A DNA stretch of 64,000 bases from Pseudomonas flexibilis (GTDB lineage: Bacteria; Pseudomonadota; Gammaproteobacteria; Pseudomonadales; Pseudomonadaceae), in the NCBI RefSeq assembly GCF_000802425.1, contig NZ_JRUD01000010.1:62001-126000 (forward strand). Direction: 5' to 3'. Each line of letters opens with the position of its first letter. Positions within the stretch are counted from its first letter, which is position 1. The notes beneath the pieces were generated by a model that worked only from the letters and a program-made list of their open reading frames with translations, did not search any database and was not told where the DNA came from. A program made the translations under genes and the position numbers. This document shows, piece after piece, positions 1-64,000 of the stretch.

Positions 1-920
1 TTCAGCCACGCCCAGTCGGTGACCCGGTAGCGAACCCCCGCCTCGGCGTCCAGCGAGTAGTCGGCCACGCTGTCCAGCGGCTTGCCGACCTCGCCCTTGC
101 TGTACAACTCGAAGCGCTTGCCCAGCAGGTAGCGGTTGTACTGCCATTTCAGCCCCACCGACAGAAAGCTGTCGTTCTCACCGTTGGCATAGTCGTAATC
201 GCTGCGGTTGATCAGCGAGGCCAGCGAGAAGGCGCCCAGCTCGTTGTCCCAGAACTGGTAACCGGGGCCGCTACCCAGCTGGCGCTGGCGCTCGATGTCG
301 CCGAGGTTGTCGCGCTGGTAGTCGAAACGACCCTGCCAGAACCATTGATCGCTGACGAAATGGTCGAGCGCGTACTCCAGGTCGTAGTTGTCCTCGACCT
401 CGACGTCATTGCTCAGCTCACGGTTGTACTCGGCCCCGGCATTGTGCCGCCAGCGACCGTGGCGGGCCGACGTGGCGAGCTTGACGTTATGGTCTTCCGT
501 CTGGCTCGCGCCATCCTTGTAGTTGAAGGCCACATCCACCGAGCCCTTCCAGCTCAGGTCGGTGAGCAGCGGCTTGGGCCTGAGGATCTGCTGGATGCTG
601 GACAGCGGCACGGTCCGCGGGCGCTCGCCGTTGGCCAGGGTCACATGGCCCTCCTCGGCACTTTGCAGGGAGCGGGCGACCTCGCCCTCGTAGCGGCTCT
701 GCTTGACCATCACCGCCTGGTCGCTTTCGAGGGTCGCCACGCTCGACCAACTGATCGACAGCTCGCCACTGTACGGCGTCTGGAGAACCAACTTGCCACC
801 GTCGAACGCCTTGATAATGCCGGTCAGGCGATCGCCATTCTTCAGCCAGACGGTATCGCCCAGCGCGGGCAGCGCGCAGCCCAGCGCGACTACGCATACA
901 ACACTTCGGAACAACGTCAT
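1..920 (-). CDS. DUF481 family outer-membrane protein (3' end beyond window)
   Basis: This reading frame is open from an ATG at 918-920 to the window edge (306 codons). The first 21 or so residues look like a signal peptide ending near ALPALGD. A small N-terminal domain (about residues 22-105, starting TVWLKNGDRLTG) is followed by a region of alternating aromatic and polar residues typical of a transmembrane beta barrel, with YKDGASQTEDHN at its start and several FDYQRDN-like strands. This layout matches the DUF481 (YdiY-like, salt-induced outer membrane) family, whose function is unknown. The C-terminal strands are missing because the window ends. The gene is divergent from the alkyltransferase-like gene, with about 120 bases between them. 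Confidence 0.8.
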   Translation of the reverse strand, partial: MTLFRSVVCVVALGCALPALGDTVWLKNGDRLTGIIKAFDGGKLVLQTPYSGELSISWSSVATLESDQAVMVKQSRYEGEVARSLQSAEEGHVTLANGERPRTVPLSSIQQILRPKPLLTDLSWKGSVDVAFNYKDGASQTEDHNVKLATSARHGRWRHNAGAEYNRELSNDVEVEDNYDLEYALDHFVSDQWFWQGRFDYQRDNLGDIERQRQLGSGPGYQFWDNELGAFSLASLINRSDYDYANGENDSFLSVGLKWQYNRYLLGKRFELYSKGEVGKPLDSVADYSLDAEAGVRYRVTDWAWL

Positions 921-1039
921 CGGAAAACTTCGTCAAAATCTCTGCACAAGCGCGGCATTATCCTGCCTTGAGCGAGACGACGCACCCCCGACCGACGGGC
1001 GTAGCCGTTCGTCCCCCTGCCCGCTGTCACGAGGCCCGC

Positions 1040-1384
1040 ATGACCGAACCTGAATTCGATACGCCCCAGACCCGCCGCGAAGCGCTCTATGCCGTCCTTG
1101 CCCAGGTACCGGCCGGCAAGGTGGTGACCTATGGCCAACTGGCCCAGCTGGCGGGTCTGGGACGCGCTGCGCGCTGGGTCGGACGCACCCTGGCGCAACT
1201 GCCGGACGAGACGCGCCTGCCCTGGCACCGGGTACTGGCTGCGGGCGGACGCCTGAGCTTGCCCGCCGGCAGCCCGGCGGGCGACGAACAGCGTGCCCGC
1301 CTGCGTGATGAAGGCCTGCTATTGGATGGGAACCGCGTGGACTTGCGTCGGCACGGCTGGCATCCGGAGGAAAACTGCGGTTAG
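1040..1384 (+). CDS. Alkyltransferase-like protein (ATL, MGMT family)
   Basis: The 114-residue protein covers the DNA-binding domain of O6-alkylguanine-DNA alkyltransferases, including VPAGKVVTYGQLAQLAG and the helix with RAARWVGRTL. The catalytic PCHR motif reads PWHR, so the acceptor cysteine is replaced by tryptophan. That replacement defines ATL proteins, which bind O6-alkylguanine without removing the alkyl group and are thought to pass the lesion to nucleotide excision repair. I chose the ATG at 1040; a TTG at 968 is in frame but would add a non-conserved arginine- and proline-rich N-terminus. The length fits E. coli YbaZ/Atl. It lies 33 bases upstream of ampG on the same strand. Confidence 0.88.
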   Translation: MTEPEFDTPQTRREALYAVLAQVPAGKVVTYGQLAQLAGLGRAARWVGRTLAQLPDETRLPWHRVLAAGGRLSLPAGSPAGDEQRARLRDEGLLLDGNRVDLRRHGWHPEENCG

Positions 1385-1417
1385 ATGCAGCCTTCCTGAC
1401 GCCTGCCTCACCCTTCC

Positions 1418-2950
1418 ATGACCAAACGCACCTGGCGTGACGCCCTCGCCGCCTATGCCAGCCCGGCCACCCTGGCCCTGCTGCTGCTCGGCTTTGCCGC
1501 CGGCCTGCCCTACATGCTGGTGTTCGCTACCCTCTCGGTGTGGCTGCGCGAAGCCGGCGTGTCGCTGCAGGCCATCGGCTTCGCCAGCCTGATCGGCCTG
1601 GCCTACGCCTTCAAATGGGTGTGGGCGCCGATGCTCGACCAGTGGCGCCTACCCCTGCTCGGCCGCCTGGGCCGGCGCCGCTCCTGGCTGGTGCTGTCCC
1701 AGTGCCTGGTGATGCTCGGCCTGGTCGGCATGGCGTTGTTCGATCCGCAGCAGCACCTGGCCTGGTTGATCGCCCTGGCGGTGCTGGTGGCTTTCGCCTC
1801 GGCAACCCAGGACATCGCCATCGATGCCTACCGCCTGGAAGTCGCCGAGGACAGCCGCCAGGCCGCGCTGGCGGCCAGCTACATGGCCGGCTACCGGGTG
1901 GCCGCCCTGCTGGCCACTGCCGGCGCGCTGTACTTCGCCAGCTGGTTCGGCTCCACAGGCGGCGAATACCATTTCGGCGCCTGGCGTGGCACCTACCTGC
2001 TGTTCGCCGCGCTGATGCTGCCCGGCCTGCTGACCAGCCTGGTCATTCGCGAGCCGCAACCGTTGAGCCAGAATCAGGCACCGGCCCAGTACGGCCTGCA
2101 CCGCCAGCTGCTGTCGGTCCTGGTACTGATCGTGCTGCTGGTCTCGGTTCCCGCGCTGTTCACCCAGCTGTACGACACCGAGTTCTCCCTGCTGGCCAGC
2201 AACCCCTTCGGCCTGCTCACCGACGATCGCGCCTTCCTGCGCGCCCTGCTCTACGGCCTGCTGATCGCCGCCTGCCTGTCCGCCGTCGGACGGCGCAGCC
2301 TGGCGCCAGTACTCACCCCGGTCAGCGATTTCGTGGTGCGCTATCGCTGGCAGGCGCTGCTGATGCTTGGCCTGATCGCCACCTATCGCATGTCCGATAC
2401 GGTGATGGGCGTGATGGCCAATGTGTTCTACATCGATCTGGGCTTCAGCAAGGAACAGATCGCCAGCATCAGCAAGCTGTTCGGGCTGGTGATGACCCTG
2501 CTCGGCGCCGGGGCTGGCGGCCTGCTGATCGTGCGTTTCGGTATCCTGCCGATCCTGTTCGTCGGGGGCGTGGCGTCGGCGGCCACCAACCTGATGTTCG
2601 CCCTGCTCAGCAGCATCGGCCCCGACCTGAAGATGCTGATGGTCACCATCAGTTGCGACAACTTCAGCGGCGGCCTGGCCACCGCAGCCTTCGTGGCCTA
2701 TCTGTCGAGCCTGACCAACCTCAAGTTCTCCGCCACCCAGTACGCCCTGCTGAGCTCCATCATGCTGCTGCTGCCGCGGCTGGTGGGTGGCTATTCGGGC
2801 GCGCTGGTCGAGCGCCACGGCTACCAGGACTTCTTCGTCATCACCGCCCTGCTGGGCATTCCCACGCTGATCCTCATCGGCCTGCAATGGGGCCGGGACC
2901 GGCGCCATGCGCAGGCGGTCGCGACGACCGAGTCCGAGGCGCGCCAATAA
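1418..2950 (+). CDS. ampG: Muropeptide permease AmpG (MFS transporter)
   Basis: This is a 510-residue inner-membrane protein of the major facilitator superfamily. It begins with a short cytoplasmic tail, a first helix (about 16-36, ATLALLLLGFAAGLPYMLVF) and the AmpG-like segment ASATQDIAIDAYRLE near residue 130, and has at least twelve hydrophobic segments. AmpG imports GlcNAc-anhydroMurNAc and its peptides from periplasm to cytoplasm for peptidoglycan recycling, and so controls the ligands that induce AmpC beta-lactamase through AmpR in species that have them. The length is close to the E. coli protein and shorter than I recall for P. aeruginosa AmpG. It ends just before a strong hairpin shared with yajQ. 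Confidence 0.88.
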   Translation: MTKRTWRDALAAYASPATLALLLLGFAAGLPYMLVFATLSVWLREAGVSLQAIGFASLIGLAYAFKWVWAPMLDQWRLPLLGRLGRRRSWLVLSQCLVMLGLVGMALFDPQQHLAWLIALAVLVAFASATQDIAIDAYRLEVAEDSRQAALAASYMAGYRVAALLATAGALYFASWFGSTGGEYHFGAWRGTYLLFAALMLPGLLTSLVIREPQPLSQNQAPAQYGLHRQLLSVLVLIVLLVSVPALFTQLYDTEFSLLASNPFGLLTDDRAFLRALLYGLLIAACLSAVGRRSLAPVLTPVSDFVVRYRWQALLMLGLIATYRMSDTVMGVMANVFYIDLGFSKEQIASISKLFGLVMTLLGAGAGGLLIVRFGILPILFVGGVASAATNLMFALLSSIGPDLKMLMVTISCDNFSGGLATAAFVAYLSSLTNLKFSATQYALLSSIMLLLPRLVGGYSGALVERHGYQDFFVITALLGIPTLILIGLQWGRDRRHAQAVATTESEARQ

Positions 2951-2953
2951 ACG

Positions 2954-2980
2954 AAAAGGGCCGGTTGAACCGGCCCTTTT
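2954..2980. terminator. Bidirectional terminator between ampG and yajQ
   Basis: A near-perfect hairpin has 13-base arms (2954-2966 and 2968-2980), a core of GGGCCGGTT/AACCGGCCC, and A and T tracts on the two sides. It lies between the convergent ends of ampG and yajQ and can serve both strands. Confidence 0.85.
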
Positions 2981-2983
2981 TCT

Positions 2984-3463
2984 TCAATCACGGAAGTTGG
3001 TGAACTGCAGCGGCATGTCGAAGCTCTGCCCGCGCAGCGAGGCGATGACCTCCTGCAGATCGTCGCGCTTCTTGCCGGTGACCCGCACCTGCTCGCCCTG
3101 GATGGCCGCCTGGACCTTGAGCTTGGCGTCCTTGATGTGGGCGACGATCTTCTTGGCCAGCTCCTTGTCGATGCCCTCGTGGAACACCACGTCCTGCTTC
3201 ATCACCTTGCCGGACGCGTAGGCATCCTTCACTTCCAGGCACTGCACGTCGATCTTGCGCTTGACCAGGCTGCTCCGCACGATCTCCAGCACCTGATCGA
3301 GCATGAACTCGGCCTCGGCGGTGATCGTCAGCTCCTTGTCCTTGCTCTCGATGCTGCATTTGCCGCGCAGGTCGAAGCGCCGGTCGATCTCCTTCACGGC
3401 GTTGTCCACGGCATTGGTCAGTTCATGCTTGTCCAGTTCGGAAACCACGTCGAACGAGGGCAT
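2984..3463 (-). CDS. yajQ: YajQ family nucleotide-binding protein
   Basis: The 159-residue protein begins [15 protein letters not shown] and ends [10 protein letters not shown], both highly conserved in YajQ (UPF0234). The fold is two ferredoxin-like domains. Family members bind nucleotides or tRNA, and in Xanthomonas and Pseudomonas they bind cyclic di-GMP and act as effectors with transcription factors. The ATG at 3461-3463 has a GGAGG ribosome-binding site about six bases upstream; the longer in-frame extension on this strand is non-coding. It is divergent from a receiver/degenerate-GGDEF gene, a possible functional link in cyclic di-GMP signalling that rests on context only. Confidence 0.95.
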
Positions 3464-3532
3464 GGGAATCCTCCAAAAGGTTGTCGCGACCGGCTTCACG
3501 GAACGAAACGCGGCTGGCTTGACGGTTGAAAA

Positions 3533-3564
3533 GGGCCGGTCATTATAGCCGCACAAACCGGCCC
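3533..3564 (-). promoter_or_regulatory. Putative yajQ promoter inside an inverted repeat
   Basis: A perfect -10 box TATAAT on the minus strand (3547-3542) sits between inverted arms GGGCCGGT (3533-3540) and ACCGGCCC (3557-3564). No good -35 box is visible 17 bases upstream, so activation or operator use of the repeat is possible. The predicted transcript would have a leader of about 70 bases before yajQ. Confidence 0.5.
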
Positions 3565-3592
3565 CCGTGCCGTACCGCCAACGAGCCTGCCG

Positions 3593-5516
<1,924 letters not shown>

Positions 5517-5560
5517 AGCCCCGCTACCCTGCCCGAACCGCAACCTGTCGCGAAATCACC

Positions 5561-7567
5561 ATGAGCCTGCAACGGCGCCTGGACAACCTGCCGGTCGGCC
5601 GGAAACTGCTCGCGGCCCTGCTGGTGCTGCTGGCTACCGTGCTGCTGGTAGCCAACCTGACCTTCATCAGCGCCGCCTACTGGATTTCCCAGCAGAGCGT
5701 CACGCCCCAGGCCATGCATACGCTCGGCCAGTTGGCCGCCACGCCCGCCTTGAGCCAGCAGGCGCTCGCCTCGCCGCAGGCCGCCGCCGAGTTGCTGGGG
5801 CAGCTGCACAGCTACCGTCCATTGCGTGCTGCCGCACTGTTCGACGGCCAGGGGCGCCGGCTGGCGCAGTTCGGCGAGGACGACGCCCTGCAGTTGCCCG
5901 CCCACCTGTCCCAGCTGCAGGCCTGGCGCAACGGCCAGTTCCACACCCATCAGTTGACCGCGCTGCCGCAACCCCAGGGACCTTCCGGCCATTTGCTGCT
6001 GGTGGCCTCCAGCGAGATTCCCGGCGCCTTCTGGACCGGCACACTAAGCGCCAGCGCGGCGATCCTGGCGCTCAGCCTACTGTTCTGGCTGCTCATCGAC
6101 CGCCAGGTACGCCGCCTGGTGACTCGCCCGCTGCGCAACCTGGAAGAGCTGGCGCGCCAGGTGACCCGGCAGGAGAACTATGCGCTGCGCGCCGCACCCG
6201 GCAACCGCGATGAGCTGGGCAGCCTGGCGGAAGCCTTCAACACCATGCTGTCGCGCATGCAGGCCCGCGAACAGCAGCTCAAGCGTACGCGCGACGAGGC
6301 TCGCGAGGCGTTCGATCGCGCCCACTCGCTGGCCGAGGAAACCCGCCACTCCAACCGCCAACTGGAACTGGAAGTGCAGGTACGCGGCAAGATCGAGCGC
6401 CAGCTGACCGGCTTCCAGAACTACCTGAACAGCATCATCGACTCCATGCCCTCGGCGCTGATCGCCCTGGACCAGGACCTGTTCGTCACCCAGTGGAACA
6501 AGGAAGCCGCGCGTCTCTCCGGCACCAGCCTCGAACAGGCCCTCAACCAGCCGGTGCTGATGGCCTTCCCGCAGCTCAAGCCCTACCTGGCACAACTGCA
6601 GGAAGCGGTCGAGCAGCACCGGGTGGCACGCATCGAGCGGGTCGCCTGGCCATTGGGCGACGAGCTGCGCCACTACACCCTGACAGTCTATCCGCTGGCC
6701 GGCGGCGCCGGTCGGGGCGTGGTGATCCGCATCGACGACATCACCCAGCGCCTGGCGCTGGAAGAAGCGATGGTGCAATCGGAGAAGATGCTGTCGGTCG
6801 GTGGCCTGGCGGCCGGCATGGCGCACGAGATCAACAACCCGCTGGGGGCGATCCTGCACAACGTGCAGAACATCCGCCGACGGCTGTCTGCCGACCTGGA
6901 GCGCAACCGTCAGCAAGCGGAGGCCTGCGGGGTCGATCTGGAAGCGGTCACCCGTTACCTCGATGCGCGGGAAATCCCTCGACTGCTGGATGGCATCCAG
7001 GGGGCCGGCACCCGCGCCTCGCGCATCGTCAGCCACATGCTCAGCTTCAGCCGGCGCAGCAATCGCGAAATGGCTCTGGCCTCGTTGCCGCAGTTGATCG
7101 ACCAGGCTGTGGAGATCGCCGGCAACGATTTCGACCTCAGCGAAGGTTTCGACTTCAAGGGCCTGCGCATCGAGCGCGATTTCGACCCGGAACTGGGCAA
7201 GGTGCCTTGCATTGCCAACGAACTGGAGCAGGTGCTGCTCAACCTGCTGAAGAATGCCGCCCAGGCCATTCACCCGCGCGACGACGGCCGCATCCTGATA
7301 CGCACCCGCCTGAGCCCCCCCTGGGCGGAAATCCAGGTCGAGGATAACGGCATGGGTATGCCCGAGGCGGTGCGCAAGCGTATCTTCGAGCCCTTCTTCA
7401 CCACCAAGGAAGTGGGTGACGGCACCGGGCTCGGCCTGTCCGTTTCCTATTTCATCATCACCAACAACCACAAGGGCCAGATGGAGGTCGCCTCCATGCC
7501 CGGCCAGGGCACGCAGTTCACCCTGCGCCTGCCGCTGGCCGAACCGCCCACCAGCTCGGGACTTTGA
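5561..7567 (+). CDS. Membrane sensor histidine kinase
   Basis: The 668-residue protein has a transmembrane helix at about 18-40, a periplasmic sensor domain (40-158), a second helix (160-180), a HAMP segment (180-235), a coiled coil (235-285) and a PAS domain (about 290-395). The HisKA dimerisation domain has H422 in [11 protein letters not shown], and the C-terminal ATPase domain has an N box near [12 protein letters not shown] and a G box [12 protein letters not shown]. There is no receiver domain and no adjacent cognate response regulator in the same direction. The receiver protein two genes upstream is a conceivable partner, but this is only context. The ATG at 5561 was chosen; the longer upstream open frame overlaps panE out of frame. 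Confidence 0.92.
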
Positions 7568-7573
7568 TTTCAT

Positions 7574-8155
7574 ATGGGATACCGCTTGTCCAAGATCTAC
7601 ACCCGCACCGGCGATGCCGGCGAGACCGGCCTGGCCGATGGTCGCCGGGTGCCCAAGGACCATCCGCGCATCGAGGCGATGGGCGAGGTGGACAGCCTCA
7701 ACAGCCTCCTGGGTGTCCTGCTGGCCGAACTGGACGAAGCGCAGGAGCGTCATCCCGGTCTCGGTGAGCTGAGCGAGGTGCTCGCGCCGTGCCAGCATCG
7801 CCTGTTCGACCTGGGCGGCGAGCTGGCGATGCCCGAGTACCAGGCGCTGAATGCTGGCGAAATTGCCCGCCTGGAAGACGCCATCGACCGCTGGAACGAG
7901 GAAGTCGGTCCGCTGGAAAACTTCATCCTGCCTGGCGGCTCGCGGCTGATTGCCCAGGCCCATCTGTGCCGCAGCGCCGCGCGGGCGGCCGAGCGGCGCT
8001 GCCAGACCCTGAACGGCGAGGAGCCGCTGCGCAACGAGCTGCTGGCCTACCTGAACCGCCTGTCCGACCTGTTGTTCGTCGCTGCGCGGCTGATCGCCCG
8101 GCGCCAGCACGTGGCGGAGATCCTCTGGCAGGCGGCCGCCAAGCCGGGCGTATGA
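7574..8155 (+). CDS. Cob(I)yrinic acid a,c-diamide adenosyltransferase, PduO type
   Basis: This 193-residue enzyme transfers the adenosyl group of ATP to cobalt(I) corrinoids to make adenosylcobalamin. The N-terminal ATP-binding motif KIYTRTGDAGETGLADG (7-23) is characteristic of the PduO/MMAB family, followed by ARxxEAMGEVDSLNS-like residues and the C-terminal CRSAARAAERR segment that carries conserved arginines. The start is six bases after the stop of the histidine kinase, so the two are probably co-transcribed. A strong hairpin follows the stop. Confidence 0.93.
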   Translation: MGYRLSKIYTRTGDAGETGLADGRRVPKDHPRIEAMGEVDSLNSLLGVLLAELDEAQERHPGLGELSEVLAPCQHRLFDLGGELAMPEYQALNAGEIARLEDAIDRWNEEVGPLENFILPGGSRLIAQAHLCRSAARAAERRCQTLNGEEPLRNELLAYLNRLSDLLFVAARLIARRQHVAEILWQAAAKPGV

Positions 8156-8184
8156 CGCCGTTGCCGACAACGCCCTGAAACGAG

Positions 8185-8209
8185 AAAGGCCGACATGATG
8201 TCGGCCTTT
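8185..8209. terminator. Bidirectional terminator
   Basis: Arms AAAGGCCGACAT (8185-8196) and ATGTCGGCCTTT (8198-8209) form a 12-bp stem with a T run on the plus strand and an A run that becomes T on the minus strand. It separates the convergent adenosyltransferase and phosphoglycerol transferase genes. Confidence 0.85.
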
Positions 8210-8226
8210 TCGTTTGCACCGTTCGA

Positions 8227-10269
8227 TCAGTCGCGCACGTTCTGATACAGCATCAGTCGTGCCGCCTCGTACAGCCCGCGAGTCAGCTCGCGCAGGCGCT
8301 CGAACTCGTCCGGATGCTCCTGCGCTACGTCTTCCAGCGGCTGCTGGGACGCCAGGTCGTGCAGGGTCGGATTGCTGCCGTCGTGGTTCATGCGCAGCAG
8401 GAAGTCCTTGGTGATGCCGCCAAACACGGGGAACGTGCCTTCGTGCAGCATCAGCGGAACCACGCGCTCCCCTTCAGGGGTCGGTTGCAGGATGTCGCGG
8501 CCCATGGTGCCGGTTTCATACGGGATACCCAGCAGGCCCATCAGCGTCGGCCACAGATCCGAAAGCCCGGTCGCCTCCTCGAACACACGCGCAGACAGGT
8601 ACTTGGGCGCATGGATGAGCATCGGCACGTGGTTGCTTTCGATGCCCAGCTTCTCGAAGGCCGGCGGCATGTGCGGCAACTGGGTGATGCGGGTGTTGTG
8701 GTCACCGAACATCACGAAGATGGTGTCCTCGTACCAGCCCCCAGCCTTGGCGATTTCCATCAGCCTGCCGATGTTGAAGTCCAGCAGACGCACCGCCTCG
8801 TACTGGGCCTTGGTCACCGAGCCGTATTCACGCACCTGCTCTTCGGTGAGCTCGCTGATCTGGAAGCCGTCATTGTCCTTCGGAATGGTGAAGGGACGAT
8901 GGTTGCCGGCGGTCTGGATGTAGGCAAAGAAGGGTTTGTCCTTCGGCACCGCGCGCAGCAGTTCGTCACCTTCCTTGAACAGGCTCAGGTCAGAGATCCC
9001 CCAGACGTCCACCTGCGGCGACTTCCAGTAGCTTTCCTCGTACAGACGCACGCCATCGATGCTCTGGCGCACCAGCGCGTTCATGTTCGCCCAGCCGGCG
9101 TTGCCTCCGATCATGTAGAACTTCTCGTAGCCCTCCAGCGCATTGACCAGGACCCGCTGGTTGACGATGAGCGGATTGCGCGTTGAGGTCTCCCCGCGGG
9201 ACACGTCCGGAATGCCGGTGATGCTGGCCCACACGGTCTTGGCGGTGCCCACCGCCGGCACGTAGAAGTGCTTGAAGGTCCAGCTTTCCTCGGCCAGGCG
9301 GTCGATGTTCGGCGTGGGGTTGAGCGGGTTGCCGTGATGGCCCACCGCACTGGCACCCAGCGACTCCAGCATCACGAACACCACGTTCGGCTTGCGCTCG
9401 CCCAGCGCCAGCGCATGCGGCTGCACGTCCTGGCTGCGACGAAGATTGAGTGCCGCCGCGTCCGGCTGCTGGATACCGAAATAGTTCACCAGCAGTTCGT
9501 AGCGCTCGCGCACCGCCTCGGTATCGTAGGGCTGGAGGCTGACACTCGAAGTGTCATAGAGGAACAGCACCGGGTTCAGGCCCAGGGAGGCGACCTGGTT
9601 GTCACCGGAGAAGAACGCGTCGCTCCAGCGCAGCGGTACCGGGTTCTCCAGGTTGAGGTTCTCAAACCGGCCCAGCAGGCCGAAGAACACCAGCACGACC
9701 ACCAGGGCGCTGCCCCATACCCGCGACCAGCGCTTGAGCGGACGCGCCGGACGGGCCAGGGTCACGCGCTCCAGGCGTACCAGGGCGAAGGTCAGCAGCC
9801 CCACCGAAACCACCCAGCCGAGGCTGATCCACACTACCGGGTAGGTCTGCCACAGCATGTCGCGGGAGATCTGCATATCACCCAGGAAGCGGAACACCGT
9901 GGCATTGATCCGCACGCCCAGATAGGCGTAGTGGCCGAAATCGATGATGTACACCAGCATCAGCACGGCCAGTGCCAGCGCCAGGTACAGGCGCGGCAAC
10001 CAGCGCAGCCAGGGCAGACTGGTCAGGTTCCAGCGCGGCAGCCAGGCCAGTACGGCCAGCGGCAAGGTCAGCAGGATGGCCAGACGCAGGTCAAAGCGCA
10101 GGCCGATGCCCAGGGTTTCGGGCACCGCGCCGTTATCGGTCAGCGCACTGCTGTCCAGGCCGGAGAAGCCGAAGAAGAACACCATCCGCAGGACGGCGAA
10201 CCACAGGAAGAGTATTGCCACGACGCCGAAGCAGTAGTGCAAGCGGCGGGACTGCAGCCAATCCATCAT
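8227..10269 (-). CDS. LTA synthase-like phosphoglycerol transferase (sulfatase fold)
   Basis: The 680-residue protein has five N-terminal membrane helices (roughly 13-33, 60-80, 92-112, 145-165, 186-204) and an extracytoplasmic alkaline-phosphatase-fold domain from about 290. Visible metal and catalytic residues are E302 in VMLESLG, a threonine in GTAKTVWASITG (342 or 345) as likely nucleophile, H457 in TAGNHRPF, and D523-H524 in MFGDHN. This is the architecture of LtaS of Gram-positives and of OpgB-type enzymes, which move phosphoglycerol from phosphatidylglycerol to a glycan or lipid. In a Gram-negative cell the acceptor would be a periplasmic or surface glycan; that is inference. It lies downstream of a membrane protein and a sialidase-like gene, separated by two hairpins. 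Confidence 0.88.
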   Translation of the reverse strand: MMDWLQSRRLHYCFGVVAILFLWFAVLRMVFFFGFSGLDSSALTDNGAVPETLGIGLRFDLRLAILLTLPLAVLAWLPRWNLTSLPWLRWLPRLYLALALAVLMLVYIIDFGHYAYLGVRINATVFRFLGDMQISRDMLWQTYPVVWISLGWVVSVGLLTFALVRLERVTLARPARPLKRWSRVWGSALVVVLVFFGLLGRFENLNLENPVPLRWSDAFFSGDNQVASLGLNPVLFLYDTSSVSLQPYDTEAVRERYELLVNYFGIQQPDAAALNLRRSQDVQPHALALGERKPNVVFVMLESLGASAVGHHGNPLNPTPNIDRLAEESWTFKHFYVPAVGTAKTVWASITGIPDVSRGETSTRNPLIVNQRVLVNALEGYEKFYMIGGNAGWANMNALVRQSIDGVRLYEESYWKSPQVDVWGISDLSLFKEGDELLRAVPKDKPFFAYIQTAGNHRPFTIPKDNDGFQISELTEEQVREYGSVTKAQYEAVRLLDFNIGRLMEIAKAGGWYEDTIFVMFGDHNTRITQLPHMPPAFEKLGIESNHVPMLIHAPKYLSARVFEEATGLSDLWPTLMGLLGIPYETGTMGRDILQPTPEGERVVPLMLHEGTFPVFGGITKDFLLRMNHDGSNPTLHDLASQQPLEDVAQEHPDEFERLRELTRGLYEAARLMLYQNVRD

Positions 10270-10289
10270 TTCACCTCAAGACCAACCAA

Positions 10290-10310
10290 CGCCGGCCAAA
10301 GCAGCCGGCG
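10290..10310. repeat. Inverted repeat upstream of the phosphoglycerol transferase gene
   Basis: Arms CGCCGGC (10290-10296) and GCCGGCG (10304-10310) flank a seven-base loop, about 20 bases upstream of the transferase start codon. It would lie in the 5' leader or promoter of that gene. Confidence 0.5.
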
Positions 10311-10324
10311 GTAAACATGCGAAA

Positions 10325-10342
10325 GCCCCGCGCAGGCGGGGC
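10325..10342 (-). terminator. Probable weak terminator after the membrane protein gene
   Basis: Arms GCCCCGC (10325-10331) and GCGGGGC (10336-10342) are followed on the minus strand by TTTC. The short T run suggests partial termination, allowing read-through into the phosphoglycerol transferase gene. Confidence 0.55.
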
Positions 10343-10351
10343 CGGTATCGT

Positions 10352-10951
10352 TCAGCGAGCCAGTTCTCGCGGGCCGGCACGCCTGAATCGCCGCACCCCA
10401 TGACCCAGCAGGGCGAACCAGCAATACAGGGCAACAAAGGGGTCGAGCAGGTAATCCCAGTAGTTCTCCGAGGCCAGCAGGTCGAGGCCGAAGGCCAGGG
10501 TGGCCAGGCTCAGCAACAGGGTGCCCAAGAGATTGCCACTCACCAGCAGCGCCAACGCCAGCACGCCAACGGCGAGGATCATGGGCTGGGGGCTGAATCC
10601 CAACCGGTAGGGATCGAAGGGGCCGATGCCCAGGGCGGCAGGATAGAGGATCAATCCAAGCGCACCGAACACTATCAACAGCGTAAAGCGCTGACGAGCC
10701 GCCAGCGGCGCAACCAGCTCCAGGCGAACCAGCGCCGCCCAGACCAGCGCCAGCAGGCCGACAACGGAGGGCTCGGGGATCAGCGTACGCACGTAGAGCG
10801 CCAGCGGCAGCTCACCCACCGGCACGAAACCAAGCACGAGGAGCCCAGCCAGCACCGCCAGTTGCAGTGGCCAGGGGCGGCCGCGCAGCGGCAGCAGCAG
10901 AAACGCCAACAGGGCGAAGCAGAGGTGGATATGCCAGAAGTCGAGGGTCAC
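10352..10951 (-). CDS. Uncharacterised polytopic membrane protein
   Basis: This 199-residue, very leucine-rich protein has about six hydrophobic segments (for example near 8-20, 28-42, 62-75, 88-106, 124-160 and 165-183), a basic C-terminus (GVRRFRRAGPRELAR) and no signature I recognise. The GTG start (10949-10951) overlaps the TGA stop of the sialidase-like gene in the form GTGA, so the two are translationally coupled. Context suggests a partner in making or moving an envelope glycan; I cannot assign a function. Confidence 0.72.
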   Translation of the reverse strand: MTLDFWHIHLCFALLAFLLLPLRGRPWPLQLAVLAGLLVLGFVPVGELPLALYVRTLIPEPSVVGLLALVWAALVRLELVAPLAARQRFTLLIVFGALGLILYPAALGIGPFDPYRLGFSPQPMILAVGVLALALLVSGNLLGTLLLSLATLAFGLDLLASENYWDYLLDPFVALYCWFALLGHGVRRFRRAGPRELAR

Positions 10952-12246
10952 AGTTGCTGCTCCAGCCAGGCGTCATTGAAGCTCACGTGCTTGATGAACG
11001 AGTGGTTCCAGGAATACACGAGGTGGTAACGGCCGTCGGCCCCGCGAATCACGTAGGGATAGTCGTACTCCAGGTTGCAACGCCCGCGCTTGCAGACGCG
11101 CCGATCGTGGCGCTCAAGCAAGGCATCCAGATCAGCATCACCGAGGTCTGCGCGAGCCTGTCGGTACTCGGCACGCAGCAGGCTCTGGTAGGTCGCCTCG
11201 TCCACAGGGTCGCCTTCCGGATCGGGGGACTCGTCCAGATCCATCAGCGGCGTCCATTGCTGCAGCTCAGCATCGGCCCCGTACAGACTGAGGCGGAAGC
11301 GGCCCTCGGTCAGGTCGTTGAGCGCCACCAGCAGACCGTGGCGGGGGGTGACGATCGCCGCCAGTGACGAGTTGGGGTTGTTCGGCGCCAGTGGCACCGG
11401 CGCGCTCCAGGTCTGGCCACCGTCCTCGGTACGGCTGGCCAGTACGCGATGCAGTTCATCACCGGCGTAACGCAGCATCGCCACCGCACGCTGTCCGTCC
11501 AGCGGCACAACGGTCGGCTGCAGGGAATGATTGCCATGACTGATGCGGAACTTGTCCACCACTTCGCCGTTGCGGTCCAGGTACAGGTACTCGGCGAACT
11601 TGCCCAGAAACTCGTGATAGACCGGCAGACCAATCGAGCCATCGGCATGGACGACCGGCGCGCCACGTACCAGCGTGCTGATATTCAGGAACGGCGAGGT
11701 AACCAATTGCCGTGGAGTGGACCAGGTGTTGCCGAGGTCATCGGAGAACATGGCATTGATCGAGCTGGCAGCCCAGCCACCGATGGAAACCGATACATAG
11801 AACATCCACAGGCGCTCATCCGGAGTGACCACCACCACCGGGTTGCCCAGCTTGCGGATGTGCTTCTGCAATCCGCGCTGGGTGGATTCCCGGGTAGCCA
11901 GGATCATTTCCTCACCCCAGGTACCGCTGCGGACATCGAAACGTGCACCGCGGATCTGTACATCGGCGGCGCCTTCGCGCGATCCGGCGAACCAGACCGA
12001 CAACAGGTCACCGTTGGGCAGCGCGGTGATCGCCGAGGCGTGCGCAAAATTCTGCAGGTTCGAAGACGCGAAGCGCGACTCGAACACCGGCTGCTGATCT
12101 CCTGCCAGAGGAACAACCTGCGTCTGGGGCAACGCAAAGCCGGCCAGTTGCGGTTGCGGCTTGCTCTGCCAGGCGAAGGCGAATACCGCCGCCAGGCCCA
12201 GGCCACCCAGGGTCAGGGCAAGTCTTTTGAAAGTGTGTGGTTTCAT
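10948..12246 (-). CDS. BNR-repeat sialidase-like exported protein
   Basis: The 432-residue protein has an N-terminal hydrophobic segment (about 8-25) that could be a signal peptide or anchor. The rest looks like a six-bladed propeller of the BNR/sialidase class: two Asp-box motifs are visible, SDDLGNTW (168-175) and TEDGGQTW (273-280), and a WFAGSREG segment follows near 85-92. It resembles predicted neuraminidases (BNR_2). Many members are not true sialidases, so substrate is unknown. I chose the ATG at 12244-12246, which precedes the hydrophobic segment; the upstream extension is arginine- and cysteine-rich and unconvincing. It is the first gene of a cassette with a membrane protein and an LTA-synthase-like enzyme. 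Confidence 0.78.
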   Translation of the reverse strand: MKPHTFKRLALTLGGLGLAAVFAFAWQSKPQPQLAGFALPQTQVVPLAGDQQPVFESRFASSNLQNFAHASAITALPNGDLLSVWFAGSREGAADVQIRGARFDVRSGTWGEEMILATRESTQRGLQKHIRKLGNPVVVVTPDERLWMFYVSVSIGGWAASSINAMFSDDLGNTWSTPRQLVTSPFLNISTLVRGAPVVHADGSIGLPVYHEFLGKFAEYLYLDRNGEVVDKFRISHGNHSLQPTVVPLDGQRAVAMLRYAGDELHRVLASRTEDGGQTWSAPVPLAPNNPNSSLAAIVTPRHGLLVALNDLTEGRFRLSLYGADAELQQWTPLMDLDESPDPEGDPVDEATYQSLLRAEYRQARADLGDADLDALLERHDRRVCKRGRCNLEYDYPYVIRGADGRYHLVYSWNHSFIKHVSFNDAWLEQQL

Positions 12247-12373
12247 GACACGTCCATAGATCGAGACTACTGCTCGCCTCGACGCACACCGGCCAGACCG
12301 AAGCGACGCGCAACGGTCGGCGGCTTGGCAGAATCTTGGCGGCACCGGGCATCCGCTGCGCCGGATACAAGAA

Positions 12374-13318
12374 TCAGGCCAGCGGCCAGAATCCGCGGAT
12401 GCCGGCGACGCCCTGCGCTCCGATGTTCCGCGCCTGTGCCCGATGTTCGTGGGACAGCCCGCCCAATACGAACACCGGGCAGGTGCAGCGCTCGGTCAGT
12501 GCCCTTGCCATGCCCCAGCCCAGCGGCTCGGCGTCGGGGTGGCTGAGCGTGGGCAGAATCGGGGACAAAGTGACAAAATCCACACCCATGCGCGCCGCCA
12601 GCGCCAACTCCTCGGCGCTGTGGCACGAGGCGGCCAGCCAGCGTTCGCGGGGAAACGGCCGGCCGTTGGGGGCGTAGCGGCGCAACTGCTCCGCGGTCAG
12701 ATGCCAGCCCGCAGCCGGAAAGTCGCCCAGCCACTCAAGTGGCCCCTTGAGCATCAGCTGGGCACGCCCGGCGCACAGCCCCAGGGCATCCAGGGCCAGA
12801 TCGCGGTAGGCGGGATCGAACATCGACGGCGCGCGCAGTTGAACCAGACGTACGCCCTGCTCCACCGCCAGGCGCAGCCCGCGCAGCAGCTCGTCGGGCG
12901 CAAGCCCGTCGGGCGTGATCAGGTAGCGGTCGGGCAGACGGGCCGCCGCCACGATCGGCCGATTGGCGGCAGGAAATTCGTACTCAGGCAGATCCTGCGG
13001 ACGCACCCAGGCCAGGGGCTGGCCTTCGGCTCCGTGGGGTTCGCCGTCGAAAGCGGTCACTTCCCAGACATCCAGCAGCACCTGCTTGTCGGGGTAATCG
13101 TGGTGGATGCGGATCAGCGGTCGGGCGGCGCGAACCTGGATGCCCAGCTCCTCCTGCAGCTCTCGGCCGAGCGCGGCCTCGGCCGTCTCGCCGGGCTCGA
13201 TCTTGCCGCCGGGGAACTCCCACAGTCCGCCCTGGTGCTTGTCGAGCGGGCGCCGGGCGATCAGCACCCGGCCATCGCCGCTACGGATCACCGCGGCGGC
13301 CACTTCAATACGCGTCAC
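12374..13318 (-). CDS. Nudix hydrolase fused to thiamine phosphate synthase-like domain
   Basis: The 314-residue protein begins with a MutT-like Nudix domain (1-130) with a complete Nudix box at 38-60 (GGKIEPGETAEAAL then RELQEELG), which in MutT removes oxidised dGTP. A C-terminal domain (about 130-310) resembles ThiE: LITPDG near 134, QLRAPS, WHLTAEQLRR, ASCHSAEELALAARMGVDFVTLSPI and a final VAGIRGFW. This fusion is common in Pseudomonas and other gammaproteobacteria. The ThiE part may be a divergent non-catalytic domain. The start is a GTG (13316-13318) two bases after the stop of the GST gene; I see no ATG that would give the conserved N-terminus. Confidence 0.88.
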   Translation of the reverse strand: MTRIEVAAAVIRSGDGRVLIARRPLDKHQGGLWEFPGGKIEPGETAEAALGRELQEELGIQVRAARPLIRIHHDYPDKQVLLDVWEVTAFDGEPHGAEGQPLAWVRPQDLPEYEFPAANRPIVAAARLPDRYLITPDGLAPDELLRGLRLAVEQGVRLVQLRAPSMFDPAYRDLALDALGLCAGRAQLMLKGPLEWLGDFPAAGWHLTAEQLRRYAPNGRPFPRERWLAASCHSAEELALAARMGVDFVTLSPILPTLSHPDAEPLGWGMARALTERCTCPVFVLGGLSHEHRAQARNIGAQGVAGIRGFWPLA

Positions 13319-13320
13319 GT

Positions 13321-13956
13321 TCAGATCGTCTCCGTTTCCTGCAGCGCCGCCCGGTACCAGCGCTGGAAGGCCGGCCACTGATAGACGGTGGCGACATAGG
13401 TGGTTGCCTCGGCGGGCAGGTCCACCTGATAACTGTGAAAGCGCGCCGCTACCGGCGCGTAGAAGGCATCGGCGAGACTGGCATGGCCGAACAGGAAGGG
13501 ACCGTCCGCGCCGAACTGCTGCCGGCAATGCTGCCAGAGCGCGCAGACGCGGCGTATGTCGGCCTGCGCCTCCTCGGGAATGTGCTCCAGGCGGGCCTCG
13601 CGCTTGAGGTCCATGGGCAGATGCGTGCGCAGGGCGGCAAAACCGCTGTGCATCTCGGCGCACACGGAGCGGGCCACTGCCCGGGCATATTCCCCCCGCG
13701 GCCACAGATAGGCCTCCGGGAAGCGCTCGGCCAGGTATTCGCCAATGGCCAGCGAATCCCAGACCGGCCCGAAATCGGTGAGCAGTACCGGCACCCGGCC
13801 ACTGGGCGAGTGCTCGCCGATGCGCTGCGCGGTATCCGGCTGGCGCAGGGCAATGCGCCGCTCCTGGTAGGGCTCGCCGGTCAGTTCCAGGGCCAGCGCG
13901 GCACGCAGCGACCAGGACGAGTAGTTCTTGTTGCCGATCACCAGGGTCAGGGACAT
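13321..13956 (-). CDS. Glutathione S-transferase family protein
   Basis: The 211-residue protein has an N-terminal thioredoxin-like GST domain with LVIGNKNYSSWSLRAALAL, the NKNYSSWSLR signature of one GST subgroup, and a cis-Pro loop SGRVPVLL. An all-helical C-terminal domain contains GHASLADAFYAPV, the usual SxxD motif. Substrate is unknown. The ATG at 13954-13956 fits the family start. It lies two bases upstream of the Nudix gene and is probably in the same transcript. Confidence 0.9.
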   Translation of the reverse strand: MSLTLVIGNKNYSSWSLRAALALELTGEPYQERRIALRQPDTAQRIGEHSPSGRVPVLLTDFGPVWDSLAIGEYLAERFPEAYLWPRGEYARAVARSVCAEMHSGFAALRTHLPMDLKREARLEHIPEEAQADIRRVCALWQHCRQQFGADGPFLFGHASLADAFYAPVAARFHSYQVDLPAEATTYVATVYQWPAFQRWYRAALQETETI

Positions 13957-14067
13957 GAAGCACCTCTCAGTCGCCGGGAGGGTTGCTCGCCCCATCCCGG
14001 CGCTGGATGGGCACGGACTGACTCAGGCCGAGCCAGGGTGGCTCTCACCACCCTGCTCATGTGCAGA

Positions 14068-15285
14068 TCAGGTGCGGTATTCCGCGTTGATCTTCACGTA
14101 CTCGTGGGACAGGTCGGTGGTCCAGATGGTCTCGCTGCAGGCGCCACGACCCAGCTCGATACGGATGGTGATCTCCTCGCGGGCCATCACCGCCGCGCCC
14201 TGGGCCTCGGTATAGGTCGCCGCGCGGCAGCCCTGGCTGGCGATGCAGACCTCGCCGAGGAACACGTCGATCTTGCTTACGTCGAGGTTTGGCACGCCGG
14301 CATAACCGACGGCGGCGAGGATGCGCCCCCAGTTCGGGTCCGAGGCGAACAGCGCAGTCTTGATCAGCGGCGAATGGGCCACGGCGTAGGCCACGTCCAG
14401 GCACTCCTGGTGGTTGGTGCCGCCGTTGACCTGCACGGTGACAAACTTGGTGGCACCCTCACCGTCGCGCACGATGGCCTGGGCGACTTCCATGAACACT
14501 TCGCACACCGCCTGCTTGAGCTTGGCGAACAGCTCGCCGGAGGCCGCGGTGATCTCAGGCAGCTTGGCCTGACCGGTGGCGATCAGCATGCAGCAGTCGT
14601 TGGTGGAGGTGTCGCCGTCGATGGTGATGCGGTTGAACGACATGTTAGCCGCGTCGCGCACCAGGTCCTGCAGCACATCCCGCGCCACCTTGGCATCCGT
14701 GGCGATGTAGCCGAGCATGGTGGCCATGTTCGGGCGGATCATGCCGGCGCCCTTGGAGATGCCGGTCACGGTGACGGTCACGCCATCGTGCTGGAACTGG
14801 CGGCTGGCACCCTTGGGCAGGGTGTCGGTGGTCATGATGCCGGTGGCGGCCTCGGCCCAGTGGTTCTCGGACAGGTCATCCAGGGCAGCCTGCAAGGCGC
14901 CCTCGATCTTGGCCACGGGCAGCGGCTCGCCGATCACCCCGGTGGAGAACGGCAGCACGGCGCTTTCCGGCACGCCGGTCAGCGCGGCCAGCGCGGCGCA
15001 GGTACGACGGGCATTCGCCAGGCCATCGGCACCGGTGCCGGCGTTGGCGTTGCCGGTATTGGTCAGCAGATAACGGACATCACCCGACATGCGCTCACGG
15101 GTGATCAGCACCGGCGCGGCACAGAAGGCATTGGTGGTGGTGACACCCGCCACGCGAGAACCCTCGGCGCAGCGCATGACCACCACATCCTTGCGCCCGA
15201 CGCGCTTGATGCCAGCAGAGGCGATGCCGAGTTCGAAACCGGGGACCGGGTGCAGGGTGGGCAGAGGGCCAAGACCGACAGCCAT
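14068..15285 (-). CDS. argJ: Bifunctional ornithine acetyltransferase/N-acetylglutamate synthase
   Basis: This 405-residue ArgJ transfers acetyl from N-acetylornithine to glutamate, and may also make N-acetylglutamate from acetyl-CoA, in arginine biosynthesis. The protein is a self-cleaving N-terminal nucleophile enzyme. The cleavage site is visible in NMATMLGY, where the threonine becomes the nucleophile of the beta chain, with the preceding SKGAGMI segment. The start [16 protein letters not shown] is typical for Pseudomonas. It lies downstream of secA on the same strand but beyond a terminator, so it is probably transcribed separately. Confidence 0.97.
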
Positions 15286-15335
15286 GGAAGCGCTCCTGAT
15301 TCAGAGTGAAATACGCCGTTTAGGCGTTGCAGTGT

Positions 15336-15373
15336 AAGGAAAAACGCCGCGAGCGGGAGAACCCGTCGCGGCG
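15336..15373 (-). terminator. secA terminator
   Basis: On the minus strand a long stem (CGCCGCGA/TCGCGGCG extended by CGGG/CCCG around an AGAA loop, with one bulged base) spans 15345-15373. It is followed by five T bases ending about 15340. It lies 22 bases after the secA stop. Confidence 0.85.
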
Positions 15374-15395
15374 CTGGCAAGACAGGGGGCAGTCC

Positions 15396-18134
15396 CTATT
15401 GGACCTGCCCATGGCAATGCTTGTATTTCTTGCCGGAACCGCAGGGGCACGGCTCATTGCGGCCGATCTTCGGCTCGGTGCGCACCGCTGTGGCTGCGGT
15501 CGCGCCAGCCGTTTCGCCTTGGGGTTGCGGAGCATCCGGCTCCAGCGCCGGTGCGGCGGCATGCTGGAACTGCATGCGCTTGGCCATTTCCTCGGCCTCG
15601 CGACGCAGACGCGCCTCTTCCTCTGCCGGATCCTCGCGACGCACCTGCACATGGGACAGCACGCGAATGGTGTCGCGACGGATGCTCTCGAGCAGCTCCT
15701 GGAACAGGTTGAAGGACTCGCGCTTGTATTCCTGCTTGGGGTTCTTCTGGGCGTAGCCGCGCAGGTGGATGCCGTGGCGCAGGTGATCCATGGTGGACAG
15801 GTGGTCCTTCCACAGGTCGTCCAGCACACGCAGCAGGATCTGCTTCTCGAAAGTGCGCAGCGCCTCGGCGCCGGCCAGCGCCTCCTTCTCGGCGTAGGCG
15901 GCCAGCAGGGCGTCGCGGATCTTCTCGCGCAGGCTTTCCTCGTGCAGGTGATCGTCTTCGTCAAGCCACTGCTGCAGCGGCAGATCCAGCCCGAAGTCGC
16001 TGCGCAGGGTAGCCTCCAGGCCCTTGATGTCCCACTGTTCGGGCAGCGACTGCGGCGGCAGGTGCTGGTTGATGGCGTTGGCCAGCACTTCGTCGCGGAA
16101 CTCGGCGATGGTTTCGCCCACGTCCTGGGCGGCCAGCAGGCTGTTGCGCATGTGATAGATCACCTTGCGCTGCTCGTTGGCCACGTCGTCGAATTCCAGC
16201 AGCTGCTTGCGGATGTCGAAGTTGCGACCCTCCACCTTGCGCTGTGCCTTTTCGATGGCGTTGGTGACCATGCGGTGCTCGATGGCCTCGCCGGACTGCA
16301 TGCCCAGCGCCTTCATGAAGTTCTTCACCCGGTCGGAGGCGAAGATGCGCATCAGACCGTCTTCCAGCGACAGGTAAAAGCGGCTGGAGCCCGGGTCGCC
16401 CTGGCGACCGGCGCGGCCGCGCAGCTGGTTGTCGATGCGGCGGGACTCGTGACGCTCGGAGGCGATCACATGCAGACCGCCGGCCTCGATCACCTGCTGG
16501 TGACGCTTCTGCCAGTCGCTCTTGATCTGCGCGATCTGCGCCTCGGTGGGGTTCTCCAGCGCCGCGACTTCCACTTCCCAGTTGCCGCCCAGCAGGATGT
16601 CGGTACCCCGACCCGCCATGTTGGTGGCGATGGTCACCGCGCCGGGGCGACCGGCTTGGGCGATGATCTCGGCTTCCTTGTCGTGATACTTGGCGTTCAG
16701 CACGTTGTGGGCAATGCCGGCCTTGTTCAGCAGCTGGGAGACATACTCGGAGCTTTCGATCGAGGCGGTGCCGACCAGCACCGGGCGGCCCTTGGCCTGG
16801 CAGTCCTGGATGTCGGTGATGATCGCCTGGTACTTCTCTTCCTGGGTCAGGTAGACCAGGTCGTTGTAATCGATCCGCGCGACATCCTTGTTGGTGGGGA
16901 TGACCACCACGGCCAGGCCGTAGATCTGCTGGAACTCGAACGCCTCGGTGTCCGCGGTGCCGGTCATGCCGGACAGCTTCTTGTACAGGCGGAAGTAGTT
17001 CTGGAAGGTGGTCGACGCCAGGGTCTGGCTTTCGGCCTGAATCTGCAGCCCTTCCTTCGCCTCGATGGCCTGGTGCAGGCCCTCGGAGAGGCGGCGGCCG
17101 GGCATGGTACGGCCGGTGTGCTCGTCGATCAGCAGCACCTGGCCATTCTGCACGATGTATTCGACGTTGCGGTTGAACAGCGTGTGGGCGCGCAGGCCGG
17201 CATACACGTGGGTGAGCAGCGACAGGTTGTGCGCCGAGTAGAGGCTTTCGCCTTCGGCCAGCAGGCCGGCGCCGGTGAGCATGTCCTCGACGAACTGATG
17301 GCCTTCCTCGTTCAGCTCGACCTGACGGGTCTTCTCGTCGATGCGGTAGTGGCCCTGCTGGGTGACCACGCCTTCCTCTTCCTCGATGTGGCGCTTGAGG
17401 CGTGGGATCAGCTGGTTGATCTGCTGGTACAGGCGCGAGCTGTCCTCGGCCTGGCCGGAGATGATCAGCGGCGTGCGCGCCTCGTCAATGAGGATGGAGT
17501 CGACTTCGTCGATGACCGCGAAATTCAGTTCGCGCTGGAACTTGTCCTCCAGGCTGAAGGCCATGTTGTCGCGCAGGTAGTCGAAGCCGAATTCGTTGTT
17601 GGTGCCGTAGGTGATATCGGCGGCGTAGGCGGCGCGCTTCTCCTCCGGCGGCTGGAAAGGCGTGACCACGCCGACGCTCAGGCCGAGGAATTCGTACAGC
17701 GGGCGCATCCAGTTGGCGTCGCGGCGGGCCAGGTAGTCGTTGACGGTGACCACGTGCACGCCCTTGCCTTCCAGCGCATTGAGGTACACGGCCAGGGTCG
17801 CCACCAGGGTCTTGCCCTCACCGGTGCGCATTTCGGCGATCTTGCCTTCGTGCAGGGTCATGCCGCCGATCAGCTGGACATCAAAATGGCGCATGCCCAT
17901 GACGCGCTTGCCGGCCTCGCGGGCCACGGCAAAGGCTTCAGGCAGCAACTGATCGAGGGTCTCGCCCTTGGCCAGGCGCTCGCGGAACTCCGCGGTCTTG
18001 GCGCGCAGCTGCTCGTCGGTAAGCGCCAGCATCTGCTCTTCGAGCGCATTGACGGCTTTCACCGTCTTGAGCATGCGTTTGACTTCCCGCTCGTTCTTGC
18101 TGCCAAAGAGTTTTTTCAGGAGAGGCGCAAACAT
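15396..18134 (-). CDS. secA: Preprotein translocase ATPase subunit SecA
   Basis: This 912-residue SecA drives proteins through the SecYEG channel. The start [17 protein letters not shown] is conserved. The first nucleotide-binding fold has the Walker A region [13 protein letters not shown] (about 102-114) and the [16 protein letters not shown] segment, and the second fold has GTDILLGGN and the [10 protein letters not shown] motif. The C-terminus carries the zinc-binding [13 protein letters not shown] tail (CxCx8CH) that contacts SecB and ribosomes. The start at 18132-18134 was chosen over a longer frame with an arginine-rich leader. A long open frame on the opposite strand is a codon-bias shadow. 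Confidence 0.98.
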
Positions 18135-18363
18135 ATCGACTGGTTCTTCCACGCATTTGAATGGAGGGCGACCAGGCAGCCGCCCGCGCAACCTGCGGCT
18201 GCGCACGAAGAGGGCATTCTACTCGGAATCGGGAATCAGGAAAGCGACCTTGTCCAGCTTGTTCGCCAGGCCGGCGATCACGGGAGAAGCGGGTGAAATT
18301 CCGACACAAACGCAGATAACAGGCTGACAACCGGCCGAGGCGGGTTGTCAGCAGGCGGCCTGC
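18135..18363 (-). promoter_or_regulatory. secA upstream region with hairpin and candidate -10 box
   Basis: The 229 bases upstream of secA hold an inverted repeat CTGACAACC (18324-18332)/GGTTGTCAG (18343-18351), which lies directly after the M23 peptidase stop and may end that transcript although no T run follows. A candidate secA -10 box TAGAAT lies at 18221-18216, with only a weak -35 box. I see no convincing SecM-like secretion-monitor ORF. Confidence 0.45.
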
Positions 18364-19284
18364 TCAGTTCTGAGCCTTGGCGCGCGCGATGAAGCTGTAG
18401 GGGTTTACCTGGCGACCATCCTTGATCACCTCGAAGTGAACATGCGGCCCGGTCGAGCGCCCCGAGCTACCGACCTTGGCGATCACCTGGCCCCGTTGCA
18501 CCAGCTCGCCGACCCTTACCATGTTTTCCTTGTTGTGGGCGTACAGGGTGACGTGGCCATCGCCATGATTGATCTCGACCATGGTGCCGTAACCGCTCTT
18601 GCGACCGGACCAGGTCACTACGCCAGCAGCCACCGCCACTACGTCGCTGCCCTCGCGGGCGGCAAAGTCCACGCCCTTGTGCATGCGCTGCTGGCCAGTA
18701 AACGGATCGTTGCGGCGGCCGAACGGCGAGGACAGGTAACCCTGGGTCACCGGCCGACCGGACACGTTGCCAGCCTCGCTCAGACGGCGCTCGGCAAGCA
18801 CTTCCTCCAGCACTTCCAACTGCTGCTCCCGGCTGTCCAGACGCTCCATCAGCTCATCGAGCGTCTGCAGGAAAGGGGGCGGTGCAAAGAAGGCGTTTTC
18901 CAGCAGCTCCTCAGGACCACCCTGCCCCACGCTGAGGGAGAAATCGAATTCGCGGGTATCCAGCCTGGCCAGCTCGGTCAGACGCTCGCCCAGTGCATCC
19001 AGGCGGGTCAGGCGCGCCTGCATTTCCGCGATGTGCACACCGAAGGCGTCCAGCTGCCGCTGTGCCGTCAGGCGAGCGTCGGCCAACTTGGCGCGCTGCT
19101 CTTCCATATGGGCGGCCATGCGCCCCTCTGCGTCGCTGAAGAACGGGTACAGCGCACCGCCAAGAGCGATGCCGCCCGCAAGGGTCAGCATTGCCAGCAC
19201 ACCGGCGCCGATGGACAACAGCCGCACGTCGATACTGAGCGAACGCGCCGCACCATTACGCTGACCGAGCAGAATGATTTGCAT
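18364..19284 (-). CDS. M23 family (LytM-type) peptidase, membrane-anchored
   Basis: The 306-residue protein has an N-terminal membrane anchor (about 21-45), a periplasmic coiled coil (roughly 58-180, with a proline-rich break near FFAPPPF) and a C-terminal M23 domain. Zinc ligands are intact: HKGVDFAA (HxxxD) and GPHVHFEV (HxH), so it may be an active peptidoglycan endopeptidase cutting peptide crosslinks. The coiled coil plus LytM layout also occurs in activators of amidases such as EnvC, but those lack zinc ligands. The ATG at 19282-19284 was chosen; upstream sequence is intergenic. It is divergent from dciA and lies upstream of secA. Confidence 0.92.
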   Translation of the reverse strand: MQIILLGQRNGAARSLSIDVRLLSIGAGVLAMLTLAGGIALGGALYPFFSDAEGRMAAHMEEQRAKLADARLTAQRQLDAFGVHIAEMQARLTRLDALGERLTELARLDTREFDFSLSVGQGGPEELLENAFFAPPPFLQTLDELMERLDSREQQLEVLEEVLAERRLSEAGNVSGRPVTQGYLSSPFGRRNDPFTGQQRMHKGVDFAAREGSDVVAVAAGVVTWSGRKSGYGTMVEINHGDGHVTLYAHNKENMVRVGELVQRGQVIAKVGSSGRSTGPHVHFEVIKDGRQVNPYSFIARAKAQN

Positions 19285-19362
19285 AACTCCCCCTTGGGTA
19301 ACGCCGCGACCGCTGGGCATATTTGCTACCATGCGACCCCGCCAACTACAGGCTTTCCTGCC

Positions 19363-19824
19363 ATGACTTTTCGTCCCTTGCCGGCCCGGACTCCCACCGC
19401 GCTGCTGCGCGATGCCAAACCTCTCAAGGCGCTGTTCGGCGAAGCCCAGCGGCTTGCCCGGCTGCAGGCGCTTCTGGAAAGCCAGTTGCAACCCGCCGCC
19501 CGCCCGCATTGCCATATCGCCTCATGGCGCGAAGGCTGTCTGCTGCTGATCATCACCGATGGCCACTGGGCCACCCGCTTGCGCTATCAGCAACCCCGCC
19601 TGCTGCGTCAATTGCGGGGACTGGAGGAGTTCGCGAACCTATCGAGAATCCTCTTCAAGGTGCAACCTCCCGCCACCCAGCAACGTGACCCAGGTCACGC
19701 TTTGCAGCTTTCGCAAACCGCCGCGTCCCATTTGTGCGAGACGGCGGACACGATCAGCGACCCAACCCTGCGCGCAGCACTCCTGCGCCTGGCCAGCCGC
19801 GTCAAGAAACACGACCCGGAATAA
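19363..19824 (+). CDS. dciA: DUF721 protein, probable DciA helicase operator
   Basis: The 153-residue protein has a DUF721 domain: a helix with LQALLESQL, then LLIITDGHWATRLRYQQPRLLRQL, the KH-like part of DciA proteins. DciA is the ancestral loader or operator of replicative helicase DnaB in bacteria lacking DnaC. Assignment rests on this segment and on the position next to secA and lpxC, where Pseudomonas carries dciA (from memory). The ATG at 19363 is preceded by a moderate purine stretch. The C-terminal part (100-153) is poorly conserved. Confidence 0.78.
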   Translation: MTFRPLPARTPTALLRDAKPLKALFGEAQRLARLQALLESQLQPAARPHCHIASWREGCLLLIITDGHWATRLRYQQPRLLRQLRGLEEFANLSRILFKVQPPATQQRDPGHALQLSQTAASHLCETADTISDPTLRAALLRLASRVKKHDPE

Positions 19825-19959
19825 TGGCTCAATGCGATCATGCAAGAAGAGAGCCATACAGGCAAGTAGCCATTACCGGCGCGGGCATCACGCATCGGGA
19901 GCACTGAAGCAGGGCTCGAGCGGCAAGCGATTGCCGCCCGGCGACAATTCGCAGGCATG

Positions 19960-19980
19960 AAAAAGCCACCCGAAGGTGGC
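19960..19980 (-). terminator. lpxC terminator with TTCG loop
   Basis: On the minus strand GCCACC-TTCG-GGTGGC is followed by five T bases. The C(UUCG)G loop is an especially stable RNA tetraloop. It lies about 30 bases beyond the lpxC stop codon. Confidence 0.88.
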
Positions 19981-20009
19981 TGTTTCATGAGAGGGAGAGC
20001 GAAAAAGGC

Positions 20010-20921
20010 TTAGCCGGCTGCTGCCGGGCGCATGTAGGAGATGGGAGCGTTCTTGATGTCGTCGAAGGTCACCATTTCCCAGGCATCCTGCTGTGCCAGC
20101 AGGCTGCGCAACAGGCGGTTGTTCAACGCGTGTCCGGACTTGTAGCCATGGAACTCGCCGATCAGGCTGTAGCCCAGCAGGTACAGGTCACCAATGGCAT
20201 CCAGGATCTTGTGCTTGACGAATTCGTCCTCATACCGCAGGCCGTCCTCGTTGAGCACACCCTGCTCATCGACCACGATGGCATTCTCGACGCTGCCGCC
20301 CAGGGCCAGGTTGTGGGAGCGCAGGAATTCGATGTCGCGCATGAAGCCGAAGGTGCGCGCGCGGCTGACTTCCTTGACGAACGAGGTACTGGAGAAGTCC
20401 ACGCTGGCGATCTGGGTGCGACCGTGGAACACCGGGTGGTCGAAATCGATTTCGAAGCCGACCTTGAAGCCGTCGAAAGGACGGAAGGTGGCGCGCTTGT
20501 CGCCGTCCGTGACGGTGACTTCACGCTTGATGCGAATGAATTTCTTCGGCGCATCCTGCTCCTGCAGACCCGCGGACTGGATCAGGAACACGAAGGGACC
20601 GGCGCTACCGTCCATGATGGGCACTTCCGGCGCGGACAGCTCGACAATGGCGTTATCGATGCCCAGCCCGGCCAGGGCGGAGAGCAGATGCTCGACGGTA
20701 TCCACCTTCACGCTGCCGTTGTAGAGAGTGGTCGACATCGTGGTCTCGCCGACATTCTCGGCGGTCGCCTGGATTTCCACGACAGGATCGAGGTCGACAC
20801 GACGGAAGACGATGCCGGCATCCGCGGGCGCGGGCTTCAGGGTCAGGTAAACCTTTTCCCCCGAGTGCAAGCCAACGCCAGTGGCACGGATGACGTTCTT
20901 GAGAGTGCGTTGCTTGATCAT
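20010..20921 (-). CDS. lpxC: UDP-3-O-acyl-N-acetylglucosamine deacetylase
   Basis: This 303-residue LpxC is the zinc-dependent enzyme of the first committed step of lipid A synthesis. Conserved parts include VGLHSGEKV near the start, the zinc-binding [14 protein letters not shown] region (His near 79), and [17 protein letters not shown] containing the second histidine and the aspartate ligands. It starts [15 protein letters not shown]. Length matches the Pseudomonas enzyme. It lies downstream of ftsZ and has its own promoter, so lipid A synthesis can be controlled separately from division. Confidence 0.98.
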
Positions 20922-20972
20922 GGCAGTGGCTGCTGTTGATAGGATTGCGAATACGTGTCAAATGAGGCCGGA

Positions 20973-20981
20973 ATCATAGCA
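20973..20981 (-). promoter_or_regulatory. Probable lpxC promoter (extended -10)
   Basis: On the minus strand TGC precedes TATGAT (20978-20973), an extended -10 box. A weak -35 candidate lies about 17 bases upstream. The leader to lpxC would be about 45 bases. Confidence 0.5.
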
Positions 20982-21032
20982 GACCCGGCCTTAAGTGAAC
21001 ACCAATCAATCCTTCACCCCTCATAGTTTTTA

Positions 21033-22217
21033 TTAATCTGCCTGACGACGCAGGAAGGCCGGAATGTCCAGGTAATCGAGATCTTCCTGGGGGTTCTGCT
21101 TGGCCGCGGTGGACGGACCCGTGCTGCGCATCACCGTTGGCCGGTCATAATCCCGGTAATTGACCGGCTGCTCGGCACGGCCCGCTGCTGCCGGAGCAGG
21201 TGCGGCGGCCTGGGCGACCTGGGTGTTGTCCACCACCTTGACCGGCTTCTCCTGACGCACCTGAGGACCCAGACCGGTCGCCACCACGGTGACATGCAGC
21301 TCGTCGCGCAGTTCCGGATCCACCACGGCACCCACCTTGACGGTCGCATGCTCGGAAGCGAAGGCGTTGACGATCTCGCCCACGGCCGAGTACTCGCCAA
21401 GGGACAGGTCCAGACCCGCGGTGATGTTGACCAGGATGCCGCGCGCGCCCTGCAGGTTGACGTCTTCCAGCAGCGGGTTGCGGATCGCCGCCTCAGTGGC
21501 CTCGCGGGCACGGTTCGGGCCGCTGGCGCTGCCGGTACCCATCATGGCCATGCCCATTTCGGCCATCACGGTCTTCACGTCGGCGAAGTCCACGTTCATC
21601 AGACCTTCGCGCAACATGATGTCGGAAATGCCACGTACCGCGCCGCACAGCACGTCATCGGCCTTGGCGAAGGCCGACAGCAGCGACGCATCCTTGCCCA
21701 GGATGGTCAGCAGCTTTTCGTTGGGGATGGTGATCAGCGAGTCGACGCTCTCGGACAACTGGCGGATGCCCTCGTCGGCCACCACCTGGCGCTTCTTGCC
21801 CTCGAACGGGAACGGACGGGTCACCACGGCTACCGTCAGGATGCCCATTTCCTTGGCGACCTGGGCGATGATCGGCGCCGCACCGGTACCGGTGCCGCCG
21901 CCCATGCCAGTGGTGATGAAGACCATGTCGGCGCCCTGCAGTACTTCGGCGATGCGCTCGCGATCCTCCAGGGCGGCCTGACGGCCTACTTCCGGATTGG
22001 TGCCGGCACCCAGCCCCTTGGTCACACTGCGACCCAGCTGCAGGATGGTGCGGGCGTGCACATTCTTCAGCGCCTGGGCATCGGTGTTGGCACAGATGAA
22101 CTCCACGCCCTCGATGCTGCTGCGCACCATGTGGTTGACGGCGTTACCGCCACCACCGCCCACACCGATGACTTTGATGACCGCACTTGGCGTCACGTTG
22201 TCTACTAGCTCGAACAT
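21033..22217 (-). CDS. ftsZ: Cell division GTPase FtsZ
   Basis: The 394-residue tubulin homologue forms the Z ring. The N-terminal GTPase domain includes IKVIGVGGGGGNAVNHM and the tubulin signature GGGTGTGAAP near 105-114. The T7 loop region contains NVDFADVKTVM. A variable, proline- and alanine-rich linker follows residue 320 and ends in the conserved peptide DYLDIPAFLRRQAD, which binds FtsA and ZipA. A purine-rich ribosome-binding site precedes the ATG at 22215-22217. It is the last gene of the dcw cluster, 48 bases after ftsA. Confidence 0.99.
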   Translation of the reverse strand: MFELVDNVTPSAVIKVIGVGGGGGNAVNHMVRSSIEGVEFICANTDAQALKNVHARTILQLGRSVTKGLGAGTNPEVGRQAALEDRERIAEVLQGADMVFITTGMGGGTGTGAAPIIAQVAKEMGILTVAVVTRPFPFEGKKRQVVADEGIRQLSESVDSLITIPNEKLLTILGKDASLLSAFAKADDVLCGAVRGISDIMLREGLMNVDFADVKTVMAEMGMAMMGTGSASGPNRAREATEAAIRNPLLEDVNLQGARGILVNITAGLDLSLGEYSAVGEIVNAFASEHATVKVGAVVDPELRDELHVTVVATGLGPQVRQEKPVKVVDNTQVAQAAAPAPAAAGRAEQPVNYRDYDRPTVMRSTGPSTAAKQNPQEDLDYLDIPAFLRRQAD

Positions 22218-22265
22218 AATCCCTCTCCTCTCTTCTCGTCTTTATCGCCCACTGCTACCACTTAT

Positions 22266-23513
22266 TCAGAAATTGCCCTGGAACCACCGCTTCATTTTTT
22301 CCAGGACAGAAACACTGGGTTCTTCGTCGTACATGCCCGGGCTCGACACGACGAAGCCTTCGGCCTGTTTTTTCAAGCCGTACAGCAGCAGGCCCACGCC
22401 TGTTGAATAAATGGGATTGCGCACAACATCGATCAGTCCCTTGACGCTGTGCGGAACTCCCAGGCGTACCGGCATATGGAAGATTTCTTCCGCCAGTTCT
22501 ACAGCCCCTTCCATTTTCGCCGTGCCACCGGTGAGCACGATTCCGGCCGGAATCATGTCTTCATATCCGCTGCGGCGAAGTTCGGCCTGGATCAGGGTGA
22601 ACAACTCGTCGTAACGAGGCTCCACCACTTCCGCCAGGGCCTGACGGGACAATTCCCGCGGCGGGCGATCGCCCACGCTGGGAACTTTGATTGTTTCACC
22701 CGCTCCTGCCAGATTGGCAAGCGCGCAAGCATACCGAATCTTGATCTCCTCGGCATACTGGGTCGGTGTGCGCAAGGCCATGGCAATGTCATTGGTCACC
22801 TGGTCACCCGCAATGGGAATAACCGCAGTGTGACGAATCGCACCTTCGGTGAAGATGGCGATATCGGTGGTACCGCCACCAATATCCACCAGACACACCC
22901 CCAGTTCTTTTTCATCCTCGGTCAATACCGCATACGCCGATGCCAGTTGTTCGAGAATGATGTCGTCAACTTCCAGGCCACAACGCCGCACACACTTTTC
23001 GATGTTCTGCGCCGAATTCACCGCGCAGGTCACCACATGCACCTTGGCTTCCAGACGCACACCGCACATGCCGAGCGGTTCGCGCACCCCTTCCTGGTTA
23101 TCCACCACATAGTCCTGCGGCAGGGTGTGCAGCACACGCTGGTCGGCGGGAATGGCCACCGCCTGGGCGGCATCCAGCACCCGGTCCAGGTCGGCACGGG
23201 TCACCTCGCGGTCGCGGATGGCCACGATGCCATGGGAATTCAGACTGCGGATGTGGCTGCCTGCCAATCCCACATAGGCCGAGTGGATGTAGCAGCCCGC
23301 CATCTGCTGGGCTTCTTCCACGGCACGCTGGATGGACTGCACGGTGGACTCGATATTCACCACCACACCTTTCTTCAGGCCGCGAGAGGGGTGGGAGCCA
23401 ATGCCGACGATTTCCAACCGGCCGTCCTCACGCACTTCACCGACCAGCGCCACCACCTTGGACGTGCCGATGTCCAGGCCGACGATCATCTTGCCGCTCT
23501 GCACAGTAGACAT
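22266..23513 (-). CDS. ftsA: Cell division protein FtsA
   Basis: The 415-residue actin-like protein tethers FtsZ to the membrane and recruits later division proteins. The N-terminal phosphate-binding loop is GLDIGTSKVVALVGE, the second ATP-binding loop is VDIGGGTTDIAIF, and the adenosine motif is IVLTGGTAKMEG. The C-terminal amphipathic helix EKMKRWFQGNF is the membrane-targeting sequence. It starts 16 bases after ftsQ ends. Confidence 0.98.
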   Translation of the reverse strand: MSTVQSGKMIVGLDIGTSKVVALVGEVREDGRLEIVGIGSHPSRGLKKGVVVNIESTVQSIQRAVEEAQQMAGCYIHSAYVGLAGSHIRSLNSHGIVAIRDREVTRADLDRVLDAAQAVAIPADQRVLHTLPQDYVVDNQEGVREPLGMCGVRLEAKVHVVTCAVNSAQNIEKCVRRCGLEVDDIILEQLASAYAVLTEDEKELGVCLVDIGGGTTDIAIFTEGAIRHTAVIPIAGDQVTNDIAMALRTPTQYAEEIKIRYACALANLAGAGETIKVPSVGDRPPRELSRQALAEVVEPRYDELFTLIQAELRRSGYEDMIPAGIVLTGGTAKMEGAVELAEEIFHMPVRLGVPHSVKGLIDVVRNPIYSTGVGLLLYGLKKQAEGFVVSSPGMYDEEPSVSVLEKMKRWFQGNF

Positions 23514-23529
23514 AGCTGTCGCTTTCTCC

Positions 23530-24399
23530 TTAATTCACGGCGCCGCCGCCGGCGGCCCGTGTGCCCGCATCCGCCGCCGCCAGCCAGGTGACCGCCAGGC
23601 CGTTGGCATAACGCAGGTCGATGCGTGCGATGTTCTCGATCCGGTCCTTGAGAGTCTTGTCGTGGATGGTCAGGAACCGCCGGACCTTCTCCACCACATG
23701 ATCCCGACCGAGCAGCAGTTCGATGCGCTGCCCACTTTCCTTCGCCTCCAGGGTGGCGAACCAGCTGCCGCGCTCGCGCAGCTCCAGACGTGCGATGGCA
23801 AACCCCTGCGGCCGCAACATCTGACTGAGCACCTGGTACTGCTGCATCATCCCCTGGCGCGCCCGCTCAGGTCCGAGCAACTGGGGCAGTTGCCGATAGC
23901 GCTCGATGGCCTCGAAGGCGTAGGCCTCGCCACGATTGTTCAGCAGCGCACCCTCTCCCCAGCGGGCGATGGGCAGGTGCTCGTTCAATTCAATCTCCAC
24001 TTCGTCCGGCCAAACGCGCCGCACCTGCGCGTGGGCAATCCACGGCAGCGCCTCGAGATCATGCCGCAGACCTTCCAGGTCCACGCCGAAGAAGCGGGTG
24101 CTTACGTAGGGCTCGATGACCCGCTCGACTTCTTCCGGCGCGGTGAAGGTCAGTTTGCCGGCGATGCCGATGCGCGCGATCGGCCGGTCCAAATAAGGCT
24201 GCAACTGCTGGAACAGCGCGACGCCGCCCATCAGCAGCGCCACCAGCAGCAACGGCCAGGTGAAACGCTTGAATGCGCTGAAATCCGGCTTCGGCAAACG
24301 CTCGCGCAGCGGCGTCCGGACCACCGGACGGCTGGCGCCCCGCGGCGCCGGCTTGCGGCCGGGCCCGGGTTGCTGATGACGAAGCAGGATGCTCAGCAT
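23530..24399 (-). CDS. ftsQ: Cell division protein FtsQ
   Basis: This 289-residue bitopic protein has a basic, proline-rich cytoplasmic tail (1-46), one membrane helix (about 47-66), a POTRA domain (about 73-145, starting ARIGIAGKLTFTAPEEV with WIAHAQVRRVWPDEV) and a beta domain. FtsQ bridges early and late divisome components through FtsL and FtsB. The ATG at 24397-24399 is one base from the stop of ddlB, so translation is likely coupled. No motif is lost. Confidence 0.95.
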   Translation of the reverse strand: MLSILLRHQQPGPGRKPAPRGASRPVVRTPLRERLPKPDFSAFKRFTWPLLLVALLMGGVALFQQLQPYLDRPIARIGIAGKLTFTAPEEVERVIEPYVSTRFFGVDLEGLRHDLEALPWIAHAQVRRVWPDEVEIELNEHLPIARWGEGALLNNRGEAYAFEAIERYRQLPQLLGPERARQGMMQQYQVLSQMLRPQGFAIARLELRERGSWFATLEAKESGQRIELLLGRDHVVEKVRRFLTIHDKTLKDRIENIARIDLRYANGLAVTWLAAADAGTRAAGGGAVN

Positions 24400-24400
24400 G

Positions 24401-26779
<2,379 letters not shown>

Positions 26780-26787
<8 letters not shown>

Positions 26788-27850
26788 GGGCCACCTCCAG
26801 GCAGATATCCACCACGTCACGGGTGGCATTCGGCTTGGCCAACGTCCGGGCGGCGGAGCCCATGGCCTCGAGTCGTTGCGGTTGCATCAGTACCTCGTTT
26901 AGCTGCGCGGCCAGCCCGGCCGCATCAGTAGTGGCTTGCGGCAGCAGGACGGCGGCGCCCTCGCGTGCCAGGAATTCGGCGTTGCGGCTCTGGTGGTCGT
27001 CGATGGCGTGCGGCAACGGCACCAGGAAGGACGGCAGCCCGGCGGCGGCCAGCTCGCTGACGGTCAGCGCACCAGCACGGCAGATCACCAGGTCGGCCCA
27101 CGCATAGGCACCGGCCATGTCTTCGATGAAGGGCACCACATGGGCCTTCACCCCGGCCTCGTCATAGCGGGCCTTGGTGATGTCGGCATGGGCGGTACCG
27201 GTCTGGTGCACCACGGCCGGGCGCTCCGCATCCAGCAGGTGGGACAGCGCCGCCGGCACCAGCTTGTTCAGCGGCTCGGCGCCCAAGCTGCCGCCCAGCA
27301 CCAGCAGGTTGGCCTGGCGGCCGAGCAGCGCGGCCCGCGCCGGCACCGCGAACACCTCGCTGCGCACCGGATTGCCGGTGGTGCGACGCTGCGCACCGGC
27401 CGGGAAGGTATTCGGAAAGGCTTCGCAGATGCGTTTCGCAAAGCGCGCCAGCAGGCGATTGGCGGTACCGGCCACCGCGTTCTGCTCGTGGATGATCAGC
27501 GGCACGCCGGCCAGACGCGCGGCGAGCCCGCCCGGGCCGGTGACATAGCCACCCATGCCCAGCACGCACACCGGCTTGAGCTCGCGCACGATCCGGCGCG
27601 CCTGCAGCAGGGCGCCGAAGATCTCGAACGGTGCCTTGAGCAGGGCCTTCAGACCCTTGCCACGCAGGCCGCCGACCTGAATCAGGTGCAGCGGCAGACC
27701 GGCCTCCGGCACCAGGCGGTTCTCGATACCGCGCGGGGTGCCCAGCCAGTGCACGCGGTAACCGCGCGCCTGGAATTCGCGCGCGCAGGCCAGCGCCGGG
27801 AACACGTGGCCCCCGGTGCCGCCAGCCATGATCAGGACATTACCGGGCAT
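26780..27850 (-). CDS. murG: Lipid II synthase MurG
   Basis: The 356-residue GT-B glycosyltransferase adds GlcNAc to lipid I on the cytoplasmic face of the membrane, giving lipid II. The glycine loop near the N-terminus is [14 protein letters not shown]; the second is [13 protein letters not shown]; the C-terminal nucleotide-sugar motif includes [18 protein letters not shown]. Its start overlaps ftsW by 11 bases. Confidence 0.98.
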
Positions 27851-29045
27851 GTATCACTTCCTCCTCGGCAAGATCCTTCTCGCTGAATTCCGTCGCCCCG
27901 CCCAGCAACTGCCGGCGTTCCCAGTCGATGCGCAGCAGCATCGCCAGGCTGACGCAGCAGATCATCAGCGAGCTGCCGCCGTAGCTGAGGAACGGCAGGG
28001 TCAGGCCCTTGGTCGGCAGCAGGCCGACGTTCACGCCGATGTTGATGAGAATCTGACCGATCCACAGGAGGGCCAGGCCGTAGGCCACATAGGCGGCAAA
28101 ATGCTGCTTGGCCTGTTCGGCCCACAGGCCGATGTACAGGGCACGCAAACAGACGAACACCAGCAGCGCCAGGGTGGCCAGCGCGCCGATCATGCCCAGT
28201 TCCTCGGCGAGGATGGCGAACACGAAATCGGTGTGTGCTTCGGGCAGGTAGAACTGTTTCTGGATGCTGTTGCCCAGGCCGACCCCGAACCATTCGCCAC
28301 GCCCGAAGGCGATCAGCGCCTGGGTCAGCTGGTAGCCGGCACCGAACTGATCGGACCAGGGATCGGTGAAGGTGGTCAGGCGCGCCACCCGGTACGGCTG
28401 GGTCTTGACCAGCAGCCAGACCACACCGATGGCCAGACCGGCGGACAGGCCGAAGCGCACCAGGCCCACACCACCGAGGAACAGCATGCCGGCCGCCGCA
28501 CCCAGCAGCACCACGGTGGCGCCGAAGTCAGGCTCGAGCAGTAGCAGCACGGCCATGGGGATCAGCACGGCGATCGGCTTGAGGAACCCGCGCCAGCTTT
28601 CGCGTACTTCTTCCTGGCGGCGCACCAGATAACCGGCCAGGTAGACCACCACGAACACCTTGGCCAGTTCGGAGGCCTGCAGGTTCAGCGGCCCCAGGTG
28701 AATCCAGCGGATCGAACCATTGATCTCGCGACCCACCAGCAGCACCAGCAGGAGCAGGACGAAGGCCGCCGCCAGCAGCAGCCAGCCCAGCCGTTTCCAG
28801 GTGGCCACCGGCACCATGAGCACCACCGCTCCGGCGACCAGCCCGATGAGCAGGAAGCTGCCCTGGCGAATGCCGTAGTGCAGCGGTCCGCTCAACTGGG
28901 CGGCGGCCACTTCCGAGGACGCCGAGGTCACCATCACCAGCCCGAGCCCGAGCAGCACCAGGCAGCCCAGCAGCAACGGGACGTCCAGATCGACTCCCCG
29001 AGGGCTGAGCAGCGGTGACGGCGACGGGCGCAGGAAGGTCATCAT
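27840..29045 (-). CDS. ftsW: Septal peptidoglycan polymerase FtsW
   Basis: The 401-residue SEDS-family protein has about ten membrane helices and polymerises lipid II at the septum together with FtsI. Family landmarks include LLVLLVGREINGSIRWIHLGPLNLQASELAKV (read in parts), AGYQLTQALIAFGRGEWFGVGLGNS and the C-terminal LPTKGLTLPFLSYGGSS. Two adjacent ATG codons (29043-29045 and 29040-29042) are possible; the first overlaps the murD stop as ATGA. A longer frame into murD is not credible. Confidence 0.97.
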   Translation of the reverse strand: MMTFLRPSPSPLLSPRGVDLDVPLLLGCLVLLGLGLVMVTSASSEVAAAQLSGPLHYGIRQGSFLLIGLVAGAVVLMVPVATWKRLGWLLLAAAFVLLLLVLLVGREINGSIRWIHLGPLNLQASELAKVFVVVYLAGYLVRRQEEVRESWRGFLKPIAVLIPMAVLLLLEPDFGATVVLLGAAAGMLFLGGVGLVRFGLSAGLAIGVVWLLVKTQPYRVARLTTFTDPWSDQFGAGYQLTQALIAFGRGEWFGVGLGNSIQKQFYLPEAHTDFVFAILAEELGMIGALATLALLVFVCLRALYIGLWAEQAKQHFAAYVAYGLALLWIGQILINIGVNVGLLPTKGLTLPFLSYGGSSLMICCVSLAMLLRIDWERRQLLGGATEFSEKDLAEEEVIHAR

Positions 29046-30391
29046 GCCGGCAGCGCCTCCACGGCGGCGGCGAACAGACGACCGCGCTCCTCGAAGTTCT
29101 TGAACATGTCCAGGCTGGCGCAGGCCGGCGACAGCAGCACCGCGTCGCCCGGCTCGGACAGCTCGGCACAACGCTGCACGGCCTCGTCCAGGCTGGCGAC
29201 GCGCACCTGTGGCACGGCGTCTCCCAGGGCCTCGGCAATCAGCCCGGCGTCACGACCGAGCAGCACCACGGCGCGGCAGTGCCGGGCCACCGGATCGCGC
29301 AGCGAGGAGAAATCCGCACCCTTGCCGTCGCCACCGGCGATCAGCACCAGTTGGCCGCGTATATCCGCGCCCAGGCCTTCGATGGCCGCCAGGGCAGCAC
29401 CCACGTTGGTGGCCTTGGAATCGTCGTAGTAATTCACCTCGCGGCGCTCGCGCACCCACTGGCAGCGGTGCGGCAGGCCGGCAAAGGTTCTCAGGGTCTC
29501 CAGCATCGGCGCGAAGGGCAGGCCGACGGCATGCCCCAACGCGAGCGCCGCCAGGGCGTTGGCCTGGTTGTGGGCGCCACGGATCTTCAGTTCGCGGGCC
29601 GGCATCAGCGGCTCGAACTGGAAGGCCAGCCACTTCTCGCCCTGTTCCTCGATCAGGCCGAAGCCGCGGAAGTCCGGCTTGCCGAGCCCGAAGGTCCAGC
29701 ACGGCAGCTGGTCGGCCACCAACGGCCGGGACAACGCATCGTCGCGGTTGACCACTACCTGGCGGGCGCCGCGGAAGATGCGGTGCTTGGCCAGGTGATA
29801 GGCCTGCAGGTCGGCATAGCGGTCCATGTGGTCTTCGCTGACGTTCAGGCAGGTGGCCACCTCGGCATTCAGCCAGTCGGTGGTTTCCAGCTGGAAGCTG
29901 GACAGCTCGATCACGTACAGCTCGACATCATCAGCCAGCAGGTCGAGCGCCGGCGTGCCGAGGTTGCCACCCACCGCCACCTTCCGGCCGGCCGCCGCCG
30001 CCATCTCACCTACCAGGGTGGTGACGGTGCTCTTGGCGTTGGAGCCGGTGATGGCGACGATCGGCGCCTTCGCCTCGCGGGCGAACAGCTCGATGTCGCC
30101 GGACAGCTTCACGCCGCGTGCGGCAACCTGTTGCAATGCCGGCGTGGCCAGCGCCAGGCCGGGGCTGACCAGCAGCTCGCTGGCACGGCAGAGGAAGTCG
30201 ACGTCCAGCGCGCCGCAGCGCACCTCCACCTGCGGGAAGTCGCGGCGCAGGGTTGCCAGCTCGGGCGGATTGGCGCGGGTGTCGGCCACCGCAAACGGCA
30301 ATCCCCGGCGCGCCAGATGGCGCACCAGGGACATGCCGCTCTTGCCGAGGCCGACAACGATGCGGAATTGGTCGGAAGCGATCAGGCTCAT
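29042..30391 (-). CDS. murD: UDP-N-acetylmuramoyl-L-alanine--D-glutamate ligase
   Basis: The 449-residue Mur ligase adds D-glutamate. The N-terminal domain starts RIVVGLGKSGMSLVRHL, the ATP-binding loop is ITGSNAKSTVTTL (the family usually has GTNGKST, here GSNAKST as in other Pseudomonas), and YYDDSKATNVGAALAA and the C-terminal LLSPACASLDMFKNFEERG are intact. It starts 13 bases after mraY. Confidence 0.97.
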   Translation of the reverse strand: MSLIASDQFRIVVGLGKSGMSLVRHLARRGLPFAVADTRANPPELATLRRDFPQVEVRCGALDVDFLCRASELLVSPGLALATPALQQVAARGVKLSGDIELFAREAKAPIVAITGSNAKSTVTTLVGEMAAAAGRKVAVGGNLGTPALDLLADDVELYVIELSSFQLETTDWLNAEVATCLNVSEDHMDRYADLQAYHLAKHRIFRGARQVVVNRDDALSRPLVADQLPCWTFGLGKPDFRGFGLIEEQGEKWLAFQFEPLMPARELKIRGAHNQANALAALALGHAVGLPFAPMLETLRTFAGLPHRCQWVRERREVNYYDDSKATNVGAALAAIEGLGADIRGQLVLIAGGDGKGADFSSLRDPVARHCRAVVLLGRDAGLIAEALGDAVPQVRVASLDEAVQRCAELSEPGDAVLLSPACASLDMFKNFEERGRLFAAAVEALPA

Positions 30392-30404
30392 GACATACGG
30401 CGCC

Positions 30405-31487
30405 TCAACGCAGCTTCAGACTGGAAAGACCGATCAGCACCAGGACCACCGTGATGATCCAGAAGCGCACGATCACCCGGGGCTCGGGCCAGCCTTTGAG
30501 TTCGAAATGGTGGTGGATCGGCGCCATGCGGAACACGCGCTTGCCGGTCAACTTGAAGCTGGCGACCTGGATCATCACCGACAGGGTTTCCATGACGAAC
30601 ACGCCGCCCATGATGAACAACACGATTTCCTGGCGGACGATCACCGCGATGGTGCCCAGCGCGGCGCCGAGGGCCAGGGCACCCACGTCGCCCATGAACA
30701 CCTGGGCCGGGTAGGTGTTGAACCACAGGAAACCCAGGCCGGCGCCGATCAGCGCGCTGCAGAAGACGATCAGCTCGCCCGCGCCCGGCACGTAGGGGAT
30801 CAGCAGGTACTGGGCGAAATTGGCGTTGCCGGACAGGTAGCAGAAGATGCCCAGGGCACCGCCGACCAGCACGGTCGGCATGATGGCCAGGCCGTCCAGG
30901 CCGTCGGTGAGGTTCACCGCGTTGCTGGAGCCGACGATCACGAAATAGGTCAGCACGACGAACCCGATGCCCAGCGGCAGCACGGCATCCTTGAAGAACG
31001 GCAGGATGAAGGTGGTCTCGATCGGGTTCTCGGCGGTCAGGTAGAGAAACAGCGCCGCGCCCAGGCCGAACACCGACTGCCAGAAGTACTTCCAGCGGCT
31101 CGGCAGCCCGCGGGAGTTCTTCTCGATCACCTTGCGGTAGTCGTCCACCCAGCCAATGGCACCGAACAGCAGGGTCACGGCCAGCACCACCCAGACATAA
31201 CGGTTGGACAGGTCAGCCCACAGCAAGGTGCTGATGGTGATCGCGGAGAGAATCAGCGCGCCGCCCATGGTCGGGGTGCCCTTCTTGGACAGGTGCGACT
31301 GCGGGCCGTCGGTACGCACGGCCTGGCCGATCTGGCGCAGTTGCAGGGTGCGAATCATCCAGGGCCCGAGCCACAGGGCCAGCACCAGCGCGGTGAGCAC
31401 CCCGAGCATGCCGCGCAGGGTCAGGTACTGGAAGACGGCAAAACCTTTGTGAAACTGTTGCAGGTACTCTGCCAGGAGCAGAAGCAT
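30405..31487 (-). CDS. mraY: Phospho-N-acetylmuramoyl-pentapeptide transferase
   Basis: The 360-residue integral membrane enzyme joins UDP-MurNAc-pentapeptide to undecaprenyl phosphate, giving lipid I. It has about ten helices. Catalytic landmarks are [23 protein letters not shown] (Asp-Asp pair), [10 protein letters not shown] and the C-terminal [13 protein letters not shown] loop. Its ATG shares one base with the murF stop (TGATG). The length equals the usual Pseudomonas MraY. Confidence 0.98.
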
Positions 31488-32857
31488 CAAGGATTCTCCT
31501 CGGGTTCGCACAACGCGGCGACGACCTTGTCCATTGCCGCACTTCTCGAACCCTTGATCAAAAGCGTGGTTTCGCCCCGAGCCTCCTGGCGCAGAGCGTC
31601 GATCAGACCTTGCTGGTCGGCAAAATGTTTCGCACCTTCACCAAAAGCCGCCACGGCATGTGCCATCAACGGTCCCACGGCATACAGCCCATCCACCTTG
31701 CCGACAGCGTACGCACCCACCTGACGATGTCCTTCCTCGGCCCACTCGCCCAGTTCCCCCATGTCACCCAGCACCAGCAGCCGGCGACCGGAGAACCCGG
31801 CGAGAATATCGACCGCGGCACACATCGACAGAGGATTGGCGTTGTAGCTGTCGTCGATGACCCTCAAGCCGCCGGGGGCCAGTTGCGCCACGGCGCGCCC
31901 CTTGACCGGCCGCAGTTGCTCCAGGCCCGAACGGATATGCTCAAGGGAAATACCCAGCGCATGGGCCGCAGCCGCAGCCGCCAACGCGTTCGCCACGTTG
32001 TGTCTGCCCAGCAGATTGAGTTGCACCGACGTGCAGCCTGACGGGGTATGCAAATGGAAGGCCATGCAGCCGCGCGCGTCGCGATGCAGATCGGTGGCGC
32101 GGATATCGGCCTGTTCCGATTCGAGGGAAAAGGCCAGTACACGGCGGGCGCCAGCCCTCTGGCGCCAGATCGGATAGGCCGCATCGTCCAGGTTGAGCAC
32201 CGCCACACCGTCCGCCGCCAGGCCGTCAAGAATTTCGCCCTTGGCTTCGACGATCTTTTCCGGACCACCGAATTCACCGACATGGGCGTTGCCGGCATTG
32301 CTGATGATGGCCACGTGCGGCCGGGTCAGGCCGACCGTATAGGCAATTTCACCCACATGGTTGGCGCCGAGCTCGATCACTGCCGCGACATGCTCCGGCG
32401 CCAGCTCCAGCAGGGTCAGCGGCACGCCCAGGTCGTTATTCAGGTTGCCCCGGGTGGCCAGCACCGGGCCGTGAAGGCCGGCACGCAGGATGCTGGCGAG
32501 CAGCTCCTTGATGGTGGTCTTGCCGCTGGAGCCGGTCACCGCTGCCAGCGGCGCCTTGAACGCATCGCGATTGAGCGCACCCAGTCGCCCCAGCGCCAGG
32601 CGGGTATCGGCCACCACCAGTTGCGGCAGATCCACCTCGGGAACCCGCCGCGAGACCAAGGCCGCCACCGCGCCCTTGGCCGCCACATCGGCAAGATAGT
32701 CATGGCCGTCGAAGCGCGGTCCGACCAGGGCGATGAACAGCTGGCCGGGCTGGATGGCGCGGCTATCGGTAGACACCGCGCCGAATGAGGCATCGCCGTT
32801 TTCCAGGCGCCCCTGCAAGGGCTCGACCAGCTGACTGAGGCGCAGGACTTCAAGCAT
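31487..32857 (-). CDS. murF: UDP-N-acetylmuramoyl-tripeptide--D-alanyl-D-alanine ligase
   Basis: The 456-residue Mur ligase adds the D-Ala-D-Ala made by DdlB to complete the pentapeptide. The ATP loop is [15 protein letters not shown], the central domain has [12 protein letters not shown], and the C-terminal domain has [12 protein letters not shown] and [11 protein letters not shown]. The ATG at 32855-32857 overlaps murE by eight bases. Confidence 0.98.
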
Positions 32858-34312
32858 GAGCGGCCTCCCAGCGCGCCAGGGCGGCGGTCGCCTCGTCAAG
32901 ATCGGAGAAGGGATGGCGCACGCCGGCAATCTCCTGGTAGTCCTCGTGACCCTTGCCGGCCAGCAGCAGCACGTCATCGGCAGCGGCTTCGCCGATCAGC
33001 TGGGCGATCGCCTCGCCACGCCCCGGCACGAAGCGCACCGCCTCGGGATGGACGAAGCCGCCACGGATCTCGTCGAGAATGGCCAACGGCTCCTCGCTGC
33101 GCGGGTTGTCGTCGGTGACCAGCACGCCATCGGCGAGCCGCTCGGCGACAGCGGCCATCAGCGGGCGCTTGCCGCGATCCCGGTCGCCACCGCAGCCGAA
33201 CAGGCAGAACAGGCGACCCTTGACATGCGGACGCAGGGCTTCGAGGACCTTCTCCAGGGCATCCGGCGTGTGCGCGTAGTCCACGACGACCAGCGGCTTG
33301 TCGCCACCGCCCAGACGTTGCATGCGCCCGACCGGACCACGCAGGCGGGGCAACAGGCGCAGGATACTGTCCAGCGAATATTCCATGGCCAGCAGCGTGC
33401 CGATGACCGCCAGCAGGTTGCTGAGATTGAAACGACCCAGCAGCGCGCTACGTAGCAGGCCTTTGCCCTGCGGCGTGATCAGCTCCGCGCTGACGCCTTC
33501 GTCGTCGAAACGAATGTTGCGGCAGTGCACCGCGGCGCCGACATCTTCCAGGCTGTAACCCAGCAGCCGGGCGCCAGGACGCGCAGCCAGCTCACGACCG
33601 AACGCATCGTCGAGATTGATCACCCGGCAGGCCAGCCCGGGCCACTCGAACAGGCGCGCCTTGGCGGCACCGTAGGCTTCCATGCTGCCGTGGTAATCCA
33701 GATGGTCGCGGGACAGGTTGGTGAACACTGCAATATCGAAGGCCAGCGCAGCCACGCGACCCTGCTGCAGCCCGTGGGACGACACCTCCATCGCCACCGC
33801 CTTGGCGCCTGCCCTGTGCAGACGGGCCAGCGTGGCCTGCACGGCCAGCGGGTCGGGGGTCGTGTGCCGGCCGCTTTCCAGGGCGTCATGGAAGCCGGTA
33901 CCCAGGGTGCCGATGATGCCGCAGCGCTGGCCGAGCAGGTCCAGGGCCTGGGCCAGCAGCTGACTGACACTGGTCTTGCCGTTGGTGCCGGTCACACCAA
34001 TCAGGTTGAGGCTGCGGCTAGGCTCGCCATAAAACCGCCCGGCAATGGCCGACAACTGTCCGGCGAGCCCGCGCACCGGCAGCAGCTCTGCGCCCGCCCC
34101 AGCTGACAGCGGCGGCGCGCCTTCAGCTTCATAAGCGACGGCGGCCGCACCATGGGCCAGAGCATCGGCGATGTGCGCGCGCCCGTCCTGGCTGGTGCCA
34201 GGCACGGCGAGAAACAGATCGCCGGGGCGGACCTTGCGGCTGTCCAGGGTCAGTTCACGGATCAGCGTCCCCGATTGGGCCTGGGGAAGCAGTTGGTTGA
34301 GCGGCATGGGCA

Positions 34313-34313
<1 letters not shown>
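32850..34313 (-). CDS. murE: UDP-MurNAc-tripeptide synthetase (meso-DAP-adding)
   Basis: The 487-residue Mur ligase adds the third peptide residue. The ATP loop is VTGTNGKTSVSQLLA, and the substrate motif DNPRSE (in TDDNPRSEEP) indicates meso-diaminopimelate specificity, as expected in Gram-negatives. VVDYAHTPDALEKVL and LLAGKGHEDYQEI are also intact. Two start codons six bases apart are possible; the first shares a base with the ftsI stop. Confidence 0.98.
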
Positions 34314-36317
<2,004 letters not shown>

Positions 36318-36321
<4 letters not shown>

Positions 36322-37259
36322 CGCAACTTCTCCGCCACACGCATCACCGCGCTGCGTGAGCGCGGATTGGCACGGACTTCGGCCTCGGAGGCATATTGTG
36401 GCTTGCCGAGCAGCTTCAGACGCGGCTCGAAGGCCTTGGGAATAATCGGCAGATCGCGAGGCAGCGTATCGGCCTCGCCCTTGGCCTGGCGCCGCATGAA
36501 CTGTTTGACGATGCGATCTTCGAGGGAGTGGAAGCTGATCACCACCAGACGTCCGCCCACCTCAAGCACGTCGAGGGCTGCCTCGAGCCCCTGCTCCAGA
36601 TCGCCCAGCTCGTTGTTGATATGGATGCGCAGCCCCTGGAACGCCCGCGTGGCCGGGTTCTTGCCCTTCTCCCAGGCCGGGTTGGCCTCGGTGATCACCG
36701 CGGCCAGGTCGGCCGTGCGGGTAAAGGGCTTCTCGGCGCGCCGCTGGACGATGGCCTTTGCCATGCGCCGGGCGAAACGCTCCTCGCCGTAATCTTTGAA
36801 GACCCGGGCAATTTCCTCTTCATCAGCCGAAGCGATCCAGTCGGCGGCGCTCTGTCCCAGCCCCGGATTCATGCGCATGTCCAGCGGACCATCATTGAGG
36901 AAGCTGAAGCCGCGCTCGGGATCGTCCAGTTGCGGGGACGACACGCCGAGGTCCAGCAGTACGCCGGCGATGCGCCCCTGTAGGCCCTGCTCGGTCACGG
37001 CCTGGCCGAGCTCGGCGAAGCTGCGTTGCACGATGGTGAAGCGCGGGTCTTCAGCCATCAGCGCCTGCCCGGTGGCGATGGCCAGGGGATCCTTGTCGAA
37101 GCCGAGCAGGTGCCCCCGCTCGTTCAGCTGTTCGAGAATACGGCGACTGTGACCGCCGCGTCCGAAGGTGCCGTCCAGATAGCAGCCGTCCGGACGCACG
37201 CCCAGCGCGTCGACGGCTTCCTCCAGCAATACGGTGATGTGGCGAAAGGTGCTGGTCAT
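36318..37259 (-). CDS. rsmH: 16S rRNA m4C1402 methyltransferase RsmH (MraW)
   Basis: The 313-residue SAM-dependent methyltransferase modifies N4 of C1402 in 16S rRNA. The N-terminal [13 protein letters not shown] and SAM-binding [16 protein letters not shown] are typical, as are [21 protein letters not shown] and the C-terminal [17 protein letters not shown]. The ATG at 37257-37259 lies two bases after mraZ; a GTG six bases earlier overlaps the mraZ stop (GTGA) and is also possible. Its partner on the other modification of C1402, RsmI, is encoded nearby. Confidence 0.97.
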
Positions 37260-37261
37260 AG

Positions 37262-37717
37262 TCACAGAGTCAGATCGAGCAATTCAGCCGGCATACCGCC
37301 GGGCTTCTTGACGGCTTCACGGTCGGCCTGCTCCATGGCGTTCCAGGCTTGTTCATCCCACAGCTGAAACTTGTTCAGCTGGCCTACCAGCATGACGTGC
37401 TTGTCCAGGCCAACGTACTCGCGCAGCCGCGGCGGTATCAGCAGGCGCCCGCTGCCATCCAGCTCCAGGTCAACGGCGTTGCCGATCAGCAGACGCTTCA
37501 GGCGGCGGGTTTCCTCGTGCAGCGAAGGCAGAGCGCACAGCGTGGTCTCGATCCGCTCCCATTCGGGCAGGGGGTAGATGCACAGGCAGGGATCCAACGC
37601 GTCGACAGTCACCACCAACTGGCCACCACAGCGCGAAGAGAGCTCGTCACGATGCCGACTCGGCATTGCGAGGCGCCCCTTGGCATCCAGGCTGACTGCG
37701 TTGGCTCCGCGAAACAC
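37262..37717 (-). CDS. mraZ: Transcriptional regulator MraZ
   Basis: The 151-residue protein has two AbrB-like half-domains, each with a [14 protein letters not shown] signature ([19 protein letters not shown] at the start and [17 protein letters not shown] near 85-100). MraZ forms a ring-shaped oligomer that represses its own dcw promoter by binding direct repeats. The start is GTG (37715-37717). Three matching repeats are present upstream. Confidence 0.96.
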
Positions 37718-37761
37718 GTCGACGCTTCCCCACTCTGATTAGCTGGTCATGCCTGCACTAC

Positions 37762-37787
37762 CCACTTCCTGCCACTTTGCACCACTT
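37762..37787 (-). promoter_or_regulatory. Probable MraZ operator: three 10-bp direct repeats
   Basis: On the minus strand AAGTGG occurs three times at exact 10-base intervals (37787-37782, 37777-37772, 37767-37762), each followed by four variable bases. They begin seven bases beyond the -10 box and so cover the predicted transcription start. Known MraZ sites in other bacteria are TGGG-like repeats with the same 10-base period. Confidence 0.8.
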
Positions 37788-37793
37788 GAACAC

Positions 37794-37823
37794 ACTATAG
37801 GAACGCGCCTTGCCCAGCGTCAA
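37794..37823 (-). promoter_or_regulatory. dcw cluster promoter upstream of mraZ
   Basis: On the minus strand a -35 box TTGACG (37823-37818) and a -10 box TATAGT (37799-37794) are separated by 18 bases. This is a strong sigma-70-type promoter for the mraZ-to-ftsZ transcript. Confidence 0.8.
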
Positions 37824-38011
37824 GGTTGCCCAAAGGCAGAAAACCCTTGCAGGCCAGGAATTTAGCGACGAGTGGAAATATTTGAGACGAAGCGCAAAAG
37901 GCGCCCGCCGCACGATAGCGATGGCGTTTATGTGGATAGGGCAGGAACTTGAAGCATTGCCTTAACTGCGCGACGCAGGATATCCGCCAGGGTGCGGATG
38001 GAAATAAAAAG

Positions 38012-38358
38012 AGAGAGTCAGCCTGTAAGCCGGGTTCTGTCGAGGACAGTCATTCATCTACGATGGCCATCACTGACCACCTCTAGCAACCTACCCGGAT
38101 CCAGCGCGGGCCACGCCAATGGATCCCTATTTGGTCTTGCTCCGAGTGGGGTTTGCCTAGCCACGGACTGTTACCAGCCGTGCGGTGCGCTCTTACCGCA
38201 CCTTTTCACCCTTACCGGCGCTTGCGCGCTTAGGCGGTAGTTTTCTGTGGCACTTTCCGTAGGCTCGCGCCTCCCAGGCGTTACCTGGCACTCTGCCCTG
38301 CGGAGCCCGGACTTTCCTCCCCCTTCTTGCGAAGGCGGCGACTGCCCGGCCGACTCTC
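38012..38358 (-). ncRNA. rnpB: RNase P RNA (class A)
   Basis: The minus strand carries the catalytic RNA of RNase P, which trims the 5' ends of tRNA precursors. The 5' and 3' ends pair to form P1 (AGAGTC near 38357 with GACTCT near 38013). The universally conserved core is visible: GAGGAAAGTCCGGGCTCC near the 5' end, ACAGAAAACTACCGCC, GGGTGAAAAGGTGCGGTAAGAG, GGTAACAG and, near the 3' end, GATGAATGACTGTC and ACAGAACCCGGCTTA. A T-rich stretch follows the 3' end at about 38011-38002, acting as terminator. The 5' end lies only about 10 bases after the rsmI stop codon, so its promoter must lie inside rsmI unless it is cut from a longer transcript. Exact ends are estimates. Confidence 0.96.
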
Positions 38359-38368
38359 GGCGCGAAGG

Positions 38369-39226
38369 TTACTTGGATTGCCGCTCCAGCGCCACCTGGT
38401 AGAGGAGATTCTTGCGCGCCCCGGTGATCTCCGCCGCCAACGCCGCCGCACGCTTGACTGGCAGCTCGGCCAGCAGCAGATCCAGCACCCGCAGGGCTTC
38501 GGCAGAGACCGCCTCGTCCCCCTCGGGTGCCTGCCAGCCAGCCACCAGCAGGACGCACTCACCACGCTGCTGATTGGCATCGGCGCGCACCCATTCACAC
38601 AGCTCGCCCGCCGGCAGCCCCTTGAGCGTCTCGAACGTCTTGGTCAGTTCGCGGGCCAGCACGACCTGCCGCTCGGCGCCCAGCGTGTCGCGCAGTGCTT
38701 CCAGACTTTCCAGCAGACGATGCGGCGCCTCATAAAAGATGAGCGTGCGCGGCTCCTCGCGCAGCGCCTCCAGGCGCGCCCGCCGACCGGCGGCCTTGGC
38801 AGGCAGGAAGCCCTCGAAGATGAAGCGGTCGGATGGCAACCCGGCCGCGGACAGGGCCGTGATCAGCGCACTGGGTCCGGGCACCGGCACCACGCGAACC
38901 CCTGCCGCGCGCGCCTGGCGCACCAGATGGAAGCCCGGATCCGAGATCAGCGGTGTTCCGGCGTCCGAGATCAATGCCACGTCATCCCCGGCCAGCAGGC
39001 GACTCAGGAAACGCCCCCCCTGCTCGCGCTCGTTGTGTTCATGGCAGGCCTGCAGTGGCGTCGTGATCCCGAAGTGCTGCATCAGGCGCTGGGAATGACG
39101 CGTATCCTCGGCGGCGATCAGGGCCACATCGCCCAGGACGCGCAGCGCCCGCGCGCTGATGTCGTCGAGATTGCCAATGGGCGTGGCTACCACATACAGC
39201 ACGCCAGCGGACGTCGGGTCGGCCAC
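38369..39226 (-). CDS. rsmI: 16S rRNA 2'-O-methyltransferase RsmI
   Basis: The 285-residue methyltransferase modifies the ribose of C1402 in 16S rRNA. Typical segments are [51 protein letters not shown] and [19 protein letters not shown]. The start is a GTG (39224-39226) preceded by GGAGGTG; a longer frame upstream crosses the lpoA promoter and is non-coding. It is divergent from lpoA, as in other Pseudomonas. Confidence 0.96.
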
Positions 39227-39346
39227 GGAACACCTCCAGCCTGAAAAAACGCACAGTGTACTCGGTTTGCCAATTCCACATCGCGAACCCCGCAAGCCTT
39301 GAGTACAATCCAGGGTCCCTTTTGCCAGCGCATCGGAAACCGACCC

Positions 39347-41157
39347 ATGATCTCTCGCCTGCGTCTGCTCTCGGTCTTGTGCCTGCTCGGCCTGCTGGCC
39401 GCCTGCTCCGGTACGCCAAAGCCGCCTGCCGGCGACCTGCCCAAGACGCCGCAAGCCAGTGTCGACCAACTGCTGCTCAAAGCTGCGCAAAGCTCGCCCA
39501 AGGAAGCCGCCCAACTGCGCCTGGCCGCCGCGGACAAATCCTATGCCTTGGGCAATCCCCTACGCGCCGCCCATATCATTCAGCAGGTGCCGCTCGATCA
39601 GCTGGGGCGTACCGAGCAGGCGCTGGCCAGCATTCTCAATGCCGAACTCTCGCTCTATCGCCAGCGCCCCCAGGCGGCCTGGCAGTTCCTCCAGCATCCG
39701 AGCCTTGAGCAGATCGGCCGCTTGCCGAACGACCTGCAGATTCGCGCCCACATGGCCAGGGCGCGCGCGCTGGAGGAGGACAACCAACTGCTGGACGCCA
39801 CCCGCGAGCGGGTTTTCGCCGCCCCCCTGCTCACGGGCCAGCCCGCCGAGGAAAACCACGAGGCAATCTGGTCCCTGGTGGCGCGCCTCAACGGCACGCA
39901 GCTGACCACCCCCAGCGAGGGCGATCTGGCCGGCTGGCTGACCCTGGGCATTGCGGTGCGAGACGCGCTGACGGTGGAAATGCAGCAGGCCGGCATCGAC
40001 CGCTGGCTGAGCGCCAACCCGCAGCACCCCGCCGCGCTGAACCTGCCCGAGCCGCTGCGCAAGCTCAAGGAGCTGCCCGCCGAACCGCTGCGCAAGATTG
40101 CCCTGCTGCTGCCCATGCAGGGCCAGCTGGCGAATGTGTCACGCGCCCTGCGCGACGGCTTCATGTCCGCCTATTACCACGCCCAGCAGACCGGCCAGAA
40201 CCCGCCCGAGGTGATTCTGTTCGACTCCACCGAGATCGTCTCGCTGGACAACTTCTACACCCTGGCGAAGGCGCAAGGCATCCAGCTGGTGGTCGGCCCC
40301 CTGGAGAAGAACCTGGTCAAGGACCTGGGCCAACTGCCGCAGCTGCCGATCATGACCCTGGCGCTCAACTACGACGACAGCAACGAATCCGGTCCCGCCC
40401 AGCTCTTCCAGTTCGGCCTGGCCGCCGAAGACGAGGCGCTGTCCGCCGCCCGGCGCGCCTGGCAGGACGGCATGCGTCGCGCCGTGGCACTGGTGCCGCG
40501 CGGCGAGTGGGGCGATCGCGTACTGGCGGCCTTCAACCGCGGCTGGCAACAACAGGGCGGCACACTGCTGGCCGCCAAGCGCATCGACCAACCGGTGCAA
40601 CTGGCCCAGCAGATCGCCGACCTGTTTCAGTTGCGGCAAAGTGAGGCACGCGCCCAACGCCTGAAGGAAGTGCTGGGCGTCGAGTTTGCGGCGGAACCGG
40701 CGCGACGCGCCGACGTCGACTTCATCTTCCTGGCCGCGACACCGCTGCAGGCCCAGCAGATTCGCCCGACCCTGACCTTCCAGTACGCTGGCGACGTGCC
40801 CGTGTATGCGACTTCCCATCTGTATACCGGCAGCCGCGACGGCACCCAGCTGCAAGACCTGAACGGCATCCGCTTCAGCGAAACCCCCTGGCTCCTCGAC
40901 GAGCACAATCCGCTGCGCGAGCAGGTCGCCCGCCAATGGCCGCAGGCCAGCGGCAGCCTCGGCCGGCTCTACGCCATGGGTATCGACGCCTATCTGCTGG
41001 CGCCGCGCCTTTCGCAGCTCAAGGCACTGCCGGAGACCCGCATTCACGGCCAGACCGGCACACTCAGCCTGACCGAGCAGCAGCGCATCGAGCGCGAACT
41101 CCCCTGGGCCCAGATCCAGAATGGCCGGATCCGCCGCCTGCCGGATTACGTCTACTG

Positions 41158-41158
<1 letters not shown>
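39347..41158 (+). CDS. lpoA: Penicillin-binding protein activator LpoA (outer-membrane lipoprotein)
   Basis: The 603-residue lipoprotein has signal [20 protein letters not shown] with lipidation at C20. A helical TPR-like N-terminal region (about 30-240) and a periplasmic-binding-protein-like C-terminal domain (from [22 protein letters not shown] near 245, read in parts) match LpoA/YraM. LpoA reaches from the outer membrane to activate the PBP1A synthase. The ATG at 39347 was chosen for the signal peptide. Its stop TGA overlaps the next start. Confidence 0.93.
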
Positions 41159-42679
<1,521 letters not shown>

Positions 42680-42690
42680 ACGTACTGACA

Positions 42691-42715
42691 ACAAGGGCGC
42701 CTCTGGCGCCCTTGT
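42691..42715. terminator. Terminator between dolP and sspB
   Basis: An 11-bp perfect stem (arms 42691-42701 and 42705-42715, loop TCT) lies between convergent genes. T runs are short, so efficiency on each strand is uncertain. Confidence 0.75.
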
Positions 42716-42735
42716 GCATTTCCATTGGACAGCGG

Positions 42736-43137
42736 TCACTTGACCACTTTCAGGCTGGGCCGACCACCCGGGCGCGGCGTTTCCGGCGGTGGCAGATCAT
42801 CCTCATCTTCCGCTGCCTCTGCGTCGGGAGCCTCCAGCTCGAACACCATGCCTTGTCCGTTCTCGCGGGCATAGATGGCGAGCACCGAGGCAATCGGCAG
42901 GTAGATGCCATGGGCGACACCACCGAAGCGGCTCTCGAAACTGATGCCCTCGTTGTCCATGTGCAGCTGGCGCACCGCACCGGGCGACACATTGAGCACA
43001 ATCTGCCCATCCTGGGCATAGCCGGCAGGCACACGAACCTGAGGATATTCGGCGTCCACCAGCAGGTGCGGCGTGCAATCGTTGTCCACGATCCACTCGT
43101 AGAGGGCACGCAGCAGGTAGGGGCGACTGGATTTCAT
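42736..43137 (-). CDS. sspB: ClpXP adaptor SspB
   Basis: The 133-residue adaptor delivers ssrA-tagged peptides to ClpXP. The N-terminal SRPYLLRALYEWIVDND and central DGQIVLNVSPGAVRQLHMDNEGISFESRFGG are conserved. A proline- and acid-rich linker leads to the ClpX-binding tail RPSLKVVK. The ATG at 43135-43137 follows sspA by 19 bases. Upstream extension is out of place. Confidence 0.96.
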   Translation of the reverse strand: MKSSRPYLLRALYEWIVDNDCTPHLLVDAEYPQVRVPAGYAQDGQIVLNVSPGAVRQLHMDNEGISFESRFGGVAHGIYLPIASVLAIYARENGQGMVFELEAPDAEAAEDEDDLPPPETPRPGGRPSLKVVK

Positions 43138-43156
43138 GCGACGGCTCCTGTCTGGG

Positions 43157-43771
43157 TCAGCGCATCTCGCGCTCTTGGTTGGAAAGACTGGCCTGGAACG
43201 CCGGGCGCGCAAAGGCCCGCTCCATATAGTCAAGCAGGGGCTTGGCGGTGCGCGGCAGCTCCACGCCCAGCAGCGGCAGACGCCACAGCACTGGCAGCAG
43301 GCAGCAGTCCGCCAGGGTTGGCTCGTCGCTCAGGAAGAACGGCTTGCCGGCGAACACCGGAGCGATGCTTGTCAGGCTGTCGTGCAACGCCTGGCGTGCC
43401 TGCTCCCTAGCCTCGTCGCTTCGTGACGGGTCGAGAATCGCATCGACCTTGGCACACCAGTCGCGTTGGATACGGTGCATCAGCAGGCGGACATTGGCGC
43501 GCGCCAGCGGATAGCTGGGCAACAGCGCGGGGTGAGGATAGCGCTCCTCAAGATACTCGAGCAGGACGCCCGGCTCGAACAGCGCCAGATCGCGGTCCAC
43601 CAGTGCCGGCACCTCTCCGTAGGGATTGGCCTCCAGCAGCTCGGCAGGACATTGGCCAGCAGGAACGTCAATGATGTGAGCGGTAACGCTCTTCTCAGCC
43701 AGCACCAGGCGAACCCGGTGGCTGTAATGATTGGCGGGATCGGAAAAGCAGGCCAGACGATTGGCGGCCAT
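43157..43771 (-). CDS. sspA: Stringent starvation protein A
   Basis: The 204-residue GST-fold protein lacks GST activity and binds RNA polymerase, shaping stress and virulence gene expression. The N-terminal [27 protein letters not shown] and [17 protein letters not shown] are typical. It lies upstream of sspB in the usual operon and downstream of the cytochrome bc1 genes beyond a strong terminator. Confidence 0.96.
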
Positions 43772-43804
43772 GGCGTCCCTCCTGAAAACGGAAGTCGATA
43801 AACG

Positions 43805-43840
43805 GAAAAAAGCGCGCGCGCCATGGGGCGCGCGCGCTTT
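43805..43840 (-). terminator. petC terminator
   Basis: A 12-bp GC-rich stem (43811-43822 with 43827-43838) is followed on the minus strand by six T bases. It lies 20 bases after the cytochrome c1 stop codon. Confidence 0.88.
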
Positions 43841-43859
43841 CGGTCAGATCAGCGAGTGA

Positions 43860-44639
43860 TCAGTGGACGTCCTTCCAGTACTCACGCTTGAGCAGGTAGG
43901 CCACCACGAAGAAGAACGCCAGGAACAGCAGCACGTAGGTGCCGATGCGCTGGCTCTCCAGCTTGACCGGGTTGGCCGAGTAGGCCAGGAAGGTCACCAG
44001 GTTCTTCACCGTCTCGTCGAACTCGGCCTCGGTCTGCTTGGCAGTACCCGGGACGATGGTCAGCTGATCGCAGGCTTCCTCGGTGACCGGGGTGCCGGTC
44101 AGCGGATCGAAGACCTTCTTGCCATTCTCGACCACTTGCACCTGCTTGCAGCCAATCACCTGGCGACCCTGCAGGTCGGACAGCACGTTGGGCATGCCCA
44201 CGTTCGGGAAGACCACGTTGTTGGCACCCAGCGGACGCTTCGGATCTTCGTAGAAAGTGCGCAGGTAGGTATACAGCCAATCGGTGCCGCGTACGCGCGC
44301 CACGAGGGTCAGGTCCGGCGGTGCGGCACCGAACCAGACCTTGGCGTCGGACGGCTGCATGCCGATCTTCATGTGGTCGCCGATCTTGGCATCGGAGAAG
44401 ACGATGTTTTCCATCATGACTTCTTCCGGAATGCCCAGGTCGTTGGCCACCCGCTCATAGCGCTGGAACTTGGCGCCATGGCAGCCCATGCAGTAGTTGG
44501 CGAAGGTTTTCAGACCATCCTGCAGCGCCGCCTTGTCGGTCAGGTCGATATCCACCTTGTCCAGCGGAACCTCCGGCCCTGCCGCCATGGCGGTCAGCGG
44601 CAGAACGGAAAACATCAGTGCAGCGAAGAGCTTTTTCAT
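43860..44639 (-). CDS. petC: Cytochrome c1 of the bc1 complex
   Basis: The 259-residue subunit carries haem c of complex III and passes electrons to soluble cytochrome c. It has a signal peptide (MKKLFAALMFSVLPLTAMA), the haem motif CMGCH (about residues 52-56), the methionine ligand region near GMPNVLSDL, and a C-terminal membrane anchor (about 235-252). The ATG at 44637-44639 shares a base with the cytochrome b stop. A longer frame upstream inside petB is a shadow. Confidence 0.96.
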   Translation of the reverse strand: MKKLFAALMFSVLPLTAMAAGPEVPLDKVDIDLTDKAALQDGLKTFANYCMGCHGAKFQRYERVANDLGIPEEVMMENIVFSDAKIGDHMKIGMQPSDAKVWFGAAPPDLTLVARVRGTDWLYTYLRTFYEDPKRPLGANNVVFPNVGMPNVLSDLQGRQVIGCKQVQVVENGKKVFDPLTGTPVTEEACDQLTIVPGTAKQTEAEFDETVKNLVTFLAYSANPVKLESQRIGTYVLLFLAFFFVVAYLLKREYWKDVH

Positions 44640-45850
44640 CAGCCAGTCACCCTTTCCGGAACGGGTTTGGTCTTCTCCATGCGCGTGTAGAACGGCATCA
44701 GGAGGAAGTAGGCGAAATACAGCACGGTGCAGATCCGCGCCAGCAGGGTGCGGCCGTCGGTCGGCGCCAGTACACCCAGCACGCCCAGGATCACGAAGCT
44801 GATGCAGAACACCACCAGCCAGATCTTGCTCAGCCAGCCCTTGTAACGCATGGACTTGACCGGGCTGCGGTCCAGCCACGGCAGCACGAACAGCACGGCG
44901 ATGGCGGCGCCCATGGCGACCACGCCCAGCAGCTTGTCCGGCACGGCGCGCAGGATGGCGTAGAAGGGGGTGAAGTACCAGACCGGAGCGATGTGCGCAG
45001 GCGTCTTCAGCGGGTTGGCTTCTTCGAAGTTGGGCTTCTCCAGGAAGTAGCCGCCCATTTCCGGGAAGAAGAACACCACGGCGCAGAACACGAACAGGAA
45101 GACCACCACGCCGACGATGTCCTTGACGGTGTAGTAGGGGTGGAACGGGATGCCGTCCAGCGGAACGCCATTCTCGTCCTTGGTCTTCTTGATGTCGACG
45201 CCATCCGGGTTGTTGGAGCCCACTTCGTGCAGCGCGAGGATGTGCAGCACAACCAGGCCCAGCAGGACGATCGGCAGCGCGATCACGTGCAGTGCGAAGA
45301 AGCGGTTCAGGGTGATGCCGGAGATCAGGTAGTCACCACGGATCCACTCGGTCAGGTCGGCACCGATCACCGGGATGGCACCGAACAGCGAGATGATCAC
45401 CTGGGCGCCCCAGTAGGACATCTGGCCCCAGGGCAGCAGGTAGCCCATGAAGGCTTCGGCCATCAGCGCCAGGTAGATCAGCATGCCGAAGATCCACACC
45501 AGCTCACGCGGCTTCTGGTAGGAACCGTAAAGCAGGCCGCGGAACATGTGCAGGTACACCACCACGAAGAACGCGGAAGCGCCGGTGGAGTGCAGGTAGC
45601 GCAGGATCCAGCCGTACTCCACGTCGCGCATGATGTACTCGACGGATGCGAAGGCCTCTTCGGCGCTGGGGGTGAAGCTCATGGTCAGCCAGATGCCGGT
45701 CAGCAGTTGGTTTACCAGGACCAGCAGCGCCAGGGAGCCGAAGAAGTAGAAGAAGTTGAAGTTCTTCGGGGCGTAGTACTTGGACAGATGGTCTTCCCAC
45801 ATCTTGGTCGCGGGGAAGCGGGCATCGACCCATTCCATGAATTTGCTCAT
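44639..45850 (-). CDS. petB: Cytochrome b of the bc1 complex
   Basis: The 403-residue integral membrane subunit holds both b haems and the quinone sites. It has eight main helices; the first haem-binding helix region includes STGASAFFVVVYLHMFRGLLYGS (read in parts) and LPWGQMSYWGAQV. The Qo-site motif is PVWYFTPFYAILRA, the gammaproteobacterial version of PEWY. Its ATG shares a base with the Rieske stop. Confidence 0.97.
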   Translation of the reverse strand: MSKFMEWVDARFPATKMWEDHLSKYYAPKNFNFFYFFGSLALLVLVNQLLTGIWLTMSFTPSAEEAFASVEYIMRDVEYGWILRYLHSTGASAFFVVVYLHMFRGLLYGSYQKPRELVWIFGMLIYLALMAEAFMGYLLPWGQMSYWGAQVIISLFGAIPVIGADLTEWIRGDYLISGITLNRFFALHVIALPIVLLGLVVLHILALHEVGSNNPDGVDIKKTKDENGVPLDGIPFHPYYTVKDIVGVVVFLFVFCAVVFFFPEMGGYFLEKPNFEEANPLKTPAHIAPVWYFTPFYAILRAVPDKLLGVVAMGAAIAVLFVLPWLDRSPVKSMRYKGWLSKIWLVVFCISFVILGVLGVLAPTDGRTLLARICTVLYFAYFLLMPFYTRMEKTKPVPERVTG

Positions 45851-46443
45851 CAGGCGTTCTCCTGGTCCACACCGATGACGATGACGTCATCCGACTCATA
45901 CGAATGCGGCGGCACCGGCAGGTTCAAGGGAGCGGGCTGCGCCTTGTAGACGCGACCGGCCAGGTCATACTTGGAACCGTGGCACGGGCAGAAATAGCCG
46001 CCCATCCAGTCGGCGCCCAGGTCGGCCGGAGCCACTTCGGGACGGAAGGAGGGTGCGCAACCCAGGTGAGTGCACAGACCGACCACCACCAGAATTTCCG
46101 GCTTGATGGCGCGGTGCTTCGGATCCACATAAGCCGGCTGCTCGGAAGCCTGCGAAGCCGGGTCGGCCACGGTGCCTTCCAGACCAGTCAGGTTCTTCAG
46201 CGTTTCTTCGGTGCGACGCAGGATGAATACGGGCTGGCCACGCCATTCGGCGACCATCTGCTGGCCCGGTTCGATCTTGCTGATATTCACCTTCACCGGT
46301 GCACCTGCGGCCTTGGCCTTGGCGCTCGGGAACCACGATCCCACGAACGGGACCGCTGCCCCCACCGCTCCAGCCGCACCCACCACGGAGGTGGCTGCGA
46401 CCAGGAAGCGACGCCGGCCAGCATTCACGCCGTCATTGCTCAT
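45850..46443 (-). CDS. petA: Rieske iron-sulfur protein of the bc1 complex
   Basis: The 197-residue subunit has a twin-arginine type N-terminus (NAGRRRFLVAATSVVGAAGAVG) that also forms the membrane anchor. The 2Fe-2S cluster motifs are CTHLGC and CPCHGS, both intact, with the two cysteines for the stabilising disulfide. It is the first gene of petABC. A sigma-70-type promoter and a leader hairpin lie upstream. Confidence 0.97.
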   Translation of the reverse strand: MSNDGVNAGRRRFLVAATSVVGAAGAVGAAVPFVGSWFPSAKAKAAGAPVKVNISKIEPGQQMVAEWRGQPVFILRRTEETLKNLTGLEGTVADPASQASEQPAYVDPKHRAIKPEILVVVGLCTHLGCAPSFRPEVAPADLGADWMGGYFCPCHGSKYDLAGRVYKAQPAPLNLPVPPHSYESDDVIVIGVDQENA

Positions 46444-46467
46444 TCAGTCGTCTCCCATCAGCTTTGC

Positions 46468-46487
46468 GACCCGGTTGAGCCCGGGTC
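46468..46487 (-). promoter_or_regulatory. Hairpin in the petABC leader
   Basis: Arms GACCCGG (46468-46474) and CCGGGTC (46481-46487) lie in the 5' untranslated region, about 25 bases before the petA ATG. It could affect RNA stability or ribosome access. Confidence 0.5.
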
Positions 46488-46528
46488 TTGAAGTAAATTT
46501 TCAAGGACGAGCCCGAAAAATTTGCTGA

Positions 46529-46557
46529 ATGTTAAAGAAAAGCCCCCCTGCTGGCAA
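46529..46557 (-). promoter_or_regulatory. petABC promoter
   Basis: On the minus strand -35 TTGCCA (46557-46552) and -10 TAACAT (46534-46529) are separated by 17 bases. The leader to petA would be about 80 bases. Confidence 0.72.
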
Positions 46558-46635
46558 GGTAACAGCCTGGGCAAAACCCTTGAGCCACGCGGCTTCCCGG
46601 GCTGTGGCACGTTGTCGCACGAGTGTTTTTGCCGC

Positions 46636-46670
46636 ATAAAAAAACGCCCGATCCATAAGGACCGGGCGTC
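46636..46670 (-). terminator. rpsI terminator
   Basis: On the minus strand ACGCCCG (46668-46662) pairs with CGGGCGT (46649-46643) around an AT-rich loop, followed by seven T bases. It lies about 20 bases after the rpsI stop. Confidence 0.88.
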
Positions 46671-46690
46671 TTCTGAAGCGGTAACCGAAG

Positions 46691-47083
46691 TTAGCGCTTG
46701 GAGTACTGCGGACGCTTGCGCGCCTTGCGCAGACCGACCTTCTTACGCTCGACTTCGCGGGCGTCGCGAGTCACGTAACCGGCCTTGCGCAGCGAGCTGC
46801 GCAGGGTTTCGTCGTAGGAGATCAGCGCACGGGTGATACCGTGGCGAATGGCGCCAGCCTGGCCACTCACGCCGCCACCCAGAACGGTGACGTACACGTC
46901 GAACTTCTCGGTGTTTTCGGTCAGCTCCAGCGGCTGGCGAACCACCATGCGAGCGGTTTCACGACCGAAGAAGTTTTCCAGGGTGCGGTTGTTGATGGTG
47001 ATCTTGCCAGTACCCGGACGCAGGAAGACGCGAGCGGTAGCAGTCTTGCGACGGCCAGTGCCGTAATTTTGAGTCGCCGACAT
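46691..47083 (-). CDS. rpsI: 30S ribosomal protein S9
   Basis: The 130-residue protein begins with [20 protein letters not shown] and ends KRPQYSKR, the tail that reaches the P-site t[28 protein letters not shown] is the family core. It follows rplM after 15 bases in the universal L13-S9 operon. Confidence 0.99.
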
Positions 47084-47098
47084 AATGAGCTATTCCCG

Positions 47099-47527
47099 TT
47101 AAAACTTCAGTTCTTGAGGCTGCTGAGCGGCGTGCGGGTGCACGGAACCCTTGTACACCTTCAGCTTGCGATACATGTCGCGACCCAGCGGGTTCTTGGG
47201 CAGCATGCCCTTGACCGCGGTCTCGATCACACGCTCGGGAGCCTTGGCGATCAGCTTCTCGAAATTGATTTCCTTGATGCCGCCCGGGAAGCCGGAGTGC
47301 GAGTAGTACTTCTTGTCGGTGGCCTTGGCGCCGGTGACACGTACCTGCTCGGCATTGATCACGACGATGTAGTCGCCGGTATCAACGTGCGGGGTGTATT
47401 CCGGCTTGTGCTTGCCACGCAGACGGCTCGCGATTTCAGTGGCCAGACGACCCAGGGTCTGACCGGCAGCGTCGACGACGTACCAGTCGCGCTTTACGGT
47501 TTCCGGTTTAGCAGAAAAAGTTTTCAT
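47099..47527 (-). CDS. rplM: 50S ribosomal protein L13
   Basis: The 142-residue protein begins [20 protein letters not shown] and contains [21 protein letters not shown] and [18 protein letters not shown], all typical of L13. It is the first gene of the operon and has a clear promoter upstream. Confidence 0.99.
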
Positions 47528-47569
47528 TCGTTATAAGCCTCAGGGGCCGCCCTGAAAATAAGACGGCGA

Positions 47570-47598
47570 ATCTTACTGAATAGTACGTACCCTGGCAA
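47570..47598 (-). promoter_or_regulatory. rplM-rpsI promoter
   Basis: On the minus strand -35 TTGCCA (47598-47593) and -10 TAAGAT (47575-47570) are separated by 17 bases, giving a leader of about 35 bases. The rest of the 240-base gap to nfi holds GC-rich sequence in which I see no gene. Confidence 0.78.
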
Positions 47599-47767
47599 GG
47601 CCAGGGCCGGGCCGCGGCAGACGCTATCGGGGGCTCGGGTCTTCGCGTCCGCATTGGCAGAACAAGGAATCGCGCGGCGGGCTAGGCATCCCCACCTATT
47701 TCCCGAGGAGCTAGGCGGTCCCCGCGGGAAAGTCGCGGGATTATGCCCAAGCCTCGGAAAATTGCAA

Positions 47768-48466
47768 CTAGCGCATCCCGGAAACGCGCCGCGAGGCCAA
47801 CCTGTCGGCCAGGCGCGTGGGCTCCGGCAGCCGGTAGCGCGTCACGTAGCGCAGCACCAGATCGGGCGCGCTGCACAGGCTCACCCGATGCCCAGGCGAG
47901 ACGACCAACGGTCGCACGCCGTCCTTGCTGCGCAGCAGCCAGCCGACCTGCTCTTCACTGTCGAGCAGCTGACTCCGTTCGCCCCGCTTCTCCCCCAGCG
48001 GTCCGGCGGCGCCAACCAGCAGCGTCTTGGCCACGCCGATGCTCGGCAGGTCCGCCACTATTCCCAGGTGAGCCGCAATGCCCAGCCGTCGTGGATGCGC
48101 AATACCCTGCCCGTCGATGAACAGCAAATCAGGCCGATGCGGCAGCTCACCCAACGCCTGCAGCAGCGCCGGCAGCTCGCGAAAGGACAGCAACCCCGGG
48201 ATATACGGCATGCTGGTCGCGCGCCGCACCACCACTTCGGCCAGCACTTCGGCGCTCTCGGCATCCAGCAGCACCGCCACCGCCCGAGTGATGCTGCCCC
48301 GCTCCTCGAAGCCGACATCCAGCCCGGCAATCAGGCGCAGCGGCACGGGAAACTCGTCCCGCAGCCGCACCTGCGCCGCGAGCTGTTGCTGCAGTCGGCG
48401 CGCCCCGGCGACGGTACCGTCCCAGCCAGGAAAACAATGTGGATCGGCGTCGTAACGAGCAACCAT
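47768..48466 (-). CDS. nfi: Endonuclease V (deoxyinosine 3' endonuclease)
   Basis: The 232-residue enzyme nicks DNA near deoxyinosine and other deaminated bases. Expected catalytic residues are present: Asp in [10 protein letters not shown], Glu in [12 protein letters not shown] and Asp in [24 protein letters not shown] and the SPGHRVSL segment are also typical. The protein ends with a basic tail. It is 15 bases downstream of the acyl-CoA dehydrogenase gene on the same strand. Confidence 0.95.
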
Positions 48467-48481
48467 GGCTTGTCTCGCGGA

Positions 48482-49618
48482 TCACAGCGACCGCGCGATG
48501 ATCTCCTTCATGATTTCGTTGGTCCCCGCATAGATGCGCTGCACACGGGCATCTGCCCAGGCGCGCGCCACCGGGTATTCCCACATGTAACCGTAGCCGC
48601 CATGCAGCTGCACGCATTCGTCCAGCACGCGGCACTGCAGCTCGGTCGACCAGTACTTGAGCATCGCCGCCGTCGGCACATCCAACTTGCCCTGCAGATG
48701 CAGTTCCAGGCAGCGGTCGGTGAACACCCGACCCACCTGGATCTCCGCCGCCATTTCCGCCAACTTGAAGCGGGTGTTCTGGAAGTCTGCCACCGCCTTG
48801 CCGAACGCCTTGCGTTCGCGGGTGTAGTCGAGGGTCCAGCGCAACGCTGCCTCGGCCGAGGCCAGCGCGCCGACGCCGACCGTCAGGCGCTCCTGCGGCA
48901 ACTCCTGCATCAGGTAGGCGAAGCCCATGCCCGGCTGACCCAGCAGGTTCTCCTTTGGCACCCGCACGTCCTGGAAGAACAGCTCCGAAGTGTCCTGAGC
49001 CTTCATGCCGACTTTTTCCAGGCGCCGACCGCGACTGAAGCCCGGCGTGCCGCTTTCCACCAGGAACAGGCTGGTGCCCCGTGCGCCAGCCTGTGGATCG
49101 GTCTTGGCCACCACGACCACCAGATCAGCCAGCCAGCCGTTGGTGATGAAGGTCTTGGAGCCATTCAGCACATACTCATCACCGTCCAGAACCGCGCTGG
49201 TGCGCACGCCCTGCAGGTCGGAACCGGCGCCCGGCTCAGTCATGGCGATGGCGCTGACCAGCTCTCCGCTCACCATGCGCGGCAGGTAACGCTGCTTCTG
49301 TTCCTCCGAGCCGTAATGCAGCAGGTATGGAGCCACGATGTCCGAATGCAGGGAGAAGCCGATGCCACTCAGGCCGAGCCGGGCAACCTCCTCGATCACC
49401 ACGGCGCTGTAGAGGAAGTCAGCACTCATGCCGCCATAGGCTTCCGGGATATGCGAACACAGCAGACCCGCCTCGCCGGCCTTGCTCCACAGGGCGCGAT
49501 CCACATGTCCATCCTTCTCCCATTGAGCATGGAAGGGGACGGCGTGTTGCTCGAGGAACTTCCGAACGCTGGCGCGGAAGAGTTCGTGGTCAGCACTGAA
49601 CAGGGTTCTTGGAATCAT
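48482..49618 (-). CDS. Acyl-CoA dehydrogenase
   Basis: The 378-residue flavoenzyme has the usual three domains. Visible signatures are AMTEPGAGSDLQGVRTSA (FAD and substrate binding), FITNGWLADLVVVVAKTD and the C-terminal QLHGGYGYMWEYPVARAWADARVQRIYAGTNEIM (read in parts), with the catalytic glutamate in YAGTNEIM. This is closest to long-chain-type enzymes, but chain length cannot be read from sequence alone. I chose the ATG at 49616-49618 because AGGTGA lies five bases upstream; a GTG nine bases earlier is possible. It is divergent from an AraC-family regulator that may control it. Confidence 0.93.
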   Translation of the reverse strand: MIPRTLFSADHELFRASVRKFLEQHAVPFHAQWEKDGHVDRALWSKAGEAGLLCSHIPEAYGGMSADFLYSAVVIEEVARLGLSGIGFSLHSDIVAPYLLHYGSEEQKQRYLPRMVSGELVSAIAMTEPGAGSDLQGVRTSAVLDGDEYVLNGSKTFITNGWLADLVVVVAKTDPQAGARGTSLFLVESGTPGFSRGRRLEKVGMKAQDTSELFFQDVRVPKENLLGQPGMGFAYLMQELPQERLTVGVGALASAEAALRWTLDYTRERKAFGKAVADFQNTRFKLAEMAAEIQVGRVFTDRCLELHLQGKLDVPTAAMLKYWSTELQCRVLDECVQLHGGYGYMWEYPVARAWADARVQRIYAGTNEIMKEIIARSL

Positions 49619-49750
49619 TGTTATCACCTGATAGCCGTTGCGATGGATGTCCAGACTCTAGGTCAGCCGCGCTCGGCTTCAAACTGGACAGTTGCGCCAA
49701 AAAACCCGACGATCCAGCCACCCATTGGCTAATTCACCTTAATAACAACA

Positions 49751-50782
49751 ATGAGCATGCCAACTCTCCCCCTCAGCCGGGTCAGCATCCTGGCCTGCGA
49801 AGGCGTCCTGGCTTCCACCCTGATGCAAGCCTGCGACCTGTTCCACATGGCCAGCCTGCGCCTGGGCAAGCGCCAGGGCCTGGGCACCACCCCGGCGTTC
49901 CAGACACGCCTGGTCAGCGCCGACGGTCAGCCGGTACGCAGCTTCAGCGGCGTGCACCTGCCTGTCGACGGCGGCCTCGAGGCTGCGGACATTCTGGTCC
50001 TGCCCGCCTTCTGGGGCGATTTCGATGCGCTTCGTCAGCGCCACCCCCAGGTGCTCGAGTGGCTGCAGGCCAGCCACGCCGCCGGCAGCACGCTGTGCGG
50101 CGAAGCCAGCGGCGTGTTCTGGATCGCCCAGGCCAGCCTGCTGGACGGCAAGGAGGCCACCACCTACTGGCGCTTCTTCGACGAGTTCACGCAACGCTTT
50201 CCGCAGGTGCAGCTCAACCGCGACAAACACCTGACCGACGCCGACCGCCTGTACTGCACCACCAGCAGCACCTCGGCCTGCGACCTGTATCTGCACCTGA
50301 TCGAGCGTTTCTGCGGCCTGGACATTGCCCAGACCGTCGCCCGCGACGTGCTGCACGAGGTGCAGCGCAGCTATACGCCGGGGCGCATCGGCTTCGGCGG
50401 CCAGAAGCTGCACCGCGACATGGCCATCCTGCAGATCCAGCACTGGCTGGAGGAGCATTACACTGAGAAATTCCGCCTCGAGGACGTCGCCAGTCGCCAC
50501 GGCATGAGCATCCGCAACTTCATGCGGCGCTTTCAGGCCGCCACCGGCGACAAGCCCCTGCACTACCTGCAGCGACTGCGCATCGAAACCGCCAAGAGCC
50601 TGCTCAGCGCCTCGCGCAAGAGCATCAAGACCATCAGTTACGAAGTGGGTTACGACGACGCCAGTTTCTTCGCCCGACTGTTTCGCCAGCACACAGGCCT
50701 GTCACCAAACCAGTATCGTCAGCACGCCGCGCCCAAGGAACCGCAGGCGAGCGCGACCCGGCCCGCCCCGCACAGAACATAG
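49751..50782 (+). CDS. GlxA-type AraC family transcriptional regulator
   Basis: The 343-residue protein has an N-terminal DJ-1/PfpI-like domain (about 10-200). The nucleophile-elbow position is LCGEASGVFWIAQASLLDGKEATTYWRF. The C-terminal AraC DNA-binding domain (about 235-330) has helix-turn-helix segments FRLEDVASRHGMSIRNFMRRFQAATG and IKTISYEVGYDDASFFARLFRQHTGLSP (read in parts). Effector is unknown. It is divergent from the acyl-CoA dehydrogenase gene with 132 bases between, the usual arrangement for a local regulator. The tail after 325 is low complexity. Confidence 0.9.
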   Translation: MSMPTLPLSRVSILACEGVLASTLMQACDLFHMASLRLGKRQGLGTTPAFQTRLVSADGQPVRSFSGVHLPVDGGLEAADILVLPAFWGDFDALRQRHPQVLEWLQASHAAGSTLCGEASGVFWIAQASLLDGKEATTYWRFFDEFTQRFPQVQLNRDKHLTDADRLYCTTSSTSACDLYLHLIERFCGLDIAQTVARDVLHEVQRSYTPGRIGFGGQKLHRDMAILQIQHWLEEHYTEKFRLEDVASRHGMSIRNFMRRFQAATGDKPLHYLQRLRIETAKSLLSASRKSIKTISYEVGYDDASFFARLFRQHTGLSPNQYRQHAAPKEPQASATRPAPHRT

Positions 50783-50855
50783 GATGGGGCGGCCGGCCTC
50801 GGCCACCTGTCTATGCTGGCGACCCATCACAACAATAAACAAGGGTTCAATCGCC

Positions 50856-51806
50856 ATGCGCATCCTGTTCGTCCTGCTCGCCCTGTTCAGTCTCGGCGCA
50901 CAGGCCAACCCCGACTGGAAAGCCTTCCCCCACGACCAAAGCGCCTTCGACTACAGCGGCGACAAGCTGCGCCAGGCGTGGCCGCGCCTCACCCTGGGCT
51001 TCGGCGATTACCCGTTCCCCGACGCCGCCTGGGTTCGCCGCATGGCGGAGGAAAATCCCGAAGCGCTGCAACGCACCACGGCCGAAACGGGCTTCTCCGG
51101 CGCGCCCGGAGACGCGGAGGTGTACGCAGCCGAGCTGCAGGAGGTCTGGCGTCTGCTGTTCCGTGGCGATTTCGCCGAAGCCAAGGCGCGTGGCATGGCC
51201 CTGGGGATTGGCGGCCAGGTGCCGGCCATGTATGCCCAGGTGATCTACGCCATGTTCCTGGCCGACAGCCAGGAAGAGAAGCACCGCCTGCTCGAGGAAG
51301 TGATCGAATACAACGAACAGGCCGGGGAGCTGATCCGCGCCGACTCGGTGGCCATGTTCGGCGGCGTGTATGCCAAGGCTCGCCTGGGCGAGGAACTGTC
51401 CGTGCCGGTGGTGCTCAAGCGCGGCTACACCTCGCAGATCCCGGATCAGCTGGATGAACTGCTCAAGCAGCACCCCAAGCATCCCTACGCCCTGGCCCTG
51501 TATGGCGGCTATCACGCTGGCGTGATCCGCAAGGTGGGCAAGCTGGTCGGCCGCATGACCTACGGCGTCAGCCCCGACAAGATGGAGCACTACTTCCAGC
51601 GCTCCTTCCAGCAGGCCGACAGCCTGCCCATCGGCCACTACGAGTACGCCAACGCGCTGAACTACGTGTACGGGAAGAAGGAACGGGCCAAGGCGTTGGA
51701 GCACCTGCAACGGGCCGTCAGCCTGCCGCCGGCGAGCGCCATGGAGGCCCTGGAAGTCGCCCATGCCCGCAAGCTGCTGAACGCCGAGCAGATCGCCGGC
51801 CAATAG
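50856..51806 (+). CDS. Uncharacterised exported protein with TPR-like helices
   Basis: The 316-residue protein has a signal peptide (MRILFVLLALFSLGAQA, cleavage near 17-18). The rest is mostly alpha-helical with alanine-, leucine- and acid-rich repeats reminiscent of TPR units: AELQEVWRLLFRGDFAEAKARG (read in parts), LLEEVIEYNEQAGELIRADS and YEYANALNYVYGKKERAKALEHL. I recognise no enzymatic motif. The ATG at 50856 was chosen for the signal peptide, although the upstream Shine-Dalgarno is weak. It is followed by a perfect hairpin. Similar proteins occur in Pseudomonas without known function. Confidence 0.82.
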   Translation: MRILFVLLALFSLGAQANPDWKAFPHDQSAFDYSGDKLRQAWPRLTLGFGDYPFPDAAWVRRMAEENPEALQRTTAETGFSGAPGDAEVYAAELQEVWRLLFRGDFAEAKARGMALGIGGQVPAMYAQVIYAMFLADSQEEKHRLLEEVIEYNEQAGELIRADSVAMFGGVYAKARLGEELSVPVVLKRGYTSQIPDQLDELLKQHPKHPYALALYGGYHAGVIRKVGKLVGRMTYGVSPDKMEHYFQRSFQQADSLPIGHYEYANALNYVYGKKERAKALEHLQRAVSLPPASAMEALEVAHARKLLNAEQIAGQ

Positions 51807-51819
51807 CACCTGCGGCCAG

Positions 51820-51855
51820 AACGAACAGGCCCGCCAGATGGCGGGCCTGTTCGTT
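51820..51855. terminator. Perfect 16-bp hairpin between convergent genes
   Basis: Arms 51820-51835 and 51840-51855 are exact reverse complements with an AGAT loop. It lies between the exported-protein gene and cysNC and probably ends both transcripts, although T runs are short. Confidence 0.75.
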
Positions 51856-51868
51856 CATGCAGCCTGGA

Positions 51869-53764
51869 CTAGATCAGCGCCCGGGCACGCAACAGCGCCA
51901 GCACTTCGCGCACGCACTCCTCGACGGAGTGCGACTGGGTATTGACCACCAGGTCGGCGTCCAGCGGCACATCGTAGGGGAAGGACTCGCCGGGAATGTT
52001 GTCCTCGCCGGCAGCGTACAGACCCTGCGGATCCCGCTCGCGGCAGACCATCGGCGACGCCTGCACGTACACGGTGATCAGGCGCTCGGCGCCGATGATC
52101 GCCCGCGCCTGCTCACGCCCTTCCGCGCTCGGCGCCACAAAAGCCGCCAGGGTCAGCAGGCCGGCTTCGTTGAACTGACGTGCCACCAGGGCGGCACGAC
52201 GCCAGTTCTCGGCACGGCCGGCGCGATCCTGCGGCAGACCCTTGTTGATGTCATGACGCAGGTTCTGGCCGTCCAGCACGAACACCGCGCGCCCCATGTT
52301 GAACAGTGTGCGTTCCAGGGCATAGGCCAAGGTGCTCTTGCCAGCGCCGGACAGGCCGCTGAACAGCACGGTGGCCGGCTGCTGGCCGAAGCGTACGGCC
52401 CGCTCCTCACGGCTGACATGCCCGCCTACGGCCTGATGTCCATGGCCGGCTGCCGGTGCGATGATCATGCCGGCGCCCACGGTGACGTTGCTCAGCCGAT
52501 CGATGACGATGAACGCGCCGGTGGTGCGGTTATCCGCATAGCCATCCAGGGCGATCGGCGCGTCCAGGCTGACATTGACCCGCGCGATGCCGTTCAACGG
52601 CAGGCTGCTGGCCGCGCATTCCTCGAGGCTGTTGACGTCCACCTGATGGATGATCGACGGGATCGTCCCCGGCACGTAGCTGGTAGCACGCTTGAAGTCG
52701 TACTTGCGCCCCGGCTGCATGGGCTCCTCGCCCAGCCAGACCAGCATGGCTTCGAAGCTGTCGCTGACCTGCGGACGGTTGTCGGCGTGCACCAGCATGT
52801 CGCCGCGCGACACATCGATCTCGTCCTCCAGGGTCAGGGTGATGGCCTGGCCGGGGCCGGCCTGCTCCAGCTCGCCCTCGAAGGTGACGATCGACTTGAT
52901 GCGGCTCGCCTTGCCCGAGGGCAGCGCCACCACTGCATCACCCTTGCGAACCACGCCCGACGCGAGCGTACCGGCAAAGCCCCGGAAGTTCAGGTTCGGA
53001 CGATTCACGTACTGCACCGGGAAACGCATGTCGTCGAGGTTTCGATCGGCAGCGATCTCCACCGTCTCGAGGATTTCCATCAGCGGCTGGCCCGTGTACC
53101 AGGGCGCACGCTCGGAGCGGTTGACCACGTTGTCGCCCTTGAGGGCGGACATGGGCACGAAGTGCAGCGAGCTGGCCTGGCGATCCAGGCCGATGCGCTC
53201 GGCGAAGTCCAGGTAGTCGGCGCGGATGCGCTCGAAAACGCCCTGGTCGAAATCCATCAGGTCCATCTTGTTGATGGCCACCACGATGTGGCGGATGCCC
53301 AGCAGCGAGGCGATATAGCTGTGCCGGCGGGTCTGGGTCTGCACGCCGTAGCGGGCGTCCACCAGGATGATGGCCAGGTCGCAGGTCGAGGCGCCGGTGG
53401 CCATGTTGCGGGTGTACTGCTCGTGGCCGGGGGTGTCGGCGATGATGAACTTGCGCTTGGCGGTGCTGAAGTAGCGATAGGCCACGTCGATGGTGATGCC
53501 CTGCTCGCGTTCGGCCTGCAGGCCATCCACCAGCAGCGCCAGGTCGACGTCATCGCCGGTGGTGCCGACTTTCTTCGAGTCGCGGGTAATGGCTTCCAGA
53601 TGGTCCTCGTAGATCATCTTGGAGTCGTGCAGCAGACGGCCGATCAGCGTGCTCTTGCCGTCGTCCACGTTGCCGCAGGTAAGGAAGCGCAGCAGTTCCT
53701 TGCGTTCGTGCTGGGCCAGGTAGGCGAGGATGTCCTCGCTGATCAGTTCGGATTGATGCGACAT
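51869..53764 (-). CDS. cysNC: Sulfate adenylyltransferase GTPase subunit fused to APS kinase
   Basis: The 631-residue bifunctional protein activates sulfate. The N-terminal CysN part (1 to about 440) is an EF-Tu-like GTPase with [15 protein letters not shown] (31-45), the [16 protein letters not shown] switch region and NKMDLMDF. The C-terminal CysC part (about 450-631) has the Walker [19 protein letters not shown] and phosphorylates APS to PAPS. This fusion is the normal form in Pseudomonas and Rhizobium NodQ. CysD is the partner, encoded 12 bases upstream. Confidence 0.98.
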
Positions 53765-53776
53765 GATGCGTGGTCC

Positions 53777-54694
53777 TCAGAAGTAGCCCTGGCGTTTCTT
53801 TTCTTCCATCGAGCCCGCCTGATCGTGGTCGATCACTCGGCCCTGGCGCTCGGAGGTACGCGTCAACAGCATTTCCTGGATGATTTCCGGCAGCGTGGTG
53901 GCGGTCGATTCCACCGCGCCGGTCAGCGGGTAGCAGCCCAGGGTGCGGAAACGCACCATCCTCTTCTGGATGCTCGCCTTCTGCTCGGCGGTCAGGTACT
54001 GGAGGATGCGCTCGTCGTCGATCATGATCAGCGCGCCATTCATCTCGATCACTTCGCGCTCCGCCGCGTAATACAGCGGCACGATCGGAATGCCTTCCAG
54101 GTAGATGTATTGCCAGATGTCCAGCTCGGTCCAGTTGGACAGCGGGAAGACGCGGATCGACTCGCCCTTCTTCACCTTGCCGTTGTAGATGTTCCACAGC
54201 TCGGGGCGCTGGTTCTTCGGGTCCCAGCGGTGCTTGCTGTCGCGGAAGGAATACACGCGCTCCTTGGCGCGGGACTTCTCCTCGTCGCGGCGCGCGCCAC
54301 CGAAGGCGGCGTCGAAGCCGTACTTGTCGAGCGCCTGTTTCAGGCCCTCGGTCTTCATCACGTCGGTGTGCTTGGCGCTGCCGTGGGTGAAGGGGTTGAT
54401 GCCCTGGGCGATGCCGTCCGGGTTGGTGTGGGTGATCAGCTCCAGCCCCATCTCCTCGACCATGCGGTCGCGGAAACGGTACATCTCCTGGAACTTCCAC
54501 TGGGTATCCACATGCATGACCGGGAACGGCAGCTTGCCGGGATAGAAGGCCTTGCGGGCCAGGTGGAGCATGACGGCCGAGTCCTTGCCGATGGAATACA
54601 GCATCACGGGGTTGTCGAACTCGGCGGCCACTTCACGAATGATGTGGATGCTTTCCGCTTCCAGCTGCTTCAGGTGCGTCAGTTTCTCGACCAT
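53777..54694 (-). CDS. cysD: Sulfate adenylyltransferase subunit 2
   Basis: The 305-residue ATP-pyrophosphatase makes APS from ATP and sulfate. The PP-loop is [19 protein letters not shown], followed by the [20 protein letters not shown] and [15 protein letters not shown] segments; [12 protein letters not shown] is typical. It is the first gene of cysD-cysNC. The start [22 protein letters not shown] is conserved. Confidence 0.98.
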
Positions 54695-54812
54695 GACTAC
54701 TCACACGTGCGGGGTTTCGGCCTACGGGCCGTGGGCGAGCGCGCACCATAGCACCCGGGGTTTCTTCTAAGAATCCCGACATCTAGAACAAAGTTTCATA
54801 TTCATATAGCGA
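54695..54812 (-). promoter_or_regulatory. cysD upstream region
   Basis: The 118 bases between cysD and the Nif3 gene contain a markedly AT-rich part (about 54760-54815) in otherwise GC-rich DNA. On the minus strand it includes arms TTCTT and AAGAA around AG (54773-54762). This is where a CysB-dependent promoter would be expected, but I cannot identify its elements with confidence. Confidence 0.35.
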
Positions 54813-55571
54813 TCAAATCGGGTTGTCGCAGTCGATGAAGCGGTGCTCGATGCCGAAGCGCTGCGCCAGATAGTCGCCCAGCGCCTGCACCCCGTAGCGC
54901 TCGGTGGCATGGTGACCGGCCGCGATGAAACCGATGCCGTTCTCCCGAGCGCTGTGGAAGGTCTGCTCGGACGCCTCGCCGGTCAGGTACAGGTCGACCC
55001 CGGCGGCGATCGCCTGGTCGATGTAACCCTGGCCACCCCCGGTGCACCAGCCCACCCGCTGGATGGGGCGCGCGCAATCCACCAGCAGCGGCTCCCGGTC
55101 GAGGGCCACGGCCACCTGCCGGGCGAAATCCGCGGCGCTCATCGGCTCGGGCAGATGGCCCACCAAGGCAACGGAGCGCGGATTGTCGGGCTCCAGCGGA
55201 CCGTCCACCTGCAGGCCGAGGCGCCGCGCCAGCTGCACGTTGTTGCCAACCTCATGGTGCACGTCCAACGGCAGGTGATAGGCCAGCAGGCTGATGTCGT
55301 GGGTCAGCAGGGTCTTCAGCCGTCGCTGCTTCATGCCGACGACACAGGGGTTCTCGTTCTTCCAGAAATAGCCATGGTGTACCAGCACCAGATCGGCACC
55401 CTCCGCCACCGCGGCATCCAGCAGGACCTGGCTGGCGGTCACCCCGCTGACGATCCGACGCACCCGGGAGCGGCCTTCGACCTGCAGCCCGTTGGGGCAG
55501 TAATCGGCGATCTTCGCCGCAGCAAGATAACGATCGGCTTCGAAAACCAGAGTAGACAGGTCGATACCCAT
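54813..55571 (-). CDS. Nif3-like dinuclear metal centre protein (YbgI family)
   Basis: The 252-residue protein has the family's metal-binding segments: YCPNGLQVEG, VLVHHGYFWKNE (histidine pair), HLPLDVHHEVGNN and, near the C-terminus, GIGFIAAGHHATERYGVQALG. YbgI/NIF3 proteins form hexameric toroids with two metals per subunit; the YbgI paralogues are linked to GTP cyclohydrolase-like activity or 5-oxoproline metabolism, but function is not certain. It is divergent from algW. Confidence 0.93.
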   Translation of the reverse strand: MGIDLSTLVFEADRYLAAAKIADYCPNGLQVEGRSRVRRIVSGVTASQVLLDAAVAEGADLVLVHHGYFWKNENPCVVGMKQRRLKTLLTHDISLLAYHLPLDVHHEVGNNVQLARRLGLQVDGPLEPDNPRSVALVGHLPEPMSAADFARQVAVALDREPLLVDCARPIQRVGWCTGGGQGYIDQAIAAGVDLYLTGEASEQTFHSARENGIGFIAAGHHATERYGVQALGDYLAQRFGIEHRFIDCDNPI

Positions 55572-55622
55572 GGGCAGTTCCTTTTAACAGCCGGACGGCT
55601 GCTTCTTTGCGATGCGCGTCCG

Positions 55623-55628
55623 TATAAT
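55623..55628 (+). promoter_or_regulatory. Consensus -10 box upstream of algW
   Basis: TATAAT lies 26 bases before the GTG start of algW. No convincing -35 box is visible 17 bases upstream. It predicts a leader of only about 20 bases. Confidence 0.5.
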
Positions 55629-55654
55629 GTCGCGACTTCATCGAGGGGTCGCTC

Positions 55655-56947
<1,293 letters not shown>

Positions 56948-56980
56948 CGCCCGCGCCCACGAACCGCAGCGGGCGGTGAG

Positions 56981-57035
56981 TGCGACTTCAGTCGCGAGCT
57001 TTTGAGCGGGATTGCACTAAAAGCATCGCAACAGA
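56981..57035. repeat. REP-like palindromic element
   Basis: GCGACT-TC-AGTCGC forms a perfect hairpin, followed by a GCTTTT/AAAAGC inverted pair. The sequence resembles REP elements scattered between genes in Pseudomonas. It lies between the convergent ends of algW and hisC, and a second GC-rich palindromic stretch follows to about 57075. Confidence 0.55.
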
Positions 57036-57086
57036 AGGCGCACCCACAAAAAGCGGCCGCCTCGCGGCTTCAGCCGAATCTCTACC

Positions 57087-58145
57087 TCAACCGCACATTC
57101 CGCGCAGCGCCTCGACCAGCGCCTGGTTCTGCTCTGGCGTGCCCACGGTGATGCGCAGGAACTGGGCGATGCGTGGCTGCTTGAAGTGGCGCACGATCAC
57201 GCCCTGCTCGCGCAGGCCGGCGGCCAGGGTGGCGGCGTCCTGTCCCGGGTGGCGGGCGAAGATGAAGTTGGCGGCCGACGGCAGCACCTCGAAGCCCAGC
57301 CCGGCCAGTTCGCCGACCAGTCGCTCGCGGCTGTCGATCACCTTGCGGCAGCAGTCCTCGAAATAGTGGCGGTCCTCGAACGCCGCCGCCGCACCGGCAA
57401 TCGCCAGGCGATCCAGCGGGTAGGAGTTGAAGCTGTTCTTGATGCGCTCCAGCGCCTCGATCAGCTCGGGATGACCGACCGCCAGGCCGACACGCAGGCC
57501 GGCCAGCGAGCGCGACTTGGACAGCGTCTGGGTGACCAGCAGGTTCGGGTAGCGGTCGACCAGCGCGATGGCGCTCTCGCCGCCGAAATCCACATAAGCC
57601 TCGTCGATCACCACCACGCTGTCCGGGCTGGCCTGCAGCAGTCGCTCGATCTCGGCCAGGCCCAGCAGGCGGCCGGTCGGCGCGTTCGGGTTGGGGAAGA
57701 TGATGCCGCCGTTGGGCCGCGCGTAATCGTCGACGCGGATCTGGAATGCCTCGTCCAGCGCCACGGTTTCGAAATCGATGCCGTACAGGCCGCAATACAC
57801 CGGGTAGAAGCTGTAAGTGACGTCCGGGAACAGCACTGGGCGATCATGCTGAAACAGCCCGTGGAAGATGTGCGCCAGCACTTCGTCGGAACCGTTGCCG
57901 ACAAACACCTGCTCGGGGCGCACCCGGTAATGGGTGGCCACGGCCTGCTTGAGGCGCTCGCCGTTGGGGTCCGGGTACAGGCGCAGGCTGTCGTTCAGCT
58001 CCGCCTGCATGGCGGCGATGGCCTTCGGCGACGGCCCGTAGGGGTTCTCGTTGGTGTTGAGCTTGACCAGCCGGGCCAGTTTGGGTTGCTCACCCGGCAC
58101 GTACGGCACCAGGTCCTTGACGAAAGGGCTCCAGAATCGGCTCAT
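57087..58145 (-). CDS. hisC: Histidinol-phosphate aminotransferase
   Basis: The 352-residue PLP enzyme makes histidinol phosphate. Typical segments are [39 protein letters not shown] and [10 protein letters not shown]; the PLP-binding lysine is in [16 protein letters not shown]. The start [20 protein letters not shown] is conserved. P. aeruginosa calls the copy at this position hisC1 (from memory). A pair of hairpins separates it from hisD. Confidence 0.97.
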
Positions 58146-58182
58146 CGCCCTTCTCTCCTCGAATGGATGCGGTTTGGCGTAG

Positions 58183-58251
58183 GGTGGAAAGCGCCGCAGC
58201 GTTTTCCACCGGCTGACATCGGGCGGAAAAGGCCGGCGGCCTTTTCCGCCC
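58183..58251. repeat. Paired hairpin repeat between hisD and hisC
   Basis: Two near-perfect palindromes stand side by side: GGTGGAAA...TTTCCACC (58183-58210, 12-bp stem including one G-T pair, CGCA loop) and a 14-bp stem with arms at 58221-58234 and 58238-58251. They share the GTGGAAAA/GCGGAAAA theme and fill most of the 112-base gap inside the his operon. They look like a REP/BIME-type insertion. Confidence 0.75.
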
Positions 58252-58257
58252 GGCGGC

Positions 58258-59565
58258 TTACTTGATGCGGTACTCGGCGCTGCGTGCGTGGGCGGTCAGC
58301 GACTCGCCGCGCGCCAGCACCGAGGCCACCTTGCCCAGCGCCGAGGCGCCCTCGGCCGAGCAGTGGATGATCGACGAGCGCTTCTGGAAGTCGTAGACGC
58401 CCAGCGGCGAGGAGAAGCGCGCGGTGCCGGAAGTGGGCAGCACGTGGTTGGGGCCGGCGCAGTAGTCGCCCAGCGCCTCGGCGGTGTAGCGGCCCATGAA
58501 GATCGCGCCGGCGTGGCGGATCTGCGGCAGATACTGCTCGGGATTTTCCACCGACAGCTCCAGGTGCTCGGGGGCGATGCGGTTGGCCACTTCGATGGCC
58601 TGGGCCATGTCGGCCACCTGGATCAGCGCGCCGCGACCCTGCAGCGAGGTGCGGGCGATGGCTTCGCGCTCCAGGGTCGGCAGCAGCTTGTCGATGCTGG
58701 CGGCCACGCGGTCGAGGAAGGCGGCGTCCGGGCTGACCAGGATGGCCTGGGCGTCCTCGTCGTGCTCGGCCTGGGAGAACAGGTCCATGGCGATCCAGTC
58801 CGGATCGGTCTGGCCGTCGCAGACCACGAGGATTTCCGACGGGCCGGCGATCATGTCGATGCCGACCTTGCCGAACACGTGACGCTTGGCGGTGGCCACG
58901 TAGATGTTGCCGGGGCCGACGATCTTGTCCACCGGCGGCACGCTCTCGGTGCCATAGGCCAGCGCGGCCACGGCCTGGGCGCCGCCGATGCAGAACACCC
59001 GGTCGACGCCGGCGATGGCGGCGGCGGCCAGCACGATCTCGTTGAGCTCGCCGCGCGGCGTCGGCACCACCATGACCACCTCGGGCACACCGGCGACCTT
59101 GGCGGGAATGGCATTCATCAGCACCGACGACGGATAGGCGGCCTTGCCGCCCGGCACGTACAGGCCGGCGCGGTCCAGCGGGGTGACCTTCTGGCCCAGC
59201 ACGGTGCCGTCGGCCTCGGTGTAGCTCCAGGAATCCTGGCGCTGCTTCTCGTGGTAGCTGCGCACCCGCGCCGCAGCGGTTTCCAGCGCCTGGCGCTGCT
59301 CGGGGGTGATGCGCTGCAGCGCCAGCTCCAGGCGCTCGCGCGGCAAGATCAGATCGGCCATCGAGGTCGCTTCGACCTGGTCGAAACGCTGGCTGTATTC
59401 CACCAGCGCGGCATCGCCGCGACTGCGCACGTTGGCGATGATCTCCAGCACGCGCTGGTTGACCGCATCGTCGGACACGCTTTCCCAGCTCAGCAGATGA
59501 TCCAGGTGTCGGGCGAACTCCGGATCAGCGGCATTGAGTCGACGCAGGGAAAGATCAGCAGTCAT
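58258..59565 (-). CDS. hisD: Histidinol dehydrogenase
   Basis: The 435-residue zinc enzyme performs the last two oxidations of histidine synthesis. Conserved parts are [66 protein letters not shown] and the zinc and catalytic region [14 protein letters not shown] with the C-terminal PEHLEL and [11 protein letters not shown]. All look intact. It starts 95 bases after hisG. Confidence 0.98.
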
Positions 59566-59660
59566 GGCAGGCCTCGTAATGGCAGTGGCTCGGGCGTCGC
59601 TAGACTATCAAGCCCGCCGCGTGGACGCCCGAGAAAAAGGCTATGACGCGGATAGGCCGA

Positions 59661-60293
59661 TCAACCGTGGTGTCGCTCGACCGCCTCGCGCAGAGTCTCG
59701 ATCAGCGCCTGGATGCGGGCGTGCTTCATCTTCATGGACGCCTTGTTGACGATCAGCCGCGAGCTGATGGTGGCGATCAGCTCCTGGGGCTCCAGGCCGT
59801 TGGCGCGCAGGGTATTGCCGGTGTCGACCACGTCGATGATCTTGTCGGCCAGGCCGACCAGCGGCGCCAGCTCCATGGAGCCGTACAGCTTGATGATGTC
59901 CACCTGGCGGCCCTGTTCGGCGTAGTAGCGCTTGGCGACATTGACGAACTTGGTGGCCACCTTGAGGCGCCCCTTGGGCTCGGGCGCGCCGACCTTGCCG
60001 GCGGTCATCAGCTTGCAGTTGGCAATCTTCAGGTCCAGCGGCTCGTAAAGACCCTGGCCACCGAACTCCATCAGCACGTCCTTGCCGGCCACGCCGAGAT
60101 CGGCGGCGCCCTGCTCCACATAGGTGGGCACGTCGGTGGCACGCACGATCAGCAGGCGCACATCCTCCAGGCTGGTGGGGATGATCAGCTTGCGGCTCTT
60201 GTCCGGATTCTCGGTGGGAACGATGCCGGCTTCGGCCAGCAGCGGCAGGGTGTCATCGAGAATGCGGCCCTTGGACAGCGCAATGGTGAGCAT
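59661..60293 (-). CDS. hisG: ATP phosphoribosyltransferase, short form
   Basis: The 210-residue enzyme commits ATP and PRPP to histidine synthesis. It has [22 protein letters not shown] at the start, [12 protein letters not shown] and the PRPP-binding region [20 protein letters not shown]. The protein ends after the catalytic domain and lacks the regulatory ACT-like third domain, so it is the HisGS type that needs HisZ, which is not in this window. The ATG at 60291-60293 was chosen; the upstream extension overlaps intergenic DNA. Confidence 0.97.
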
Positions 60294-60345
60294 GGTGAAT
60301 CCTTGAGAAACGGACGACGGGAGCGCCAGGCTCCCGTCAAAGGCC

Positions 60346-61632
<1,287 letters not shown>

Positions 61633-61872
61633 TCAGGAGCGCTCGGCCCACTGGGCGCGGCTGTAGAATTTCATAGTGACGGCATGGATGCTGCCGTCGG
61701 CGATCCAGGGATTGAGGTGCGCGTAGATCTGCTGCTGGCGCTTGACCGGGCTGAGCGCGGCCAGCGCGTCGTCGATCAGGTTCAGCTGGAAGCTGCAGCC
61801 CGCGCCTTCCACTTCGACCTGCACGCCCGGCAGTTGCTCTTCAAGAAAGTTCTTAACGTCCAGTGCCTGCAT
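61633..61872 (-). CDS. ibaG: BolA family protein IbaG
   Basis: The 79-residue protein contains the BolA signature: VEVEGAGCSFQLNLIDDALAALSPVKRQQQIYAHLNPWIADGSIHAVTMKFYS (positions about 21-72, read in parts). BolA proteins partner monothiol glutaredoxins in iron-sulfur handling. The position between mla and murA identifies IbaG (YrbA in E. coli). Confidence 0.95.
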   Translation of the reverse strand: MQALDVKNFLEEQLPGVQVEVEGAGCSFQLNLIDDALAALSPVKRQQQIYAHLNPWIADGSIHAVTMKFYSRAQWAERS

Positions 61873-61935
61873 CTCAACCTCGCTCGGCGCGTTCGGATAG
61901 TACGGAGCCCTGGGCTCGCGAGCCGGGCATCATAC

Positions 61936-61980
61936 AAAAAAAGCCCGAACGTCGCGACTCACGCACTGGCGTCCGCGGGC
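61936..61980 (-). terminator. Possible terminator after mlaB
   Basis: On the minus strand GCCCG (61980-61976) and CGGGC (61947-61943) could close an imperfect stem that includes the end of mlaB, followed by seven T bases. The stem is weak, so read-through to ibaG and murA is plausible. Confidence 0.35.
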
Positions 61981-62270
61981 AGGATTTCCAGCAGCTGGCA
62001 GACCTCGGCGATCTGCCGCATGTCGGCGGGCAGCGCCTGTACCCGCAGTGTCTTCCCGGCCGCCTCGGCGTCACGCAGGAAAGCCAGCAGCAGCGCCAGA
62101 CCGACGCTGCTGGATTTCTCCACCGCCGACAGATCCAGGCACAGCGCACCACTCTGGTTGTTGCGGATCAGCGCGCGACCCTGCTCGCGCAGGCCGGGGC
62201 CGGTGCGAAAATCCAGCACACCGGCCAGTTGTAGCCGTCCGTCGGACTCGGCACGGATACTTGCGCTCAT
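61959..62270 (-). CDS. mlaB: STAS-domain protein MlaB
   Basis: The 103-residue STAS protein binds the MlaF ATPase and is needed for assembly of the MlaFEDB transporter that returns mislocalised phospholipids from the outer to the inner membrane. The core LCLDLSAVEKSSSVGLALLLAFLRDAE shows the STAS switch serine/threonine region. Its ATG overlaps the mlaC stop (ATGA). Confidence 0.93.
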   Translation of the reverse strand: MSASIRAESDGRLQLAGVLDFRTGPGLREQGRALIRNNQSGALCLDLSAVEKSSSVGLALLLAFLRDAEAAGKTLRVQALPADMRQIAEVCQLLEILPADASA

Positions 62271-62923
62271 CGGCCGCTCGCCTGCTGGGCCTCGGCGCTA
62301 TCCTTGGCCTGCTCGACCACCTGCACCCAGCCGTCGATGGTCTTGTCCAGGTCGTTGCCATTGCGCTGCATAGCCTCGGCGAACTGGTCGCGGAACAGCT
62401 TGCCGACGTTGATGCCGTTGATGATCACGTTGCGCAGCAGCCAGGTATCACCCTGCTTGACCATGGTGTAGGAGAGCGGATAGACCACGCCGTTCTGGCC
62501 GATCACCTCCATGCCGACGCTGGCGCGATCCGGCTCGGTCTGGCGACCAGGCAGGATGCGAATACCCTGGTTGTCGTACTCGAGCAGCGCGTTGCCGTAG
62601 AACTGCATCAGGCTGCGCTTGAAGTTGTCCTCGAAACGCAGCATCTGCGCCTCGCTGGCCTGGCGCGAGTACTTGACGGTCATGATGCTGCGCGAAATCC
62701 CGCGCACATCCACCACCGGACCGAGGATCTCGTTCAGGGCCTGGTAGAACGCCTCGCGGTCGGTGCGATAGCGCTCCTTGTTGGCCTTCAGGTCGCCGAG
62801 CATGCGCTCGACGCTCTGTTCCACCACCTGCTGGGCGGTGGGCGCGGCACTGGCCAGCAGCGGCAAGCCGAGCAGCAGGGTCAGGAGGGTGTGCCGAACG
62901 GCATTGATCAGAACAGTCATCAT
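62267..62923 (-). CDS. mlaC: Periplasmic phospholipid-binding protein MlaC
   Basis: The 218-residue protein has a signal peptide (about 1-26, LLTLLLGLPLLASAAP) and a Tol-toluene tolerance (Ttg2D) domain, with YRTDREAFYQALNEILGPVVDVRGISRSIM and LLRNVIINGINVGKLFRDQFAEAM (read in parts). It shuttles lipid between MlaA in the outer membrane and MlaD. Two adjacent ATG codons overlap the mlaD stop. P. aeruginosa calls these genes ttg2. Confidence 0.95.
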   Translation of the reverse strand: MMTVLINAVRHTLLTLLLGLPLLASAAPTAQQVVEQSVERMLGDLKANKERYRTDREAFYQALNEILGPVVDVRGISRSIMTVKYSRQASEAQMLRFEDNFKRSLMQFYGNALLEYDNQGIRILPGRQTEPDRASVGMEVIGQNGVVYPLSYTMVKQGDTWLLRNVIINGINVGKLFRDQFAEAMQRNGNDLDKTIDGWVQVVEQAKDSAEAQQASGR

Positions 62924-63387
62924 TGGCCCTCTTTGTTCACGGTATTGAGCAGGAACTTGCCAATCAGGTCCTCGAGTACCAGTGCCGACTGGGTGTCGCG
63001 GATCTCGCCACCCTCGCGCAGCACCTCTTCCTCGCCACCGACGCTGATACCGATGTACTTCTCGCCCAGCAGGCCGGCGGTGAGGATCGAGGCGGTGGAG
63101 TCGGTCGGCAGGTTGTCCACCGCACGGTCGACCTCGAGGGTGACCCGACCGGTGTAGCGTTCCTTGTCCAGGTCGACGGCGACCACCTTGCCGATGGTCA
63201 CACCGGCCATGGTCACCTTGGCGCGCGGCGTCAGCCCGGCGACGTTGTCGAAATAGGCGTAGAGCCGGTAGGTATCACCGGAGCCGACCGCCGACAGGCC
63301 GCTGACGCGCAGGGCGAGCAGCAGCAGGGCAAGCAGGCCGGCGAGCAGGAACAGGCCCACGCCGATTTCCAGAGTGCGGCTTTGCAT
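62920..63387 (-). CDS. mlaD: MCE-domain lipid transport protein MlaD
   Basis: The 155-residue protein has an N-terminal membrane helix (about 8-28) and one MCE domain (about 38-115) with YRLYAYFDNVAGLTPRAKVTMAGVTIGKV, and ends with a helical tail. MlaD forms the hexameric lipid-binding ring of the transporter. Its ATG shares one base with the mlaE stop. Confidence 0.95.
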   Translation of the reverse strand: MQSRTLEIGVGLFLLAGLLALLLLALRVSGLSAVGSGDTYRLYAYFDNVAGLTPRAKVTMAGVTIGKVVAVDLDKERYTGRVTLEVDRAVDNLPTDSTASILTAGLLGEKYIGISVGGEEEVLREGGEIRDTQSALVLEDLIGKFLLNTVNKEGQ

Positions 63388-64000
63388 CAGAAGTCTCCAA
63401 ACATCAGGGCAGTCAGAATGAAGTCGAGGCCGAGCACGGCCAGCGAGGCGTAGACGACGGTACGGGTGGTGGCGCGGCTGATGCCTTCGGAGGTCGGCTC
63501 GCAGTCATAGCCCTGGAACACGGCGATCCAGGTAACCACGAAGGCGAACACCACGCTCTTGATGACGCCATTCACGACGTCTTCCATGAAGCGCACGCTG
63601 TTCTGCATGTTGCCCCAGTAGGAACCCTCGTAGACGCCCAGCCAGTCCACCGCGACCATGGCGCCGCCCCAGATGCCGACCACGCTGAAGATGGCGGCCA
63701 GCAGGGGCATGGAAATGAAACCGGCCCACAGGCGCGGCAGGACCACGTACTTGAGCGGATCGACGCCGATCATCTCGAAGCTGGACAACTGCTCGGTGGA
63801 CTTCATGTTGCCGATCTCGGCGGTCAGCGCCGAGCCGGCGCGGCCAGCGAACAGCAGTGCGGTGACCACCGGGCCCAGCTCGCGCAGCAGGGTCAGCGCG
63901 ACCATCTGGCCGACGGCCTGCTCGGAGCCGAAATCACTGAGGATGTTGAAGCCCTGCAGCGCCAGCACCATGCCGATGAAGATGCCGGACACCACGATGA
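63387..64000 (-). CDS. mlaE: Phospholipid ABC transporter permease MlaE (N-terminus beyond window)
   Basis: The frame is open from the window edge to the stop at 63387, giving about 204 C-terminal residues of a permease usually near 265. Typical segments are [34 protein letters not shown] and [23 protein letters not shown] (read in parts), the latter characteristic of MlaE/YrbE. The 202-codon frame starting with a GTG just inside the edge is an artefact of truncation. The ATPase gene mlaF is expected just outside. Confidence 0.95.

Follow-up and report, generated by a model that had tools for sequence, protein, structure and literature searches.

Phased AAGTGG repeats behind the dcw promoter as a predicted MraZ operator in the Pseudomonas family

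Introduction

MraZ is a ring-forming, AbrB-like protein. In the 64,000-nucleotide stretch of the Pseudomonas flexibilis genome analysed here (the window), three short direct repeats follow the promoter ahead of mraZ, and the question raised by this locus is whether they serve as boxes at which MraZ binds and controls the division and cell-wall (dcw) cluster.

Architecture of the promoter and repeats

Read on the minus strand, the region consists of a -35 hexamer TTGACG (37823–37818), a spacer of 18 nt, a -10 hexamer TATAGT (37799–37794) and then three AAGTGG units at 37787–37782, 37777–37772 and 37767–37762, which start 6, 16 and 26 nt past the -10. A consensus scan of positions 37400–38400 returned this promoter as the sole sigma-70-like site, with 10 of 12 matches and a spacer that falls within the 16–18 nt separating the hexamers of sigma-70 promoters. 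Sequence reading and scan together confirm the original prediction as to both the promoter and the 10-bp spacing of the three units. The transcription start was placed about 7 nt past the -10 by rule of thumb. This predicted start falls at the first unit, with the second and third lying downstream, and the earlier statement that the units cover the start thus holds for unit 1 and not for units 2 and 3.

Written as 7-nt sequences, the predicted MraZ boxes on the minus strand are CAAGTGG (box 1, 37782–37788), AAAGTGG (box 2, 37772–37778) and GAAGTGG (box 3, 37762–37768). Box 1 is assigned from the sequence and its conserved position, and boxes 2 and 3 carry AAGTGG at maximal conservation in an alignment of one sequence per genus (17 genera), which, with the scan, also supports the -35 hexamer. 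Information in this alignment is maximal at TATAGTG, at boxes 2 and 3 and, within box 1, at GTGG; the spacers do not reach that level. The array therefore consists of GTG-cored direct repeats with a 10-bp period, and it lies between the promoter and the mraZ start codon. A GTGGGG sequence at 37733–37728, just before that codon, was considered as a further box and set aside, as it is 32 bp from box 3 and out of phase; it is probably the ribosome-binding site.

MraZ and the dcw cluster

The mraZ gene (37262–37717, minus strand) has a GTG start and encodes a protein of 151 aa, the presumed autorepressor, which matches Pfam PF02381 with an E-value of 8e-36. It is followed on the same strand by rsmH (mraW; 36318–37265, PF01795), ftsL (36034–36321, PF04999), the gene for an ftsI-type penicillin-binding protein (34313–36037, PF00905/PF03717) and the remaining dcw genes at 20010–34313, which comprise Mur ligases, an mraY-type transferase, ftsW, murG, ftsA, ftsZ and lpxC in an assignment that leaves out the open frames 24401–25339 and 23530–24399. 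The cluster is complete from mraZ, at its head, through lpxC. The upstream neighbour is rnpB, the class A RNase P RNA (38010–38357, minus strand, Rfam RF00010).

The window MraZ contains two PF02381 stretches, with the DxxGR motifs DAKGR and DGSGR, and so has the two-domain organisation and DxxxR signature of MraZ proteins. Residues D11, G14, R15, D87 and R91 are invariant among 36 aligned sequences, and the MraZ of G001, the sole other genome searched for the genus, is 81% identical to that of the window. The AlphaFold model has a pLDDT of 94.3 and adopts the MraZ fold; it can be aligned with 1n0e_C (Z 20.5, rmsd 2.3, 137 aligned) and with 9sz7_H (Z 19.7, rmsd 2.4, 138 aligned). Weak matches to FliY, FliM and B3 domains in VIA-align, with Z of 5.3 or less, were set aside. 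The model matches M. genitalium MraZ as solved with its promoter and also with a '4 box promoter'; as far as the entry descriptions go, these are the cryo-EM entries 9r4j and 9sz7.

Conservation of the array

An MraZ match was found in 145 of the 148 genomes of the family set, and the upstream regions of 110 of the 145 were read (30 plus 80 loci); omission of the divergent G003 left 109 regions. At least three in-phase GTG units are present in 108 of the 109 and at least four in 102, while the full pattern TATAGTG-N7-GTGG-N6-GTGG-N6-GTGG occurs in 99 and three exact AAGTGG units in 72. TATAGTG itself is found in 107 of the regions. In all of these 107, box 2 follows box 1 at 10 bp, and box 3 follows box 2 at 10 bp in 104 and at 20 bp in the other three, where the counts include a hand reading of G011, G073 and G126, in which an extra GTGG confused the counter.

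The array varies in a few lineages. At the g13 loci L077, L078 and L084 the third box has decayed to an AAGGG-type sequence and a further AAGTGG lies exactly 20 bp from box 2; the helical phase is kept across the lost box. The g17 loci L066, L071 and L073 carry one box more than the window, with a GTGG 10 bp past box 3.

Named loci gave the same picture. The best 80 of 530, which are mostly from Pseudomonas, include P. aeruginosa PA7 and in several cases come from genomes already counted in the family set, all carry TATAGTG-N7-GTGG-N6-GTGG-N6-GTGG, in 28 distinct forms. Conservation of the repeats at 10-bp spacing across Pseudomonas, the comparison suggested alongside the original prediction, is borne out by every one of these loci.

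The class set comprised 30 loci from 27 families, the best-scoring of 163 genomes with an MraZ match out of 185. In this set, which its selection by score biases toward canonical MraZ, a scan at a period of 10 found GTG at least three times in 26 of 30 loci (shuffles: mean 0.04 of 30, largest 1) and GTGG at least twice in all 30. At the other tested periods, from 5 to 16, three GTG occur in none of the 30. In the phylum set the MraZ start was located by script in 26 of 30 loci, with L238, L243, L253 and L257 unscored; of the 26, some of which belong to the window's family or are the window itself, 19 have at least three units, six have two and one, L242, has none in phase. L242 comes from a genome of another family in which the MraZ protein is present, and the 250 bases upstream hold no in-phase GTG pair. 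E. coli K-12 has three GTGG at 10-bp spacing ahead of mraZ.

Loss of the array with mraZ

We sought rsmH in 29 genomes of the same class without detected MraZ (20 listed plus 9), of which 20 gave a locus; with G027 and G050 these make up 22 rsmH loci. The array is present before rsmH in none of the 22, and at most one GTGG and at most two GTG stand in 10-bp phase within the 600 bp searched; L279, whose contig ends about 515 bases upstream of rsmH, is a weaker negative. The comparison of 26 of 30 loci with mraZ, searched over 250 bp before that gene, against 0 of 22 without detected mraZ gives a Fisher p of 1e-10, uncorrected for kinship.

In the two relatives G027 and G050, mraZ is missing, rnpB still lies beside rsmH and TTGACG-18-TATAGT is kept, and the repeats are gone (L117 2640–2720, minus strand; L119 1205–1260, plus strand). 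G011, of the same genus, has both mraZ and the array. G027 and G050, belonging to one genus, may represent one loss event. G038, also of this genus, gave no rsmH match and hence lies outside the comparison. The array is thus present with mraZ and lost without it. This joint loss ties the repeats to MraZ and is the strongest evidence that the predicted boxes serve that protein; together with the position of mraZ downstream and the conservation described above, it supports the original assignment of the units as MraZ repeats.

A different kind of change is seen in G003, a small-genome member of the family, whose sole MraZ is a divergent protein of 250 aa (L120 2478–3230, minus strand) with inserted and C-terminal extra sequence. 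Here three TGGG at exactly 10-bp spacing replace AAGTGG, as if the MraZ protein and its operator had changed together.

The GTG within the -10 element

A fourth in-phase GTG, overlooked in the original prediction, lies at 37793–37795 on the minus strand within TATAGTG and overlaps the -10 hexamer (unit 0). It may be promoter sequence, an optional extra MraZ box, or both. By hand reading, it keeps the phase of box 1 in 102 of the 107 TATAGTG regions (100 by script plus G011 and G073), and in five genomes from three genera it stands 8, 9 or 11 bp from box 1 with boxes 1–3 remaining in phase. Since it has slipped by 1–2 bp in three lineages while the boxes hold their phase, the -10 GTG may belong to the promoter.

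A broader reading, which we put forward tentatively and think rather unlikely, is that the operator of most Gammaproteobacteria extends into the promoter itself. The final two bases of the -10 would then make up a fourth GTG with the base that follows, and MraZ and sigma-70 would compete there and both constrain the -10. The letters of G027, where mraZ is lost and the -10 has been freed to TATAGTT, speak for such competition, whereas the phase slips in three lineages and the TATAGTG kept by the equally mraZ-less G050 speak against it.

Occurrence of the operator in the genome

Within the window, the exact pattern GTGG-N6-GTGG-N6-GTGG has a single match, at the dcw promoter. With one mismatch allowed there are two, both at the dcw promoter, against 0.89 expected from shuffles, and within the window alone this loose triple is not significant. 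Across the 3.76-Mb genome, AAGTGG-N4-AAGTGG occurs exactly only at the dcw promoter, as two overlapping matches; the scan returned six matches, the other four with one mismatch. A triple of AGTGG-N5-AGTGG-N5-AGTGG with at most two mismatches gave three matches in the 3.76 Mb, namely the dcw site, the dcw site shifted by 10 bp and one two-mismatch site inside open frames. With the exact pair found only at the dcw promoter and the triple nearly only there, the predicted MraZ operator seems to have no counterpart elsewhere in the genome.

None of the stray matches was retained as a credible further MraZ target in the genome: the pairs and the triple lie in long stop-to-stop frames, with L003 at the edge of one, and reversed-pattern controls matched 17 times where the pair itself matched 6 times, and 2 times where the triple matched 3 times.

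Proposed function

We consider it very probable that the site serves as the operator through which MraZ controls the dcw cluster, with phased boxes behind a sigma-70 promoter that let MraZ block that promoter in a loop of negative autoregulation. We infer the binding of MraZ, the repression, its reach down the cluster and the start of transcription. In the mechanism proposed, the three 7-nt boxes, (N)AAGTGG each with a 3-nt spacer, would lie on one helix face from the transcription start to about +26, where a ring-shaped MraZ multimer would bind them side by side. As the boxes share a helix face over the predicted start, bound MraZ should block the promoter, at the step of opening or of escape, and would lower its own synthesis together with that of the co-transcribed genes, mraZ-rsmH-ftsL-ftsI and further. 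An MraZ octamer is mentioned in extracts of PMC7761207, and extracts of PMC8475190 and of the same paper report that MraZ acts as a repressor in E. coli and M. genitalium.

MraZ might instead bind the boxes and activate the promoter, or only fine-tune it, and a paper citing Fisunov 2016 calls it an activator in mycoplasmas. We regard this as improbable, given that the boxes overlap the predicted transcription start, the usual place of a repressor, and that the reports for E. coli and M. genitalium are of repression. The chance is slighter still that the G-rich repeats are not MraZ boxes and fold into a G-quadruplex within the initially transcribed region. GG tracts are present in each box of the window, and the S. 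aureus mraZ promoter is claimed in PMC11796246 to form such a structure in vitro; however, conservation extends beyond GG to the AAGTGG letters at exact 10-bp phase, and a quadruplex needs no helical phase. In addition, none of the 22 loci in which mraZ went undetected has the array, not even those that retain the promoter, and the long spacers between GG pairs would probably make for a weak quadruplex. Least credible of all is that the repeats, which lie mostly within the predicted transcript, are promoter-downstream or leader-RNA elements serving transcription or translation without MraZ, since the two mraZ-less relatives have lost the repeats while both the promoter and rsmH remain, and the DNA phase is held despite the lost box across the 20-bp gap of the g13 loci.

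Relation to known systems

The predicted MraZ operator is a real feature, strongly conserved within and outside Pseudomonas, and it is of a kind already known. In E. coli, the MraZ operator upstream of mraZ (Pmra) was reportedly described by Eraso et al. in 2014. There too, GTGGG repeats at 10-bp spacing follow a sigma-70 promoter and precede mraZ-rsmH. The E. coli -10 region contains no GTG, and every GTGG is followed by a G, whereas the window has TATAGTG at the -10 and that G in box 3 only. Enterobacterial MraZ sites are worded as TGGG, and the half-site had at first been taken to depart from them. This view does not hold up: the E. coli boxes read GTGGG, in the same GTGG register and with the same 10-bp period, so that the difference is mostly a matter of where the box is cut.

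The Mollicutes MraZ box is given as AAAGTG[T/G] (Fisunov et al. 2016, as quoted in extracts of PMC8475190). According to the same extracts it shares with the window the AAAGTGG letters, the direct repeats and a sole genome occurrence before mraZ, whereas phylum and promoter context are unlike the window's. In Burkholderia cenocepacia, extracts of PMC7761207 describe a promoter, PmraBc, whose -10 is likewise followed by 7-nt repeats separated by 3-nt spacers; the repeats lie over the mapped transcription start, and a band shift was obtained with purified MraZ. PmraBc has four repeats in that account, compared with three plus the GTG inside the -10 in the window.

No description of an MraZ operator in the Pseudomonas family was found in the literature searched, outside which most subscription journals lie. 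The present analysis extends a known autoregulatory site to this family, with comparative evidence of its dependence on mraZ, and its value is chiefly that of a clean comparative demonstration.

It also touches on a 2025 paper that presents the G-tracts following the mraZ promoter of S. aureus as a G-quadruplex drug target (PMC11796246); the phrase 'MraZ binding' is absent from its main text. The S. aureus G-rich tract, as located there, lies downstream of the mraZ promoter, in the position expected of MraZ boxes. These G-tracts may be MraZ boxes, and the operator of the Pseudomonas family offers a check on the claim of a drug-targetable G-quadruplex in S. aureus.
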